From Planctomycetaceae bacterium (GTDB taxonomy: Bacteria; Planctomycetota; Planctomycetia; Planctomycetales; Planctomycetaceae), in NCBI GenBank assembly GCA_002726205.1, contig PBSL01000021.1, positions 76,830 to 140,829 of the forward strand: 64,000 bases of DNA, given 5' to 3'. The notes beneath the pieces are model-generated. The model saw nothing but the letters and a program-made list of their open reading frames with translations. It was not told the DNA's origin and did no database searches. Positions 1 to 64,000 of the stretch are shown here, piece by piece; positions within the stretch are counted from its first letter, which is position 1; every line of letters starts with the position of its first letter. Position numbers and translations under genes: made by a program.

Positions 1-588
1 ACACCCCAGCCTTCCACCTACGTCCCCCCCACGGCCTCCGCTCCGTCGATCGCCTATCGACCGATCGTCCCCGCGCCGCCTCGTCTGCCGGCACCTCCGG
101 CACCCTCGACAGCTCCCTACCTCAACCAGCCCGTGCCACGTTACGCAATGCGACCGGCACCGGGCGCCGTTTATTCCCAACCCACCTACCAGGCGACTCC
201 ACCGGTGATCTACCAGCGTGAATCCGTCGTCAGCCAGATGCCGGTAACGACCTGGCGGACCCAGTGGGTCGACCAGGGTCAATATCGAATGGTATGGGTT
301 CCCCGCGTGGTGGCCCGTCAGGTGCCACAGACGACCTACCACCAGCAATTCGGTTATCGCATTGTTCCCTACCAGCGAATGACGCCCTCGACTGCCGCGT
401 CCAATGCCTCTGCGGGGCCTGCGTCGACGACCGGGGATCATCGATCGGCATCGACGGCGACCACCAACGGTCAAGTCCCAGACCCGCTGGAAGTTCAGCC
501 GGTGACGACACGCCGCCGCGTTGATGCACGATTGCGACCGACGACAGCCCAACGCGTCTGGCAGGTTCGAGGTCGACTGGGCCGCTAG
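1..588 (+). CDS. Proline-rich secreted-type hypothetical protein (5' end outside window)
   Basis: The frame is open from the first base and stops at 586-588, so this is the C-terminal ~195 residues of a larger protein. The first ~50 visible residues are dominated by Pro, Ala, Ser and Thr. They are followed by a Trp/Gln/Val-rich block (around VTTWRTQWVDQGQY and VWVPRVVARQVPQTTY) of a kind I associate with planctomycete surface or secreted proteins of unknown function. The last ~60 residues are Ser/Thr-rich and then basic. No catalytic motif is visible. It converges on the creatininase-family gene with 16 bases between stops. The signal peptide, if any, lies upstream of the window. No function is assigned. 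Confidence 0.7.
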   Translation, partial: TPQPSTYVPPTASAPSIAYRPIVPAPPRLPAPPAPSTAPYLNQPVPRYAMRPAPGAVYSQPTYQATPPVIYQRESVVSQMPVTTWRTQWVDQGQYRMVWVPRVVARQVPQTTYHQQFGYRIVPYQRMTPSTAASNASAGPASTTGDHRSASTATTNGQVPDPLEVQPVTTRRRVDARLRPTTAQRVWQVRGRLGR

Positions 589-604
589 CCGCGGACCAGC
601 GGGA

Positions 605-1324
605 TTAGTGGAACGCGGGGATCTCGGCCGTGCTGCCGCCATCGATCATCGCCTGAACGTGGGCTGCCACGTTGGTGATGGTGGCAGCGACCAGTGCCTC
701 GCCGTTCTCGGCTGTTGCCGACAGCGGTTCCTTATCCTCCTGGTCGTGCATCGCGTCCTCGCGGACGTTTTCCGGAAAAACTGCCAGGGCAAAGGCGGTT
801 TCGAATTCCTGGGCGTGTCCCGGCCAACGATCGGTTTCGAGAAACGGGCCAACCGTATCTGCGTCCAGAAAGTCCCAGTAGCTGTGGAACTGCAGGTTGC
901 ATTCCAGCCGTTGCTGGAACTGGCCCCAGGTCCCCTGGCAGGGAGCAACGTTGCCCCCGTGGCCGTTGAGTACCAGGATGTTCTCGAAACCGGCATGGTG
1001 CATGCTGCGGATCGTGTCAAACAAAACTCCCAACCAACTGCCCGGCAGTGCCGAGAGCGTGCCCTTGTGCCGCATGTGGTGTTCGCTGATCCCGATGTTC
1101 ATCGACGGGGCCACCAGTACCCGCGGATGCAACCGCCGGGCCACTTCGACCGCGACATGCATGCAACTGCGCCAATCGTGCTCCATCGCCAGGTGCTCGA
1201 GATGCTGTTCGGTGGCGGCCACCGGAATGATGCAGGCCTTCAACTCGCCGGCCTCCATCCGCTCGCGAAACTCCCGCCGCGTGTGTTTTCCCACCAGCAC
1301 CTGATCGTCTCTGACTTCGTTCAT
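605..1324 (-). CDS. Creatininase-family amidohydrolase
   Basis: A 239-residue cytoplasmic protein of the creatininase/creatinine amidohydrolase family, metal-dependent hydrolases that open cyclic amides or formamides. Family features visible are the early Glu/His cluster (ATEQHLEHLAMEHD), the NGHGGN motif in the middle, and the acidic EFETAFAL stretch late in the protein. I chose the ATG at 1324 because GGAGAA sits just upstream; an in-frame start at 1384 would add 20 residues with no family resemblance. Substrates differ widely in the family (creatinine, mycofactocin precursor, riboflavin-pathway formamides), and nothing nearby fixes this one. It lies downstream of the GNAT gene in the same direction, with 66 bases between them. 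Confidence 0.8.
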   Translation of the reverse strand: MNEVRDDQVLVGKHTRREFRERMEAGELKACIIPVAATEQHLEHLAMEHDWRSCMHVAVEVARRLHPRVLVAPSMNIGISEHHMRHKGTLSALPGSWLGVLFDTIRSMHHAGFENILVLNGHGGNVAPCQGTWGQFQQRLECNLQFHSYWDFLDADTVGPFLETDRWPGHAQEFETAFALAVFPENVREDAMHDQEDKEPLSATAENGEALVAATITNVAAHVQAMIDGGSTAEIPAFH

Positions 1325-1390
1325 TTCTCCAGCCTTCTCGATTTGGTTCCAGAATCGGCTTGTCCATTTCCGGGCACAGGACACCCGAAA

Positions 1391-1903
1391 TCACTCGGCA
1401 AACATCTCTTCCATCACCACGTAAGCAGTTCTCGACATTCCCATCGTCGCATAGGTCTGCTGGGCAATCCGGTTGTCCCGTTCGACGTAAAGCCGCAAGC
1501 CGACCACGGTTTCATCAGCTCGCGCCAGGGCGTCCAGGTGTTCATACATCGCACGAAATATACCCCGGCGACGAAAATCCGGTTCAACGTAAACACTTTG
1601 CAGCCACCATACCACGCCGTTGCGCCAATCACTCCACTCCCAGGTGTGCATCAACGAACCAACAACCCGGTCCCGGTGGCACGCCACGAGATAACGGCCC
1701 GGTGTGGGCTGTTGCCGATCCAGCGGATTTGCCTGCCCCGACCCATCGATGGTTCCCGACAGGACAGCCGCCACGCCGGGCTGCAGCAACGACAGGTCCA
1801 GACTCTTTCCCTCCGTCTCCTCGGCCAGCAACCGGTTGAACGTCACCAGCACATCCCTGTCGGCCGGCACGGCAAAACGAATGTCGATTCCTGTCTCTGA
1901 CAC
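1391..1903 (-). CDS. GNAT-family N-acetyltransferase
   Basis: A 170-residue acetyl-CoA-dependent acetyltransferase. The acetyl-CoA-binding motif A is seen as a beta strand (WWLQSVYVEPDFRRRGI) followed by the R-R-x-G loop and helix. The later AQQTYATMGM segment matches the usual C-terminal part, where a residue side chain is often described as (N/Q)xxxxxxY. The start is GTG at 1903, with GAGAGG five bases upstream. The open frame continues to 2002, but those extra residues are Arg-rich and look untranslated. The substrate is unknown; it could act on a protein, an antibiotic or a small amine. Confidence 0.75.
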   Translation of the reverse strand: MSETGIDIRFAVPADRDVLVTFNRLLAEETEGKSLDLSLLQPGVAAVLSGTIDGSGQANPLDRQQPTPGRYLVACHRDRVVGSLMHTWEWSDWRNGVVWWLQSVYVEPDFRRRGIFRAMYEHLDALARADETVVGLRLYVERDNRIAQQTYATMGMSRTAYVVMEEMFAE

Positions 1904-2308
1904 GAGTACCTCTCGGATCTCTGTCCACAGCGGTCGCTCTCGCAACGGCAACCTTCTTCTGCAACGACCCGGAACTCTTCTTTCCGAGTCTCTCCATGTC
2001 AAGATTCGACCGGCGTGCCGTCACAGCCCCCGTCTTTCACTCCCAATCCGGTCATTCGATTCGTAGCGATTCGGCACAGGATCGGGACTGGTCGGTCGCC
2101 GGGACACCGGAATGCTCTCCGAACCCGGATCAGCAGAATCAGCCGCAATCCGTGTTGGACAATCTGACGAAATTCAACACACCGCGGGAGACTTCCAGGC
2201 TGACAAACGGTGGCAGGAAAACCTCACCGGGAACAGCAGGATCGCATCATGACGGTCATCGGGGTTGGACCATCACCCAGTGGATTGACATCGATCGGAG
2301 AGACACCA
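1904..2308. other. Intergenic region between divergent GNAT and coiled-coil genes
   Basis: About 400 bases with no convincing gene. Open frames exist but have the codon pattern of noncoding GC-rich sequence. The region must hold the promoters of the two divergent genes. I see no clear -10/-35 pair, repeat or hairpin that I would defend. Confidence 0.5.
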
Positions 2309-3190
2309 GTGCAGGGTCAACACGAGAGCGGATTGTTCCAGGTCAATGACACGACAGTCGAGACCGCCACGGGATCCCGGACCGATCAGCAGGCCGTGAT
2401 CTCATCAGGCGCAAAGCCCACCTGGCTGATCGTCTGCGTGGTCATCGTGGCAGGGCTGGTTGGCATGCAGCTACTGGTCACCCAACCCCTGGGCCGACAG
2501 CTGCATCGCGTCGACCAGGATCTCGCGCGGGTCGAACGCGACGTGAGCGAACTGGTCGGAGCGCGCGATACGGCCTGGGAAAGCAGCGACTTGTTGCGGG
2601 GCCTGCAGGAGCAGTCCCGCCAACTCGAGGGTGCCCGCAACTCGCTGGCGACAATCCGGGAATTTCGTGAGCAGATCGCGAACGAGTCGGCCCGCATCGA
2701 AGCGGCTCAGGCCTCGTTGACGAAACTCTCGGGATTGCAGAACCAACTTATCGAAAGTGACGCGAACGCCGAGCAGGCGTTGTCGTCGCTGCATCGCCTG
2801 GTGCAGTTGCGCCAGTTGGCGACATCGGGAGCAGATGAAACCAATCTGGCAATCCTCGAGCTGACCCGTTTGCAGTCTCTGACAACCGACCTGGTTCTCT
2901 CCCACAAACATCTCGATCAACTCGTCACTCTTCGAGACGCGATTCTCGGCGGTGGCGACGAGGAAATCCGCACGGCCGCACGACCGATCCGCGAGCGGCG
3001 GGATGAGCAGATCCGGAGGGGAGAATCCGAAGAGTCTCGGCGGACTCGTGATAGCCAGCCAGGAGCAGTAGCCGATCGCGAAATCTCCGCCACGAAGCGG
3101 ACCGCGTCGGGAGCACCACTGTTTTCCGGGAAATACCGACTGGGACTGGATCGCATCGTGCCACCTCCGGCCGAGTCGATCACTCCCTGA
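2309..3190 (+). CDS. Inner-membrane-anchored coiled-coil protein, unknown function
   Basis: A 293-residue protein with one transmembrane helix at about residues 35-58 (WLIVCVVIVAGLVGMQLLV). This is followed by ~170 residues of Gln/Glu/Leu/Arg-rich heptad-like sequence predicted to be coiled coil, then a ~70-residue Arg/Ser-rich low-complexity tail. The topology would be a short N-terminus inside and the coiled coil in the periplasm. The start is GTG at 2309 with GGAGAG six bases upstream; an upstream ATG at 2249 is possible but lacks as good a site. It precedes the fatty-acid-type cluster, but the promoter at 3218 separates them. I recognise no family. Confidence 0.65.
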   Translation: MQGQHESGLFQVNDTTVETATGSRTDQQAVISSGAKPTWLIVCVVIVAGLVGMQLLVTQPLGRQLHRVDQDLARVERDVSELVGARDTAWESSDLLRGLQEQSRQLEGARNSLATIREFREQIANESARIEAAQASLTKLSGLQNQLIESDANAEQALSSLHRLVQLRQLATSGADETNLAILELTRLQSLTTDLVLSHKHLDQLVTLRDAILGGGDEEIRTAARPIRERRDEQIRRGESEESRRTRDSQPGAVADREISATKRTASGAPLFSGKYRLGLDRIVPPPAESITP

Positions 3191-3217
3191 TCCGTGCCCC
3201 GATGGCTTGGGAGGCTC

Positions 3218-3246
3218 TTGAGAAGCAGGGGCACGACCATTATACT
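3218..3246 (+). promoter_or_regulatory. Sigma70-like promoter for the fab-type cluster
   Basis: TTGAGA (3218-3223), a 17-base spacer and TATACT (3241-3246) match the sigma70 consensus well, in a genome where such matches are sparse. It lies 75 bases before the first FabZ-like gene, giving a leader of about 70 bases. Confidence 0.6.
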
Positions 3247-3321
3247 CTCCCGTTCTCAGCCCACTGGGTCCGCAACTGGCGGTAATGGACCGGGTCGCAC
3301 CTCGGCTCAACAGGAAACGGC

Positions 3322-3813
3322 ATGCGATTCGCGCTGGTGGACAGGATTGTTTCCCTGGAAAAGGGTCAGTCGATTGCGGCCGTGAAGAACCTCTCGTTGT
3401 CCGAAGAGTACCTGGCGGATCACTTTCCGGGTTTTCCCGTTCTGCCGGGTGTCTTGATGCTCGAAGCGATGGTGCAAACGGGCGCGTGGCTGATGCGTTG
3501 CACGGAAGATTTTCGTTACAGCACGGTCCTGCTCAAGCAGGCCCGGGCCCTGAAATTCAATAGTTTTGTTACACCGGGTCGCACCCTGTGCCTTTCGGCG
3601 ACCGTTCAGAAATCCGGTGACCGGGAATGGACCCTGAAGGCCCGGGGAAGCGTCGATGACGCTTCGGCCGTCTCGGCTCGTATCACCCTGGAACAATTCA
3701 ACCTCGCCGAACGCGATCCGTCGATGGCCGATTCCGACCAAAGGACGATTCAACACATGCGAGACCTGTTCGGCCAGGTCTGGCAGCCCACAGCAACCGC
3801 CGAAACCGACTGA
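3322..3813 (+). CDS. FabZ-like (3R)-hydroxyacyl-ACP dehydratase, copy 1
   Basis: A 163-residue hot-dog-fold dehydratase that removes water from 3-hydroxyacyl-ACP to give the trans-2-enoyl thioester. The catalytic pair is visible: His34 in HFPGFPVLPG and Glu48 in LMLEAMVQ, the FabZ arrangement. The C-terminal ~35 residues extend beyond the usual FabZ length of about 145-150. It is first in a run of five same-strand genes (dehydratase, FabG, ACP, dehydratase, FabF) with gaps of roughly 10-120 bases, which argues for one pathway. No fabD, fabH or fabI is present here, so it is probably a secondary or specialised acyl system rather than the housekeeping set. Confidence 0.85.
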   Translation: MRFALVDRIVSLEKGQSIAAVKNLSLSEEYLADHFPGFPVLPGVLMLEAMVQTGAWLMRCTEDFRYSTVLLKQARALKFNSFVTPGRTLCLSATVQKSGDREWTLKARGSVDDASAVSARITLEQFNLAERDPSMADSDQRTIQHMRDLFGQVWQPTATAETD

Positions 3814-3891
3814 CCGTCGCGGCGTTTCCACCCGGGACGGTCCGAGAAACAAGCCCGCTCCACGCCTGACAACCAAGGCAAATCAAAACCC

Positions 3892-4644
3892 ATGAAGTTG
3901 GCTGGAAAGACAGCACTGGTCACCGGAGGCAGCCGGGGCATCGGTCGTGCGATCGTCTGGGCCCTGGCCCAGGAAGGTGCGCGGGTCGCATTTGTCTATC
4001 GCTCCGATTCGGAGGCGGCCGAGCAACTGGTCAAGGATCTCGAGTTGGACCAGCGCGAGTCGATGGCGATCCAGGCCGACGTGTCCGAAGCCGATTCGGC
4101 CGAACGCGTCGTCCAACAGGTCCAGGAGGCCTGGGAACAGATCGACATCCTGGTCAACAACGCCGGGATCGTTCGCGACGGACTGCTGGCGACGATGGAC
4201 ACCGAGCAGTGGCAACAGGTGATCGACACCAACCTCGGCAGCGTCTACCACTTCAGCCGCGCCGTGACCCGACCGATGATGTCCCAGCGGCACGGTCGCA
4301 TCATCAACATCTCGAGCGTGGCTTCCCATTTCGGCAATCCCGGCCAGGCCAATTACGCGGCCAGCAAGGGAGGCATCGAAGGGATGACGCGCTGCCTGGC
4401 AGCCGAACTCGGTCGACGCGGGATCACCGTCAACGCCGTGGCGCCGGGTTTCATTGAAACCGACATGACCGAGGAAATCCGCAACGTGGCGGAAAAGGAA
4501 ATCATCAAGCACGTTTCGTGCCGACGATTGGGTCGACCCGAGGATATCGCCCACGCCACGGCCTTCCTGGCCAGTGACGAGGCGTCCTACATCACCGGGC
4601 ACGTACTGGTCATCGACGGTGGATTGACGCTGGGAGGACTGTAA
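3892..4644 (+). CDS. fabG: 3-oxoacyl-ACP reductase (FabG-type SDR)
   Basis: A 250-residue short-chain dehydrogenase/reductase that uses NADPH to reduce 3-oxoacyl-ACP. The cofactor loop is TGGSRGIG (residues 11-18), the structural motif is NNAG (89-92), and the catalytic residues are Ser142, Tyr155 and Lys159 in the S-x12-Y-x3-K pattern. The C-terminus (ITGHVLVIDGGLTLGG) is typical of FabG. It sits between the first dehydratase and the acyl carrier protein, consistent with a role in the same elongation cycle. Confidence 0.92.
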   Translation: MKLAGKTALVTGGSRGIGRAIVWALAQEGARVAFVYRSDSEAAEQLVKDLELDQRESMAIQADVSEADSAERVVQQVQEAWEQIDILVNNAGIVRDGLLATMDTEQWQQVIDTNLGSVYHFSRAVTRPMMSQRHGRIINISSVASHFGNPGQANYAASKGGIEGMTRCLAAELGRRGITVNAVAPGFIETDMTEEIRNVAEKEIIKHVSCRRLGRPEDIAHATAFLASDEASYITGHVLVIDGGLTLGGL

Positions 4645-4718
4645 GCTCGGAGCAAATCCGGGCGGCCCCGCTGGTGGGGCAAGATCATTACTTGAATCCG
4701 AGGCTGGGAGAGGACGGA

Positions 4719-5114
4719 ATGCCAACTCACGAAGAAATCCTTGGACAGGTCCAGGGCATCCTCGTCGAAGCACTGGGAGCCGACGAAGATGAAGTCACAC
4801 CGGGGGCGACGTTGGTCAGCGATCTCGGTGCCGAGTCAATCGACTTTCTCGACATCGTGTTTAACCTCGAGAAAGAATTCGACATCAAGATTCCCCGTGG
4901 CGAACTGTTTCCCGAGAACCTGGCGGCCGAGGGCGACGGACTGGCCGTCGACGGGGTGGTCACCGAGGAAGGGCTGACCAAGCTGCGGGAAAAGCTCCCG
5001 TTTGCCGACATCGAAGCCTTCGCCGCCGATCCCCAGGTCGCGAACATCCAGGACCTGTTCACCGTCGACATGCTGGTCAACTTCGTATCCGACAAACTGG
5101 GTAATGGCGAGTAA
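4719..5114 (+). CDS. Acyl carrier protein with an internal extension
   Basis: A 131-residue acyl carrier protein. The phosphopantetheine site is Ser40 in LGAESIDFLD, followed by the acidic helix II recognition segment. Ordinary ACP is ~77 residues. Here about 45 extra residues are inserted between helix II/III and the last helix, around positions 65-110 (LAVDGVVTEEGLTKL and FADIEAF). The start at ATG 4719 follows GAGAGGACGGA; an earlier in-frame start at 4674 is unlikely. Its place between FabG and the second dehydratase suggests that it carries the intermediates of this cluster. Confidence 0.88.
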   Translation: MPTHEEILGQVQGILVEALGADEDEVTPGATLVSDLGAESIDFLDIVFNLEKEFDIKIPRGELFPENLAAEGDGLAVDGVVTEEGLTKLREKLPFADIEAFAADPQVANIQDLFTVDMLVNFVSDKLGNGE

Positions 5115-5123
5115 CACGAGACC

Positions 5124-5618
5124 ATGCGTTGGATCTGGATCGATCGATTCGAGGAACTCCAGAAGGGATCTCATGCCCGCGCCATCAAGAATGTGACGTT
5201 GGCAGAAGATCACCTTCACGACCACTTTCCCGGATTCCCGGTGATGCCGGCGAGCCTGATGCTCGAGGGGATGGCGCAAACCGGGGGGATCCTGCTGGGT
5301 GATCTGCACGACTTCAAGCACATCGTGATTCTCGCCAAGGTACCCAAGGTCACCTTCCATAGCTGGGCCTGTCCCGGTGATACGCTGACCTACCTGGCAC
5401 GGTTGACCGACGAGCGGCCCGAAGGAGGCGCGGTCGAAGTAACGGCAACCGTCGGCGACCGGTTGGTGGCTGAAGCCGACATCGTCTTTGTGCACCTTGA
5501 TGAAAAAGACTCCCAACTCGGTGCCATCGACCAGAAGAACTTTGTCTTCTCGATGAACCTGATGGGTGTCATGGAAGTCGGCCGGGCCGGCACCGGCGAC
5601 GAATCCGACCCGTCATGA
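5124..5618 (+). CDS. FabZ-like hydroxyacyl-ACP dehydratase, copy 2
   Basis: A 164-residue hot-dog protein collinear with the copy at 3322, with His34 and Glu48 at identical positions. The glycine-valine of the HFPGxPxxPGV motif is replaced: the sequence reads HFPGFPVMPASLMLEG. It starts 10 bases after the ACP stop. Either it is a second dehydratase with altered chain preference, or the two copies form a heteromeric enzyme; the sequence alone cannot decide. Confidence 0.82.
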   Translation: MRWIWIDRFEELQKGSHARAIKNVTLAEDHLHDHFPGFPVMPASLMLEGMAQTGGILLGDLHDFKHIVILAKVPKVTFHSWACPGDTLTYLARLTDERPEGGAVEVTATVGDRLVAEADIVFVHLDEKDSQLGAIDQKNFVFSMNLMGVMEVGRAGTGDESDPS

Positions 5619-5741
5619 CCATCTGCCGCCACCTGACCACTTCTCCCAGTCACTGCCTTCAATTCGCCCACCCCGACGTGTTACACTCGTCACGTGACCG
5701 GAACGTGGGTCAATCCGTCACCCCCGCCTGAGACTTCCAGA

Positions 5742-7025
5742 ATGAGACGCCGCGTCGTCGTGACGGGCATCGGTTGTATTACACCCGTCGGCAATTCTGT
5801 CGACGAGTTGTGGGGGTCGTTGTGCCGTGGCGAGAACGGTGTCGGACCGATCACCCACTTCGATGCCACCAGCTTTCCCACCCGGTTTGCCGCGGAGGTG
5901 AAAGACTACGATGTCGGCACCTACATCGAAGATCCCGAACGTTTCGAGCACGCCAGTTCGAATATTCTCTTCGCGATCGGCGCAGCCAGCCAGGCGATGG
6001 CCGACAGCGGACTCGCGGACGGGGATTTCGATCCTCCACGGTTCGGCATCTACCTGGGGGCCGGAGAGGGTGGACAGGACTTCCAGCGGTACATGTCGCT
6101 GATCGCCCGATCCCAGACCGACGGTGAGGTCGACATCGAGGCGTTTGTGCGGGGAGGACTCGAATCGCTGATCCCGCAAATGGAGCTCGAACTGGAACCC
6201 AACCGCCCCGCCGGTCACCTTGCCAGCCTCTTCAATGCCCAGGGTCCCAACATGAATTGCCTGACCGCCTGTGCCGCTTCGAGCCAGGCGATCGGAGAGG
6301 CCAGTGAACTGGTGCGGCGCGGGGATGTCGACATCATGCTCAGTGGTGGCACGCACAGCATGATCCATCCCTTCGGCGTTACCGGCTTCAGCCTGCTGAC
6401 GGCATTGTCGACCAGCAACGAGGATCCCGAGCACGCCAGCCGACCATTTGATCTCAATCGCGACGGGTTCGTCCTGGGCGAGGGTTCCGGCATGCTCGTC
6501 CTGGAAGAACTCGAACACGCCCTCAGACGTGGCGCGAGGATCCACGGCGAAGTGGTCGGATACGGCTCGACCGCCGACGCCTACCGGATCACCGACATTC
6601 ACCCCGAGGGCCGCGGCGCGACGGCATGCATTGAAATGGCCCTGAAAGATGCCGGAATCAACCGTGATGAGCTGCAGTACGTCAACGCCCACGGCACCAG
6701 TACCAAGGTCAACGATCGGGTCGAGACCATGGCGATTCGCCGCTCACTGGAATCAGCTGCTGAAAAAACGCCCGTGTCGAGCATCAAGAGCATGATGGGG
6801 CACCTGATCGCTGCTGCCGGCAGTGTCGAGGCGATTGCCTGTCTGCTGGCAATTCGTGATAATGTGCTTCCACCGACACGGAACTACGAAACCCCCGATC
6901 CGGAATGTGATCTGGATTATATCCCCAACGAGGCGCGGGAGGCCCAGGTCACCCGCACGCTGTCGAATAGTTTCGGATTCGGTGGACAGAACATCTCACT
7001 GGTCTTTTCGGAGTATACTGGCTGA
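5742..7025 (+). CDS. fabF: 3-oxoacyl-ACP synthase II-type ketosynthase (FabF)
   Basis: A 427-residue condensing enzyme. The nucleophile is Cys177 (LTACAAS). The two histidines of the KAS II triad are His317 (VNAHGTST) and His354 (MMGHLIAAAGS), and the Gly-rich SFGFGGQN loop is near the C-terminus. I chose the ATG at 5742 giving MRRRVVVTGIG, the usual FabF beginning; an in-frame GTG at 5694 would add 16 unrelated residues. It is separated from copy 2 of the dehydratase by ~120 bases, where a weak -10-like TACACT lies at 5682. It provides elongation but not priming. Confidence 0.92.
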   Translation: MRRRVVVTGIGCITPVGNSVDELWGSLCRGENGVGPITHFDATSFPTRFAAEVKDYDVGTYIEDPERFEHASSNILFAIGAASQAMADSGLADGDFDPPRFGIYLGAGEGGQDFQRYMSLIARSQTDGEVDIEAFVRGGLESLIPQMELELEPNRPAGHLASLFNAQGPNMNCLTACAASSQAIGEASELVRRGDVDIMLSGGTHSMIHPFGVTGFSLLTALSTSNEDPEHASRPFDLNRDGFVLGEGSGMLVLEELEHALRRGARIHGEVVGYGSTADAYRITDIHPEGRGATACIEMALKDAGINRDELQYVNAHGTSTKVNDRVETMAIRRSLESAAEKTPVSSIKSMMGHLIAAAGSVEAIACLLAIRDNVLPPTRNYETPDPECDLDYIPNEAREAQVTRTLSNSFGFGGQNISLVFSEYTG

Positions 7026-7095
7026 GTGGCTCAGGCTGGGAAACCGAGCCACTCGTGCCATCTTGAACAAAACAGGACCGCTGCCCTCCGGGAAG

Positions 7096-8130
7096 ATGAC
7101 CGGAACACGGTTCTCGCGTTGGAGCAATCTCGTGGTGTGGGTAATCATTGGATCGATCGTTCTCGGTCTGGTCGTTCTCGACCTGATCGCGCTGGGCCTG
7201 ATCATCCGGGTCGTGGTGCCCTGGTTCGAAAAAGGTCCTCCGTTCAACGTCGAAGCGTCCCCGCTGGATCCGCGGGCCGAGCAGATCGAAATTTCCACGC
7301 CGGACGGCCTGACCCTCCGCGGCGGATATTACCATCACCTCGATCGTACCCCCCGGGGCGTGATCGTCTTCTGCCACGAGTTCACCGGATCACACTGGTC
7401 GGCGATGTCCTATTGCCAGGGTCTCTGGGATGCCGGGTTCGACCTGCTGGCCTTCGACTTCCGCAACCACGGCGAAAGTGATTTCCAGCCCGGATTCGAA
7501 CCACTGCACTGGCTGACCGAGTGCGAGATCACCGATGCCCTGGCAGCGATCGAGTACGCCGCGGAACGTCCGGAACTGGCCGGCTTGCCGATCGGAATCT
7601 ACGGTGTCAGCCGGGGCGGCGGGGCGGCGTTGGTAGCAGCAGCACGCAATGCGGCGGTCGAAGCCGTCACCAGTGACGGGGGCTACGGCACCAACGTCCT
7701 GATGCAGCATCACACGCCACGCTGGGCCACGCTGGTTGTACCCGCCTGGCTCTACCGCATGATCCCCTGGTGGCACACGCTCCTTAGCCTGACGTTGATT
7801 CGTTTCTGGAGTCAGCGACGGCGAGGAGTCCAGTACGCCAACGTCGAACGCTGGCTCCCGCGATTGAGGTCCCGCGATGTACTGCTCATCTCCGGCGGAC
7901 GTGACAACTATGTCATGCCCGAGGTGACCTGGAAACTCCGCGAGCTCATTGGCGGACTGTGCAGCGAACCGTGGATCGTGCCGCAGGCCAAGCACAACTG
8001 CGCCAGATCGATGAATCCGACCGAATACGATCAGCGGCTTGTCGCCTTCTTTTCCGGCATGCCCGGGGCCGAGGAAGTGGTCCGCGAGATCGTCAACTTC
8101 GAAGAGCCCGCACCGGCCATTGTCGATTGA
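7096..8130 (+). CDS. Membrane-anchored alpha/beta hydrolase
   Basis: A 344-residue protein with an N-terminal transmembrane helix (about residues 12-41), then an alpha/beta hydrolase domain. The oxyanion/HG region is FCHEFTGSH, the nucleophile elbow is GVSRGGG with Ser172, the acid is probably the Asp in GGRDNY, and the base is the His in AKHN. These put it in the esterase/lipase-like serine hydrolases. It begins 70 bases after FabF and may be cotranscribed, so an acyl ester or thioester substrate is a reasonable guess but not shown. The ribosome site before ATG 7096 is poor, so an upstream non-ATG start is possible. Confidence 0.75.
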   Translation: MTGTRFSRWSNLVVWVIIGSIVLGLVVLDLIALGLIIRVVVPWFEKGPPFNVEASPLDPRAEQIEISTPDGLTLRGGYYHHLDRTPRGVIVFCHEFTGSHWSAMSYCQGLWDAGFDLLAFDFRNHGESDFQPGFEPLHWLTECEITDALAAIEYAAERPELAGLPIGIYGVSRGGGAALVAAARNAAVEAVTSDGGYGTNVLMQHHTPRWATLVVPAWLYRMIPWWHTLLSLTLIRFWSQRRRGVQYANVERWLPRLRSRDVLLISGGRDNYVMPEVTWKLRELIGGLCSEPWIVPQAKHNCARSMNPTEYDQRLVAFFSGMPGAEEVVREIVNFEEPAPAIVD

Positions 8131-8188
8131 TCGTATCATCGCCTTGGCATCCAGCTCAGCGGGCAAACGTTGTCGATACCGGCGGTTC

Positions 8189-8216
8189 TTGACGGTTCGA
8201 ATCGCCCCGTGATACG
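8189..8216 (+). promoter_or_regulatory. Possible promoter of the FHA gene
   Basis: TTGACG (8189-8194), a 16-base spacer and GATACG (8211-8216). The -35 is strong and the -10 weak. It lies 32 bases before the FHA start codon. Confidence 0.4.
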
Positions 8217-8248
8217 GTGCAGTCACAAGGGCGAAGGAGAAGCCGCCG

Positions 8249-8983
8249 ATGGCCGAGATCACGATCCAGATCGTTGAAGGGCTCGAACGAGGCCGCACCT
8301 ACGAACGTCTCGACACCCCGGTAACGATCGGTCGTGAGGAAGACAATTCGATCCAGCTCAATGACGAGCGGGTCAGCCGATTCCACTCGAAGATCCAGGA
8401 TGACAGTGGTCATGTCATCCTCACCGATCTCGACAGCACCAATGGAACCCGGGTCAACGGGCGACCTGTGCAACTGCGAGTCCTGCAACCCGGCGACCAA
8501 CTCTCCATCGGTCGCTGTTTGCTGATCTTTGGCAGCCCCGAGGAAATCACCGCACGCCTGGAAGACGACGGGCTGATCAGCCAGCAAGCCACCACCCCGG
8601 TGATCGGCCTGGCTGCCGATGCAACACTGAACCTCGTGCCCGAACAGTCCCAGGCAAGTTCCTTCGACGACCAGGAACTGATCAACCTCTTCCCGGGCGG
8701 CCCCCCGCAACTCCCCGAGACTCTCACCGGCCTGCAACAGGCCCAGCTCTCCGACCTCATCTCCTTTGCCCACGACCGTATCGCGTCGATCCTGAGTGCC
8801 GCCCGGTCCTCTGAACCGACCGATCAGGAAGCAATCGAAGCTGGCACCTCGCCCGGCGGAGACGACGCGGCAATGGTAGTCCGCAACGATGTCTGGCAGA
8901 GACTGCTTGAACTGGAAATGCAGTTGGCCGTCTACCTGCGATCGATTGCCGAGCCGGACCAGGCCCGCAGTCCGGCTGACTGA
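8249..8983 (+). CDS. FHA-domain protein
   Basis: A 244-residue cytoplasmic protein. Residues ~1-100 form a forkhead-associated domain that binds phosphothreonine peptides, with the diagnostic GRE, VSRFHSKI and DSTNGTRVNG motifs. The remaining ~140 residues are Gln/Glu/Ser-rich with a likely helical C-terminal segment (VWQRLLELEMQLAVYL) and no recognised domain. AAGGAG lies upstream of ATG 8249. No kinase or phosphatase gene is adjacent, so its partner is unknown. Confidence 0.85.
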   Translation: MAEITIQIVEGLERGRTYERLDTPVTIGREEDNSIQLNDERVSRFHSKIQDDSGHVILTDLDSTNGTRVNGRPVQLRVLQPGDQLSIGRCLLIFGSPEEITARLEDDGLISQQATTPVIGLAADATLNLVPEQSQASSFDDQELINLFPGGPPQLPETLTGLQQAQLSDLISFAHDRIASILSAARSSEPTDQEAIEAGTSPGGDDAAMVVRNDVWQRLLELEMQLAVYLRSIAEPDQARSPAD

Positions 8984-9075
8984 ACCCGCCGTATTTTGCT
9001 CGATCACAGCGGATTCTCCAGGTTCGCTTCCCGCGTCCGCGTGACCTCCTCACCGGTCTTGCCGGCGGATCCCGT

Positions 9076-9091
9076 TTTTGACCGGTCAAAA
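9076..9091. promoter_or_regulatory. Perfect 16-bp palindrome upstream of the barrel gene
   Basis: TTTTGACCGGTCAAAA is a perfect palindrome in the 240-base gap before the gene at 9226. Its half CCGGTCAA recurs at 9101-9108. The size and symmetry suit a dimeric regulator's operator. No T-run follows, so it is not a terminator. Confidence 0.45.
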
Positions 9092-9225
9092 CACGAGGTT
9101 CCGGTCAAGTGCATTATGCCGATTGTACGAAATAGAGAAGGGGGGCTGTGTTGCGAGCAATGTCGAATCATGGCTGCCGCCGGAAAAGAGAACTGTCCAA
9201 ACGTCAGTCAGAGGCGACAGATTCG

Positions 9226-10179
9226 ATGAAAACCACCTTTCAGATGCTGCTGGCTCTTTTGCTGGCTGCACCAACTGCTGTCGCCGGAGAACTGGTCTGG
9301 GTCGAGGAAGACGGCACGACCGTCGAACCGCTCGGTCTCGTCGAAGGAGCTCTCAAGGACCGACACTTTGGCTTCCCGGACAACGACAATGGACCGGGCA
9401 CTCTGCTGAAGTGGAGCTATGGCGAGCAAGACCGGGGGGGTCCTGACCGGGACGCCCCGCTGGTAACCGATCGTCCGGACTTTACCGAAGCCTCCAGCAC
9501 GGTCGGTCGTCGGGTACTGCAGGTCGAGTTCGGGTACACGTTCACCATGGACGAGGAATCCTCCGGACGGATGCATCAGCACTCGGCCGGCGAGCCTCTC
9601 TTCCGCTACGGTTTCGGTGCTGACTGGCTTGAACTGCGACTGGCCTTCTTCCCGGTCAGTCAACGGACCGACAGCGGCGGTGGCTGGTCTTCCGAAGGAG
9701 GATCCAGGGACCTCTACCTGGGCACCAAGATCGCCCTGACCTCACAGGAGTGCCATTACCCGGAGATGGCAATCATTCTGCAATCAACCGTTCCTTCGGG
9801 CAGCCGCGGGTTCACCAACGACGAGGTTCTTCCCGGGGTCAACCTGCTCTACTCGTGGGAAGTCAACAATGCAATCTCGATCGGCGGCAGCACTCAGGCC
9901 AATCGATCGCTCGATGAATCCACCAACGACCCGTACCTCGACATCGCGCAATCGGCGACCGTCGTCCTCGGGCTCTCCGACCAGATCGGGATGTTTACCG
10001 AGTGGTATGCGTTCTTTCCGGACGGAGCCGACACGGCCCGGGTCGAACATTACTTCGACGGTGGATTCACGGTTCTGCTGAGCAACGACGTCCAGTTCGA
10101 CATCCGCGCCGGCTACGGACTCAGCCGCTCCGCCGACGACTTCTTCGTCGGCACCGGCCTCTCGATCCGCTTCCAGTAG
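9226..10179 (+). CDS. Outer-membrane beta-barrel candidate (phenol MetA-pathway-like family)
   Basis: A 317-residue exported protein. Residues 1-~21 are a signal peptide (Lys, then a Leu/Ala core, cleavage after AVAG). The DRPDFTEASS motif followed by alternating hydrophobic strands (LQVEFGYTFTMD, LELRLAFFPVS, FDIRAGYGLSR) and a terminal Phe-Gln end match the barrel proteins often annotated as 'MetA-pathway of phenol degradation'. The family is a likely outer-membrane channel with unproven substrates. I chose ATG 9226 because the signal peptide begins there. It stands alone between the FHA gene and the convergent DUF1501 gene. Confidence 0.65.
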   Translation: MKTTFQMLLALLLAAPTAVAGELVWVEEDGTTVEPLGLVEGALKDRHFGFPDNDNGPGTLLKWSYGEQDRGGPDRDAPLVTDRPDFTEASSTVGRRVLQVEFGYTFTMDEESSGRMHQHSAGEPLFRYGFGADWLELRLAFFPVSQRTDSGGGWSSEGGSRDLYLGTKIALTSQECHYPEMAIILQSTVPSGSRGFTNDEVLPGVNLLYSWEVNNAISIGGSTQANRSLDESTNDPYLDIAQSATVVLGLSDQIGMFTEWYAFFPDGADTARVEHYFDGGFTVLLSNDVQFDIRAGYGLSRSADDFFVGTGLSIRFQ

Positions 10180-10230
10180 TCACCACGGGCGGGCATCCGG
10201 TTTCCCCGCTCCTTTCCCAGGCAACCGCGT

Positions 10231-11655
10231 TCAGGCCAGGACCGCCTCGATCGGGCTGCCGTGATCAAGTACCGCGACCGGTTTGTTCTCACGGTCGCGG
10301 ACCCGGGTCTCGATGTCGATCCCGAACACGCGGTAAATCGTTGCCGCGATATCGGCGGGCCCATAGGGCCGGGTCGTGGGATAAGCCGCCTGCTTGTCAC
10401 TTTGCCCGACGACCTGGCCGCCCCGAATTCCGGCGCCGGCGAAGAAGACACTGCCGCACGCGCCCCAGTGATCGCGGCCACCACGCGCATTGATCTTGGG
10501 TGTCCGGCCGAACTCGGTCAGGAACACGACCAGTGTCTCGTCGAGCAGGCCACGGCCTTCAAGATCCCGGACCAGTGCCGCGAAGGCCCGATCGACGCCG
10601 ACCACGTTGTAGCCGCGTTGGACCATCTTCGAGACGTGCGGGAAGTTCTGGCTGGGTGCGTTGTGGATATCGAAGAGGTTGCCGTAGTCGGGATCGTAGC
10701 CGTAATCGACCATCACGAACCGTGCACCGGCCTCGACCAATCGGCGGGCCTGCAGACATCGCCCGCCGATCTTGGTTCGGCCGTAGTCATCACGCAAAGA
10801 CGCATCCTCGCGCCGCAGATCAAACGCCTCCCGGACCTTTGCCGACAACAACAGGTTCAAGGCGTTGTCGTAGTGACCATCGACGGCCACGTGCCGGTCA
10901 TTCGACTCGACCTCCCGGGCGGCCTGCTGCAACCCATCGAGCAGTCGGACCCGGCGGCCAAGTCGCCCCTGGTCGAGTCCCCGGGGATAGACCAGTTCGC
11001 GGGGCCTGAGATCCTCGCTGAGCTGTGACGGGGGGTTGTCGAGTTTCTTACCAACGGTGAAATCGGGTTGATCGGGACGTCCACCGACGCAAAAAGGAGC
11101 ATACTGATTTCCGAGCCAGCCTCCGACAAAGAGGTTGTGTGGCGGCGGGCCGGGCCGGGTGATCCCGGGAACGGCGATGTAACCGGGCAGCCCGTTACGG
11201 GGACCGTAGAGGTGAGAGACGATCGCACCGATGTTGGGTTCACTGAAGAGCTGGTTGCGTTTCACCTTGCGGCCCGAGAGCGTGTACACCTGGCTGAGCA
11301 GGTGATCGTTGCTGTCGTGCGAATAGCTGCGAACAACCGAGAGTCGATCGGCGACCTTGGCCAACCGCGGCAGTGTCTCGCAGAACTGCACTCCCGGCAA
11401 ACGGGTCGAGATCGCCGTGAGTTCTCCCCGGATCTCCTCGGGCGCCTCGGGCTTGGGATCAAACGAATCGATGTGGGTCATCCCACCGCCGATCCAGAGA
11501 AAGATGACCGATTCGGCCTTGCCCGTTCCGGGCCCCGACCGGGCGGCTGCCGCCTCAAGTCCCAGGCCACCAAGCACGGTCGCTGAAACCCCCAGCGACC
11601 CCGCCTGCAACACATCCCGTCGATGCCAATCGACTCGTGGTGCGTCCGCGCTCAT
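10231..11655 (-). CDS. DUF1501 family protein (Tat-exported sulfatase-like)
   Basis: A 474-residue protein typical of planctomycetes. It has a twin-arginine type N-terminus (WHRRDVLQAGSLG), then the DUF1501 signature segments: WIGGGMTHIDSFDPK near residue 60, ETLPRLAKVADRLSVVRS, and the late VVFLTEFGRTPK with the Gly/Arg-rich loop. The fold belongs to the alkaline phosphatase/sulfatase superfamily, but I do not see the formylglycine Cys/Ser motif, so no activity is assigned. These proteins often pair with a DUF1549/1553 gene; this one does not. It lies in the same direction as, and 114 bases beyond, the MFS gene. GAGGAATAA precedes ATG 11655. Confidence 0.88.
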   Translation of the reverse strand: MSADAPRVDWHRRDVLQAGSLGVSATVLGGLGLEAAAARSGPGTGKAESVIFLWIGGGMTHIDSFDPKPEAPEEIRGELTAISTRLPGVQFCETLPRLAKVADRLSVVRSYSHDSNDHLLSQVYTLSGRKVKRNQLFSEPNIGAIVSHLYGPRNGLPGYIAVPGITRPGPPPHNLFVGGWLGNQYAPFCVGGRPDQPDFTVGKKLDNPPSQLSEDLRPRELVYPRGLDQGRLGRRVRLLDGLQQAAREVESNDRHVAVDGHYDNALNLLLSAKVREAFDLRREDASLRDDYGRTKIGGRCLQARRLVEAGARFVMVDYGYDPDYGNLFDIHNAPSQNFPHVSKMVQRGYNVVGVDRAFAALVRDLEGRGLLDETLVVFLTEFGRTPKINARGGRDHWGACGSVFFAGAGIRGGQVVGQSDKQAAYPTTRPYGPADIAATIYRVFGIDIETRVRDRENKPVAVLDHGSPIEAVLA

Positions 11656-11769
11656 TTATTCCTCATCGGCAACCTGGTCAAAGTCCATTATGTCCTCTCG
11701 AACGGCCAGAGAAAAGTGGAGACTGCCAAACGCAATCCACTGACTGGTTTCCCCTGCAGCAGCAAACCT

Positions 11770-13095
11770 CTAGCGACCAATGAACAGTGCCGTCACGGCG
11801 CTGCACAGACACAGCCCTGCGACAATCGGAAAGATCAGCCCGGTATTGTCGACCTGCACGATCTGCGCGACACCCGAGCCGTCGACCACGGTTTGACTGA
11901 TCTTGTAGTGCTCCATCATCCAGCCAATGCAGGGTTCACTCAGCCCCGCGAAGGCGTAGGCAAAAGTGTTGAGAATTCCGACACCGGTCGCCGCCAGTCG
12001 CCGGCCCAGCAGATCGGGAGCCAGGGCCCAGAACGGAGCCTGCGGGTAGGCAAAAAAACCACAACCGAACAGGACCAGCATTCCCAGCAACCGGTCGTCA
12101 GGCGGGAGCAGGTACATCACCAACGAGGCCACCGCCGCGCAACCCATGAACAGTGAAATCACGACCGAACGTCGTGACGCGAACAGTCGATCCGAAGCCC
12201 AGCCACTGACCAGTGCACCGACGGCCATTCCCACCGGCAGGGCCACACTGCTCCAGCGGCCCCAGGGATCCTGCTTGAACCCCGTGCCGAGGAAATGCAC
12301 CGGGATCCAGAACAGCAACCCGTAACGGGCGCTGTTCTGAAAACCGATCGACACACCCGCCACCATCAATCGCCAGTTCCCACAAACCCGACGATACCGC
12401 GCCCAGACCCCGTCACTTCCCGGGTCGCCGGTCGTATCCTCGTCGTGATCATCGGGAAGTTCGAACCCCAGTTCCCGCGGATGATCACGGGCGAGCAGAT
12501 AAAAGACGACCCCACCCAGCAGCATCAGCAGGACCGGCAAGCGGAAGATCCACCGCCAATCCAGCCCGAAGACATCGATCACCAGCAACGAGGTGACGTA
12601 GGAGAGCACCGACGAGAGGCCCGCGGCAAACACGTACATCCCGAAGGCACGACCACGTTCGGTCTTCGACCACCAGTTGGAAACGACACGACCGCCCGGA
12701 GCCCAGCCCATCGCCTGGCAGTACCCGTTGATTGACCAGGGGATGACCAGGCCGACAAGATTCTGCCCAAAGCTGGTCACCCAGTTCATGCCGCAGGAAA
12801 GAATCGCACCGAGACTCATCATCCTGCGACCACCGAACCGGTCCGCCAGGTTGCCGTTGATGGCCTGGCCAACGGCATAGGACCACAGCAGTGCCGTACC
12901 ACACCAACCGAGGGTGTCCTTCTGGACACCCAGTTCCTGCTCGATTCCCGGAATCGCAAATCCAAACGTCTGCCGACCCGTGTAGAAGAACAGGTAGCAG
13001 AACATCGTGGCGAGCAGCATCCGCCACTGGACCCTGCGAAATCCCGAGCGACCGTCCGGGGCGGACCTCACCGGGGGTAAGCGGTCGGCGTTCAT
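11770..13095 (-). CDS. OPA-type MFS transporter (organophosphate:Pi / sugar-acid permease)
   Basis: A 441-residue major facilitator with about 12 hydrophobic spans. The first-helix FFYTGRQTF, the LADRFGGRRMM loop between helices 2 and 3, and the GYCQAMGWAPGGRVVSNWW stretch match the GlpT/UhpT (OPA) branch. It is divergent from the enolase-superfamily gene with 127 bases between them. Such pairs usually import and then dehydrate a sugar acid, so a sugar acid or phosphorylated organic acid substrate is inferred. Confidence 0.85.
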   Translation of the reverse strand: MNADRLPPVRSAPDGRSGFRRVQWRMLLATMFCYLFFYTGRQTFGFAIPGIEQELGVQKDTLGWCGTALLWSYAVGQAINGNLADRFGGRRMMSLGAILSCGMNWVTSFGQNLVGLVIPWSINGYCQAMGWAPGGRVVSNWWSKTERGRAFGMYVFAAGLSSVLSYVTSLLVIDVFGLDWRWIFRLPVLLMLLGGVVFYLLARDHPRELGFELPDDHDEDTTGDPGSDGVWARYRRVCGNWRLMVAGVSIGFQNSARYGLLFWIPVHFLGTGFKQDPWGRWSSVALPVGMAVGALVSGWASDRLFASRRSVVISLFMGCAAVASLVMYLLPPDDRLLGMLVLFGCGFFAYPQAPFWALAPDLLGRRLAATGVGILNTFAYAFAGLSEPCIGWMMEHYKISQTVVDGSGVAQIVQVDNTGLIFPIVAGLCLCSAVTALFIGR

Positions 13096-13148
13096 CGGAT
13101 TCAGCTTTCCATCGGGTCTGCGAGACCTGCCTGCCCGGGCCGCTCGGT

Positions 13149-13176
13149 TTCACAACACTCAAGCGTGGCGTAGCAT
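13149..13176 (+). promoter_or_regulatory. Possible promoter of the enolase-superfamily gene
   Basis: TTCACA (13149-13154), a 16-base spacer and TAGCAT (13171-13176), 47 bases before ATG 13223, in the shared divergent region with the transporter. Confidence 0.4.
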
Positions 13177-13222
13177 ACCGGAACTGAAGCCGAGATCCGT
13201 ACCGAAAGCGAGACATTTCTCG

Positions 13223-14344
13223 ATGAAGATCAACGAAGTCATCTGCCAGGTCCTCCGGGTGGAATCGGTCGAAGAAAAGACCGCCAGTTGCCAGGATGTC
13301 GCACTGGTTCGAATTCGCAGCGACAGCGGGCTGGAGGGCATCGGAGAAGCCGATGCATCACCGGAAGTCGTCAAGGCGGTCATCGACGCGCCCTTCAGTC
13401 ACAACATTGCCTGCGGGTTGAGGGAGTTGATTGTCGGTGAAGACCCGCTGGAGATTCGTCGGCTCTGGCAGAAAATGTACCGGGGCAGCATGTACTTCGG
13501 CCGCACCAGCGTCACCGTCGCGGCGATGGCTGCCGTCGACATGGCGTTATGGGATCTGGCCGGCAAGCACTTCGGCCAACCGATTCACCGCCTGCTTGGA
13601 GGAAAGCAGCATGACGCGATTCGCGCCTACGCATCGATTCTCTTCGGAGCCGACGGGGCCGAGACGGCCGAAATCGGACAGCGATGGGTCGAGGCCGGCT
13701 ACACGGCGGTGAAATTCGGCTGGGAGCCGATGGGCACAAGCGAGGCCGTCGACATCGACCTGGTCGGTGGAGCCCGCCAGGGACTGGGACCGGACGCAAC
13801 GCTGCTAGTCGATGCCGGCTGCGTCTGGGATGCCCGGACAGCACTCAGGCGAGCCGAGGCGTTTTCCGCGTTCAACGTCGAGTGGCTCGAGGAACCCCTG
13901 CACCAATCCGATTTCGACGGCTATGCCTGGCTGAGAGACCGGTCCCCGCTGCCAATCGCCGCGGGGGAAGGCGAGTGCGGGCGAGAGAGTTTTCGACCGC
14001 TGATCGATCGACACGCCCTGGATGTCTACCAGGTCGATCTCTCGCGCAACGGGTTCACCGATGCCGCCTACATCCGGGATCGGGTCGAGGAAATCGGGGC
14101 CCGGCTGTGCAACCACTGTTACACCAGCCCGATCACCGTCGCCGCCAGTGCGCACTGGCTCTCGACATGCCGCGACGCGTTCCTGTTCGAGGACTGTGTC
14201 GAGGACGAACCGTTGCGGAACGAACTGACCCTGGAACGGATCCAGGCCGTCGATGGAATGATCACCGTCCCGGACAACCCCGGACTGGGCGTGACACTCA
14301 ACGAGGACTTCGTCCAGGCCCATCTTGTCAGCGAGTCGCGCTAG
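13223..14344 (+). CDS. Mandelate racemase/muconate lactonizing enzyme family protein
   Basis: A 373-residue enolase-superfamily enzyme, likely a sugar-acid dehydratase. Numbering runs nearly parallel to mandelate racemase. The metal ligands are Asp197 (LLVDAGC), Glu223 (WLEEPL) and Glu249 (AAGEGECG), and the Asp272/His298 general base dyad is in DVYQVDLSR and CNHCYTS. Lys164 is present in AVKFGW, but the second lysine of the K-x-K motif is Gly166. It therefore appears to have one working base face, which suits dehydration better than racemisation. ATG 13223 gives the normal MKI start. It is divergent with the OPA transporter. Confidence 0.87.
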   Translation: MKINEVICQVLRVESVEEKTASCQDVALVRIRSDSGLEGIGEADASPEVVKAVIDAPFSHNIACGLRELIVGEDPLEIRRLWQKMYRGSMYFGRTSVTVAAMAAVDMALWDLAGKHFGQPIHRLLGGKQHDAIRAYASILFGADGAETAEIGQRWVEAGYTAVKFGWEPMGTSEAVDIDLVGGARQGLGPDATLLVDAGCVWDARTALRRAEAFSAFNVEWLEEPLHQSDFDGYAWLRDRSPLPIAAGEGECGRESFRPLIDRHALDVYQVDLSRNGFTDAAYIRDRVEEIGARLCNHCYTSPITVAASAHWLSTCRDAFLFEDCVEDEPLRNELTLERIQAVDGMITVPDNPGLGVTLNEDFVQAHLVSESR

Positions 14345-14374
14345 CCAATTTCATTCGACAGCGGGAAGAAACCA

Positions 14375-14653
14375 ATGGCCGACCTGGATGCGGCGTTGAC
14401 GCAGTTGCGGGGCCGGGTGGTCGTGATCGACGTCGAGGCACCCTACGTCTACACCGGAACGCTGGCCGAGCTCGACACGCAACATTTCGTCCTCGAAAAC
14501 GCTGACGTCCACGACCTCCGCGACACACCCACCACCCGCGAGCTGTATGTTCTCGAAACACGGCTGCACGGCGTGCGAGCCAACCGGCAGAAGGTGCTGG
14601 TCCGTCGCGACCAGGTACTCAGTATCTCGGCCCTGGATGACGTGATCGAGTAG
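14375..14653 (+). CDS. Small protein with Sm-like features, unknown function
   Basis: A 92-residue protein of mixed beta strands: GRVVVIDVEAPYVYTGTLAEL, then FVLENADVHDL, then VLVRRDQVLSIS. The order 'bend a strand, G-x-L, hydrophobic-L-x-N/D-A' and the final R-x-x-Q/V-I-x-I strand resemble an LSm/Sm-like barrel, but this is by eye only. It starts 30 bases after the enolase-family stop and converges on the Nramp-like gene with 31 bases between stops. Confidence 0.6.
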   Translation: MADLDAALTQLRGRVVVIDVEAPYVYTGTLAELDTQHFVLENADVHDLRDTPTTRELYVLETRLHGVRANRQKVLVRRDQVLSISALDDVIE

Positions 14654-14684
14654 CAACCGTCCCCGCGTACTGGCCCACGTCGGT

Positions 14685-16283
14685 TCACGCTCCGGCTGGG
14701 AAGAACTTCGCGAACAGCTTCGGCCACACCTCCAGTTCAACAGCCTTGTAGCTGAAGAAACCGAAGAACAGCACCGCCCAGCCAATCGCCAGCATCCTCA
14801 CCCAGCCCATCCTCAGTCGCGACGGCAGGATGCGTCGGTTGAGATACAGGAGCAGGATCGAGTAGACGAACATCACGAACCCGTTCATCGCTGCCGAGGT
14901 GACCAGCAGGACCAGCGGCTTGTCGAAACCAACCAGCAGGATCACCGTGCCCAGCAGGATCTCGCCCCAGAGAAACAGGTAATACAGCTTCGAGAGCGAC
15001 CAGTTGTCGTTGTCCCGGAGGTAGTTGATCTTGACGATATCAGTCGAGATGCGAGCGGTGGCGTCCAGGACGCCCAGTTCGGTCGTCAGCAACACGGCGA
15101 TGCCCATCACCAGGAACCCCAGCTTCAGCAGGCCGCCCCCGGTGGCCCGCTCACCGATCACCGTCGCCTCGCCCCAGACGAAATCCAGGCCGTCGCCGTA
15201 GCGATCCATCCCGGGCTTCAGGACCCCCTCGGTGTCGTAGAAAACCGAATAGGTCATCAGCGACATCAGGCACAGGCAGATCACGCAGGTGACCAGGAAC
15301 GACAACACGTGTTCGATGTTGGCCGATCGCCACCAGCCAAGCCAACGCTGCCGGTTCTCCAGGCTGTCGGGAAACAGGAAGCCGGTGTCGGCGATCGCTT
15401 CCTCCTGACCGGTCAGCGGGCTGGTGATTCGCCCGATGAACTGGCCCATGCCATACCCCTTGTCCTTGATAAAATTGCTCTGACCCAGGTTGGTCGATCC
15501 ACCGGCGCCGGCAAACGCCAGGGCACCCAACAGGCTGATGAACGTCAGCCCGGTCGCATCCAGGTCTGGCATCTGCCCGATGCTGCCGATGCCCGAGACC
15601 ATCGCCATCACAGCATCGCCGCGGATCAAAACGAACCCCAGGCCGATCACGATCACCACGATCAGCCCGACCAGCACCATCTGGATCCGCTCGACGGTGT
15701 TGTAGACCACCGGCCCGGCCGTCAGCGCAATCCCCACCAGCCACAACCCGGCAATCCCCAGCAGCGGCACGTAACGTGCCCTGAAGCTGACAACCCCCGT
15801 CTGCGGATCGAGCACCTCTTCGGCCCCGAACACCGCCCAACTCATCATCTGACCGGCACCGGTAGCCCAACCCGGCCAGGCCCACGGCAGGATGTTCAAG
15901 ATCAGAAACACCCAGGCCCAGTTCCTGTTGATCCGGCAGAACCCCGCAATGGCACTCTCGCCGGTCGCCAGTGTCCACCGCTCGATCTCCATGTTCAGGA
16001 AGTACTGGGTGAACACGCCCAGGATACACGCCCAGAAGAAGATGAACCCGGCCTTGTAGGTGATGTAGGGCCAGAGCACGAATTCACCCGAGCCCAGGGC
16101 CAGACCGGCCAGCATGATGCTGGGGCCAACCATCTTCTTCCACGAAATCGGTTCGGGCAGGTCCCGCCACTTCAGCGGCGGCAGGCTCCCGTGGCGAATC
16201 GTCTCGTCGGGGACGACCGCATCGTCATCACGCCCGGACATCACCGGGAGTTGGCGATCGGTGGGGGTGATTTCATCCGGCAT
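14685..16283 (-). CDS. Nramp-superfamily-like transporter lacking the metal-site motifs
   Basis: A 532-residue integral membrane protein with about 11-12 hydrophobic spans, arranged as in Nramp/LeuT-fold carriers (GPSIMLAGLALGSGEF in TM1, then FFWACILGVFTQYFLNMEIE). Classical Nramps have DPGN in TM1 and MPH in TM6. Here the TM1 position reads LALGSGEF, and the TM6 candidate reads LAFAGAGGSTNLGQSNF. Both metal-binding motifs are absent, so transport of Mn or Fe should not be assumed. ATG 16283 is preceded by GGGAG. It follows recG in the same direction, 43 bases after the recG stop. Confidence 0.75.
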   Translation of the reverse strand: MPDEITPTDRQLPVMSGRDDDAVVPDETIRHGSLPPLKWRDLPEPISWKKMVGPSIMLAGLALGSGEFVLWPYITYKAGFIFFWACILGVFTQYFLNMEIERWTLATGESAIAGFCRINRNWAWVFLILNILPWAWPGWATGAGQMMSWAVFGAEEVLDPQTGVVSFRARYVPLLGIAGLWLVGIALTAGPVVYNTVERIQMVLVGLIVVIVIGLGFVLIRGDAVMAMVSGIGSIGQMPDLDATGLTFISLLGALAFAGAGGSTNLGQSNFIKDKGYGMGQFIGRITSPLTGQEEAIADTGFLFPDSLENRQRWLGWWRSANIEHVLSFLVTCVICLCLMSLMTYSVFYDTEGVLKPGMDRYGDGLDFVWGEATVIGERATGGGLLKLGFLVMGIAVLLTTELGVLDATARISTDIVKINYLRDNDNWSLSKLYYLFLWGEILLGTVILLVGFDKPLVLLVTSAAMNGFVMFVYSILLLYLNRRILPSRLRMGWVRMLAIGWAVLFFGFFSYKAVELEVWPKLFAKFFPAGA

Positions 16284-16326
16284 CAGCACTGTCTCCCGCT
16301 CCCGAAGAATCGACCATCGTCTCACC

Positions 16327-18408
16327 TCATCCCGTCTGCGGCAACTCCATCAACTTGCCGAACCGCTCCAGGACTCTCCGATGCAGCGGCCCCGCCTCCT
16401 CGCAGTCGATCTCACCGGTCCGTACGAGGTCGAACGCAATCGTGCGTGTTTCCTCGAGCAGTTCGCGATCAGCGACAAGGTCGGCCACCCGCAGGGGCAA
16501 GTCGCCATGCTGCCGTACGCCCAGCACGTCACCGGGTCCCCTGAGCAGAAAGTCGGCCTCGGCGACCGAGAATCCATCGGCGTGCTGGTCAAGCACCTCG
16601 AGACGTGCGGCGACCGACTCGTCCTCTCGACCGGCCATCAGGAAACAGTACCCCTGATAGGCGCCCCGGCCGATCCGGCCCCGCAGCTGGTGCAGCTGGC
16701 TCAATCCGAAACGTTCGGCCTGGTAGACGACCATCAACGTCGCGTTGGGCACATCAACCCCGACTTCGACCACCGTCGTCGCCACCAGCACGTGTGTCCG
16801 ACCATCCCGAAACGCGTCCATCGCCTCGACCTTGGCCTCTGCATCCAGCCGCCCGTGCACGATGCCAACCGACAGGCCCGACAGCTCCTGTTCCTGCAGC
16901 CGCTGCCAGGTCTGCTCGACTCCCATACCCTCACCGGTTTCCTCGCTCGCATCAATCCGGGGACAGACGACAAACGCCTGCCGCCCGGATTCGACCTGCC
17001 CACGAACAAATTGCCAGGCCTGCTCCCGGGTCGTCTCGTCCCGGATCACGCTGGTCACGACCGGTTGCCGACCCGGTGGCAGGTCATCGATCACCGTGGC
17101 ATCCAGGTCACCGAATTGCGTCAGGCAGATGCTGCGGGGAATCGGCGTGGCCGTCATCACCAACACGTGCGGCGTCGCGGTCGTCTCGGCGTCGGAGAAC
17201 CGTGATCGCTGGACCACGCCAAACTTGTGTTGCTCGTCGATCACCGCCAGCCCCAGCGAACGAAAACGAACGTCCTCTTGGATCACCGCGTGCGTACCCA
17301 CGACCAGTTGTACGTCTCCCGCGGCAATCGACTCCAGGGCAGCGGTCCGTTCCGGGGCCCGCAACCGGCCAGTCAGCAGCATCCGCTCCACGCGACTGCC
17401 CTCCAACAGCGATTCGATCGTCTGCCAATGCTGGCGAGCCAGCAACTCGGTGGGAGCCATCAGCACGGTCTGCTGACCGGCCGCGACGGCGACCAGCATC
17501 ACGTAAACCGCGACCGCCGTCTTCCCGGCACCAACGTCGGCCTGCAACAGGCGATGCATGGCCTGTTCGGACCCGAGATCGGCAACAATCTCCTCGATCG
17601 CCCGCTCCTGACCGGCCGTGAACTGGAACGGGAACCGGAGACGAATTCTCGAATCAATCTTCGCCGTCAATGGCAGCAACGGAGCCGTGCCGGACTGCTT
17701 CCAGGCGCGGCGACGCAGGGCCATCGCCAGTTGAAATTCCACCAGATCGTCAAATACCAGTCGCCGCCGTGCCCGGTGAAACTCCTCGAGCGTTGTTGGC
17801 CGGTGAACACACGTCAACGCCTCGGCCAACCCGGTGACCTGAAATCGTTCACGCCACGCCGACGGCAACGGATCGACCACGTGCTCGACAAATCGCTCGA
17901 CTGCCTCCCGGGCAATTCTCCTCATGACATCCATCGTCAACCCGTCGGTCAGCGCGTACTTGGGCAGCAGACCTCCATGGGCCTCCAGGTCGTCGTCATC
18001 GATCGACTGCACACGGGGATGAGTCATCTCCCAGCGGCCGGCTCGACGTTTGGGCTTGCCCGAGAACAACACCGCATCATCGTGGCTCAACTTGCCCAGG
18101 ATCCAGGCCTGGTTAAACCAGGTCCCTCTCAGGAAACCGTCCCCGCAGTCGACCAGTACACCGACCATGCGACGGCCCCCGGAGATCCTGCGGTCCTCCA
18201 ACTCGACCACGCGGCCGCGAACCGTCTGCAAGACGTCCGGTTCGAGATCGCCAAGACCTCGTACCTCGCTCAGATCCAGGAGATCCCTGGGAAGATTCCA
18301 CAGGAGATCCTCGACGGTCGAGATGCCCAGTCGTGCGAGGCACTCGGCGCGGAACGGCCCCACGCCGGGCAGAAACTGCGCAGGGGTCAGCAGGGGTGAC
18401 TCGTCCAT
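16327..18408 (-). CDS. recG: ATP-dependent DNA helicase RecG
   Basis: A 693-residue branched-DNA helicase that remodels stalled forks and Holliday junctions. Residues ~1-200 form the wedge/OB region with the LPGVGPFRAECLARLG helix-hairpin segment. The helicase motifs follow in order: Walker A ADVGAGKTAVA, motif II DEQH, TATPIPRS, and motif V/VI VEVGVDVPNATLM with QLRGRIGRG. Length matches E. coli RecG (693). ATG 18408 has no clear Shine-Dalgarno; an upstream start at 18462 is possible. It is 83 bases downstream of rnhA, likely in an infA-rnhA-recG transcription unit. Confidence 0.95.
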   Translation of the reverse strand: MDESPLLTPAQFLPGVGPFRAECLARLGISTVEDLLWNLPRDLLDLSEVRGLGDLEPDVLQTVRGRVVELEDRRISGGRRMVGVLVDCGDGFLRGTWFNQAWILGKLSHDDAVLFSGKPKRRAGRWEMTHPRVQSIDDDDLEAHGGLLPKYALTDGLTMDVMRRIAREAVERFVEHVVDPLPSAWRERFQVTGLAEALTCVHRPTTLEEFHRARRRLVFDDLVEFQLAMALRRRAWKQSGTAPLLPLTAKIDSRIRLRFPFQFTAGQERAIEEIVADLGSEQAMHRLLQADVGAGKTAVAVYVMLVAVAAGQQTVLMAPTELLARQHWQTIESLLEGSRVERMLLTGRLRAPERTAALESIAAGDVQLVVGTHAVIQEDVRFRSLGLAVIDEQHKFGVVQRSRFSDAETTATPHVLVMTATPIPRSICLTQFGDLDATVIDDLPPGRQPVVTSVIRDETTREQAWQFVRGQVESGRQAFVVCPRIDASEETGEGMGVEQTWQRLQEQELSGLSVGIVHGRLDAEAKVEAMDAFRDGRTHVLVATTVVEVGVDVPNATLMVVYQAERFGLSQLHQLRGRIGRGAYQGYCFLMAGREDESVAARLEVLDQHADGFSVAEADFLLRGPGDVLGVRQHGDLPLRVADLVADRELLEETRTIAFDLVRTGEIDCEEAGPLHRRVLERFGKLMELPQTG

Positions 18409-18491
18409 GGTCGATCGACGCGACTCGTTGCCGGGCCCCCATCCTAACGAGTTCGGCGGCACCAGACCCCTACAGCGGTCCCCGTGGCGAA

Positions 18492-18968
18492 TCAGCCAAC
18501 ACGAGAATCCGTGCCGGGAGCCGGTTGGTCGTGAGACGCGGCAACGGCAAGTTCGTCGCAGCGTTCGTTTTCCGGATGGCCGCTGTGCCCCTTGACGGTC
18601 GTGAACCGGACGTCGTGCTGTGCGAGCAGGTCGTCAAGTCTCTGCCAGAGTTCGACGTTCTTGACCGGCTTCCACTGTTTTCCCTCGCGGCGGCGCCAAC
18701 CATTGGCCTTCCATCCCGGCATCCACTCGGTGGCCCCCTTGGCCACATAAACGCTGTCGGTGATCACTTCGACTTCCGACCGGTTCTTCAGTGCCGAGAG
18801 TCCTTCGATGACCGCCTGCAGTTCCATCCGGTTGTTTGTCGTCTCGGGAGCACCTCCGGCCACCTCTTTCTCGGTTCCACTGGCGGGATGCTTCAGCAGG
18901 AAGGCCCAACCGCCCGGGCCGGGATTTCTCCGGCAGGCGCCGTCGGTGAACAACTGGACGCGTGACAT
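18492..18968 (-). CDS. rnhA: Ribonuclease HI
   Basis: A 158-residue enzyme that cuts RNA in RNA:DNA hybrids. All four carboxylates are visible: Asp in LFTDGACR (~8), Glu in NRMELQAV (~46), Asp in VITDSVYV (~69) and the last Asp in ENERCDELA, with the mobile His in KGHSGHPE. The length equals the E. coli enzyme. GGGAGG stands five bases before ATG 18968, so the longer upstream frame is not used. It lies between infA and recG on the same strand. Pairing with RecG is functionally sensible, since both act on R-loops. Confidence 0.95.
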   Translation of the reverse strand: MSRVQLFTDGACRRNPGPGGWAFLLKHPASGTEKEVAGGAPETTNNRMELQAVIEGLSALKNRSEVEVITDSVYVAKGATEWMPGWKANGWRRREGKQWKPVKNVELWQRLDDLLAQHDVRFTTVKGHSGHPENERCDELAVAASHDQPAPGTDSRVG

Positions 18969-19029
18969 CACGCCTCCCGGTTCTCGTCGAAGCTCGGTTC
19001 CGTCGATTCCGGATGCCGCACGGCAGAAC

Positions 19030-19248
19030 CTAGCGTTCGCGGAAGACGATACGGCCACGATTGAGATCGTAGGGCGAGATTTCGCAGACGACACGATCAC
19101 CGGGCACGATTCGAATGAAGTGTTTCCGCATCTTTCCGGCAACGTGACACATCACGATGTGCCCGTTGTCCAACTCGACGCGAAACTGCGTGTTCGCCAG
19201 TGCCTCGACCACATTTCCTTCGGCTTCGATGGCCTCTTCTTTGGCCAT
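19030..19248 (-). CDS. infA: Translation initiation factor IF-1
   Basis: A 72-residue S1-fold factor that binds the ribosomal A site in initiation. The whole family signature is present: [36 protein letters not shown], and [28 protein letters not shown] precedes the start, followed by an unusual run of eight C on the coding strand directly before the ATG. A strong promoter lies at 19299-19328. Confidence 0.97.
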
Positions 19249-19298
19249 GGGGGGGGTCTTCCTTGCGGGTTGTTTCGACAGGGTGCGAGAGAGCGAGG

Positions 19299-19328
19299 AT
19301 TATATCAATGCCGGTGGTGGTCTACCAA
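19299..19328 (-). promoter_or_regulatory. Strong sigma70-like promoter of infA
   Basis: Read on the minus strand: TTGGTA (19323-19328), an 18-base spacer, and a perfect TATAAT (19299-19304). It lies about 50 bases upstream of the infA start, so the leader would be about 45 bases. Confidence 0.6.
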
Positions 19329-19404
19329 CACCAGACCTCCGCCCTGCCAGGACCGTCGCCCGTTGAGCCAGCCTCGACCGGCGACTAGGATGAACTTTCG
19401 CCGT

Positions 19405-19435
19405 CAACGTGACCGGCAGGTGGCCGGTCACGTTG
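19405..19435. repeat. 13-bp perfect inverted repeat in the infA/folK divergent region
   Basis: Arms CAACGTGACCGGC (19405-19417) and GCCGGTCACGTTG (19423-19435) with a five-base loop. There is no T-run on either side, so it is not a rho-independent terminator. It is 33 bases before the folK start and could be an operator or a leader hairpin. Confidence 0.6.
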
Positions 19436-19468
19436 CCACCAGGACCGGGGAAAAGGAGACCTGTTGAG

Positions 19469-20191
19469 ATGACCGAGTGCCTGATTGCCCTGGGCGGCAA
19501 CATGGGGCATGTCGAGACGACGTTCTCCGCCGCACTCGACCAGCTCGACATCGACGCCGCCATCAATGTCGTCGCGGTCAGTCGCTGCTTCCTGACCGAA
19601 CCTGTCGGTGCCGACGCCGGCGATCCCTACATCAATGCTGCCACCGCCGTTCGAACCTCACTGGAACCGGCCGAACTGCTGAAAACGACCAAGCGGATCG
19701 AGGCCGAACTCGGCCGCCCCCGGGACCACGGCGTCTGGGTCCCCCGGACCGTTGACCTCGACCTGATCACCTTCGGCACCACCGTCCTCGATCTCGAACA
19801 CCTGCGGATTCCCCATCCGGGCTGCTGGTATCGTCGATTCGTTCTCGATCCGATCTGCCGGATTGCTCCCGCGAACTGTCACCCGCTGTGGGACGTCTCC
19901 TTCGCCGCGTTGCGAGATCGGTTGCTGGTGCGGCCACTGCCGGTCTGGATCGACTCGCCCGATCGCGATGCACGCATCGAGGAACTCAAGCCTCAGTTTC
20001 CCGACATCGAATGGGCCGATGATCCCGGGGCCACACAATCGGCCGGGCTGGTTCTTCCCGGTACGTCCGTGGGACCGACGCCGCCGGATTCCTGGTCCGA
20101 TATCCTGTCAGCGGCACTGGGAAAAGTGGAACTGGCCGGGGAGATTCCGGGCTGGCCGGAGCAAGAGCTGGAACCTGGCCCGCGAGGGTGA
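19469..20191 (+). CDS. folK: 2-amino-4-hydroxy-6-hydroxymethyldihydropteridine pyrophosphokinase (HPPK) with C-terminal extension
   Basis: A 240-residue protein. Residues ~1-155 are HPPK, which transfers pyrophosphate from ATP to the pterin in folate synthesis. Seen are the ALGGNMG start, the EAELGRPRDHG segment, and PRTVDLDLI with the two Mg-binding Asp, followed by IPHP. Typical HPPK is ~160 residues. The extra ~80 (SPDRDARIEELKPQFPDIEW onward) show no known domain. AAGGAGA lies upstream of ATG 19469. The stop abuts the convergent PhoPQ-related stop with no gap. Confidence 0.9.
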   Translation: MTECLIALGGNMGHVETTFSAALDQLDIDAAINVVAVSRCFLTEPVGADAGDPYINAATAVRTSLEPAELLKTTKRIEAELGRPRDHGVWVPRTVDLDLITFGTTVLDLEHLRIPHPGCWYRRFVLDPICRIAPANCHPLWDVSFAALRDRLLVRPLPVWIDSPDRDARIEELKPQFPDIEWADDPGATQSAGLVLPGTSVGPTPPDSWSDILSAALGKVELAGEIPGWPEQELEPGPRG

Positions 20192-21562
20192 CTAGCGGAC
20201 ACGGACCTGGGTCGAGAGGCCGTAACGCAGGTCGCCGACCAGGAACGTGAAGTGGCCGTAAAGCACAACGTGACCGTCTTGCGGCAGCGACACGTCCCCG
20301 ACAAACTCTCTGCCCCGACGTCGCATTTTGGTCGAGGTGAATTTCGATTTTCGGAAGTCCCGTGTCGAACTGCGGGCACTCCACACCGCCGCTTCGACCG
20401 GAGCCGGATCGGACGTGGCCTGCAACCGCAACGCCCCCGGCTGATCACCGTGCTTCCAGGTCATCCTCGGCAACTCCCGACCCAGCGCTTCCAGCCGAAA
20501 AAACGCCCCCAGTGCCGATCGCAATTTCGCTTCACCGCCCTCGAGTCCATGCCCGGCATTGGGAATGTAGAGGGCGTACTTCGGGCCGACCAGTCCCGGC
20601 CAGTAGTTGTTCAACGCATCAACACACCAGTAGGGGTCATTGGTGCCATTGACGATCAGCTTCGGCAGGGTCAACCGATCGCGATAGCTGTACGGGTCGA
20701 TCCACCGCCACAACGGCAGATCGGGCTTCTTCTCCAGCAAGGCGATCAGTCCCTTGCTGGTGTAGTCGCCGATCTGCTTGCTGAATCGTCCCCACTGCCG
20801 TTTCTGGTGCTTCGTCTGGACGGCGAGGTTGAGCGTGTCGATCACCAGCGGTGCAATCGCCTTGACCCGCTTGTCGACTGCCGCGGTCAACCAGGTCGTC
20901 CAACCCCGTTTCGATGCACCGGTGACGACGAACCCATTGACCGTCGTCTTCCATTTTTCCCTGGCAAGTTCCTGCACCGCATCCATCGCCCGGACCGCAC
21001 TCTTGACCATCGGAAACAGCAATGGCCAGTTCGGATCCTTCGTCTTCAGGTGACGCAGGAACGTCTCGCTGATCAGGTCGTCTTCAAACTTGTTCCCCAG
21101 CAACGGCTGATTGGGAACCTGGTAGAGGACCGCGACCCGGGCTCCGCAGGCGCCGGCCAGCAGCCCGTAGCGACGCTGATCGGCCTTGGACGGCTCACGT
21201 CCGGTGGAACCGCCGGTGATGAACAACAGCACGCGATCCGCATGGGCCAGGCGGCGTGGTTCCAACACCAACATCCGGTGCTGCCAACGGATCCCCTGCC
21301 AGGTTTGAGAAACCAGCTGAATCCGATGAACGCGGCCACGATCGGTCGATCGGGTTTCCTGCAACGTCCAGCGATACGAGCTGTCCTTGGCGCGAACATA
21401 ATCGTCCAACGCCGACGTCGGCTCGGTCGCCGGCGCGGCGCGGACCAACGTCACGACGATCAACGCCATCATCCCGCACGACCAACCGTCAAACCAGCCC
21501 CGGCCCATCGTCTCAACCTGGCCGAAAACGTCCCCGGCACCCGGTCGATCGTTTCTGTTCAT
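20192..21562 (-). CDS. PhoPQ-activated pathogenicity-related (PqaA-like) protein
   Basis: A 456-residue exported alpha/beta-hydrolase-like protein. A hydrophobic segment at about residues 25-45 (MMALIVVTLVRAAP) looks like a signal peptide or anchor after an unusually long N-terminus. The family marks are LDDYVRAKDSSYRW, FVVTGASKRGWTTWL (nucleophile elbow region), IVNGTNDPYWCVDA and PNAGHGLEGG. The PqaA family is linked in Salmonella to antimicrobial-peptide resistance; its catalytic role is not settled. GGAGATCTG precedes ATG 21562. It is divergent from the adenylating enzyme gene. Confidence 0.82.
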   Translation of the reverse strand: MNRNDRPGAGDVFGQVETMGRGWFDGWSCGMMALIVVTLVRAAPATEPTSALDDYVRAKDSSYRWTLQETRSTDRGRVHRIQLVSQTWQGIRWQHRMLVLEPRRLAHADRVLLFITGGSTGREPSKADQRRYGLLAGACGARVAVLYQVPNQPLLGNKFEDDLISETFLRHLKTKDPNWPLLFPMVKSAVRAMDAVQELAREKWKTTVNGFVVTGASKRGWTTWLTAAVDKRVKAIAPLVIDTLNLAVQTKHQKRQWGRFSKQIGDYTSKGLIALLEKKPDLPLWRWIDPYSYRDRLTLPKLIVNGTNDPYWCVDALNNYWPGLVGPKYALYIPNAGHGLEGGEAKLRSALGAFFRLEALGRELPRMTWKHGDQPGALRLQATSDPAPVEAAVWSARSSTRDFRKSKFTSTKMRRRGREFVGDVSLPQDGHVVLYGHFTFLVGDLRYGLSTQVRVR

Positions 21563-21605
21563 CAGATCTCCACACGGCCAACTGCACCCATCACATGGCC
21601 GTTGA

Positions 21606-21633
21606 TTGAAATGTGGTGCGAGGTGTCTAAGAT
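21606..21633 (+). promoter_or_regulatory. Possible promoter of the adenylating enzyme/reductase pair
   Basis: TTGAAA (21606-21611), a 16-base spacer and TAAGAT (21628-21633); an overlapping GATAAT at 21631 gives a 19-base spacer. It lies about 95 bases before the GTG start at 21732. Confidence 0.4.
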
Positions 21634-21731
21634 AATCGTTTCCCAGTGAAATCCAACTGCCTCGCGACCGAACACCTGGCTTTCTCTTCGGGATTGTCGC
21701 GGTGGACGGCTTTGAACGGAGAACGACACCC

Positions 21732-22826
21732 GTGAGTGATCTTGTCACACAGACGGCTGAGTCCAAGGCAGCCCTCGATGCCCACACCGTGGAAACCGTT
21801 CAGTGGCACTTCAACCCCGAAACCGGCAGCCCGTTCTGGCTGGAACGAGCCGGCGATCTGGGATTTGATCCTTTGACCGAGGTCAACAGCTTCGAGGATC
21901 TCAAGAAGTTCCCGCTGTTCGAGGACGACTGGCTGCGAGGGGGACCAGTGCGCCGCTGGGTGCCCAAGGGATTGGCCGACAAGCCGGCCTACGTCTTCGA
22001 GACCGGTGGCACGACGGGCATCCCCAAGTCACGAGTGGTGATCGATGACTTCCGTATTGACTACGAGATGTTCAGCGAAACACTGCCCGACGACGCTTTT
22101 CCCCAGGGTGGCAACTGGCTGATGCTCGGCCCGTCGGGCCCTCGTCGGCTCCGGCTGGCCGTCGAGCACCTGGCACAATGCCGTGGGGGCATTTCCTTCT
22201 GCGTCGACCTGGATCCCCGCTGGGTCGTGAAGTTGCTGAAAAAGGGCAAGACGCAAGATGCCAAGGACTATGCCGAGCATGTGATCGACCAGGCGATGAC
22301 GATTCTCGAGGCCGGCCACGACATCAAGTGCGCCTTCTCGACGCCCAAGCTGCTCGAGGCCCTGGCGCTGCGACTGATCGACAACGGGTCAAGCATCGCC
22401 GAGACAGGCATCACCGGTATCTTCTGCGGCGGCACCGAGTTCACTCCGCAGTGGTACCGCTTCGCCCGCGAGGAGTTGCTCGGGCCGGATGTCTATATCA
22501 CACCCACCTACGGCAACACGCTGATGGGCCTGGCCTGTGGCAAACCGTTCGACCCGGCCGACGACTACAAGATCACCTACTACGCCCCGCAACCACGAGC
22601 GATCGTCGAGGTGGTCGATTTCGACGATCACAACCAGGTGGTTGATTACGGTGGAACGGGAAGAGTCAAGTTGTACACGCTGACCAGGGAGCTGTTCATT
22701 CCCGGATTCCTGGAACGGGACGAGGGTGAACGGGAAGAACCCCACGAGAAATACCCCTGGGACGGTGTCAGCAGCGTGCGGCCGTTTCACGTCTTCGCCA
22801 AGACCACGACCGTCGGGGTATACTAG
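21732..22826 (+). CDS. PaaK/LuxE-like adenylate-forming enzyme
   Basis: A 364-residue member of the phenylacetate-CoA ligase/acyl-protein synthetase branch of ANL enzymes, expected to activate a carboxylic acid with ATP. The Thr/Gly-rich ATP loop is ETGGTTGIPKSR (about residues 96-107). A later TPTYGNTLMG segment corresponds to the adenine/acyl motif, and YGGTGRVKLYTLTRE to the hinge region. PaaK is ~430 residues, whereas LuxE is ~370, so the length fits the LuxE type. The end (FAKTTTVGVY) has no Cys, unlike the acyl-accepting Cys near the end of LuxE. The start GTG 21732 follows GGAGAA. It sits 72 bases before the acyl reductase-like gene, with which it probably works. Confidence 0.72.
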   Translation: MSDLVTQTAESKAALDAHTVETVQWHFNPETGSPFWLERAGDLGFDPLTEVNSFEDLKKFPLFEDDWLRGGPVRRWVPKGLADKPAYVFETGGTTGIPKSRVVIDDFRIDYEMFSETLPDDAFPQGGNWLMLGPSGPRRLRLAVEHLAQCRGGISFCVDLDPRWVVKLLKKGKTQDAKDYAEHVIDQAMTILEAGHDIKCAFSTPKLLEALALRLIDNGSSIAETGITGIFCGGTEFTPQWYRFAREELLGPDVYITPTYGNTLMGLACGKPFDPADDYKITYYAPQPRAIVEVVDFDDHNQVVDYGGTGRVKLYTLTRELFIPGFLERDEGEREEPHEKYPWDGVSSVRPFHVFAKTTTVGVY

Positions 22827-22898
22827 GACCCAAATCGCCGAGCCGGTCGTTTCCATGCCTCCACGCCCATCCGGGCCTCATCAAAGAGAGAACACGCC

Positions 22899-24347
22899 AT
22901 GATCGACATTCCCATTGTTCGCTGGGGAGAACCCTACGAGAGCATGGAGAAGATGGAGGTCGTCCACTTCGAAACCGGCGAAACGCTGGCGACGATGCAC
23001 GAGGCCAACGCCGGGCTGATTCGCATGGACATGCGAAAAGCCCGTCTCGCCCGCGAAAAACTGCGGGAGTTCTCGATCACTGAACTTGTCGAGATGGTCG
23101 CCGAGGCCGCCGATTACTATGTCGACGACACGCTCCCGCTGGGAGACGGTGAACAGTCGCCCGACGATTTCTGTCGGATGCAGTCGGCGACGACCGGACT
23201 GCCCGAGCACATGTGCCGGTTCAACATGACGAAGAACGCCTTCGTGATGAAGCACATGCACGACATCCTCGACGCACTGACCCGGGGCCTGCCCTACGAG
23301 ATCCTCTCCAACGGCTACGGCCACGAGGACCGTGGCGTGATGGTCAGCTACCAGGCCAACTGCAATGCTGCCGGATGGGTGTTGCCCTCCAACAGTCCCG
23401 GTGTTCACACGCTGTGGCTGCCGGTGATCCCGCTGCAGATCGGGCTGGTACTCAAACCCGGACCGCAGGAACCCTGGACTCCCTACCGGATGTACGAGGC
23501 CTTCGCGAAGGCGGGAATTCCCCGGGAGGCAATTTCCATCTACCCCGGCGGAACCGCCAAGGGGCCGGAACTCGGCGGCGCGGTCCTGGAGACCTGCGAA
23601 CGCAGTGTGATCTTCGGCGGAACGGCGACCATCGAACGCTACCAGGGCAACCCCCGGGTCAGCGCCCACGGTCCCGGGTTCTCCAAGATCTTTCTCGGCG
23701 ACGACAAGGTCGACGACTGGGAGAAATACATCGACCTGATGGCCGACAGCGTCTTCGTCAACAGTGGTCGCAGCTGTATCAGCTGCTCGGGAATCTGGGC
23801 CAGTCGGCACACCGAGGAAATTGCCGATGCCCTTGCACAGCGGCTTGGTCCGATCGCCCCGTTGCCGATGGGCGATCCCGAGAGCGGTCTCGCGGCGTTC
23901 ACGATCCCGGGTGCGGCCGAAGCGATGAGTGCCCAGATCGACGACGGTTGCACGTCCGACGCGGTGACCGAGATGACCGCGAAGTACCGTGACGGCGACC
24001 GCCTGATCACAAACGAACGCTGCGATTTTCTGCGACCGACGGTGTTACACGTCAGCGATTGCGACGACCCGATGGCCAACACCGAGTACATGTTCCCCTT
24101 CTGCAGTGTCGTCGAATGCCCCCAGGACCAGTTCCTGGCCAAGAGCGGCTACACGCTGGTGGGTTCGGTCCTGACCGAAGATCCGGCCCTCAGCCGCGAG
24201 ATGCTCGATGCAACCAGTGTCGATCGGCTCAACATCGGCGAGGTCAAGACGATCCAACTCAACTGGCTGCAGCCCCACGAGGGAAACATCATCGACTTCC
24301 TCTTCCGGGCCCGCGCCTTCCAGGATGCCCCACCGCCACCGCATTGA
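22899..24347 (+). CDS. Acyl-CoA reductase-like aldehyde dehydrogenase (LuxC-sized)
   Basis: A 482-residue aldehyde dehydrogenase-superfamily protein. The catalytic Cys is most likely Cys293 in NSGRSCISCSG, followed by Cys296. The NAD-binding half contains LPSNSPGVHTLW, LVLKPGPQEPW and VIFGGTATIERY. Its size and its adenylating-enzyme partner recall the LuxC half of fatty acid reductase, which reduces an acyl thioester to the aldehyde with NADPH. An ordinary aldehyde-oxidising role cannot be excluded. The substrate is unknown, and no luciferase or alcohol dehydrogenase gene is nearby. Confidence 0.75.
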   Translation: MIDIPIVRWGEPYESMEKMEVVHFETGETLATMHEANAGLIRMDMRKARLAREKLREFSITELVEMVAEAADYYVDDTLPLGDGEQSPDDFCRMQSATTGLPEHMCRFNMTKNAFVMKHMHDILDALTRGLPYEILSNGYGHEDRGVMVSYQANCNAAGWVLPSNSPGVHTLWLPVIPLQIGLVLKPGPQEPWTPYRMYEAFAKAGIPREAISIYPGGTAKGPELGGAVLETCERSVIFGGTATIERYQGNPRVSAHGPGFSKIFLGDDKVDDWEKYIDLMADSVFVNSGRSCISCSGIWASRHTEEIADALAQRLGPIAPLPMGDPESGLAAFTIPGAAEAMSAQIDDGCTSDAVTEMTAKYRDGDRLITNERCDFLRPTVLHVSDCDDPMANTEYMFPFCSVVECPQDQFLAKSGYTLVGSVLTEDPALSREMLDATSVDRLNIGEVKTIQLNWLQPHEGNIIDFLFRARAFQDAPPPPH

Positions 24348-24455
24348 TCCTCCCCCAACAATGATCTCGGCGGCAGCCGACAACGCCACCTAGCCACCCG
24401 TGAGTTTCCCGGCTATGCTCCCGGAACCACGGTCGTGACACGAGGCAATCCGGGG

Positions 24456-25526
24456 ATGAAAAACGCCCTCCTGGCACTCGCGCTGGTGCTGTTGACCAAC
24501 CGCTCGGCGATCTTGGTCGCCCAGACGGTCAAGCCGCGGCGGGCCGTCTCGAAAACCAACGTCCGTGTCGAACTGATCACCGACCGTCGGGGCGCCCCAC
24601 TGGCAGCCCAGCGATGGGCCCGTATCTTCCAACGATTTCGTGTCCCGCTGAGAGTACGGCGTGAACTGGGAAGCGAGCGGACCTCGGTCGAGGAACAGAC
24701 AACCGGATCGCTCCGCCGTGTGACGGTGATCGGCCGACTCGAACGATCCGGCCGGATCCTGGTGGCCGGCAAGACCTTCTCGCCCGCCAATTCGACCGCT
24801 CTGGGCAAGTGGCTCGAGGGGCTGCGAACCTTCGGAGCCCGGGGCGATCCAAAGGGCCAACCGGCATTCGGCCTCAGCCAGGGCCAGTTCCAGGAACTCT
24901 TCGAGACACTCGCACAACCGGTCAAGGCCGACCTCAGCGGCAAACCGCTAAGCGAAGCGATCCGCTCGCTGCAAATCCCCTCCTCCTATCCCCTCCAACT
25001 CGGCCCCGTCACCGACAAGACAACGTCGAAGGTCCCCCCGCGGACCAACGGATATGGGCTCTCGCGAGGTTCCACGCTCGCTGCGATCCTCTCCGCCGCC
25101 GGACTGGCTTTCCATCCCCGTCGAACGCCGACCGGTCGCGTGGAACTCGTCATTGGTGCCAGGGATGCGGCAACGCGATCCTGGCCCCTGGGATGGCCGC
25201 CACGCCTGACCCGCCTGAAGACAGCGCCCTCGCTGTTCAAGATCGTGCCGGTCAACCTGGACAAGTCACCCCTGCTGGAGGTCATCGACGCCATCGCGGT
25301 CAAGACCGAGGTCCCGATGCTGATCGACCATCGCGCCATCGGCACCAGCAGGCTGAAGCTGAACTCTCTGACCGCCACGGTCCCGGCCAAGAAAACCTCC
25401 TGGTTTCAGTTGCAGAAGACCATCACCAATCCTCATCATCTGACTCGCGATCTGCGAATCGACGAATCCGGTAAACCATTCGTACTGGTCACGGTGATCC
25501 AACCCAAGCGGGCTCGTCTCGACTGA
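24456..25526 (+). CDS. Exported protein of unknown function
   Basis: A 356-residue protein with a signal peptide (MKNALLALALVLLTNRSAILV, about 28 residues). It then has two alpha/beta segments of ~100 residues that look related to each other: PVKADLSGKPLSEAIRSLQI near residue 165 and PVNLDKSPLLEVIDAIAV near residue 270. The 'L-x-(D/E)-A-I-x-x-(L/I)' helix after a strand resembles the small secretin/TonB short N-terminal fold, but this is a weak comparison. ATG 24456 follows GAGG and begins the signal peptide. There are no informative neighbours. Confidence 0.65.
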   Translation: MKNALLALALVLLTNRSAILVAQTVKPRRAVSKTNVRVELITDRRGAPLAAQRWARIFQRFRVPLRVRRELGSERTSVEEQTTGSLRRVTVIGRLERSGRILVAGKTFSPANSTALGKWLEGLRTFGARGDPKGQPAFGLSQGQFQELFETLAQPVKADLSGKPLSEAIRSLQIPSSYPLQLGPVTDKTTSKVPPRTNGYGLSRGSTLAAILSAAGLAFHPRRTPTGRVELVIGARDAATRSWPLGWPPRLTRLKTAPSLFKIVPVNLDKSPLLEVIDAIAVKTEVPMLIDHRAIGTSRLKLNSLTATVPAKKTSWFQLQKTITNPHHLTRDLRIDESGKPFVLVTVIQPKRARLD

Positions 25527-25573
25527 ACCTCCCGCCGGTTCCACTCCCCGCCGAAGCGGTTGGAAAAAAACAG

Positions 25574-26074
25574 ATGTTCACCGGACCCCAAATCGTCTCG
25601 CTGCTGACAGAACTCGGGATCACTCACGTGGTGACCATCCCGGACAGTACACTGGGACAATGGGAAGACGACATCCGGGCGGCAGCGGCGATCAGCTATC
25701 TGGGAGTGTGTCGCGAAGGCGAAGCGTGGGCTGTGGCCGCGGGGTTGTACCTGGGAGGAGCCCGTCCACTGGTCATGATCCAGTGCACCGGTCTGTTCGA
25801 GTCGGGTGACTCACTTCGCAATGCCCTGTTCGATTACCAGCTGCCCCTGTTCGCGATGATCGGCTACCGCAGCTTTCTCAGCCAGGCCACCCTGCCCGGG
25901 GACACCTGCCTGGCGTTCACCGAACCGGTCCTCGATGCCTGGGGACTGGACTGGGTACTCTACGACCGGCCCGAAGACCTCCCCGGCCAACTCGAAGCGA
26001 TCGCCGGACAATACCATCGCTGTCAGGAAGCCGGCGTTCCGGGTGTCGCGCTGGTCGCAGAAGGAAGAGCCTAG
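25574..26074 (+). CDS. ThDP-dependent decarboxylase, PYR-domain subunit
   Basis: A 166-residue protein equal to the N-terminal (pyrimidine-binding) domain of ThDP decarboxylases. The activating Glu is in VCREGEAWAVAAGLYLGG (about residue 48-50), and the following VMIQCTGLFESGDSLRN strand-loop is as in the sulfopyruvate/phosphonopyruvate decarboxylase branch. It is followed two bases later by the PP-domain subunit, so the pair should form one heteromeric enzyme acting on a 2-oxo acid. The split format resembles ComD/ComE sulfopyruvate decarboxylase. No coenzyme M or phosphonate genes are nearby to fix the substrate. Confidence 0.82.
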   Translation: MFTGPQIVSLLTELGITHVVTIPDSTLGQWEDDIRAAAAISYLGVCREGEAWAVAAGLYLGGARPLVMIQCTGLFESGDSLRNALFDYQLPLFAMIGYRSFLSQATLPGDTCLAFTEPVLDAWGLDWVLYDRPEDLPGQLEAIAGQYHRCQEAGVPGVALVAEGRA

Positions 26075-26076
26075 CC

Positions 26077-26694
26077 ATGGCGACCGGAAACGACACCACG
26101 TCGAGCGGAATGCCGCTGGTCGAATCACTGCAGGTGCTGCGGGACACCCGGGGTGACGACGAGGTCGTACTGACCGTGATGGGCACGGCGCGGGAATGGA
26201 TGGCGTTGGGCGACTTGCATCCACTGGATTGGATCTATGTCCCTTCGAGCATGGGCCAGGCCCCCAGCCTGGGCCTGGGCATGGCGCTGGCACAACCGGG
26301 GAAAAACGTGGTCGTCTGCAATGGTGACGGTTGCCTGCTGATGAACCTCGGTTCGCTGGTCACGATTACCCAGCAGGCCCCGAAAAATCTCACGCTGATC
26401 ATCTTCGACAACGGCATCTACGAGATCACCGGCGGACAGCCAACACCGGCGATCGATGACGACGGGTCGCGAGTTGACTACCCCGGGCTCGCGCGCGCTG
26501 CAGGTTTTCAACAGGTTCACGTCTTCGACGACCTCGTCAGCTGGCAGGCGGCCGCCCGCGACCTGATCGACGCCGATGGACCAACGTTCATCCACCTGTC
26601 AATCTCACCGGTCCCCGGTGCCAGCGGTCCCCGGTCACCGAGCAAGGCACCACCCCGCGCCCACGCATTCGCAAAGAGCTTCCGGGCAGACTGA
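26077..26694 (+). CDS. ThDP-dependent decarboxylase, PP-domain subunit
   Basis: A 205-residue protein carrying the pyrophosphate-binding half of a ThDP enzyme. The ThDP/Mg motif begins at NGDGCLLMN and ends with FDNGIYEITGG, the usual GDG to N spacing. The last ~30 residues (Pro/Ser/Arg-rich) look like an unstructured tail. The GAAGGAAGAG of the preceding gene's end serves as its ribosome site. With the upstream subunit it makes a complete active site at the interface. Confidence 0.83.
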   Translation: MATGNDTTSSGMPLVESLQVLRDTRGDDEVVLTVMGTAREWMALGDLHPLDWIYVPSSMGQAPSLGLGMALAQPGKNVVVCNGDGCLLMNLGSLVTITQQAPKNLTLIIFDNGIYEITGGQPTPAIDDDGSRVDYPGLARAAGFQQVHVFDDLVSWQAAARDLIDADGPTFIHLSISPVPGASGPRSPSKAPPRAHAFAKSFRAD

Positions 26695-26716
26695 TCCCCG
26701 TCGCCGGAAAACAACC

Positions 26717-27040
26717 CTACGGCTTGGTCGCATCGTCACAGACGCAGACCATTTCGCCGCATCCCGGGCAGCCGGCCGCGTACTTGTCCAAGACGGCCTG
26801 TTCCAGGTCAATTCCAGCCACGTTGGCGATTGTCGCCAACCAGGCCAGCACATCGGCGAATTCGGCAGCAGCCTCGGCGGAATTCCCCTCCCGCAACGCC
26901 GCGGCCAGTTCCCCCACTTCCTCCATCAACCACATGAAGGTCCCGTCGACCCCCCGTGCTTCGTCCTTCTGCGAATACATCGTCTCGATCAACTGCTGCA
27001 GGTCGCTCAGGCTGAATCGCCCGGATCGCTCGTTGGTCAT
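26717..27040 (-). CDS. MazG-like nucleotide pyrophosphohydrolase with C-terminal Cys motif
   Basis: A 107-residue all-alpha NTP pyrophosphatase-type protein. The metal-binding motif EEVGELAAAL followed by EFADVLAWL is the EExxE...ExxD pattern. The C-terminus adds CPGCGEMVCVC, a possible metal-binding tail seen in some small MazG-like proteins. It probably removes noncanonical nucleotides. ATG 27040 has GTGAGG eight bases upstream; the longer frame running to 27301 would read through the small-RNA terminator at 27179-27220 and is rejected. Confidence 0.82.
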   Translation of the reverse strand: MTNERSGRFSLSDLQQLIETMYSQKDEARGVDGTFMWLMEEVGELAAALREGNSAEAAAEFADVLAWLATIANVAGIDLEQAVLDKYAAGCPGCGEMVCVCDDATKP

Positions 27041-27178
27041 CGCCGCGGCCTCACCAAGATCACCCTCACCACCAGGACCAGCATGAACCGGACCACCTGC
27101 CGGCAACCTGTCCGGACATTGTGACGCGGAGCCGTTGATCCATGCAATCTCGGCCGACTCGCCACCACAGACCATCAC

Positions 27179-27220
27179 AAAAAATACGCCGCGGTCCCAT
27201 GTCTGACATGGAACCGCGGC
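27179..27220 (-). terminator. Rho-independent terminator, minus strand
   Basis: A 16-bp hairpin, GCCGCGGTTCCATGTC (27220 to 27205) against GACATGGGACCGCGGC (27203 to 27188), with one mismatch and a one-base apex. It is followed on the minus strand by GTA and six T. No T-run follows on the plus strand. Confidence 0.8.
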
Positions 27221-27375
27221 TATCAAGAACAAACCTCTCACCATTTTACGGCGGTAGCTGTGAGTAGGACCGGGTTGTGCCTGGGACAAACCGGAAAACA
27301 CCGGCCGGCTGACCTGTCCAACTCTACGCGTTAGGGCACCTCCGAGTTATTGGCTGATTGAGAGGTCTGGTTGTC
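27179..27375 (-). ncRNA. Candidate structured small RNA (~195 nt), identity unknown
   Basis: On the minus strand a sigma70-like promoter (27383-27411) is followed by a transcript ending in a strong rho-independent terminator (27179-27220). The body is closed by an 11-bp long-range stem: CAGACCTCTCA (27369 to 27359) with TGAGAGGTTTG (27240 to 27230), one pair being G.U. That pair works only if the minus strand is transcribed; on the plus strand it is A/C. Inside, GGACA/TGTCC encloses CCGG/CCGG, and GTGCC can pair with GGCAC. Size, a closing stem and an open centre recall 6S RNA. I do not see the conserved sequences of tmRNA, RNase P RNA or SRP RNA. Confidence 0.5.
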
Positions 27376-27382
27376 GTGCAGC

Positions 27383-27411
27383 AATTTAGATCGGCAGGTC
27401 AAGTCTGGTAA
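27383..27411 (-). promoter_or_regulatory. Possible promoter of the small RNA
   Basis: Minus strand: TTACCA (27411 to 27406), a 17-base spacer, TAAATT (27388 to 27383). It predicts a start near 27375, just outside the closing stem. Confidence 0.4.
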
Positions 27412-27594
27412 TTTGGGGAAATTCACGAATTCCAACGGATCGGAGGTTTTCATCAATCGTGAGAGGTATACTGGCCCGTCTTTGCGGGCAGTCGGCACCA
27501 TCGCCGTTGGCAAACGGTGATGCTGGCCGGAGAATCGGAATTATCCATACAAACCGATCACGACCATCGGGCGGATGACACAGGGAGCATGAGC

Positions 27595-28482
27595 ATGAAA
27601 GCATCAGCAACCACAGAAGCGACTTCCACGACCGGCGAGATCAATCGCCGGGTCTTCCTGGCCACAACCGGCCTGGCCGCCGGTGCCATCGTGACTGGCG
27701 AGAAGAACGCGGTGGCGGCCAAGTCGCCCTACGCCGAGTTCAAGATGGGGGTGCAGAGTTATTCGCTGCGCGGATTCGATACCGCCACGGCGTTGAAACA
27801 CACGCGGCGACTGGGCCTGAGCTATTGGGAAGCCTACCCCCGGCATGTCCCGCTGGGGACGCTGCCGGCACACATCCGCAAGCAGAAAGCGATTCTCGAG
27901 AGTGCCGGGGTCAAGTTGATTGCCTACGGCGTGATCGGGTTTGACGCAAACGAGGCGAAGGCTCGCCAGGCGTTTGATTTCGCCAAGAAGATGGGAATCG
28001 TTTCGCTCAGTGCCAACCCGCAGAAGAACAAGGCGACCTTCGACCTGCTGGACAAGCTGGTCGAGGAATACGGTGTGGCCATTGCGATCCACAATCACGG
28101 TCCCGGCGCGCTGTACGACAAGATCTCCGACGTGGAACGGATGGTCAAGGACCGGCATCCACTGGTCGGTGCCTGTGTCGACACGGGTCATTTCCTTCGC
28201 AGCGACGAGGATCCGGTCGAGGCGATCCAGCGGTTGGGACGCCGTGTCTTTGGCGTGCACCTCAAGGACGTGCTGACCGTCACCAAGGCCGGCAAGAAAC
28301 GCAAGCTCTTCAAGATCCTCGGCGAGGGCGATCTCAACGTGGTCGGCTGCCTGAAACTTCTGCGGAAGTTGAAGTACGACAAGTGCCTGGCACTGGAATA
28401 CGAAGAAAACCCCAAGAACCCGTTATCGGACATCGAGGTCTGCCTGAAGACCGTGCGGGGGGCGATCAAGCAGCTGGGTTGA
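27595..28482 (+). CDS. Exported sugar phosphate isomerase/epimerase-like TIM-barrel protein
   Basis: A 295-residue protein of the xylose isomerase-like (AP endonuclease 2) TIM-barrel group. A twin-arginine type signal (NRRVFLATTGLAAGAIV) covers residues ~17-40, so it probably acts in the periplasm. Metal-site candidates are the His/Asn-rich AIHNHGPG, the VDTGHFLRS strand, GVHLKDV and ALEYEENP. These match the E/D/H ligands of the fold. Planctomycetes encode many secreted members with unknown substrates. Start 27595 is chosen over ATG 27589 because GGGAG is then seven bases away. Confidence 0.82.
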   Translation: MKASATTEATSTTGEINRRVFLATTGLAAGAIVTGEKNAVAAKSPYAEFKMGVQSYSLRGFDTATALKHTRRLGLSYWEAYPRHVPLGTLPAHIRKQKAILESAGVKLIAYGVIGFDANEAKARQAFDFAKKMGIVSLSANPQKNKATFDLLDKLVEEYGVAIAIHNHGPGALYDKISDVERMVKDRHPLVGACVDTGHFLRSDEDPVEAIQRLGRRVFGVHLKDVLTVTKAGKKRKLFKILGEGDLNVVGCLKLLRKLKYDKCLALEYEENPKNPLSDIEVCLKTVRGAIKQLG

Positions 28483-28497
28483 TCGTCGCCGTTGTGA

Positions 28498-29631
28498 TCA
28501 ATCGATCAGGACGAGGTTGTCCCGGTGGATCACCTCGACATACGGCAGGCTGCCCAGCAGCTGGGGTATTTTCTCGCTTCGCTGTCCCGCAATTGTCGTG
28601 GTCTCGCCGGCATCGTAGTTGGACAGCCCCCGGGCAAACTCGTGTCCGGTCGGATCGAGTAGCGTGACCACATCGCCGCGGGCGAAGTCTCCTTCAACAC
28701 CGATCAAACCAATCGGTAGCAGAGAGCTTCCGTTGACAGCCAGAGCCCGGCAGGCCCCTTCATCAAGTGTCAAACGTCCTTGCGGCGTGGAGGCATAGCC
28801 AATCCATCGTTTCCAGGCCGGCATCGTCGAACCGTGAGCCAGGAAAAGCGTTCCAACCTCCTGACCGGAGAGGATCTCGTCGAGCACTCCCGGTCGAGTG
28901 CCGTTGGCCATGATCACGCTCTCGCCAACAGCGGTCGCATTTCTGACCGCCTCGAGTTTTCCACGCATCCCCCCCCGCCCTCCCTGACTCCGTTGGTCCT
29001 GCACGAGGTCAAACAGCCCGTCGTCCCAGTTCTCGACCAGCGGCAACGGTTCCGGCTCATCGACCGACCGGTAGAGTCCGTCGACGACGGTCAACAGCAC
29101 CAGCAGTGGCGAGGACAGCAGGTTGGTGACAAGGGAAGCCAGGTGGTCATTGTCGCCGAAACCGATCTCGGCCACGCTGGTGGTGTCATTCTCGTTGACA
29201 ATGGGAACGGCCCCGTATTCGAAAAGCGTGTTGAGAGTGTTGCGGACATTGAGATAGCGATCCCGCTCGCTGAAATCATCGGCGGTCAGCAACAGCTGCG
29301 CCGCGTGGGCACCGTGCTGCCGCAGGCAATCATCGTAGTGATGGATCAGCCTCGCCTGCCCGGCAGCGGCGGCGGCCTGCAGATGCCGGAGATCCTCGGG
29401 ACGGCCTCCCAGCTCCAGCACGTCAATTCCCGCTCCCACCGCGCCACTGGAAACGATCACCACCTTGCGGCCGGTTGCAAGAACCCGCTGGATCTGCGCG
29501 ACCAGGTCGGCGATTCGTTCGATATCGAGCGTCGCATCGTCTCTCGAGAGCACATTCGTGCCGATCTTGATCACCAGCGTCTCGGCCGTCTCGATCACTT
29601 CGCGGCGGACGAGGTTGCCTGGGGCATTCAT
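28498..29631 (-). CDS. proB: Glutamate 5-kinase
   Basis: A 377-residue kinase catalysing the first step of proline synthesis, L-glutamate to glutamyl-5-phosphate. The amino acid kinase domain (residues ~1-255) shows [28 protein letters not shown] and [11 protein letters not shown]. The C-terminal ~100 residues ([36 protein letters not shown]) are a PUA domain, as in E. coli ProB. ATG 29631 is used rather than a GTG two codons earlier. No proA is adjacent. It is divergent from purF. Confidence 0.95.
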
Positions 29632-29711
29632 AACCACGATTCTCGCGGGGAACAGGTGCTGTCACCTCTTCTAAACCATCCCCCGGCCGTGTGAAAGTGC
29701 GACGAGCCACG

Positions 29712-29740
29712 TTGGTTCCGCGCCGACGGCTCGCTATCAT
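29712..29740 (+). promoter_or_regulatory. Possible purF promoter
   Basis: TTGGTT (29712-29717), a 17-base spacer, TATCAT (29735-29740), 45 bases before the purF ATG. Confidence 0.45.
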
Positions 29741-29785
29741 GGACGCTGCCTCGCTTCCACCGGGACTGCATGGACGCCTGATGCC

Positions 29786-31369
29786 ATGGCCGAGCTATTC
29801 CACGAGTGCGGCGTCGCCGCCGTCTACCATCTCCCGAATCGGCAGACCAGCCGACTGGCCCCTGCACAGGGGGCCGATGAGACGTCGCGGTTGATGACCC
29901 GTCTGCTGCTGGACATCCAGAATCGGGGCCAGTTGGCCGCGGGGATGACGACCTATTCTCCCGACCGCAAGCAACTCATCGACACGCACCGCAACGTCGG
30001 AACGGTCAGCGAGGTGTTTCACCTCAATCACCAGGAGCCGGCCGAGCAACTGATGCAGAAATACGCCGGTCCGGCGGCGATCGGCCACGTACGCTATGCA
30101 ACCTGCGGCCAGGACGATCGCAGCTATGCCCAGCCGTTTGAACGCCACCACATCCAACGGTCGAAGTGGTTCAGCTTTGCCTTCAACGGCCAATTGGCCA
30201 ACTACCCACAACTCCGCCAGGAAATCCTCTCGCACACTGACTTCCATCTCGCCCGGGAAACCGACACCGAGATCCTGATGCACCTGATCTGCCAGGAACT
30301 CTCCGACGACCGCACTCCCGACCTGCTCGACGTTCTCAGCGGCATCACTCCCTGGCTCGACGGTGCCTACAACATCGTGTTCCTCAACGCCGTCGGTGAC
30401 ATGTTCGTTGCCCGCGATCCTCTGGGCATCCGGCCGTTGTGCTACGCGATTGACGGACCGTTGTTTGCCGCGGCAAGCGAAAGTGTCGCGCTGTCACAGA
30501 TCGGTTTTGCCGACGACGACATCCACAGCCTGCCCCCCGGCGGTGCGATCACCATCCAGAACGGCGACATCGATGTCCGCCAGTTCGCCCTTTCGCCGAA
30601 GAAGGCGCACTGTTTCTTCGAGTGGATCTACTTCGCCAACGTGGCCAGTACTCTCGATGATCGCAGTGTCTACATGACCCGGAAGGCACTCGGCGAGGAA
30701 CTGGCGGCAATGGAGACGGTGCCGATCGACGAAGACACGATCGTCGTCCCGGTTCCCGACACGGCCAAGGCGGCGGCGGCCAGCATGGCATTTCAACTCG
30801 GGATCCCGTGCCTGGAAGGCCTGATGCGCAACCGCTACATCGGCCGGACCTTCATCGAGGGCACCAACCGGGCTGACAAGGCCCGGCTGAAATACACGCC
30901 ACTGCCGGAAGTGCTGCGAGGCAAACGTGTTCTGGTCGTCGAGGACACGATCGTTCGATCGACGACAATGCGTGCGTTGGTCTCTCAATTGAAAGAGCGT
31001 GGAGGCGCCCGCGAGGTCCACGTTCGCGTGGCCTGCCCGCCGATTGTCGCCCCCTGCTTTTACGGCATCGACATGTCAACGATCTCGGAGCTGTTTGCTC
31101 CGAATTTCATGGACGGATCGAACCTGACACCCGAAGTCGAACAGCAGATGACCAAGAGCCTCGGCGCCGACAGCCTCAGGTATCTGCCGCTCGACTCGAT
31201 CACGCGTTCGATCGACCTGGATCGCGACAGCCTTTGCCAGGCCTGCATCGACTGCCACTATCCCACGACCGCCGGCGATGAACTCTACCAGCTGGCCCTT
31301 GGAAATGCCGATGCCACCAGCGAGACCCGCACCTACGACACGCCGGTCCCGACCACGACCCGCACCTGA
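29786..31369 (+). CDS. purF: Amidophosphoribosyltransferase
   Basis: A 527-residue enzyme converting PRPP and glutamine to 5-phosphoribosylamine, the committed step of purine synthesis. The N-terminal glutaminase has Cys8 ([12 protein letters not shown]) after a seven-residue leader that must be removed to expose the nucleophile. [10 protein letters not shown] and the NGQLANY segment follow. The phosphoribosyltransferase half carries [14 protein letters not shown], the PRPP motif. Late cysteines (CQACIDC) may belong to an iron-sulfur site as in the Bacillus-type enzyme. The C-terminal ~35 residues are Thr-rich and variable. Confidence 0.93.
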
Positions 31370-31565
31370 ACGCCCCCCGGCACTTCGTCTCGCACCCGAC
31401 TCCCTCGACGACCCCTTCCTGCTCAACCGCCAGTTCGCAGCCCGCTCGCTGGAGCACTGGCTCGGGCTTTCCCTGGCCGACGCCGGCTACCGGTTCGTGA
31501 TGACGCCTGAAGAACGCCGCCCGGCAATCGACCGCTTGAAGCGACTGCTGCCGCCGACCCCGTAG
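31311..31565 (+). CDS. Possible small protein overlapping the purF end
   Basis: A short frame of about 84 residues that starts inside the last codons of purF and ends seven bases before the convergent Hsp70-like stop. The part beyond purF ([20 protein letters not shown], then [16 protein letters not shown]) has ordinary protein composition and looks helical, while the part inside purF is Pro/Arg-rich. The true start may be a non-ATG codon near the purF stop. No family is recognised. Confidence 0.35.
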
Positions 31566-31571
31566 CAATGC

Positions 31572-33182
31572 TCAGTCGACGTCGTACTCGCCGGCGAGCC
31601 GCGTGAACCCCGCCAGTGCCAGTTCGTCGACCCCGCTGCTCCAGTGGACCACGATTGACGCCGCGGTGTTGGTAACGAGTTCCCGGGCGGCAACATGAAT
31701 ATGCCCGCTGCGGTCGTAACCGTACTCGATCTCGATCGGTGACCCGACCGCCAGGCCCTCTGGCAGATCGACGACCCGGAAATCACCGATCACCGTGCAC
31801 GCATCAACGTCGCTGACCTCGCCCTCGAGCAGACGGATGTGGATGGAACGAGGATTCCCGGTATTGGTCACGAATCGCTGGGTCGCGGTGCAGGGAATCG
31901 GCGTGTTGCGAGGAATCATCACGTGATTCCATCGTCGATCCAGGTCGTTGCGGTTGGTCACTTCGACACCCAGCGAATGAGAATTGACGTTGGAGGTCGT
32001 GATCGACCGCAGCCGTTGAATCAGCGCCTGCCCGATCTGCCCACCGGCGCCAACTTGCCGGGCCTCGAGGATCGCGGCATGAATCGCCGCCCCCTGGGCG
32101 ACAGCCCGCTGGGGATCGAGCACGGTGCTGGGCGGTTGACCGGAAAGTGACTCGAGCATTACACGGACACCGGGCATGGCCGTCGATCCCCCGATCAGCA
32201 CGATGTCGTCGAGATCGGTTCCATCGATGCCGGCCTGGGCCAGTACCAGTTCGGTCGTGTCGCGGGTCCGTTGCAACAGGTCCGCACTTTGGCGCTCGAA
32301 TCCCGTCCGTGTCACATCGATCTCAATACCGCGACCGTCATGCGGCAGCGAGACGGATGTCACCAACCGGTCACTGAGATCTCGCTTGGCCTGCTCGGAC
32401 TTCTGCGTCAACAGGAAATGCGAAGCAGGCGTTGCCCGGGGATCGGTTCCTCCGTGGCGGATCACCTCCTCGGCCACCAGGTCGGCCAATCGACTGGTCC
32501 AGTCGATCCCCCCGAGCATCGTGTCGCCATCGGTCGCCTTGACACGAAGATGCGTCGCCGTGAATTCCACCAGTGTCACATCGAAAGTGCCGCCACCGAG
32601 ATCATAGACGAGGATCTGACGAGGACGATCATCGCCGCTGCCTCCCAGTGCGCCCCCGGCCCAGGCATAGGTCAATGTCGCCGCGGTCGGTTCATTGAGG
32701 ATGTCGACAACATCCAGACCGGCGATCTGTCCGGCATTTCGTGTCGCCCGTCGACGCGGTTCGTTGAAATAATACGGGACGGTGATCACGGCACGACGAA
32801 TCGGACCGAGTTGAGGTTCGGCGTCCTGTCGCAAACGCTTCAGGATCAACGAGCTGACCAGTTCCGGGGTCAGTCGCCGGTTCTCATGGCGAACGGCATA
32901 CCGCGGGTTGCCCATCTCCCGCTTGATCCCCAGGATCCGCTGCTCGGGTTGCGCGTCAGCCAGCAATTCCATCTCCGGATCCACGAACGCCCGCCCCCCC
33001 TCCGCAAGCAGTACGACCGACGCGGTCAGCGGTGAACCGCCGGAATTGTCGATCACGCGGGGATGACCCTCCTCGTCGAGAACCGCCAGGGACGAGTACG
33101 ACGTGCCCAGGTCAATGCCGACGATGTGGTCGGAATCACTCGTGTCTTGCCGGAAACCGGTGACGGCGGAATCGTCTGACAT
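31572..33182 (-). CDS. Hsp70/DnaK-family protein without lid domain
   Basis: A 536-residue actin-fold ATPase. The nucleotide domain shows the phosphate-1 loop GIDLGTSYSSLAVL (~22), NEPTAATLTYA, phosphate-2 loop VYDLGGGTFDVTL (~195), and adenosine motif LIGGSTAMPGVR (~325). The region ~395-530 corresponds to the beta-sandwich substrate domain. The alpha-helical lid and C-terminal tail of DnaK (638 residues) are missing. No grpE or dnaJ is adjacent. It begins 27 bases after the DUF1501 stop in the same direction, so it may be cotranscribed. A specialised paralogue is more likely than the housekeeping DnaK. Confidence 0.9.
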   Translation of the reverse strand: MSDDSAVTGFRQDTSDSDHIVGIDLGTSYSSLAVLDEEGHPRVIDNSGGSPLTASVVLLAEGGRAFVDPEMELLADAQPEQRILGIKREMGNPRYAVRHENRRLTPELVSSLILKRLRQDAEPQLGPIRRAVITVPYYFNEPRRRATRNAGQIAGLDVVDILNEPTAATLTYAWAGGALGGSGDDRPRQILVYDLGGGTFDVTLVEFTATHLRVKATDGDTMLGGIDWTSRLADLVAEEVIRHGGTDPRATPASHFLLTQKSEQAKRDLSDRLVTSVSLPHDGRGIEIDVTRTGFERQSADLLQRTRDTTELVLAQAGIDGTDLDDIVLIGGSTAMPGVRVMLESLSGQPPSTVLDPQRAVAQGAAIHAAILEARQVGAGGQIGQALIQRLRSITTSNVNSHSLGVEVTNRNDLDRRWNHVMIPRNTPIPCTATQRFVTNTGNPRSIHIRLLEGEVSDVDACTVIGDFRVVDLPEGLAVGSPIEIEYGYDRSGHIHVAARELVTNTAASIVVHWSSGVDELALAGFTRLAGEYDVD

Positions 33183-33209
33183 CAGCCTGAATCGATCGGG
33201 TCGGGACGA

Positions 33210-34607
33210 CTACAGCAACTGGCTCACCACACGGCCACTGATATTCGTCAGTCTGTATTCTCGTCCCTGAAACCGATAGACCAACCGCTCGTGATCCAGG
33301 CCCATCAGGTGCAGGATCGTCGCATGCAGGTCGTGAATCTCAACAGGGTCCCGGGACGGGAAGTAACCGAGTTCATCGGTCTGTCCGACAGTCCGCCCTC
33401 CCACGACACCGCCACCGGCCAACCAGGCACAGAAGGCATCCTTGTGATGATCACGGCCTGCGGCAGTAGCCGATGCTCCCTGCAGCATCGGTGTGCGACC
33501 AAACTCGCTGGCAAACACGACCAGGGTCTCGTCGAGCAGACCACGCTGCCGCAGGTCGGCGATCAATGCCGCGATCGGCTGATCGACCTGACGCGTCTTG
33601 ACCGGGAGACGTTTGCGGATCGAACCGTGATGGTCCCATCCCTGGTCAAACAACTGCACCACCCGCACACCCCGCTCGACCAGACGCCGGGCCAGCAGGC
33701 AATTGTTCGCAAAACTCGCCCGGCCGGGTGTTGCACCGTAGCTGGCCAGGGTCGCCGCGGTTTCCCCGGACAGATCCATCATGCCAGGCACCGCGGTTTG
33801 CATCCGGAAGGCGAGTTCGTAGTTGGCTATCCTCGTGGCAATTTCCGGATCGCCGAGGGCGTCCAGTCTCAGCCGGTTCAACTTCACCACGTCATCGACA
33901 ATTCGACGCCGGGCCGACCGATCGACTCCCGCGGGATTGGAAGCATAAAGAACCGGGTCTCCCTGGGCCCGAAACCGCACGCCCTGGTAGACACTCGGCA
34001 GGAACCCGTTCCCCCACAACGAACTTCCACCACCGGGTGTTAGCCCGGTCACCAGGACGACAAACGACGGCAGGTCCCGTGACAGGCTGCCCAGGCCGTA
34101 GGAAAGCCAGGCCCCCATGCTGGGCCGCCCCTGGCGTCCGAAACCCGTCAGCGAAAAGACCTGTGCCGGTCCGTGATTGAATTCCTCAGAATGCAGGGTT
34201 CGCAGCAAAGAAATCTCGTCGGCCACGCCCCCCAGATGAGGCAGCAGTTCCGAAAGGTTCAATCCCGCTTCGCCGTGTCGTCGGAACCGAAACGGCGACC
34301 CCATCAACCTTGGCTTTTTCCCCAGAAACGCAAACCGCTGCCCTGCCAGAAGTTCCGCTGGACACTCGCGGCCGTCGTATCGACGCAACACGGGTTTTTC
34401 GTCGAAGAGATCCAGTTGCGACGGCGCACCGACCATGTGCAGAAAAATCAACCGCTTGGCGCGTGGACCCGCGTGGCCGGGTCGAGCATCCAGGGGAGCG
34501 GCCAGCACCCCGTCGTCGACCAGCGCACCGGCCAACCCCGCCATGCCCAGCCCCTGGCCAAGAAATGCGCGTCGTGCCAATCCACGATCATCAAGCTTTT
34601 CGCTCAT
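33210..34607 (-). CDS. DUF1501 family protein (Tat signal), partner of DUF1549/1553
   Basis: A 465-residue exported protein. The Tat-type signal is LARRAFLGQGLGMAGLAG. The domain signatures are FLHMVGAPSQLDLFDEKP, LLRTLHSEEFNHGPAQ, VVFASEFGRTPM and GRDHHKDAFCAWL. It overlaps the stop of the DUF1549/1553 gene by four bases (ATGA), the common pairing in planctomycetes. The activity of the pair is not established; the C-type haem-like CxxCH in the partner and the sulfatase-like fold here suggest an extracytoplasmic enzyme couple. Confidence 0.9.
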   Translation of the reverse strand: MSEKLDDRGLARRAFLGQGLGMAGLAGALVDDGVLAAPLDARPGHAGPRAKRLIFLHMVGAPSQLDLFDEKPVLRRYDGRECPAELLAGQRFAFLGKKPRLMGSPFRFRRHGEAGLNLSELLPHLGGVADEISLLRTLHSEEFNHGPAQVFSLTGFGRQGRPSMGAWLSYGLGSLSRDLPSFVVLVTGLTPGGGSSLWGNGFLPSVYQGVRFRAQGDPVLYASNPAGVDRSARRRIVDDVVKLNRLRLDALGDPEIATRIANYELAFRMQTAVPGMMDLSGETAATLASYGATPGRASFANNCLLARRLVERGVRVVQLFDQGWDHHGSIRKRLPVKTRQVDQPIAALIADLRQRGLLDETLVVFASEFGRTPMLQGASATAAGRDHHKDAFCAWLAGGGVVGGRTVGQTDELGYFPSRDPVEIHDLHATILHLMGLDHERLVYRFQGREYRLTNISGRVVSQLL

Positions 34608-36919
34608 TCTCTGGTGATCACCTCATCGAGGTTCAAAATCACGTTGGCAACATGCAACCACGCGGCCAACGCAATCCTCCCGTCGCCGGCTGCCCGGTCC
34701 TCGGAAACCGCCCGGGGAATCCAGGTCTCCACCAGCGATCGAGCGAGTCGTGGTTCTCCAACAAGCCGTTCGTACTCCTCCCGGTACCGATCGACGAGAA
34801 TCTTCGACTCGCCCGACAGCGGCCGGCGTCCCGTCGCTCGTCGAAACATCTGCTCGACCCGATCGATCGCGGTCGCCCGTTCGCCGGCCTCGCGGTTGAC
34901 CCGTAATGCCAACGCCCCGGCCGCTTCGAAGAATACCGGGTCGTTGAGCAGCGTTAGCGCCTGCAACGGGGTATTGGAGTGCGAACGGGCCACGCTGCAG
35001 ACTTCGCGAGTGGGTGCATCGAAGTTCACGAAACTCGGGTAAGGAACCGTCCGTCGCCAGTAGACGTACACGCCGCGGCGGTAGAGGTCTTCGCCCTGAC
35101 TGGTCTTCCACAGGTTGCTGGCCACACCGATGTGGTTCCACACACCCTTTGGTTGCCGCGGAAAGACCGGCAGGCCGTGCATCTTGTCGCTGAGCAGGCC
35201 GGCAATCGCCAGCGCATTGTCTCGAATCAACTCGGCCGGCAACCGCCTCCGCGCAGCCCGCGCGTACCAGCGGTTGTCGGGATCGGCCAATCTCAGCCGC
35301 TGCGGTGCCGCCGCCCGACGACGATAGACCGACGACAGGACAAACAGCCGATGCAGGGACTTCAGGCTCCATTCCTGCCTGACCCACTCCGTCGCCAGCC
35401 AGTCGAGCAGTTGCGGGTGCGTCGGTTCGGCACCCCGTGCACCAAAATCCTCGATCGTCGAAACCAGCCCGCGGCCGAAAAACTTCGCCCAGTGCCGGTT
35501 GACCACCACCCGGGCCGTCAGTGGATGATTGCCATCGACCAGCCAGCGAGCCAGGTCGAGCCGGTTCAGCCCCCGGCCGGTCGGTACCGGCAACAACGGC
35601 CACGCCGCCGGCGTCCCGGGCAACACCGGATCGCCTGGATCGAGAAAATTTCCTCGCTTGAGCAAGCGGGTCACCCGCGGTGCGGACAGCTCGGACATGA
35701 CCAGGGTTGTCGCCGGTGCCAGCGTCTTTTGCAGCGTGCGAGCCTTTTTCAGATCGGCAACCAACCCCGTCCACTCACGAGACAGCGACCGGTAGTGCGT
35801 TCCAACCCGCCCCTTCTGCCTGGCGGTCCGGCGACCGGAACGAGTCGACAGGATCTTCTTCAACCAGCCGGGCGTGTCATCCCGGTTCCCCACCAGGACC
35901 TCCCAGGCCGATTGCTCGCGATCGAGCACCCCACGCAACGCCGCCTGCCGGACCGCAAGTCGCTGGACCCGTCGCTGCTGAGCCCGTGCACGGTCCAGTG
36001 TGTCGACTGCCTGTGGCAACTGGATTTTCGGACCCGTGAAATCCCGCCGCGTTCCCGCCGTTCGGATCTCGGCCTGCGTGCTGTTGAAGAAGGCAAACAG
36101 GCTGTAGTACTCGCGTTGACTGAACGGATCGTACTTGTGGTCGTGACACTGGGCACATTCAATCGTCGTCCCCAACCAGACGGCTGCGGTCGTATTCACC
36201 CGGTCGATGACCGCCAGCACCCGTTCTTCCTCGGGATCGACTCCGGCCTCGACGTTGGCCATCGTGCCCCGGTGAAAGCCGGTCGCCACGCGACTGGAGA
36301 CCGTGGCAGCCGGAAGCAGATCGCCGGCAAGTTGCTCTATCGTGAACCGGTCAAATGGCAGATCACTATTGAGAGCGTCGATCACCCAGTCGCGCCAGGC
36401 CCAGGCCTCGCGTCGCCCATCCCGCTGGTAACCATTGCTGTCGGCAAACCTGCCGGCGTCGAGCCAGGGAACCGCCCAGCGTTCTCCGTAACGCGGCGAA
36501 GCCAACAACCGGTCAACGAGCCGTTCCCAGCTGCCGGCAGTCCGGTCGGCGAGGAAGGCATCAATCTCTTCTGGTGTCGGCGGGATGCCGAGCAGGTCGA
36601 GTGTCACTCTCCTGATCAGGGTCACGCGTGCGGCTGCTCCCAGCGGTACGAACCCCTGCTGACGAAGACGCCGGACAATGAACGCATCGATCGGAGTGCG
36701 AATGTCGTCACCGGGTCTCGTTCGCGGAATCGCCGGTCTGCCGGGCCGCTGGTAGGCCCAGTGATCTGTCGACTGGGGCGCCACCGCCAGAACAGCTGCC
36801 TGCGGGCCCGCGCCCCCGAACACGACGGCGACGGCCACCAGCAAGGCCAAGCCGGTCTCTGGCGAATTGGCCGACAAACGGCTCGGTCGCAAGCAACAGG
36901 TGATTTCGTTTGCCACCAT
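34604..36919 (-). CDS. DUF1549/DUF1553 family protein with CxxCH site
   Basis: A 771-residue protein. A hydrophobic N-terminal segment ([15 protein letters not shown]) is a likely signal. DUF1549 (~60-270) shows the [20 protein letters not shown] motif and [20 protein letters not shown], a CxxCH motif able to bind haem. DUF1553 occupies the C-terminal third ([34 protein letters not shown]). The usual N-terminal cytochrome (PSCyt1) domain is absent. The ATG at 36919 is used; a GTG at 36928 is possible. It lies directly after the ABC ATPase stop and overlaps the DUF1501 start. Confidence 0.9.
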
Positions 36920-36929
36920 CGGACTCACT

Positions 36930-37676
36930 TCACCCCTCGCATTCGCTCACGACATCGGCAACCTGCCCCTCCGCGGCCCCTGTGTCCTTGCCCAGGCCGG
37001 TGCCGACCGCTTCGGGAGTCTTCCCCGACACCTCGGACCCGATCCGTTCAATCCCACCATCACGCATCCGGAGAATACAGTCTCCGAGATGTTCAGCCTC
37101 GCTTCGACTGTGGGTGATGTGAACGGTGGTCAATCCGTGTTGACGGGTGACCGACTTCACCAGGTCGTACATTTCAGAGCGGGTGTCCTCGTCGAGCGCA
37201 CTGAACGGTTCGTCCAGACACAGCACGCCGGGTCGAGCTGCCAACGCCCTGCCCAGGGCCACTCGCTGACGTTCCCCTCCACTGAGCCCGACCGGTCCAC
37301 GGTCCAGCAACGTCGCGATTCCCAGCAATCCCGCCAGTTCCTTGACGCGGTCCTCCACCTCCCGCCGCGGACGACGGCGGATCTGCAGGGCAAAACCAAT
37401 CTGGTCACGAACCGACATCGACCGGAACAGGGCCCCCTCCTGGGGCACAAACCCGATTCCACGCGCACCGGGCTTGAGCCCCGTGACGTCGGTGCCGTTG
37501 ATCAGAATGCGACCGGAGGAAATCGGTTTCAGCCCACACAGCGACTCCAGCAGGGTGGTTTTTCCAACCCCGGTCCGGCCCATCAGGATTCCGTAATCAC
37601 CGGCATCCAGGGAAAACGACACGTTCTGCAGAGTGAAACTGCCGAGATGGACGGTCAGATCTTCGACGACAATCAC
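36930..37676 (-). CDS. ABC transporter ATP-binding protein without adjacent permease
   Basis: A 248-residue ABC ATPase. Walker A is GRTGVGKTTL (~33), Q-loop FVPQEG, signature VGLSGGERQRVALGRAL, Walker B CLDEPFSALD, and the switch His is in VHITHSRSEAE. The short form with the Q-loop spacing fits the anion-uptake (molybdate/tungstate/sulfate) type, but no permease or binding protein is adjacent. It ends just before the DUF1549/1553 start, so these four minus-strand genes may form one unit. Confidence 0.88.
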   Translation of the reverse strand: MIVVEDLTVHLGSFTLQNVSFSLDAGDYGILMGRTGVGKTTLLESLCGLKPISSGRILINGTDVTGLKPGARGIGFVPQEGALFRSMSVRDQIGFALQIRRRPRREVEDRVKELAGLLGIATLLDRGPVGLSGGERQRVALGRALAARPGVLCLDEPFSALDEDTRSEMYDLVKSVTRQHGLTTVHITHSRSEAEHLGDCILRMRDGGIERIGSEVSGKTPEAVGTGLGKDTGAAEGQVADVVSECEG

Positions 37677-37992
37677 GCGGTGGTTTCTCCCGGAAAACCA
37701 GAAACGGACTCCGACAATCTCGGTTCACGGTTCTCATCGTGAACCATCTCGTAGCGTCCCAGTTTAACCCACAATTCGTGATCACGGCAGCACACTGCCG
37801 TGATAATCGGCGGGATTACCCAGACTGCCAAGTTCGGACAATTCCCTCTGTCGCTACAGCAGGATCCTCAGGGCGTGGGCATGAAGTGTGACGGCGATCA
37901 TGGTCGATACGAGAGAACAGAGACTATTGCACGCTGCAGTCGAACCGTACCGGTCCCCTTTGGCCATTCGTTCCTCCCCAAGGACGTCCCCG
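37677..37992. other. 316-base divergent intergenic region with a 10-bp inverted repeat
   Basis: It lies between the ABC ATPase and histidine kinase genes. It holds a perfect inverted repeat, ATCACGGCAG (37781-37790) and CTGCCGTGAT (37795-37804) with a four-base loop and no T-run. Frames extend the kinase upstream to 37888 but lack family sequence. Confidence 0.55.
37781..37804. repeat. Perfect 10-bp inverted repeat, operator candidate
   Basis: Arms of ten bases separated by CACA, in the divergent region. It lies 104 bases from the ABC start and 188 from the kinase start. There is no terminator T-tract on either strand. Confidence 0.5.
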
Positions 37993-38763
37993 ATGACCGA
38001 CACGACCCCCCAGGACGCTCTCCAGGATCGTCTCGACGCCCTGCAGGAACATCTCCGGCAGGCCCAGAAAATGGGAACCATCGGGGCCATCGCCGCATCG
38101 ACGACACACGAGTTCAACAATATCCTGACCACGGTGATCAACTACGCCAAGATGGGCCTTCGCCACACCGACGACGAGACGCGAGAGAAGGCGTTCACCA
38201 AGATCCTGGCCGCCGGGCAACGTGCGGCGAAGATCACCACCGGGATGCTCGCCTACTCACGTAACGGGGGAGACCGCAAGGAACCGATCGACCTGGCCGA
38301 GTTGGTGTCTGCCGTGGTTGTCCTGGTCGAAAAGGACCTCCAGAAACACCGGGTGGGACTGGAAATACGGTTGGAGGACCCGGTCTACGCCGAGGTCAAT
38401 ACGAGCCAGATTCAGCAGGTGCTGTTGAACCTGATCATCAACGCCCGGCAGGCGATGGAGGACGGGGGGCAATTGACGATTGCCGTCCGCAGCGACTCCA
38501 GCGAAGGAGTTTCCGAGATCGAGGTGGCCGATACCGGATCCGGAATGGCACCCGAAACGCTCGGCCGGATCTTCGATTCGTTCTTCTCGACCAAGACCGC
38601 TGACGACCAGGGCCAGGGTGGAACCGGGCTGGGCCTGTCACTGTGCCGTGAGATCATTGAATCGCACCAGGGACGGATTCGTGTCGAGAGTGCCGTCGGA
38701 CGCGGGACTCGATTCACGCTGAGATTTCCACTGGTTGAAGCCCCTTCATCAGCGGCAGCCTGA
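37993..38763 (+). CDS. Soluble sensor histidine kinase
   Basis: A 256-residue kinase with no transmembrane segment. A short coiled coil leads to the dimerisation/phosphoacceptor domain with His39 in STTHEFNNIL (the HEFNN variant). The ATPase domain follows: N box NLIINARQAM, G1 DTGSGM, F box FDSFFSTK, G2 GGTGLGLSL. No response regulator is adjacent and no sensory domain is present, so it must receive its signal through a partner. ATG 37993 starts the conserved helix; in-frame codons upstream look untranslated. Confidence 0.87.
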   Translation: MTDTTPQDALQDRLDALQEHLRQAQKMGTIGAIAASTTHEFNNILTTVINYAKMGLRHTDDETREKAFTKILAAGQRAAKITTGMLAYSRNGGDRKEPIDLAELVSAVVVLVEKDLQKHRVGLEIRLEDPVYAEVNTSQIQQVLLNLIINARQAMEDGGQLTIAVRSDSSEGVSEIEVADTGSGMAPETLGRIFDSFFSTKTADDQGQGGTGLGLSLCREIIESHQGRIRVESAVGRGTRFTLRFPLVEAPSSAAA

Positions 38764-38766
38764 CGG

Positions 38767-39021
38767 TCAGCCGATCACCGACAGAAGTCCTCCCAGCACC
38801 GCGATCGTGGCCACGACCCCGAGACCTCCAAGCACGATCCACCAGGCCGAACGGCCCTGCCAGGGCGAGTGGTTCGAGACGATCCACTCGCCGCACGATG
38901 GGCACTGCTCGGCATCTTCGTAGACCGCCGCGCCGCACTGCCGGCAATCGACGGTGATCGTCGGCGAATCGTCATCCCACGACTCCTCGCCGGATTCAGG
39001 ATAGCTGTCGTCCCAGTCCAT
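38767..39021 (-). CDS. Zinc-ribbon membrane protein
   Basis: An 84-residue protein. An acidic N-terminus is followed by a two-CxxC zinc ribbon (CRQCGAAVYEDAEQCPSC, residues ~26-43) and a C-terminal transmembrane helix (WWIVLGGLGVVATIAVLGGLL). AAGGAA precedes ATG 39021. It starts 24 bases after the last microcompartment gene in the same direction and could be read from that operon, but similar small proteins occur widely, so a functional link is not implied. Confidence 0.75.
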   Translation of the reverse strand: MDWDDSYPESGEESWDDDSPTITVDCRQCGAAVYEDAEQCPSCGEWIVSNHSPWQGRSAWWIVLGGLGVVATIAVLGGLLSVIG

Positions 39022-39045
39022 GGGTTCCTTGGGCAAACGACGTTT

Positions 39046-40269
39046 TCAGGGGCCGAGCAGTTTATCGAGTCGCCGACGATGATACGCCAACCGTTCCTCG
39101 GCTGTCATGCTCCCCAGGTTCGTAGATGCCGGCTCCCCGCCGGTTGCGACCCCGTTTTGTTTCGGAGTCCCATCGGCGACCGTGTCGGAGGCGCCCGCGC
39201 TCGCAGCAGGCAGACTGATCGTCGTCTGGCTGCCCGCATAGTTCATCACGCCGGTCTCCAGAACGAGATCGTCCTGCAGTGAGCGGGACGGGGTGATCCC
39301 AAGTTTCTCGAGGACCGCGTGATAGGCCCGCACCGCTTCCGGTGGATCCAGCGTCCCGTCAACAATCAGTCGCAGGAAACGGATGAACGCGAGCTGGTTC
39401 TCGGCGTTGTTGATCTTGCGTCCGAACAGGGCGATCCGGGCCCCGTACTTCCGGGCCTGGTGGATCAGCTGAAACGCATCCAGCGTAGTACCGGCCGAAC
39501 CGCCGAGAATCCCGATGATCAGGCCAGGATCGTAGTTGGCCAATTCCTCGGTCGCCCGTGGTCCGTGATAGACCATCTTCAAGAACAGGGGGCGAGCAAT
39601 CGAGGTCACACCGGCCAGGGTTCTCGCGATCAGATCATTGATGAACCCCGGCAGCACATCCGCTGCCACGGCATCGGCCAGGTTGGGATCGAAGATCTCC
39701 AGGAAATGTCGAAACCCCTTGCGTTCCGCCTCGTCTCGAAACGACTTGTAGGCTTCGAGCATCACGAGATCTTCATCGCGCGAATTGGAGAAGGTGATCG
39801 AGTAAAGTCCCAGATCAGCTCCACTGATACGTTCCTCGAGATCACAATCAAGATGGCCGCACTGGATGTGGTCGATCGACGCGCTTCGAAATGGTCGCGA
39901 GGCCGACTCGTGGATTCGCCCCCCCCGGACGACGTGGATGTCGGTCGTATCGTTGGCCCGCACGGCCGGGGTCACCTCCGACCCATCAAAAATCCTCTCC
40001 TGCATCGTCAGCTGTTCACTCGACGAGGCCGACATCAACATGATGTCGACCAGGCCGGCCTCGACGATCTCGCGCATCTGATCGCGGTAATCCTGCAGTG
40101 ACCGGAACTGCAATTCGCTGTCGTGGCGTTCGGGTGACCGCCCCGGGGCACCGATTCCAAAAGCCATATCGGCATCCTTGGCATCGGCGAGAATGAACTC
40201 GCGGCAGCCGGAGGGATCGGCATGGATGGCGGACAGTTTACGGTCGAGAGATTTTTGGGTCAGTGGCAT
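39046..40269 (-). CDS. BMC-operon protein, class I aldolase-like barrel, unassigned
   Basis: A 407-residue protein, last of the microcompartment set. Strand-like segments such as GLYSITFSNSR, HFLEIFDPN, FLKMVYHGP and LIIGILGGSAGTT, then RIALFGRKI, run in the order of a TIM barrel. The Lys in FLKMVYHG is at a position that recalls the Schiff-base lysine of DhnA/LacD-type aldolases. Residues ~345-385 are a Ser/Ala/Gly/Thr-rich linker, ending in a basic helix (EERLAYHRRRLDKLLG). GGGAGG precedes ATG 40269. An accessory aldolase or kinase-like role in the sugar pathway is guessed. Confidence 0.65.
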   Translation of the reverse strand: MPLTQKSLDRKLSAIHADPSGCREFILADAKDADMAFGIGAPGRSPERHDSELQFRSLQDYRDQMREIVEAGLVDIMLMSASSSEQLTMQERIFDGSEVTPAVRANDTTDIHVVRGGRIHESASRPFRSASIDHIQCGHLDCDLEERISGADLGLYSITFSNSRDEDLVMLEAYKSFRDEAERKGFRHFLEIFDPNLADAVAADVLPGFINDLIARTLAGVTSIARPLFLKMVYHGPRATEELANYDPGLIIGILGGSAGTTLDAFQLIHQARKYGARIALFGRKINNAENQLAFIRFLRLIVDGTLDPPEAVRAYHAVLEKLGITPSRSLQDDLVLETGVMNYAGSQTTISLPAASAGASDTVADGTPKQNGVATGGEPASTNLGSMTAEERLAYHRRRLDKLLGP

Positions 40270-40330
40270 CAGGAAGCGCCTCCCGCCGGCGAGAACCGCC
40301 GACAGCTGGTTGAAGGTTCGAGGGCGTCTC

Positions 40331-41266
40331 TCAAACGGCCGACGTGGACTGCTGCCCGAGAGCGGCCATCACCCGCTCGGTAATGGCCTCGACCAGTTCC
40401 TCGGAACTGTCGACGGAACTGGTCGTCGCCGGAAGATCGCCGCCGGTCCCGGCGGCAGCCGTCGTGGCCGGCCGCTGCAGGTAGCCGGGAAATTCCGGAG
40501 CGGGCGGAAAGGCCGTTTGCGGCAACGGTTCTCCACCGTAGCCCTCGACAAACGCCGTGTTTCCGCACAGGTCGCAATCCTCGTTATGGAATCTCGGATC
40601 GTCGAAACCCAGTCGTTTTTTCAGATCGAGCAGTTCTCGTGTCTCCCGCTCGTCGAAGTAATTCACTTTGCCCAGTTGCTTGGCGAGCAACAGGATCCGG
40701 CAGTACGCGTCCAGGATCTCGGTCTTCCAGAAAGCATCGACAAGATCCTTGCCAAAACTCACCGTCCCGTGGCTGGCCAGGATGATGGTGTTGGTCCCCT
40801 CGAGGAAGGGGATCACCGTGTCGGCGAACTTCTGGCCGCCCGGTGTCTCGTAGGGTGCCAGGGGCACCTCACCGGTGAAGACCTCGACCTCGGGCAACAC
40901 GCACTGCGGAATCGGCTCGCGCGCGACGGCAAAAGCGGTCGCGTGAGGCGGATGGCAGTGAACGACTGCCTTCACGTCGGGCCGCTGTTTCATGATCGTC
41001 AGGTGCAACAGGACCTCACTGGTCCGCTTCCGCGTCCCGGCAATCTGGTTTCCGTCCAGGTCGACTGCACAGATGTCCTCGGGCGTCATGAAGCCCTTGC
41101 AGATCATCGTCGGCGTGCAGAGCACCTCGTTTTCGCCAACGCGAATCGAGATGTTGCCGTCATTGGCTGCGGCGAAGCCCTTCGCGTAAACCCGTCGACC
41201 GATCTCGCAGATCTCCTCTTTCAGGGACCGGTCATGAAGTCCGCTGTTCCAGTTGTGTTGTGTCAT
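40331..41266 (-). CDS. Class II sugar-phosphate aldolase with C-terminal targeting helix (fuculose/rhamnulose-1-P aldolase type)
   Basis: A 311-residue Zn-dependent aldolase cleaving a 1-phospho ketose to DHAP and lactaldehyde. The Zn histidines are in VVHCHPPHA and in ASHGTVSF, and the catalytic Glu is in RTSEVLLHL. The core ends near residue 240. A Pro/Ala/Thr-rich linker (~255-288) then leads to an amphipathic helix, SEELVEAITERVMAALGQQ, which has the look of an encapsulation peptide. It lies within the shell operon. Fuculose versus rhamnulose phosphate cannot be told apart from sequence by eye. Confidence 0.88.
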   Translation of the reverse strand: MTQHNWNSGLHDRSLKEEICEIGRRVYAKGFAAANDGNISIRVGENEVLCTPTMICKGFMTPEDICAVDLDGNQIAGTRKRTSEVLLHLTIMKQRPDVKAVVHCHPPHATAFAVAREPIPQCVLPEVEVFTGEVPLAPYETPGGQKFADTVIPFLEGTNTIILASHGTVSFGKDLVDAFWKTEILDAYCRILLLAKQLGKVNYFDERETRELLDLKKRLGFDDPRFHNEDCDLCGNTAFVEGYGGEPLPQTAFPPAPEFPGYLQRPATTAAAGTGGDLPATTSSVDSSEELVEAITERVMAALGQQSTSAV

Positions 41267-41367
41267 TGGGGATCCGTTTCCTTTCGGGGTCCGTGGTCAG
41301 TCTCTGGTGAAATCTCGTTCGACCACCTCAAACAGTGGTTGTTGGCCTGCGGTGGAAGGTCTCGTGT

Positions 41368-41649
41368 TCAGTCGAGTTCAATCGTGTCGAGGATGGCCGC
41401 GTTGTAGGCATCGATCGGTTTGAGATCGGGCAGGAATGGGTTGGACGCCTCTGGCCCCTCGGCCACCGCGATCCTCACCCCCGGGCCGGCCCCGCATTCG
41501 TCATAGATCACCATCGCATCGCTGCGTTGCCGATCATCGCCTCGCAGCTCCTCCAGCGAGAGTGGCAAGGCGACCAGCCAGGTCGCCCCACAAAGCGTGG
41601 GGTGACACGTCGAGAGCGTCACGTTGCCAATCACGTCGGCTACCCGCAT
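41368..41649 (-). CDS. BMC-P shell vertex protein (EutN/CcmL family), copy 3
   Basis: A 93-residue pentameric vertex protein. MRVADVIGNVTLSTCHPTLCG is the family's opening beta hairpin, followed by the basic/hydrophobic WLVALPL strand and the GVRIAVAEG core. The late AYNAAILDTIEL segment is the I-D strand of the fold. It is the most divergent of the three BMC-P copies here. It starts seven bases after the stop of the unassigned 224-residue gene. Confidence 0.85.
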   Translation of the reverse strand: MRVADVIGNVTLSTCHPTLCGATWLVALPLSLEELRGDDRQRSDAMVIYDECGAGPGVRIAVAEGPEASNPFLPDLKPIDAYNAAILDTIELD

Positions 41650-41656
41650 TGGTGTT

Positions 41657-42331
41657 TCACTTTCTTTCCAGCCCTCGTGAGGGGATCGACCCTTCGGGCG
41701 TTGCTGGCCAATCGGAAGGAGCCGAGGGCGGTTCCGCGACAAGACACGATTCCAGGATCCGACGTGTCCCGAGCACTCCGACAGCCACCGGAGAAGCGAC
41801 GATCAGGTTGGCTCCCAGCCCTCGCAACACGCATTCGGCTTCCTCGGCACCAGCGACGACGGCCCCTCGAATCTCGCCGGACCGGTTGGCCAGACAGGCG
41901 ACCCGGTGAGGATCCGTCGACAGGACGAGTACTCCGCCAGGAATGCCCGAACCCAGCAACTCGATCACCCGTGTCACTGTGCTGGCGGAATCTTCGAGCC
42001 GTTCGCCCCGATGATTCAACGGGGTGGGCACACCCGACCCGGACAGCAACAGGTGCCATCCCGATGCCGTGGCCTCTGCCTGGCCGGAATCCCTGACGCA
42101 CTCGATCTCTCGCTGGCCAATCAAGTCGCGGGCGGTGGGCGTCAGAATCGAATTGGCCGACAGCCGAATCAATCGCACCCCGGGGACAAGCCGTTGCCTG
42201 AGCAGTTCTCCGGTAACGACCGGATCGGACAGCACCGTCGCGGCAGCGGGATAGTCGGTACCCTCGCCGGGTCGCAGCCGATCCTCGACGGCGGCAACAA
42301 TCTGCTGCACGAGTTTTCGGTCGATGTCCAT
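41657..42331 (-). CDS. BMC-operon protein with N-terminal targeting-like helix, unknown function
   Basis: A 224-residue protein. The first ~20 residues (MDIDRKLVQQIVAAVEDRLR) form an amphipathic helix like a cargo-encapsulation peptide. A ILTPTARDLIGQREIECV segment follows. The C-terminal half (VLVLSTDPHRVACLANR, then IRGAVVAGAEEAECVLRGLG and NLIVASP) loosely recalls RpiB/LacA isomerases, which I infer weakly. It sits between two BMC-P genes, so it is probably luminal. Confidence 0.7.
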   Translation of the reverse strand: MDIDRKLVQQIVAAVEDRLRPGEGTDYPAAATVLSDPVVTGELLRQRLVPGVRLIRLSANSILTPTARDLIGQREIECVRDSGQAEATASGWHLLLSGSGVPTPLNHRGERLEDSASTVTRVIELLGSGIPGGVLVLSTDPHRVACLANRSGEIRGAVVAGAEEAECVLRGLGANLIVASPVAVGVLGTRRILESCLVAEPPSAPSDWPATPEGSIPSRGLERK

Positions 42332-42386
42332 TCACCGAGTGTCCCATCGTCGTCTTGAAGTTCCGGAAGTGGAGAGATCCCGCGTG

Positions 42387-42644
42387 TCAGTTGTTGACGA
42401 TGCCGATCACGGCCCAGCGGACGGGGGCATCCTCGGCGTCGAGCATTTCGCGAACCGAACGACCGTCGCTGGTCAACAGCACCCGATCGCCTCGACGGCA
42501 ACCCAGCTGGTCCATTGTCACCAGCGGATCGCCCTCGTTGTGACCGTTCGCATCGAGTAGCTGCACGAGCAGCATTCGCTGCCCGGCAAGCGAATCGTGC
42601 TTGATCGTGGCCGTCGTGAGGCCGATGACCTTTGCCAGCTGCAT
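42387..42644 (-). CDS. BMC-P shell vertex protein (EutN/CcmL family), copy 2
   Basis: An 85-residue pentamer-forming vertex protein: [30 protein letters not shown], the conserved DRVLLTSDG loop, and the ending VRWAVIGIVNN. The start codon overlaps the stop of the aldehyde dehydrogenase gene by one base (TGATG), indicating coupled translation. Confidence 0.92.
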   Translation of the reverse strand: MQLAKVIGLTTATIKHDSLAGQRMLLVQLLDANGHNEGDPLVTMDQLGCRRGDRVLLTSDGRSVREMLDAEDAPVRWAVIGIVNN

Positions 42645-44071
42645 CAGATAATCCTCAGGTCATCGACCATCGTGCACCGCCGCTGGCGGGTGAACGTCAA
42701 CGGGTTGGTCACGCCCTCGCCGGTCGGTGTGGCAATGCTGTAGGAGAGATAGCCTTCGCCACCAAGCCCCAGGCCGGCCATCGAAGGACCATTCTTGACG
42801 AACAGGGTCGTGTTCATCACCCGCCCCATCTCGGTCATCGTGCGGACGTTCCTGGAATGAATCAGGCTGGTGTGGCCGAAACCGTGCTCGGCTTCCAGGG
42901 CAAGTTCGATTCCTGCCGCCGCGTCAGGGCAACGGACAATCGGCACGCAGGGCATCATCTGTTCCTCGACAACAAACGGGCTGTCCGCGGTCGTCTCGCC
43001 AAACAGAATCTGGGTGCCAACCGGCACGCGGACATCCACCTGCTCGGCCAGCACTGACGGATCGGCTCCGACGAAATCCCGGTTGAGGACGTGGTGGCCT
43101 CCGTCCTCCGCGGGTGGAGAAAAGACCACCCGGGCCAGTTGATCCATCTGATCAGACGACAGGCGATGCCCCCCGCGGCTACCAAGTGAGTCCATCAGCG
43201 GATCGAAGATCGACTCGACGGCAAATACCTCTTTTTCACCGATGCACAACAGGTTGTTGTCGTAGGCGGCCCCCTTGATGATCGAGGCGGCCGCGTTGTC
43301 CAGATCGGCGGTTTCATCAACCAGGACCGGAGGATTTCCGGGGCCGGCCACGATCGCTCGTTTCTTGCTGGCCATCGCCGCCCGCCCCACGCCCGGACCA
43401 CCGGTCACCACCAACAGCCTCACACCGCGATGCTCAAAAATCTCCGCCGCCGTCTCCAGCGTCGGCTCACTGATGATCGTCACCAGGTTCTCGATCCCGA
43501 TCGCCTCCTTGATCGCCTGGTTGAATCGCCGCACACCCTCGCAGGCGATTCTCGCGCCGCTCGGATGCGGGTTGACGACCAGCGTGTTGCCCGCCGCAAC
43601 CATGCTGACGACGTTGCCGGCGAGTGTCGGCAAGGAGTGGGTGACCGGAGTGATCGCACCGATCACACCGAAGGGCGCGTTCTCGATGATCGTCAGGCCA
43701 CGATCACCCGAGATCGCGTCGCAACGGAGAAACTCGGTCCCGGGAACCAGCTTGACGATCTGCAACTTTTCGATCTTGTGATCCAATCGCCCGATCTTCG
43801 TCTCCTCCAACTCGGACCGCCCCAGTTCATCGCACTGCGTGGTACAGATCTTGACCACGCAGGCAATGGCCCGGTTGCGATCCTCGATCGTCTTCCCCTG
43901 CAACTGCTGGAAGGCACGGTTGGCGGCATCGACAGCATCATCGACCCGGGAAAATACTCCCCAGTCACCATCGGCAACGGCGGGAACAGCACTCGAGGCA
44001 CCGTCACGCCCCAGTTGCGCCAGAACTTCTTCAACCACTGTGCGAACGGATTGTTCGTTGGCCTGGATCAT
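42644..44071 (-). CDS. CoA-acylating aldehyde dehydrogenase, PduP type, BMC cargo
   Basis: A 475-residue enzyme oxidising an aldehyde (here probably L-lactaldehyde) to acyl-CoA with NAD. The catalytic Cys is in [11 protein letters not shown], the PduP signature, preceded by the cofactor region [13 protein letters not shown] and [12 protein letters not shown]. The N-terminus ([20 protein letters not shown]) is an amphipathic helix followed by a Gly/Ala-rich linker, the encapsulation peptide of PduP-like cargo. CoA recycling would be done by the PduL encoded upstream. Confidence 0.92.
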
Positions 44072-44142
44072 CGAAAAACCTCTCTACAGATGTTGTTGTC
44101 TATTTGTTCTCTGTTGGTCGGGGAACCGGTTTACGACGATTC

Positions 44143-44454
44143 CTAGAAGGATGGGATACGGACCGACTTGTCGCCGACATGGACCTGGTCGATGATGCCG
44201 ACGATGGCCGCATCGATCGGGAGTTTCTCGGTTTGAGCAGTGAACCGGGCACTGGATCCCTGGACACACAACACGACTTCACCCTCGCCGGCGCCGACGG
44301 TGTCGACGACGACGAAGGTCCGTCCGGTGGAATCGAGTCGACCGCGTTTCTTCGCCTCAAGTCGCAGAGGTTCCACGATCAAGAGCTTCTGCCCGACCAT
44401 CGAATCCACCTTCTGGGTGGAAACAATACTGCCGGTGACTTGTGCCATGAACAT
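44143..44454 (-). CDS. BMC-P shell vertex protein (EutN/CcmL family), copy 1
   Basis: A 103-residue vertex protein: MAQVTGSIVSTQKVDSMVGQ, LLIVEPLRL, FVVVDTVGAGEGEVVLCVQG, and the ending AAIVGIIDQVHV. This is the best match of the three to CcmL/EutN. Three in-frame ATG (44463, 44454, 44448) are close together; 44454 leaves GGAG at a normal distance. Confidence 0.93.
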   Translation of the reverse strand: MFMAQVTGSIVSTQKVDSMVGQKLLIVEPLRLEAKKRGRLDSTGRTFVVVDTVGAGEGEVVLCVQGSSARFTAQTEKLPIDAAIVGIIDQVHVGDKSVRIPSF

Positions 44455-44486
44455 CGCTGTCATGCTCCTTGAAAGAGCCGGGAGGA

Positions 44487-45674
44487 TCAGTCGTTGCCTC
44501 TGACCACCGCAGCCGTCTGCCGTGCCACGATCAACTCCTCGTTGGTCGGCACGACCCAGATTGCGACATCACTGCCTTGGCCGGTGATCTCGGTTTCGCC
44601 ATCGACCTGGCCATTTCGCTCCTCGTCGATCACCAGCCCGGCCCAGGCCATGTCCCGACAAACGTCCTCACGGATCTGCTGGCTGTTTTCCCCAATGCCC
44701 CCGGTGAAGACGACCACATCAGCCCCACCGAGTACGGCCATCTGGGCGGCGAGATACTGTCGGATCGCAGCGACGAACGTCTTCAAGGCCAACGCAGCCC
44801 CCGGGTGACCCTCGGCCGCCGCCGCCTCCAGGTCACGCACGTCGCCGCTGAGGCCACTCAGGCCGAGCAGGCCACTGCGGCAGGCGAGATCGTCAAGCAG
44901 TTCCTCGAGACTTTTTCCCGTGGCTCGCATCAGGACCGGCAAGGCAAACGGGTCGAAGTCGCCAACCCGGTTGTTATGAGGCAACCCGCTCTGAGGACTC
45001 ATCCCCATGCTCGCCGCCCGTGATTCTCCACCGCAGATCGCCGCCAACGAACTGCTGCCGCCGAGATGACAGGAAATCACTCTCAGGTCATCCCGCTCGA
45101 GCAGTTCGGCGATCCGCATCCCGATGTATCGATGGCTGGCACCGTGGTATCCCCAGCGGCGAACTCCGTGCTCCTGCCACTCGAGAGGCACAGCGTAGGA
45201 TCTCACCTCCGGAGAAATCGTCTCGTGAAAACCCGTCTCCAACGCTGCCACCAGCGGGATGTCCGGAAAGGCATCCTGCAACTGCCGCATTGCCCGGGTA
45301 TAGGGGGGATTGTGTGCGGGAGCCACGTCGGCAAGTTCTTCCATTCGGGCCAGCAGTTGCGAGTCGACCGGGCGGACCCCGGAGAGTTCTGCGGCAAAGA
45401 CGGCCTTGAAACCGATCGCCGCCACCTCGTCGACCGTCTCCAGGCACCCGCACTCGGGATCGGTCAGCGCATCCAGGCACATCCCAACGGCGACGGCATG
45501 GTCGGAGATCGACGCCGTCGATTCCCGAACGCGGCCTTCAATCTCGACCTGACACACACTCTGCTCCTGGCCGATCCGATCGATCGCCCCACGAGCCAGT
45601 TGGCGTTCTTCGTCGAGGTCAAACAGCCGGTACTTGAAGCTGGTCGATCCCAGGTTGGCCACGAGCACTTTCAT
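44487..45674 (-). CDS. Divergent acetate/propionate kinase-family protein of the BMC operon
   Basis: A 395-residue ASKHA-fold kinase expected to make ATP from acyl-phosphate, the last step of the compartment pathway. The family frame is clear: [25 protein letters not shown] (His177), NNRVGDFDP (Arg236), [15 protein letters not shown]. Residues known to be essential in Methanosarcina acetate kinase are changed, however: the HRVVHGG motif reads FKAVFAA (Arg91 to Lys90), the FDTAFH Asp148 is Glu146 (LETGFH), and HLGNG reads HLGGS. It may use a bulkier acyl-phosphate such as lactyl-phosphate, or be weakly active. Confidence 0.85.
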
Positions 45675-45698
45675 GGTTCGGTCCTTCGAACCTCCCGA

Positions 45699-45968
45699 TC
45701 AGACAAAAACTTCGACCAGCCCATCGGCGGGTCGAGAAATCACGTGAGCCGAAATCAGTTCGCCGACCTGCGAGGCCGCCTGTGATCCGGCATCGATGGC
45801 CGCCCGTACACTGCCAATGTCACCCTTGACAACCACGGTCACCCAGCCGCCCCCGAGAACGATCTGGCTCACCAGGTCGACGTTGGCCGCTTTGAGCATG
45901 GCATCGGAGGCCTCGCAATGGGCCACCACGCCACGGGTTTCGACCATTCCAATCGCTTCACCACTCAT
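45699..45968 (-). CDS. BMC-H shell hexamer protein, copy 2
   Basis: An 89-residue single-BMC-domain protein: MSGEAIGMVETRGVVAHCEA, DAMLKAANVDLV, then VTVVVKGDIGSVRAAIDAG, and the ending VISRPADGL. It tiles the shell facets as hexamers. GAGGG precedes ATG 45968. It is paralogous to the copy at 46069. Confidence 0.95.
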   Translation of the reverse strand: MSGEAIGMVETRGVVAHCEASDAMLKAANVDLVSQIVLGGGWVTVVVKGDIGSVRAAIDAGSQAASQVGELISAHVISRPADGLVEVFV

Positions 45969-46068
45969 CAGAGTTCCCTCGCTTCACGTTGTGCGAGCCA
46001 CCGCCGGACCAAACCGCCTGCACTGCTGGCGAATCATCCTCGTCGGTGAGTCAGAACCGGTTTCCGGG

Positions 46069-46353
46069 TCAGTCCGACGTCGGCATCATGGCGACGAGTT
46101 CCTCGTGCGGACGCGGAATCACCTGCACGCTGACCACTTCGCCAACCTTGCTTGCCGCACTGGCACCCGCGTCCACGGCCGCCTTGACCGCGGCCACATC
46201 GCCGACGACAAAACCTGTCACCAGGCCGCCACCGACCTGTTTCCAGCCTTTCATCTCGACGTTGGCTGCCTTGAGCATCGCATCACAGGCTTCAACCAGC
46301 CCGATCAAGCCCCGCGTCTCGATCATTCCCAACGCTTCCATTTTCTTCGCCAT
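46069..46353 (-). CDS. BMC-H shell hexamer protein, copy 1
   Basis: A 94-residue BMC-domain protein: MEALGMIETRGLIGLVEACD, AMLKAANVEM, then GLVTGFVVGDVAAVKAAVDAG, VIPRPHEELVAMM. It is closest in pattern to PduA/CcmK-type hexamers. AGGAGA precedes ATG 46353, so the long upstream frame is not used. The preceding gap of ~135 bases to PduL contains no clear promoter. Confidence 0.96.
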   Translation of the reverse strand: MAKKMEALGMIETRGLIGLVEACDAMLKAANVEMKGWKQVGGGLVTGFVVGDVAAVKAAVDAGASAASKVGEVVSVQVIPRPHEELVAMMPTSD

Positions 46354-46487
46354 CGCTAGAGTCTCCTGGTAGTCACTCACAGTGAGATTCGAACGGCCAC
46401 ACGCCGCCCGTGTCTTGGTGTCTCCGCCTCTTTTCCTCTCCGCCTCTCCTCTTGCTGTCACCTGCCCCGAGGACCCGCACGAACGGG

Positions 46488-47216
46488 TCAGCCACGGCAG
46501 GCACAGATCTCCGGTTTGAGCAATTCGATCGAATCGGCCGCTGGCAGATTGACCGCGTTGCCCTCGTCGGTGTCGATGTGTACCTCGAGCTTGATATCCT
46601 CGCCGTCCCGAACGATCAGGTCTTCGAGCAGTGCCGTGCAACCGGCCGACTCGATCCGCAGTTGCATCGCGTCGCCGGGGGCGACATCGTAATCCGCCAG
46701 GTCGGCCGGCCCCATGTGCACATGACGCATTGCCCGGATGACCCCGGCTTCCAGCTCGACGGTGCCGGCCGGCCCGATCAGGACACAGCCGGGCGTGTCA
46801 TGGTGGTCACCGCTGATCCGCACCGGCAGATCGATGCCCAGAGACACACCGTCGGTGAACGACAATTCCACCTGGGTGGCGTTGCGACACGGACCGAGCA
46901 CCCTCACGTTGGGAATCATCCGACGCCTGGACCCAACGACGGCAACCGTCTGTTTCGCGGCAAAGAAACCGTCCTGATACAACGCGCGGTGAACTTCCAG
47001 TTCGGCAGCGGGGCCAAACAGTGACGCCAGATGCTCCCGGGACAAGTGAACGTGGCGTGCCGAGACATTGACGAGCAACGGTCGCGAGCCCGCGGATTGA
47101 CCGTGTGCCGCAACGCTGGCGCCGGTCGGGACGGCGGTTTCGGCCCGCCGTCGCAACACGTCGCGGACGACCTGCTCGATCTCCGCTCTTCCCAGACCTT
47201 GCAACACTCCGGTCAT
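46488..47216 (-). CDS. pduL: PduL-type phosphotransacylase, BMC cargo
   Basis: A 242-residue two-barrel phosphotransacylase exchanging acyl-CoA for acyl-phosphate, which regenerates CoA inside the shell. The Zn/His motifs are visible: [10 protein letters not shown] in the first half and MRHVHMGP in the second, with [11 protein letters not shown] near the end. The N-terminal helix [19 protein letters not shown] followed by a loose linker is a likely encapsulation peptide. Its start overlaps the DeoR stop by four bases (ATGA). Confidence 0.93.
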
Positions 47217-47995
47217 CGTTGCCCCTCACCGTTGCCCGATTCGGACTCCACCACCGTCAATGCCACGCCGGCCGCACCGATCTTGTCTCGCCATTCCTCG
47301 GTGATCCCTCCATCGACCACCATGCGATCAACGTCGGCAAGCGAACAAAGCCGTGCCAGGGCCGCATGACCCAATTTGCCGCTGTCGGTCACCACGATGA
47401 CCTCCTCGGCCGACTGCATCATCGCCCGCTCGGTCTCGACCAGCAGCGCGTTGCTGTTGAACAGACCCCGTTCGGTAATCCCACCAACACTCATCACCAA
47501 TCGCCTCGCATGAACTCGTCCGATCGCCTCGACCGCCAAGGGTCCCAGAGCAACACCGGTTTTCGGATAGAGATACCCACCGACCTGGATCAACTCGATC
47601 TTCGGCTGGTTCAACAACACGTTGACGATCGGCAGCGAATTGGTGATCACCTGCAACGATTTGCCCTGCAACTGCTTGGCAACCTCCAGCGTCGTTGTCC
47701 CCCCGTCGAGCAATACCGTCTCGCCCGGTTCAATCAACGCCGCCACCGTCCGGGCCACCTGACGTTTTTGAGGACGCGCCTTGACTCGACGATCCTCAAA
47801 ATCCGTCAACGACTCACCAACGTAGGCAGCTCCTCCTCGAGTCCTCCGAATTTGACCATTTCTATCAAGAACTTCCAGATCGCGTCGTACCGTCGATTCG
47901 CTGACCGCCACCTGGTCCACCAGTGACTGAAGCCCAACAAAACCTTCAATTTCAACGATATTTAGGATACGGCTCCGTCGTTCATCAACCAGCAT
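47213..47995 (-). CDS. DeoR-family transcriptional regulator of the BMC operon
   Basis: A 260-residue repressor-type regulator. The N-terminal winged helix-turn-helix shows [15 protein letters not shown] and [19 protein letters not shown], and the sugar-phosphate-sensing domain shows [18 protein letters not shown] and [10 protein letters not shown]. It is the first gene of the operon and overlaps pduL, so it probably regulates its own unit in response to a sugar phosphate. Its ribosome site is inside a small hairpin (48002-48016), and a 10-bp repeat array lies upstream. Confidence 0.94.
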
Positions 47996-48001
47996 CAGTC
48001 A

Positions 48002-48016
48002 CCTCGTTCCACGAGG
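48002..48016 (-). promoter_or_regulatory. Leader hairpin covering the deoR-type gene's ribosome site
   Basis: On the minus strand CCTCG (48016 to 48012), loop TGGAA, CGAGG (48006 to 48002). The second arm supplies the GAGG Shine-Dalgarno, six bases before the ATG at 47995. The stem is only five pairs. Confidence 0.4.
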
Positions 48017-48054
48017 AATGCACGATTTTTACCTATATTCACAACTTTTGACCG

Positions 48055-48094
48055 CCATTTCAAACAGTTTCTGTCAGTTTCTTTCACTTTACGT
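48055..48094. promoter_or_regulatory. Candidate operator: TTTC half-sites at exact 10-bp period
   Basis: Successive ten-base units read CCATTTCAAA, CAGTTTCTGT, CAGTTTCTTT, CACTTTACGT, with TTTC or TTTA at 48058, 48068, 48078 and 48088. On the minus strand this gives GAAACTG twice, ten bases apart. A TTGAAA (48063 to 48058) with GAATAT 17 bases further may be the operon promoter, so a repressor here would cover the -35. The unit lies 60-100 bases before the regulator gene. Confidence 0.5.
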
Positions 48095-48158
48095 CGATCC
48101 CTGTGGCCGCGGACCGGTTATGCCGGTGGCATGTGGAACCGCGTCCGATACCCGGAAA

Positions 48159-48800
48159 TCAATCGACGTGGAGCTGACCGTCGCTGATTCGCAGACGACC
48201 CGAGGCAAACAAGCGAATCGCCTCTGGATAGGCCTGGCATTCGGCAGTAAAGACCCGCGCAGCCAGCGAGTCGGGAGAATCGCCGTTTTCGACCGGTACG
48301 ACCTGCTGCAGGATGATCGGACCGTGGTCGTACTGGTTATCGGCGAAGTGCACGGTGCAGCCACTGACACGGACTCCCCGTTCCAACGCCGCCTCATGAA
48401 CGCGATGCCCGTAGAATCCCTTGCCGGAAAAAGCGGGGATCAGGGCCGGGTGGATGTTCATCACCCGCAGCAGGAAATCCTCGGGCACGACGACCAGCGA
48501 CAGGACCCCGGCCAGGACGACCAGATCGATCTCCGCAGCGCGACATGCCTGGAAAGCCGCATCGCTCCAGGCCGCCGCCGATTCACAATCCCGTCGCGGC
48601 AGGACACGGCAGGAAAGTCCGGCGGCCGCGGCGTGATCAAGCCCCCCGACACCGTCCCGGTCCGACACGACCAGAGGAATCTCCGCCCCCAACTCTCCTC
48701 GCTCGATCGCCTGCAGCAGGTTGAGCAGCGTCGTGCCTCCTCCGGAGAGGAAGACACCAAGCCGAATCGGCCGGTCGAGGGGTCCAAACAATGGCTCCAC
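48159..48800 (-). CDS. purN: Phosphoribosylglycinamide formyltransferase
   Basis: A 213-residue enzyme using 10-formyl-THF to formylate GAR in purine synthesis. Seen are VFLSGGGTTLLNLL at the N-terminus, the catalytic region MNIHPALIPAFSGKGFYG (Asn, His), and SGCTVHFADNQYDHGPIILQ with the Asp. The length matches E. coli PurN (212). It begins one base after the stop of the upstream 291-residue gene. It is separated from the deoR-type gene by 163 bases. Confidence 0.95.
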   Translation of the reverse strand: MEPLFGPLDRPIRLGVFLSGGGTTLLNLLQAIERGELGAEIPLVVSDRDGVGGLDHAAAAGLSCRVLPRRDCESAAAWSDAAFQACRAAEIDLVVLAGVLSLVVVPEDFLLRVMNIHPALIPAFSGKGFYGHRVHEAALERGVRVSGCTVHFADNQYDHGPIILQQVVPVENGDSPDSLAARVFTAECQAYPEAIRLFASGRLRISDGQLHVD

Positions 48801-48801
48801 G

Positions 48802-49677
48802 TCAGAGATCCTCCACCATCGGGGCCTGGGACCATTCCAGCCGCTCGGGTTCTTCGCTGCGACGACGGGTTCGCTGTTGCCGATCGTCGCGGCGATTCCG
48901 CCAAAGAAACCAGCTGACCGGCAACCCGATCACCAACAGGCCAACGCCCAGGGCCAGCGGCAGGGCCCTTTCCAGCGAGCTCGAGGCGGCGGGGCGCCAA
49001 GCGAGTCCGGCCCCGAGTACCAACGGTGCAAACCGGTACGCATCCCGCGCCGGGTACCCGTACATCTTGAAGAAATAGCCGGTCACCGACACGCCGTTGA
49101 CCAATACCGGACGGTTCAGCGACTTGAGTCGCTGAACTTCACGCTTGAGTGATTCCGGGACAGATGTGGTGATCACGACAGCCGGGTGCTGTTGGCTGTC
49201 GGACGTGAACAGCCAGGCCTCGTACAGGGTCGTGATCTGCCGCGAATTTTCCCCGGCGGGCATCTCGACCAGTTTCCTCAGGTGGCCACGCAGTGTCACG
49301 GGACGGCCCAGGTAGACCCGGGGTCGCCGCACGTTGTTGTAGAGGTCCACGAAGACGGGAAACTCCTCGACGGGCCGCTGACGGATCGCGGGACTTTCGG
49401 CAGAGTCACGGCGGGACGCCAGGAACCGCTTCGCGGCCGATTTCAACAGCTGTGGGTCGACGTGGCGGACGTGATCGAGAACGTGGAAATAGGCTGTGGC
49501 CTCCTCGCTGCGGATACCCCTCGAAACCAGGCTGCCACCGGGCACCAGGACCGGTGCAAAAACGGCCGGATCGATTTCCACGGCCATTCTGCGAGATGTT
49601 TGCGGTGCCTGGGACATGACGCGTCCGGTCCCGGCAAACCCGACCAGTACGAGCGCAACGAACGCGACGCGACGCAT
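48802..49677 (-). CDS. Signal-peptide and single-TM protein of unknown function
   Basis: A 291-residue protein. Residues 1-~22 (MRRVAFVALVLVGFAGTGRV) are a signal peptide. The middle contains VYLGRPVTLRGHLRKLVEM and AVVITTSVPESLK, suggesting a small beta fold. A transmembrane helix near residue 245 (LALGVGLLVIGLPVSWFLW) leaves a basic cytoplasmic tail. AAGG precedes ATG 49677. It is directly upstream of purN with a one-base gap; the pairing does not suggest a purine role. No family is recognised. Confidence 0.7.
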   Translation of the reverse strand: MRRVAFVALVLVGFAGTGRVMSQAPQTSRRMAVEIDPAVFAPVLVPGGSLVSRGIRSEEATAYFHVLDHVRHVDPQLLKSAAKRFLASRRDSAESPAIRQRPVEEFPVFVDLYNNVRRPRVYLGRPVTLRGHLRKLVEMPAGENSRQITTLYEAWLFTSDSQQHPAVVITTSVPESLKREVQRLKSLNRPVLVNGVSVTGYFFKMYGYPARDAYRFAPLVLGAGLAWRPAASSSLERALPLALGVGLLVIGLPVSWFLWRNRRDDRQQRTRRRSEEPERLEWSQAPMVEDL

Positions 49678-49916
49678 GGCACAACGCCTTGAAGAATCCA
49701 CGATTCACCGGAACTTCCGATGCGGGCATCGTAGCGGTCCGCGGCGGACGGGACAACGGGCGGTCGACTCTCGTGAAAAGAAGTCCCCGAAAGGGCTCGA
49801 CCTCCATTGGACCTTTGTGCTAGTTTTCCGCCCGCCTTGCTCGGGCAGGGCTGTGTTTTCCTGCACAGGGCAGGAATCCCGAGTGTATCCGGGGGGCGTA
49901 CGGCAAGGAGGCCGTC

Positions 49917-50537
49917 GTGAACTGGGGCCATTCCTCCAGGCAATCGTCGAAAAAATCGTCCAAGTCTGACCCCGGCGCAACGGGTCCGGCTTCACATCAT
50001 CTTCCCTCGACCGATGATCAGCAGGGCGAGCTGACGGTCCAGATTCGCTGGTTGATCCGCCGCGACATGCCGGAGGTCCTGGAAATCGAACAATCCAGCT
50101 TCGCGGCCCCCTGGAGCGAAGAAGATTTTCTCGGCTACCTCAGACAACGCAACTGCATCGGCATGGTTGCCGAGTACAACCAGCAGATCGTCGGGTTCAT
50201 GATCTACGAACTGCACAAGGCCCGCCTGCAGGTACTCAATTTCGCCTGCAGTGCCAATCACCGACGCCTGGGTATCGGGTCCCAGATGGTCGCCAAGCTC
50301 GTCGACAAACTCTCACAACAGCGCCGCCAGGAAATCCTGCTGGAAGTCCGAGAATCGAATCTCGAGGCCCAGTTGTTCTTCAAGAAGCTGCAGTTCCGAG
50401 CGGTCCGTGTGTTGCGAAGGCATTTTGACGACACAACCGAGGATGCCTACGTGATGCGCTACCGGCTCATCGAATCCGAGTCGGACGACGATCAGCAACT
50501 GCCCCACAACCGCATCTCCTTCTTCGACGCCGCCTAG
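49917..50537 (+). CDS. rimI: Ribosomal-protein alanine acetyltransferase-like GNAT (RimI type)
   Basis: A 206-residue N-acetyltransferase. The ~45-residue Ser/Lys-rich N-terminus precedes the GNAT domain. Signatures are IRRDMPEVLEIEQSSFAAPW, LNFACSANHRRLGIG (acetyl-CoA loop R-R-x-G-I-G) and LEVRESNLEAQLFFKKLQF, as in RimI. An unusually good AAGGAGG stands six bases before GTG 49917 and decides the start. It may acetylate ribosomal protein bS18 or another N-terminus. It is followed by the UvrA-family gene in the same direction. Confidence 0.85.
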   Translation: MNWGHSSRQSSKKSSKSDPGATGPASHHLPSTDDQQGELTVQIRWLIRRDMPEVLEIEQSSFAAPWSEEDFLGYLRQRNCIGMVAEYNQQIVGFMIYELHKARLQVLNFACSANHRRLGIGSQMVAKLVDKLSQQRRQEILLEVRESNLEAQLFFKKLQFRAVRVLRRHFDDTTEDAYVMRYRLIESESDDDQQLPHNRISFFDAA

Positions 50538-50602
50538 CCGGTGCGGAGGGTATCCCGTCGGAGGGGGTGGCAGCGAGCCGTTGAGCCGGTATCCTCCCCT
50601 GC

Positions 50603-53488
50603 ATGGATGCCGCCGCTGTTCACCGTGATTCGATCGTGCTGGAAGGAGTCCGGGTCCACAATCTGCAGAACCTGGACCTCGAGATCCCGCTGCATCGCCT
50701 GGTGGTCATTACCGGCATCAGTGGAAGCGGCAAGAGCAGCCTGGCCTTCGACACGCTGGCCGTCGAGGGGCAACGGCGTTACATCGAGACACTCTCACCA
50801 ACCTCCCGCGGTTTGCTCGATCGGCTCGACCGCCCCGAGGCCGATCGCATTGAGAACATCCCCCCGACGATCGCGATCCGGCAGGGTACCGACCGCGCCG
50901 GCGCCCGTGAAACGGTGGGAACGGCGACCGAAATTCACGACCTCCTCAGGCTACTCTTCGCAGCGTCAGGGGAAATCCGCTGTCCCGACTGCAAGATCCC
51001 GGTCACCACATCAACACCGGCCTCGATCGCCGACGATCTCGGCCGGTTACCCGACGGTTGCCGCTACCAGGTCGCTTTCGCAGCCAAGGCCTACGAGCCC
51101 GACGCTGTGGAATGTCTCGAGCGACTGGCCGAAGACGGTTTTCGGCGTCTGGCGGTTCTCCAGCCCGGCGAAGATTCACGCGAAACAGCCGACCTGGCAA
51201 AAGTCGAAGAACACGGCATTTCCACGGCCTGGATCATCCTGGATCGCCTCACCTCCGGCTCGGTCGATCCCGCGAGAATCGAGGACAGCCTCGAACAAGC
51301 CCTGACCTGCGGAGACGGCCGCTGCCTGGTACTCATCGAAGACGGTAACCACGCCGATCCGGACGTCTCGCTGGATGGCGACGATTGGCAGATACAGTTC
51401 TACTCGACCGGCACGGCATGTGACGATTGCGGGCGTGCCTTTCATCCTCCCGAACCGCGATTGTTCAGCTTCCACAGCCCGCTGGGCGCCTGCCCTGAAT
51501 GCCATGGCTTTGGTCAAGTTCCAGTCATCTCGTTCGACAAGCTTGTACCCGACCCGCGACTGAGCCTGCGGGAGGGTGCGATCGCTGCCTGGACAACCCC
51601 GGCCTACTCCCATGAACTCGATGAGCTGCTCACCCTGGCGTCGGACTACGGAATCCCCGTCGATGTTGCGTTCGACGAGTTGTCGCAAGAGCAACTGGAC
51701 CTGATTGTTCGAGGGGTCCCGGAGAGAAATTTCGGTGGCCTGGAGGGATTTTTCGACTGGTTGGAACGACACCGCTACAAGCTTCCGGTTCGCGTCTTCC
51801 TCAACCGGTGGCGGGCCTATGACACCTGCAACGGGTGTCATGGAGGCCGTCTGCAACCCGATGCGTTGGCCGTCCACCTGCCGGTCGGCGAGAGCGGTTG
51901 CACGATCGACTGGCTCTGCACCCAGACGATCGCCGGGCTCAAGGAAACACTGGCGGAGATCTCTGACATCCCCGCGGATCTCTCCGCCGCGGTCCTCGAC
52001 CCGCTCCTGTCCCGACTCGATTACCTTCACGAGGTGGGGCTTGAGTACCTCACGCTCGATCGACCGCTCCGCAGCCTCTCCGGTGGAGAAGCTCGTCGCG
52101 TCCTGTTGACCGCGGCACTGGGATCGGAACTGGTCAACACGCTGTATGTTCTCGACGAACCCACGGCCGGGTTGCATGCCCGTGATGTCGCACGAGTCAA
52201 GGAAGTGATCGGGGCACTGGTGCAACGGGGCAACAGCGTGGTCGTTGTCGAACACGATCCGGCTTTCGTGACCGGAGCTGACGAGGTGATCGACATCGGA
52301 CCCTCGGCCGGGGAAAACGGGGGGCGGTTGGTCTTCCAGGGACCACCGGCCGAACTGGCCGACTGTGCGGATTCCTTGACCGGCGGATTTCTTTCCGGGC
52401 GGCTTCCAGCGGAATCGGTACACCCCGGCCGTGACCTCGAGCCGACAGGGCAGGTGATCATCCTGACCGGCGCCGACCGCCACAACCTGCAGAATCTCAC
52501 CGTCCCCTTTCCGCTGGGTTGCCTGGTCGTCGTCACCGGGGTCAGCGGCAGTGGCAAGAGCAGCCTGGTCGAGGACACGCTGTTTCCGGCCTTGTGCCGG
52601 GCCATTGACCAACCGCTTTCCCCGGGGACCTCGACGGAGTGCTGCTGGGATTCGATCACCGTCGACGAATCGATCGACCAGGTCCTGCTGATCGATCCGT
52701 CACCGATCGGACGAACCCCTCGCTCGATTCCGGTCACCTACCTGAAGGCCTTCGACGACATCCGGCGGGTGTTTGCCGAGACCGCCGAGGCAAGACAGCG
52801 AGGGTATGCGGCCGGCCAGTTCAGTTTCAATTCCGTCGAAGGTGGCCGCTGTCGGCAGTGCGGCGGCAGCGGCGAGATCGCGGTGGACATGCAGTTCCTG
52901 GCCGATATCCGGACCACCTGTCCGGAATGCCGGGGGCAACGGTTCGGCCGCGAGGTCCTGGAAGTGACGTTTCGTGGTCGATCAATCGCCGACGTGCTTT
53001 CGATGACTGTCGACGAGGCATTCGGGTTCTTCCGTGGACAGGCCAGGATCCGCCGTCGCCTGCAACCGCTCCGGGATGTGGGACTCGGATACCTCCCACT
53101 GGGGCAACCTGCACCGACGCTTTCCGGAGGAGAATCCCAACGGCTGAAACTCGCCGCCTTTCTCGCTGCAGGCGCCGGCAAGACGACGATGTTCCTGTTG
53201 AATGAACCAACCACGGGCCTGCACCCGGCCGACGTGCAGGGATTGCTGGCCTGTTTTGACACGCTGCTGTCGGTAGGTCACTCGCTGGTGGTCGTCGAAC
53301 ACCATCTCGAGGTGATTGCCGCAGCGGCGCATGTCATTGATCTCGGACCCGGAGCAGGTCCGGACGGGGGGCGACTGGTTGTCTGCGGATCGCCGACCGA
53401 TGTCGCCTCATCTCCCGATTCGGTGACGGGGCACTGGTTGGGTTGTTACAATCACGCGACCTCCAGACCATCGACCGGCGACCGTTAA
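50603..53488 (+). CDS. UvrA-family excinuclease ATPase, divergent, second Walker B Asp replaced
   Basis: A 961-residue UvrA-type protein with the full order of parts. NBD I has Walker A ITGISGSGKSS (~36) and later signature LSGGEARRVLL. A region with CPDC and the DNA-binding insertion with CDDCGRAF and CPECHGFGQ follow. NBD II has Walker A VTGVSGSGKSS, zinc module CRQCGGSGEIAVDMQF with CPECRGQRF, and signature LSGGESQRLKLA. The second Walker B reads FLLNEPTTGLH: Asn867 in place of Asp. The first Walker B is intact (VLDEPTAGLH). It could be a paralogue rather than the main UvrA. It is 10 bases upstream of dnaE. Confidence 0.85.
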   Translation: MDAAAVHRDSIVLEGVRVHNLQNLDLEIPLHRLVVITGISGSGKSSLAFDTLAVEGQRRYIETLSPTSRGLLDRLDRPEADRIENIPPTIAIRQGTDRAGARETVGTATEIHDLLRLLFAASGEIRCPDCKIPVTTSTPASIADDLGRLPDGCRYQVAFAAKAYEPDAVECLERLAEDGFRRLAVLQPGEDSRETADLAKVEEHGISTAWIILDRLTSGSVDPARIEDSLEQALTCGDGRCLVLIEDGNHADPDVSLDGDDWQIQFYSTGTACDDCGRAFHPPEPRLFSFHSPLGACPECHGFGQVPVISFDKLVPDPRLSLREGAIAAWTTPAYSHELDELLTLASDYGIPVDVAFDELSQEQLDLIVRGVPERNFGGLEGFFDWLERHRYKLPVRVFLNRWRAYDTCNGCHGGRLQPDALAVHLPVGESGCTIDWLCTQTIAGLKETLAEISDIPADLSAAVLDPLLSRLDYLHEVGLEYLTLDRPLRSLSGGEARRVLLTAALGSELVNTLYVLDEPTAGLHARDVARVKEVIGALVQRGNSVVVVEHDPAFVTGADEVIDIGPSAGENGGRLVFQGPPAELADCADSLTGGFLSGRLPAESVHPGRDLEPTGQVIILTGADRHNLQNLTVPFPLGCLVVVTGVSGSGKSSLVEDTLFPALCRAIDQPLSPGTSTECCWDSITVDESIDQVLLIDPSPIGRTPRSIPVTYLKAFDDIRRVFAETAEARQRGYAAGQFSFNSVEGGRCRQCGGSGEIAVDMQFLADIRTTCPECRGQRFGREVLEVTFRGRSIADVLSMTVDEAFGFFRGQARIRRRLQPLRDVGLGYLPLGQPAPTLSGGESQRLKLAAFLAAGAGKTTMFLLNEPTTGLHPADVQGLLACFDTLLSVGHSLVVVEHHLEVIAAAAHVIDLGPGAGPDGGRLVVCGSPTDVASSPDSVTGHWLGCYNHATSRPSTGDR

Positions 53489-53498
53489 GGGATTGACG

Positions 53499-56400
53499 AT
53501 GTCCGACGCCCAACCTTTCGCTCACCTGCACTGTCACTCTCACTACAGCCTGCTCGACGGTGCCAATCGGATCCCCGACCTCGTCGCCAAGGTCAAAGCC
53601 GACGGCATGAATGCCCTGGCCCTGACCGATCACGGCAACCTCTACGGCTCACTGCATTTCTACAAGGAGTGCCGTGCGCAGGACATTAACCCGATTCTCG
53701 GGTACGAGGCCTATGTCGCGCCGGGTCACCGCACTGACCGTACCCCGTCGAAAATGAAGGAAGCGGCCTTTCACCTGACGCTGCTGGCCCAGGATCGCTC
53801 CGGTTTTCAGAACCTGATCAAGATGGCCTCGAAGGCCTATCTCGAGGGTTTCTACTACAAGCCGCGGATCGACAAGGAACTGCTCGAAGCCCACAGCGAC
53901 GGCCTGATCTGTCTTTCCGGCTGCGCCTCCAGTGAACTCTCGCAACTGGTTCTCGCGGGACAGGCCGACGAGGCTCGCCAGTTGATCGAATGGTACCAGC
54001 GAGTCTTCGATGACCGGTTCTACCTGGAGATCCAGAACGCCGGTCTGCAGATCCAGCAGGAGTGCCTGGCCGGCACCGTCGATCTCTCGCAGCGGATGGG
54101 TGTTCCACTGGTGGCCACCAATGACTCGCACTATCTCACCCGGGACGATGCGGTGGCCCACGACGTGCTGCTGTGCGTGAACACCCGTACGGTCATCACC
54201 GACGACAAGCGGATGCAGTTGGAGGGCAACGAGTTTTTCGTGAGATCGCCCGAGGAAATGTACGCGGCGTTTCCCGGCCATGCCGACGCGGTGGCCCGTT
54301 CCCAGGAAATCGCTGATCTCGTCGAGATCGAGATCGATTTCAACACCCGCCACTACCCTGTCTTCTCACCACCCGAAGGAAAAACCGATACCGGCTACCT
54401 CCGGGAACTCTGCGAAGCCCGACTCGGTGATCGTTACGGCGATGAGATCACCGACACGATCCGGGAACGGCTCGACGAGGAGTTGAGGATCATCGAGGAG
54501 ATGGGCTACTCGAGCTATTTCCTGATCGTCTGGGATTTTGTCCGATTCGCAATGGAAGAGGGCATCCCCTGCCAGGCCCGAGGATCCGCCTGTGGTTCAC
54601 TGGTCGCCTACCTGCTGAAATTGAGCAATGTCTGCCCACTGAAGTACGACCTGTTGTTCGAACGGTTCCTTGATCCCAGCCGTAACGAACCTCCAGACAT
54701 CGACATCGATTTCTGTCGCGACCGCCGCCAGCGGGTGATCGACTATACGAAGGAAAAATACGGCGAAGCCAACGTGGCTCAGATCGGGACCTTCGGCACG
54801 CTGAAAGCCAAGGCGGCAATCCGCGATGTCGGTCGCGCACTGGATGTGCCGCTGGCACGAGTCGACGAGATCGCCAAGATGGTCCCCGATACGCTCGGGA
54901 TCACCCTCGAAGAGTCGCTCAGAGAAAATCCCGATCTCGAGGAACAATACAATACCGATCCGCAGATCAAACGGTTGCTGGAAATCGCCATGCGACTGGA
55001 GGGGCTGGCCCGCAGTGCCGGCACCCATGCCGCGGGCGTGGTGATCGGCGAAGGGGCTCTGGAGAATTTCGTCCCACTGCAGAAGATCTCGGGAAAGACC
55101 GACGTGGTCACGCAGTGGCGAGACAAGGACGTCGAGTACGCCGGGCTGCTGAAGATGGACTTTCTCGGACTCCGCAACCTCTCGATTCTTGACAAGACCG
55201 TCAAGAATGTCCGCGCCAACCATGGACTCGACATCGACCCGAACACGCTGCCGCTCGATGACGTCGAGACCTACCAGTTGCTTCAGCGTGGTGAGACGAA
55301 GGGCGTTTTCCAGCTGGAGAGCGGGGGGATGAGAACCCTGCTGACCAAGATCAAACCCGACAGTTTCAACGACATCATCGCCACCAGTGCCCTCTACCGG
55401 CCAGGGCCACTCGAAGGTGGCATGGTGATGACCTACGTCGATGTCAAACATGGGCGAGAGTCGACCCCCAGCGTGCACCCGATCGTCGACGACGTGCTGG
55501 CCGAAACCTACGGGGTCATGGTCTACCAGGAACAGGTCATGCGGATCCTGAACCGCGTGGGAGGAATCGAACTTTCCAGTGCGTATCGCTGCATCAAGGC
55601 CATCAGCAAGAAACAACTGGACGTGATGCAGCGGTTCCGTGAGGAATTCGTGGAGGGTGCCAAGACCCGCGATCTGGCCGAACACCTGGCAATCGAACTC
55701 TTCGACATGATCGAGAAATTCGCCGGGTACGGTTTCAACAAGTCGCACTCGACTGCCTACGGCGCCATCGCCTACCAGACGGCTTATTTCAAGGCCCACT
55801 ACCCGCTGGAGTTCATGGCCGCCCTGCTTTCCTGCGAAATGGAGAATACCGATCGGATCAGCGAACACGTCGATGACTGCCGCCGCATGAACCTGACCGT
55901 GCTTCCCCCCTGCGTGAACCACTCGAGTGTCGACTTCGTGGTTGAAGGGGAAGCGTTGCGTTTCGGGCTGGCCGCAATCAAGGGCGTCGGGGAATCGGCC
56001 GTTGCGGCCCTGGCCACGGAACGTCAAACCAACGGCGACTTCAAGAACTTCTTCAACCTCACCGAACGCATCGATCCCAAGGCGATGACGAAGGGAGTCC
56101 TCGAGATCCTGATCAAATCCGGCGCGCTGGATTGCCTGGGATCACACCGCAACCAGCATTTCCAGGTGGTCGAACGAGCTGTCCAGTCAGCCGCAGCTCG
56201 TCACCGGGACCGTGCCCGTGGCCAGAAGAGCCTCTTTGGTGACATCGAGGACACCGGACCCGACGAGAATGCCACGGCCGACTTGCCTGCCGCCGCCGAG
56301 TGGCCCCAAAGCCAGCAACTGGCATTCGAGAAGGAGGTTCTTGGTTTCTATCTGACCTCGCACCCACTGGCCGAGTACAGCAGCATCATCGGCCGGCACG

Positions 56401-57008
56401 CCAGCCACAACGTGCTCGAAGCGGCAACGCTCGAGGAGGGGACCGAGATCCTCCTGGGTGGCATGATCACGTCGATCCGGACCAAGCAGACCCGCCGCCC
56501 GTCCCGCAACGGCCACACGCGGTTTGCCGATTTCAACTTCGAGGATCTTCGCGGCAATATCCGTTGCATCATCTGGCCAGAAGACTACAGCCGCCTCGCG
56601 GAAAAACTCGAACCCGAATCCTGCCTGTTTCTGCAGGGCAAGATTGATCGTCGCGGCCGGGAACCCTCGCTTGTCGTCCACAATGCCCTGACCCGGGAAG
56701 AGGCCGAACGGGAATTCACACGACAACTGGCGATCAAGTTCCGTCACGGTGTCCATTCACGCACCGACATGGATCGCACCCGTGAAATCCTCGGCCGGCA
56801 TCCCGGGCGAGTCGAGGTGATCGTCATCGTCGAGACGAACCGGACCGATGCAGAAGATGCCCCGGTCCGCTACATCATGTCGACGCCCGGTGATCTGCGG
56901 GTTTCCTGTTCCCGGGAACTGCAGGCCGATCTCACCCGTGTCCTTGGTGAAAACGACTTCGAATTCCACACCAGCAACAAGCGTCGCAACAACGGCGATT
57001 CCACCTAG
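53499..57008 (+). CDS. dnaE: DNA polymerase III alpha subunit
   Basis: A 1169-residue replicative polymerase. The PHP domain begins at HLHCHSHYSLLDG and includes ALALTDHGNLYG. The polymerase core has RGSACGSLVAYLL and the catalytic PPDIDIDFCRDRRQRVIDY with its Asp pair. Further along are KMDFLGLRNLSIL, FQLESGGMR, YQEQVMRI and the GFNKSHSTAYG motif. A helix-hairpin-helix region and OB fold (ILLGGMITSIRTKQT, FADFNFEDLRGNIRCI) close the protein. The length matches E. coli DnaE. AAGGG precedes ATG 53499. Confidence 0.97.
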   Translation: MSDAQPFAHLHCHSHYSLLDGANRIPDLVAKVKADGMNALALTDHGNLYGSLHFYKECRAQDINPILGYEAYVAPGHRTDRTPSKMKEAAFHLTLLAQDRSGFQNLIKMASKAYLEGFYYKPRIDKELLEAHSDGLICLSGCASSELSQLVLAGQADEARQLIEWYQRVFDDRFYLEIQNAGLQIQQECLAGTVDLSQRMGVPLVATNDSHYLTRDDAVAHDVLLCVNTRTVITDDKRMQLEGNEFFVRSPEEMYAAFPGHADAVARSQEIADLVEIEIDFNTRHYPVFSPPEGKTDTGYLRELCEARLGDRYGDEITDTIRERLDEELRIIEEMGYSSYFLIVWDFVRFAMEEGIPCQARGSACGSLVAYLLKLSNVCPLKYDLLFERFLDPSRNEPPDIDIDFCRDRRQRVIDYTKEKYGEANVAQIGTFGTLKAKAAIRDVGRALDVPLARVDEIAKMVPDTLGITLEESLRENPDLEEQYNTDPQIKRLLEIAMRLEGLARSAGTHAAGVVIGEGALENFVPLQKISGKTDVVTQWRDKDVEYAGLLKMDFLGLRNLSILDKTVKNVRANHGLDIDPNTLPLDDVETYQLLQRGETKGVFQLESGGMRTLLTKIKPDSFNDIIATSALYRPGPLEGGMVMTYVDVKHGRESTPSVHPIVDDVLAETYGVMVYQEQVMRILNRVGGIELSSAYRCIKAISKKQLDVMQRFREEFVEGAKTRDLAEHLAIELFDMIEKFAGYGFNKSHSTAYGAIAYQTAYFKAHYPLEFMAALLSCEMENTDRISEHVDDCRRMNLTVLPPCVNHSSVDFVVEGEALRFGLAAIKGVGESAVAALATERQTNGDFKNFFNLTERIDPKAMTKGVLEILIKSGALDCLGSHRNQHFQVVERAVQSAAARHRDRARGQKSLFGDIEDTGPDENATADLPAAAEWPQSQQLAFEKEVLGFYLTSHPLAEYSSIIGRHASHNVLEAATLEEGTEILLGGMITSIRTKQTRRPSRNGHTRFADFNFEDLRGNIRCIIWPEDYSRLAEKLEPESCLFLQGKIDRRGREPSLVVHNALTREEAEREFTRQLAIKFRHGVHSRTDMDRTREILGRHPGRVEVIVIVETNRTDAEDAPVRYIMSTPGDLRVSCSRELQADLTRVLGENDFEFHTSNKRRNNGDST

Positions 57009-57021
57009 CAGGAATGTCACC

Positions 57022-58038
57022 GTGACCAAACACCCCCTGGACTGGCAGGAACTGGCCGGTCGCGTTCTCGGCGGGCACCGCATCACCTCCGCCGAAGCAC
57101 TCTCGGTCCTCGAGGCCGATGACACCTGCCTGCCCGACTTGCTGGCAGCCGCCTTCCGTGTACGACGCCACCACTTCGGTCTCGATGTTCAACTCCACTA
57201 CCTCGAGAACGCCAAGAGCGGACTCTGCGCCGAGGACTGCTCCTACTGTTCACAATCGGCCGTCTCGCAAGCCCCGATCGAACGCTTCCGGCTCAAGAGT
57301 CCCGAGCAACTGCTCCGGGGAGCTCACCAGGCAGCGAGCAACCAGGCGAGAACCTACTGCATCGTCGCCAGCGGGCGAGGACCCGACGACGGAGAACTTT
57401 CCCGGGTGGCCGACGCGGTCCGGCAAATCAAAGAGGACACCGATCTGCAGATCTGCTGTTGCCTGGGACTGCTCAATCCCGACCAGGCCCGCACGCTCAA
57501 GCAGGCCGGGGTTGATCGTATCAACCACAACCTCAACACCAGCCGCGCCTTCTACGACGACATCTGCTCGACACACACCTACCAGGAACGGATCGATACG
57601 CTCAGGGCCTGTCGCAACGAGGGCCTGGAGTTGTGCTGTGGTCTGATCGTGGGAATGGGTGAAACCTGCCAGGACGTCGTCGATGTCAGCGAAGAACTGC
57701 AGGAGCTCGGCGTCGAGTCGATCCCGGTGAATTTCCTGACCCCGATCGAGGGAACTCCCCTGCAAGACAGCAGCCAGCTCACCCCCGGGTATTGCCTGAA
57801 GGTGCTCGCGTTGTTCCGTCTGGCCCATCCGACGACCGAGATCCGGATTGCCGGTGGACGTGAGGTGCACTTGCGGAGCCTGCAGCCACTGGGACTGTTC
57901 GCAGCCAACTCGTTGTTCGTCAGCGATTACCTGACGACCCCCGGCCAGCCCGTCGGCGAGGACATCGGCATGATCGAGGACCTCGGATTCCGCATCGTCA
58001 CCCACGTGGCAACTTCGCCGGAACCGATCGCCAGCTAA
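57022..58038 (+). CDS. bioB: Biotin synthase
   Basis: A 338-residue radical SAM enzyme inserting sulfur into dethiobiotin. The [4Fe-4S] cluster is bound by Cys69, Cys73 and Cys76 (CAEDCSYC). Other family marks are HHFGLDVQLHYLENAKSG, CLGLLNPDQA, HNLNTSR, CGLIVGMGE and NFLTPIEGTPL. GTG 57022 follows CAGGA and is 13 bases after the dnaE stop. No other biotin gene is nearby. Its stop overlaps the convergent small gene by four bases (CTAA). Confidence 0.95.
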   Translation: MTKHPLDWQELAGRVLGGHRITSAEALSVLEADDTCLPDLLAAAFRVRRHHFGLDVQLHYLENAKSGLCAEDCSYCSQSAVSQAPIERFRLKSPEQLLRGAHQAASNQARTYCIVASGRGPDDGELSRVADAVRQIKEDTDLQICCCLGLLNPDQARTLKQAGVDRINHNLNTSRAFYDDICSTHTYQERIDTLRACRNEGLELCCGLIVGMGETCQDVVDVSEELQELGVESIPVNFLTPIEGTPLQDSSQLTPGYCLKVLALFRLAHPTTEIRIAGGREVHLRSLQPLGLFAANSLFVSDYLTTPGQPVGEDIGMIEDLGFRIVTHVATSPEPIAS

Positions 58039-58292
58039 TAGCCCTGGTTGCGGCAGTACTTGCGGGCCTGCCTGGCCAGCCGGACAAGCGGCTCCCGCGA
58101 GAGATCGGTGAGCGGCCCGCGAAGATCGCTTCCGCGATGCGGCTGGTGCACCGAGCGAATCACCCTGACAAGTTCACCGTCGCTCATTTCCCCGAGTTCG
58201 GTCAACGAGAGCCCGGCCACATCGGCCTTGGGCAACAACGTGTCCGACTCGAACCGCGACCGAAGCTGTGGTTTCGTTCCCCACGACATCAT
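58035..58292 (-). CDS. Small conserved-looking protein, unknown function
   Basis: An 85-residue basic protein: LSLTELGEMSDGELVRVIRS, then REPLVRLARQARKYCRNQGY. It is probably helical. A good GGAGG seven bases before ATG 58292 supports translation. It overlaps the bioB stop tail to tail. No known domain is visible. Confidence 0.65.
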   Translation of the reverse strand: MMSWGTKPQLRSRFESDTLLPKADVAGLSLTELGEMSDGELVRVIRSVHQPHRGSDLRGPLTDLSREPLVRLARQARKYCRNQGY

Positions 58293-58458
58293 CGCCCAGC
58301 CTCCATCCTTGTCTGGCTCGGTAAACAGCCCGGTACGCCGGTTGAAATTCCCGGTCGCGATTGAACTTGCCGGATCCTAGCACGGCCCCTACATTCCCGA
58401 CCATTCGAATCTTCGGCAAGATCCGGTCAAAACCTCCAGCGAATCCTGAAATACGGTC

Positions 58459-60618
58459 ATGTTCAGCCACGAACCCTCGTCACCACGAATTCCCGGTTCC
58501 GGCCCCAGCCATCCGGAAGATGGAGGCGCGGTCCCTCTGCGTTGCGATCCGCTCGCAGGGGCCATTGGTCGAACCCAGCAGTGGTTGATCGACCGGCAAG
58601 CCCCCGAGGGTTACTGGGTCGGCGAGTTGGAAGGAGATTCGATCCTTCAATCCGAGTACATCCTGCTGCTGGCGTGGTTGAACGAAAGTGGATCAGCACC
58701 AGACTTTGCCCATGAACGAATCCGCCGTGCGGCCAAGCATCTGGTCACCCAGCAACAGCCCGGCGGAGGCTGGGCACTGTATCCCGGCGGTCCGCTGGAA
58801 ATCAGTGCCTCGGTCAAGGCCTACCTGGCGTTGAAGATCGCCGGTCACTCGGTCGATGCGCCCTGGATGGTCCGTGCGGTGCAGGCCATTCGTGGAGGCG
58901 GCGGAGCCGAACGGGTCAACAGCTTCACACGGTACTACCTTGCCCTGCTTGGAATTCTCGAATACGACCAGTGTCCGGCCGTACCACCGGAACTGGTACT
59001 GCTTCCGCGGCGGATGCCACTGAACATCTACGAGATGTCGGCGTGGTCACGAACGATATTTGTTCCGCTGAGCCTGCTGTGGGCCTTTCAGCCGCGAATC
59101 GAAACACCCCGGGAGTGGAGCATCGACGAGTTGTTTCTCCGGGACCGTCGCGGACTCTCCACGGCCACGCTTCCCTGCGAACAACTCGATGATCTTTCGA
59201 CACCGACCCGCATCAACTGGAACGGGATCTTCGTTCAACTTGATGCCGCGTGGAAACACGTTGAACGCTGGAAACTGAACCCGGTTCGCGGGATGGCGGT
59301 CCGGCGTGCGGCCGAGTGGATGATCGAACGATTCGCCGGCAGTGATGGACTCGGCGCCATCTTTCCCCCCATGGTCTGGAGCGTCGTCGCCCTGAAGTGC
59401 CTGGGTTATACCGACGACTCCCCGATCCTGGTCCAGGCGATCGATCAACTCGAGGACCTGGTAATTTCGCACAACGACACCGATCACCTGCAGCCGTGCA
59501 AGTCACCCGTCTGGGACACGGCGATCACGACCATCGCGCTCAGGGATTCGGGGCTACCGTGCAACCATCCGGCAATCGGCCGTGCCGTCGATTGGCTGCT
59601 CGACCGCGAAGTCCGTCACGGGGGAGACTGGTCGGTACGTCGGCCCGGTCAATCCCCGGGCGGCTGGTTCTTCGAATTCGAGAACCGCTTCTATCCCGAC
59701 GTTGATGACACGGCAATGGTCGTCCTGGCACTGACCCGTTGCCTGCCGAAACTCCCCTGGACCGCGGACTTCTTCCTCGATTTCGACCCCGCCCGGGACG
59801 GGGCTCCCGACATCGCAGCGGTACTGGCCGGGCGAACCAATTCGCCACTGGCGGCGACCGACGCGATCGAGTCGATGCGGCCCGTGCTGGCCGCGATCCA
59901 TCGAGGTGCCCGCTGGACACTGGGTATGCAGAGCCGTAACGGTGGCTGGGGCGCCTTCGACAGGGACAACACCCGAGAGATTCTCACGCGGGTCCCGTTC
60001 GCCGACCACAACGCCATGATCGATCCCCCGACAAGCGACCTCACCGCACGAGTCCTGGAGATGCTCGGTTTTCTCGGTGTTCCGGAAACTCATCCCGCGG
60101 TTGCCCGCGGCCTGGACTTCCTCTGGAACAATCGCGAAGACGATCACTGCTGGTATGGCCGCTGGGGCGTCAATTACATCTACGGAACCTGGCAAGCCCT
60201 GGTCGGTCTCGAAGCGGTTGGCATCCCGCACACCGATGCCCGTGTGAAACGGGCCGCGGCGTGGCTGATTGATCATCAGCAGCCCTGCGGCGGTTGGGGA
60301 GAGTCGCCCCGGACCTACGAGGACCCGGAACTGCGAGGCTCGGGTCCGGTCACCGCGTCCCAGACCGCCTGGGCGGTGATGGGCCTGATCGCTGCAGGCG
60401 AAGGACACGGCCAGGCGGTCGCGAAAGGAATCCGCTACCTGTTGAACCACCAGTCCCACGACGGGACGTGGCCGGAAACGTGGTTCACCGGAACCGGGTT
60501 TCCCAAGGTCTTCTACCTCAAGTACCATTATTACCGGGTCTATTTCCCCTTGATGGCACTTGGACGATTCTCTCGATTGCAGGGAGAACCCGTCACCGCG
60601 CGCCGCCGAGCCGCCTGA
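58459..60618 (+). CDS. shc: Squalene-hopene cyclase
   Basis: A 719-residue triterpene cyclase making hopene for hopanoid membrane lipids; a monotopic membrane enzyme. The acid motif DVDD (Asp414-Val-Asp416-Asp417 in [10 protein letters not shown]) is intact. QW repeats are seen at [39 protein letters not shown] and [10 protein letters not shown]. The closing [20 protein letters not shown] is typical of SHC. A weak TTGCCG/TACATT promoter may lie ~40 bases upstream. No hpn genes for squalene synthesis are in the window. Confidence 0.96.
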
Positions 60619-60674
60619 AGCGGAGCAAGGCAACCGGGCAAAGCCGGGATAGTGGATCCAGGGAGAGTGACTCC

Positions 60675-61661
60675 ATGTCCAACGCCGCCCGGTCCAAACG
60701 GCAAACGCTGCTGGTTACCGATCCGGTCTTTCAGTCGCACGATACCGGCGAGAACCATCCCGAGTGTCCGCGGCGTCACGCCGCCGTCACCCGGGCATTA
60801 GCGGCTGCCGAATTCGACTCGACGCTGTGGCGAATGGCGCCACCGACGGCCGACGACCCGACGATCCGCCGTGCCCACGATCCTCGCTACCTTGCCGTCG
60901 TGCAAAAAGATATCGCCTCCGGGGCCGCGACGCTCAGCACCGGCGATACCACGATCTGCCGCGAATCGCTGACCGCGGCTCGCCGGGCCTGCGGAGCGGT
61001 GTGCCTGGCAATCGATGAGGTGATCGCCCAACGATCTGCCAATGCCTTCTGTGCGGTGCGACCGCCGGGCCACCACGCCACGCCCGATCGTGGCATGGGG
61101 TTTTGCATCTTCAACAATGTCGCCGTCGCGGCCCGACATGCTCAGCAACGTCACCAGGTCGGCAAGGTCCTGATCGTCGACTGGGATGTTCATCACGGCA
61201 ACGGTACACAGGACATTTTCTACGACGACCCGAGTGTCTTCTTCTTCAGCACCCACCAATCGCCCTGGTATCCCGGCACCGGCGCCCGCCAGGAGACCGG
61301 AACAGGCAAGGGACTTGGTTCCACACTCAACCGGCCCTTCCCGGCCGGAACCGGCCGCAAGCGACTTCTGCCGGCCTACGCCCAGGAACTGCGAGAGGCT
61401 GCCGACAAGTTCCGCCCCGACCTCGTTCTCGTTTCCGCCGGATTCGATTCACGGCTCGATGACCCACTCGGACAGTTCCGACTGACCGATGAGGATTTTT
61501 CCTCTCTGACCGACACCGTGGTCGCGATCGCCGGACAACATGCCCAGGGGCGTCTGATCTCGGTCCTGGAAGGTGGCTACAACATCGACGGGTTGGCCAA
61601 GGCGACAACCGCTCATTGCCGTCGACTGGTCCACGCGGCCACAAGGCCAGCCGACAACTAG
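60675..61661 (+). CDS. Histone deacetylase-superfamily hydrolase
   Basis: A 328-residue Zn-dependent deacetylase of the acetoin-utilisation/acetylpolyamine amidohydrolase/HDAC group. Motifs in order are [24 protein letters not shown] (His pair), [11 protein letters not shown] (Zn Asp/His), [28 protein letters not shown] (Zn Asp) and EGGYN. Substrates may be acetylated polyamines or protein lysines. GGGAGAG precedes ATG 60675. It is 56 bases after shc in the same direction. Its stop overlaps the hemG stop in a shared CTAG. Confidence 0.92.
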
Positions 61662-63127
61662 ACGGCCCAACCGCCCCACACCGCCTCCGCCGCGTCGGTG
61701 CCGCTGGCGACGCAATCCGGGACTCCGACGCCGTGGTAGGCATTCCCGGCGACCGCCAGGCCGGGCAGATCGGCGACGCGGTCGAATATGGCCGACACCC
61801 GATCCGCGTGACCGACGACAAACTGGGGCATCGCCGACGTGTGACGGGCCACCTCGACAAAGTCCGGAGTTCCCGCAACACCCAGCAACGCCTGCAACTC
61901 CTCCGACACCAGGGACTGGAGATCGGCGTCGCCGAGTTCACACAGTTCCGGCTGCAATGCGCCTCCGACAAACGTCCGCAGCAGGACCCGGCCCGCGGGC
62001 GCACGGTCGGCCAACTTCCGGCTGGCAAACGAAACCGCGATCACCCGTCGATGCTCACAGTGTGGAACAACGAGCCCGAAAGCATCGAGCGGGTGCTCGA
62101 TCTCGTCGAGCCGATGGCCAGAGACCACCACGACGCTCGACGCGTACTCGATTGCCGCGAGTTGCTCGGAGAGTACTCCGTCGATGTCTCTGACCAACGT
62201 GGCCGCCACGTGGGCCGGCAGGGCCAGGATCACCGCATCAGCCTCCAGCGACTCGCCCCCCGACAACTCGACATGGTACCTGTCGGACCTCTCGGGATCG
62301 TCAACAACACGCAAAGCCGTCACCGCTCGACCCTGACGAATCGCGCAGCGACCACGGAGATTTTCTGCAGCGGCCTCGAGCAATTCGGTGAGCCCGCCGA
62401 TCAGCGAAACGAACAACCCGTAGCGTGCACCCCGAACCGACTCCGACTCTGCGGTCGCACCGGCCCGGAGTCCTTTCCAGAGGCTGCCGTAGCGACGTTC
62501 CATGGCGGGAAACCGGGGCAGTGTCGCCTGCAGGCTCAGGGTCTCGGGATCGCCGGTATAGATCCCCCCCACCAACGGCTGAACCAACCGTTCGAGAACC
62601 TCTGCCCCCATCCGTCGACGGACGAATGACGCCACGCTCTCGTCGGTGGATTCTCGACGGCGTCGAACCAGTGGTTCCAGGGCCATCCGCAGCTTGGCCG
62701 GCCAGGAAAAAATCGGTGAAAAGAGCACGGGGCCGATCCGGGCTGATCCCAGCAGCTGAAAACTCTCGGGCACCGGCACCGGGGATCCGTTGCGAACAAC
62801 CAGGGCACCTCGATATTCCGGATCCAGGGCAACCAGCCGATCCTCCAGACCCAGTTGCAGACACAACTGCAACGCTGCCGGCTTGTCGGTGATGAACATG
62901 TCGGGACCCCGTTCGACCAGGTACTCACCGATCCGAACCGTCTCGATCGTCCCCCCCAGCCGTTCACTCGAATCGATCAACTCGATCTCGAATCGAGGCC
63001 CGGACGACGGAACCGCGGCCGCCAGATCACAGAGCCGAATAGCGGCGGAAAGCCCGCTGATTCCCCCGCCAATGATCAGGCAGCGTTTCGGTCGATGCGT
63101 TTCGTCGTGCGACCCGAGCCCACTCAT
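61658..63127 (-). CDS. hemG: Protoporphyrinogen oxidase (oxygen-dependent type)
   Basis: A 489-residue FAD enzyme oxidising protoporphyrinogen IX in haem synthesis (HemY/HemG-III type). The FAD loop is [16 protein letters not shown], followed by the RLGGTIETV motif and [11 protein letters not shown]. The central [18 protein letters not shown] and the C-terminal [17 protein letters not shown] match the family. Its start overlaps the hemE stop by four bases, so the two are translationally coupled. Confidence 0.93.
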
Positions 63128-64000
63128 TCGCGAACACCCATCTCGTGGACCATTTCAACCAGCGCCTTGACCTTCTCGGGATCCATGCCCGGCATCAGGC
63201 CGTGACCAAGATTGAAGATATGTCCGGGCCGCCCCCCGGCGGCATCGAGTACGGCCGCCGCACGTTCACGGAGTGTGGCCAGGTCAGTGAAGAGGCTCAC
63301 CGGATCGAGGTTCCCCTGGATGGCGACATCGTGCCCCACCGTCTTCCAGCCGTCTGCCAGATCCACTCGCCAGTCAAGTCCCTGGACGTCTCCCCCGGCT
63401 TCACGCTGCAGCGGTAACAGTGCCGGGTTGCCGGTCAGGAAATGCGAGACCGGCAATCCCTCCGGCAAGCTCTCGATCAACCGCCGGGAGTGCGGCAGGA
63501 CGTAACGCCGGTAGTCATCCGGCGACAGGCAACCGGCCCAACTGTCGAAGATCTGGACCAACTGGCAACCGGCTTCTGCCTGGGCGGTCAGGTACTTCAC
63601 CAGTGTCGGCACCAACCGATTCATCAATGCCTCCCAGGCTCCGGTGTCGCCGTACATAAGCGACTTGGTGTGTTCATAGTTCCGCGACCCGCCTCCCTCG
63701 ATCGCGTAACTGGCCAGTGTGAAGGGGGCACCGGCAAACCCGATCAGGGGACAATCGGCGGGCAATTCGTCCCGCACGCGCCGGACCGTTTCAAAGACAA
63801 ATCCCATTTCCTGGATGTCGTCGATTTCGTGAAACGCGTCGATCGCAGCCGGGGTCCTCAGCGGATTGTCGATCACCGGCCCCTCGCCGGGCTGGTACTC
63901 GAGATTGAGCCCCATCGGCCGCAGGATCGGCAACAAGTCGGCAAACAGGATCGCTGCATCGACACCGAGAACCGCCTGAGCGGAAAGTGTCACCTCGGCG
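63124..64000 (-). CDS. hemE: Uroporphyrinogen decarboxylase (5' end outside window)
   Basis: The visible C-terminal ~291 residues of HemE, which removes four carboxyls from uroporphyrinogen III. Seen are ILFADLLPI and [19 protein letters not shown], then [12 protein letters not shown], with Asp and substrate-binding loops, and [13 protein letters not shown] near the end. About 50-60 N-terminal residues with the conserved RQAGRY motif lie beyond the edge. It is upstream of hemG in the same direction, with an ATGA overlap. Confidence 0.95.

Follow-up and report, generated by a model that had tools for sequence, protein, structure and literature searches.

The gap between two divergent genes in a 64,000-nucleotide stretch of a Planctomycetaceae genome (hereafter the window, meaning the whole of the DNA that was analyzed) raises the question of whether it holds an RNA gene in its own right and, if so, what such an RNA might do. 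The initial annotation had proposed a structured small RNA on the minus strand, with its own promoter and terminator and with an architecture recalling 6S RNA. The cell biology of planctomycetes is unusual, and their catalogue of described small RNAs is very short. For the whole PVC group, a 2022 review gives 8 annotated kinds of small RNA (PMC9029176).

Anatomy of the locus

The gap runs from the start of a mazG gene (27040) to the start of an isomerase-like gene (about 27589), and we assigned the following features to it and its borders:

27179..27376, minus strand: small RNA gene, body and terminator, about 195 nt; 5' end approximate; conserved at full length in genomes G189, G190 and G191
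27359..27369, minus strand: 5' strand of the closing stem P1, CAGACCTCTCA = CAGACCUCUCA; partner 27230-27240
27339..27344, minus strand: conserved CGGAGG on the 5' side of the junction; predicted partner in this lineage CCGCCG
27262..27324, minus strand: long arm P2 with apical hairpin, drawn from the family's strongest covariation and the window fold
27249..27254, minus strand: conserved CCGCCG, counterpart of CCACCG in hairpin P3 elsewhere
27230..27240, minus strand: 3' strand of P1, TGAGAGGTTTG = UGAGAGGUUUG; partner 27359-27369
27188..27220, minus strand: intrinsic terminator hairpin of 15 pairs, found by a consensus scan
27179..27184, minus strand: terminator T run, six T
27386..27395, minus strand: TGCCGATCTA box upstream of the RNA, invariant in 4/4 close members
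27407..27417, minus strand: distal block CCCAAATTACC of the promoter region, invariant in 4/4 close members while its flanks diverge
26717..27040, minus strand: MazG-type pyrophosphohydrolase, downstream neighbor, outside the RNA
27589..28482, plus strand: xylose-isomerase-like TIM barrel protein, divergent neighbor, outside the RNA

The closing stem is as it was first described: P1 has 11 bp including a single G-U pair (27367/27232), and among 500 dinucleotide-shuffled versions of the 233-mer, 2 contained a helix like it. The terminator also has the hairpin and six T attributed to it, although the hairpin contains 15 pairs and not 16. Against dinucleotide shuffles, the fold of 27179-27411 has z = -4.0 on the minus strand versus -2.9 on the plus strand. 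Since the upstream gene is divergent, we infer that a one-way terminator at this position can serve only a transcript begun within the gap.

The proposed promoter fared less well. TTACCA (27406-27411) and TAAATT (27382-27387) do exist, spaced by 17 nt, but they match the sigma-70 consensus at only 8/12 positions, and TAAATT is not conserved in the sister genus, where TAGTGC, TAGTCC or TACTGT stands instead; the pair was not reported by our consensus scan. Some lineages have good hexamers at the expected place, e.g., TGGACT-17-TACAAC in L139, L141 and L143. The motif TGCCGAT lies upstream of the RNA in 22/45 non-redundant regions, against 0.028 expected per 110 nt, or about 17 times background. 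Because its position ranges from -20 to -99, it does not behave as a fixed -10 element. The longer form TGCCGATnTA was also seen on the minus strand at 11665, where an ORF begins right after it, and L002 has it as TGCCGATCT upstream of a csrA-like gene; given that it occurs at other genes too, planctomycete promoter regions may share it as a general element.

Elsewhere in the window, two adjacent plus-strand ORFs (25574-26694) together cover a thiamine-pyrophosphate enzyme, one with its N-terminal half (PF02776) and the other with its C-terminal half (PF02775), and resemble a two-subunit decarboxylase. The pair follows two other ORFs, one aldehyde-dehydrogenase-like and the other weakly AMP-ligase-like, and between the aldehyde dehydrogenase and thiamine-pyrophosphate enzyme ORFs is a 363-aa ORF (24435-25526, plus strand) with no Pfam match.

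Distribution, covariation and autonomy

A direct DNA search of 59 relatives found no convincing homologue. Three of its BLAST matches were rejected: L003 falls inside a glucose-6-phosphate-dehydrogenase-like gene, L052 falls inside a cytidylate-kinase-like gene, and L002 is a 35-nt promoter-region similarity upstream of the csrA-like gene. The region upstream of the conserved mazG, by comparison, yielded the element over its entire length in three genomes of the sister genus (G189, G190, G191), at 69-74% identity; their copies keep CCCAAATTACC upstream and the T run at the end while the sequence diverges on both sides. A covariance model built from these three and the window RNA (R1) matched L074 and L075 weakly, although at full length and with a strong terminator directly behind each; a further R1 match, L076, was discarded as a coding-like region with a poor closing stem. 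The flanks of the divergent isomerase supplied four more members (L101, L106, L107 and L111); strong motifs are common to the members.

We then searched 84,980 named species for an exact 22-mer and recovered 20 records, planctomycete only, each with a closing stem and terminator. Alignment A6 comprises 21 broad members, among which invariance of the 22-mer is an effect of selection, and it was used, with the window lineage left out, to build a second model (R2). Alignment A7 comprises 49 model hits, which were not selected by the 22-mer but are fitted to the model. R2 found exactly one match per genome in 128/170 genomes of the family (45/58 genera) and in 213/397 evenly drawn genomes of the class (101/185 genera). 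The remaining 42/170 family genomes, a handful of which belong to the window branch, had no R2 match. The class and family were covered by R2 and the phylum beyond the class by the 22-mer alone, and taxonomic names come solely from the named records of the 22-mer scan. The RNA is single-copy in the genomes where it is detected, and it occurs across most of the family and in roughly half of the class genomes sampled. Its lineage specificity, as originally suggested, stands on a broader scale than foreseen: the RNA extends over many families of the class and is not confined to one genus.

Both models place the window RNA in this class-wide family. When R2 was run on the 64-kb window, the RNA was its top match (21.7 bits, E 0.0011), a score below the genome-wide cut-off, as the window lineage is a diverged branch reached by R1. 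We therefore base its homology on this best R2 match in the window together with R1, isomerase synteny, the closing stem and the terminator.

The alignments also allowed us to examine the pairing that had been predicted. In A6, both sides changed at 18/33 pairs, and the covariation score was 0.393 versus 0.184 +/- 0.012 for shuffles. In A7, double changes occurred at 26/33 pairs, including all 10 modeled P1 pairs and all 10 pairs of helix 3 in the long arm, while 96.6% of cells were paired; here the score was 0.538 against 0.201 +/- 0.009 for shuffles, and slid controls reached at most 0.093. The family architecture consists of a closing stem P1 around a long arm that covaries, joined in most members by a small hairpin that is invariant. 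Because this hairpin, P3, is nearly invariant, covariation is silent on its pairing.

Conservation is concentrated in the junction and the small hairpin, not in one exposed seed. The junction strand AUUCCGnCGGAGG is conserved and mostly unpaired, and CGG at the CGGAGG columns is invariant in 45/45 distinct members. In the window branch, where the P3 stem is eroded, the fold instead predicts pairing of CGGAGG with CCGCCG, at a probability of about 0.99 in the window. We also considered a candidate pseudoknot between CGGAGG and the P3 loop, whose outer pairs fit in 45/45 members and whose columns 37/130 fit only partly; its letters are mostly invariant, so that covariation lends this contact no support. 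A small ORF behind GGAGG was rejected by eye, since no start codon is conserved at a suitable distance.

A terminator lies 0-11 nt past the end of the body in 48/49 members, compared to 29% of random stretches under the same lax criteria. The neighboring genes, in turn, change with lineage and include isomerase, DUF1080-like, xylose-isomerase-/histidine-kinase-like and aminotransferase-like genes (names assigned by eye), and in one genome the orientation of the RNA relative to the isomerase is reversed. We are thus highly confident that the element is an autonomous structured RNA gene, and the structured minus-strand RNA of the initial annotation is borne out by homologues, covariation and terminator conservation alike.

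As for known families, covariance searches of Rfam 15 with members from many lineages returned no family match at gathering or permissive thresholds; matches to naRNA4, raiA, Pxr and tfoR were far below cut-off and were set aside as chance. The literature we searched holds no description of such an RNA, nor are planctomycetes mentioned in the main text of three large surveys of new bacterial RNAs. We regard the RNA as a probable new family that occurs across the class, and its description improves annotation.

Proposed function and competing readings

We consider it probable that the locus is an autonomous gene for an RNA of about 195 nt and the local representative of the class family, and that its product acts in trans as a putative housekeeping-like, protein-bound regulator or scaffold. 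Transcription would start from the RNA's own promoter in the gap and end at its own terminator, and the resulting stable RNA would act in trans, with the conserved junction as a putative binding site for a protein or large complex such as RNA polymerase, the ribosome or an RNA chaperone. By analogy, the RNA might have a global role, as regulator or scaffold, and act in the manner of 6S or Ms1 while being a member of neither. The anatomy, single copy, breadth and conservation pattern of the RNA are what suggest its expression, trans action and junction binding.

For the protein-bound mode of action itself, we regard the case as evenly balanced. The conserved junction could serve folding alone, and the erosion of the P3 stem in the window branch would be odd if P3 were the binding site. 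More tentative still is the idea of a class-wide housekeeping RNA that binds a core machine, RNA polymerase or the ribosome, in parallel to 6S; we lean against it, although, if true, it would add a further type of machine-bound regulatory RNA missed by earlier searches. The RNA is single-copy, has been retained across many families of the class and is missing from Rfam, which makes it a prime candidate core regulator; cultivable genera, if they carry it, would offer a clear test bed for expression, partners and deletion phenotype.

A possible, if doubtful, alternative is a base-pairing RNA that targets mRNAs in trans near their ribosome-binding sites, through the apical loop of P3, which is C-rich (UCCACC and variants), or through an exposed CGGAGG. 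Such a role would suit a stand-alone gene with a terminator, and the C-rich loop is complementary to purine-rich ribosome-binding sequences. However, the loop differs by lineage (UCCACC, GCAUCC, UCGACC, CCCACC) while the structure around it is the conserved part, and in the window branch the corresponding segment is not a hairpin loop at all.

It is very unlikely that the window RNA represents 6S in this genome, whether as the 6S RNA itself or as a second paralogue. The two resemble each other in length, in a P1 stem with a long arm, and in closing-stem letters similar to those of relatives' 6S (AACCUCU..AGAGGUU). Set beside the 6S layout, a closing stem and a large central bubble of open-promoter type within a rod, the RNA gives an ambiguous picture: the closing stem and long arm are there, and the junction is asymmetric and carries a third hairpin. 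RF00013 found no match in the window, in L051, L074, L075, L101, L106, L107 or L111, or in 18 further loci, at E cut-offs of 0.5-10, and R2 in turn matches no 6S gene. Moreover, the RNA and 6S occur together in many family members and in 12/37 carriers outside the family (at a loose E <= 1). The window genome has its own diverged 6S at G000:C69:137414-137600 (L069:1501-1687), which scores 17.5 bits against RF00013, below the Rfam cut-off, and adjoins a RarA-type ATPase gene (L069:124-1458, minus strand), the same neighbor as in relatives' 6S. With the true 6S at that locus, we rejected the window RNA as the orthologue of the rarA-linked 6S of relatives, in agreement with the earlier view that it is not a recognized 6S.

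RF00013 was recognized in 42/59 relatives, and these results together point to a 6S that is often retained in diverged form within this family and that escapes notice in some genomes because the standard model fails there. As a separate observation, sampled genomes of families f2, f3 and f4 mostly have a recognizable 6S and essentially no R2 match, whereas those of family f5 mostly have an R2 match and no recognized 6S, a possible complementary pattern of the two RNAs.

We find it highly improbable that the element is a cis-acting leader of mazG, i.e., a riboswitch or attenuator whose terminator controls read-through. In the window and three sister genomes mazG does lie just downstream on the same strand, but it is not downstream in other members, and the changing synteny largely refutes this reading. 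In addition, no Rfam riboswitch matched, P1 and the terminator do not overlap, an antiterminator or alternative fold was not found, and the interval between terminator and mazG has no conserved sequence. Finally, gap sequences can hold hairpins by chance, but homologues, covariation and terminators contradict a chance hairpin and terminator here, and indels in the arm together with double changes are incompatible with a conserved protein frame, such that both ideas can be dismissed.

Comparison with known RNAs

The autonomous RNA gene we favor has partial counterparts among known systems. As in the leaders of intrinsic-terminator riboswitches, a terminator stands behind a structured body in our RNA, and in the window mazG lies downstream of it; unlike those leaders, our RNA has no common downstream gene and no overlap of body and terminator. 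The Rhodopirellula-1 motif was also reported in Planctomycetes (PMC2864571); it is listed as probably cis-regulatory and as occurring in Proteobacteria as well (PMC2864571), features that distinguish it from our RNA, although the two might be one and the same. Sponges of the CsrB/RsmZ type carry many GGA repeats in loops, which our RNA does not: the alignment contains only one conserved GGA, within CGGAGG.

Together with Ms1, the closest analogue in mode of action would be 6S RNA (RF00013), which is similar in size, single copy, organized as a closing stem around a long irregular arm, and encoded in its own transcription unit. Unlike 6S, the RNA has a terminator directly behind P1 and an invariant small hairpin on the 3' side; it shows no sequence or structure match to RF00013, its conserved junction is different, and its locus differs from that of the rarA-linked 6S in the same genomes. 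The Ms1 and CoRP RNAs of actinobacteria are abundant and structured, lack 6S sequence, and bind RNA polymerase (PMC11077062). They are longer (about 300 and 500 nt) and belong to another phylum (PMC11077062), although their binding of RNA polymerase illustrates, by analogy, a mode of action that our RNA might share.
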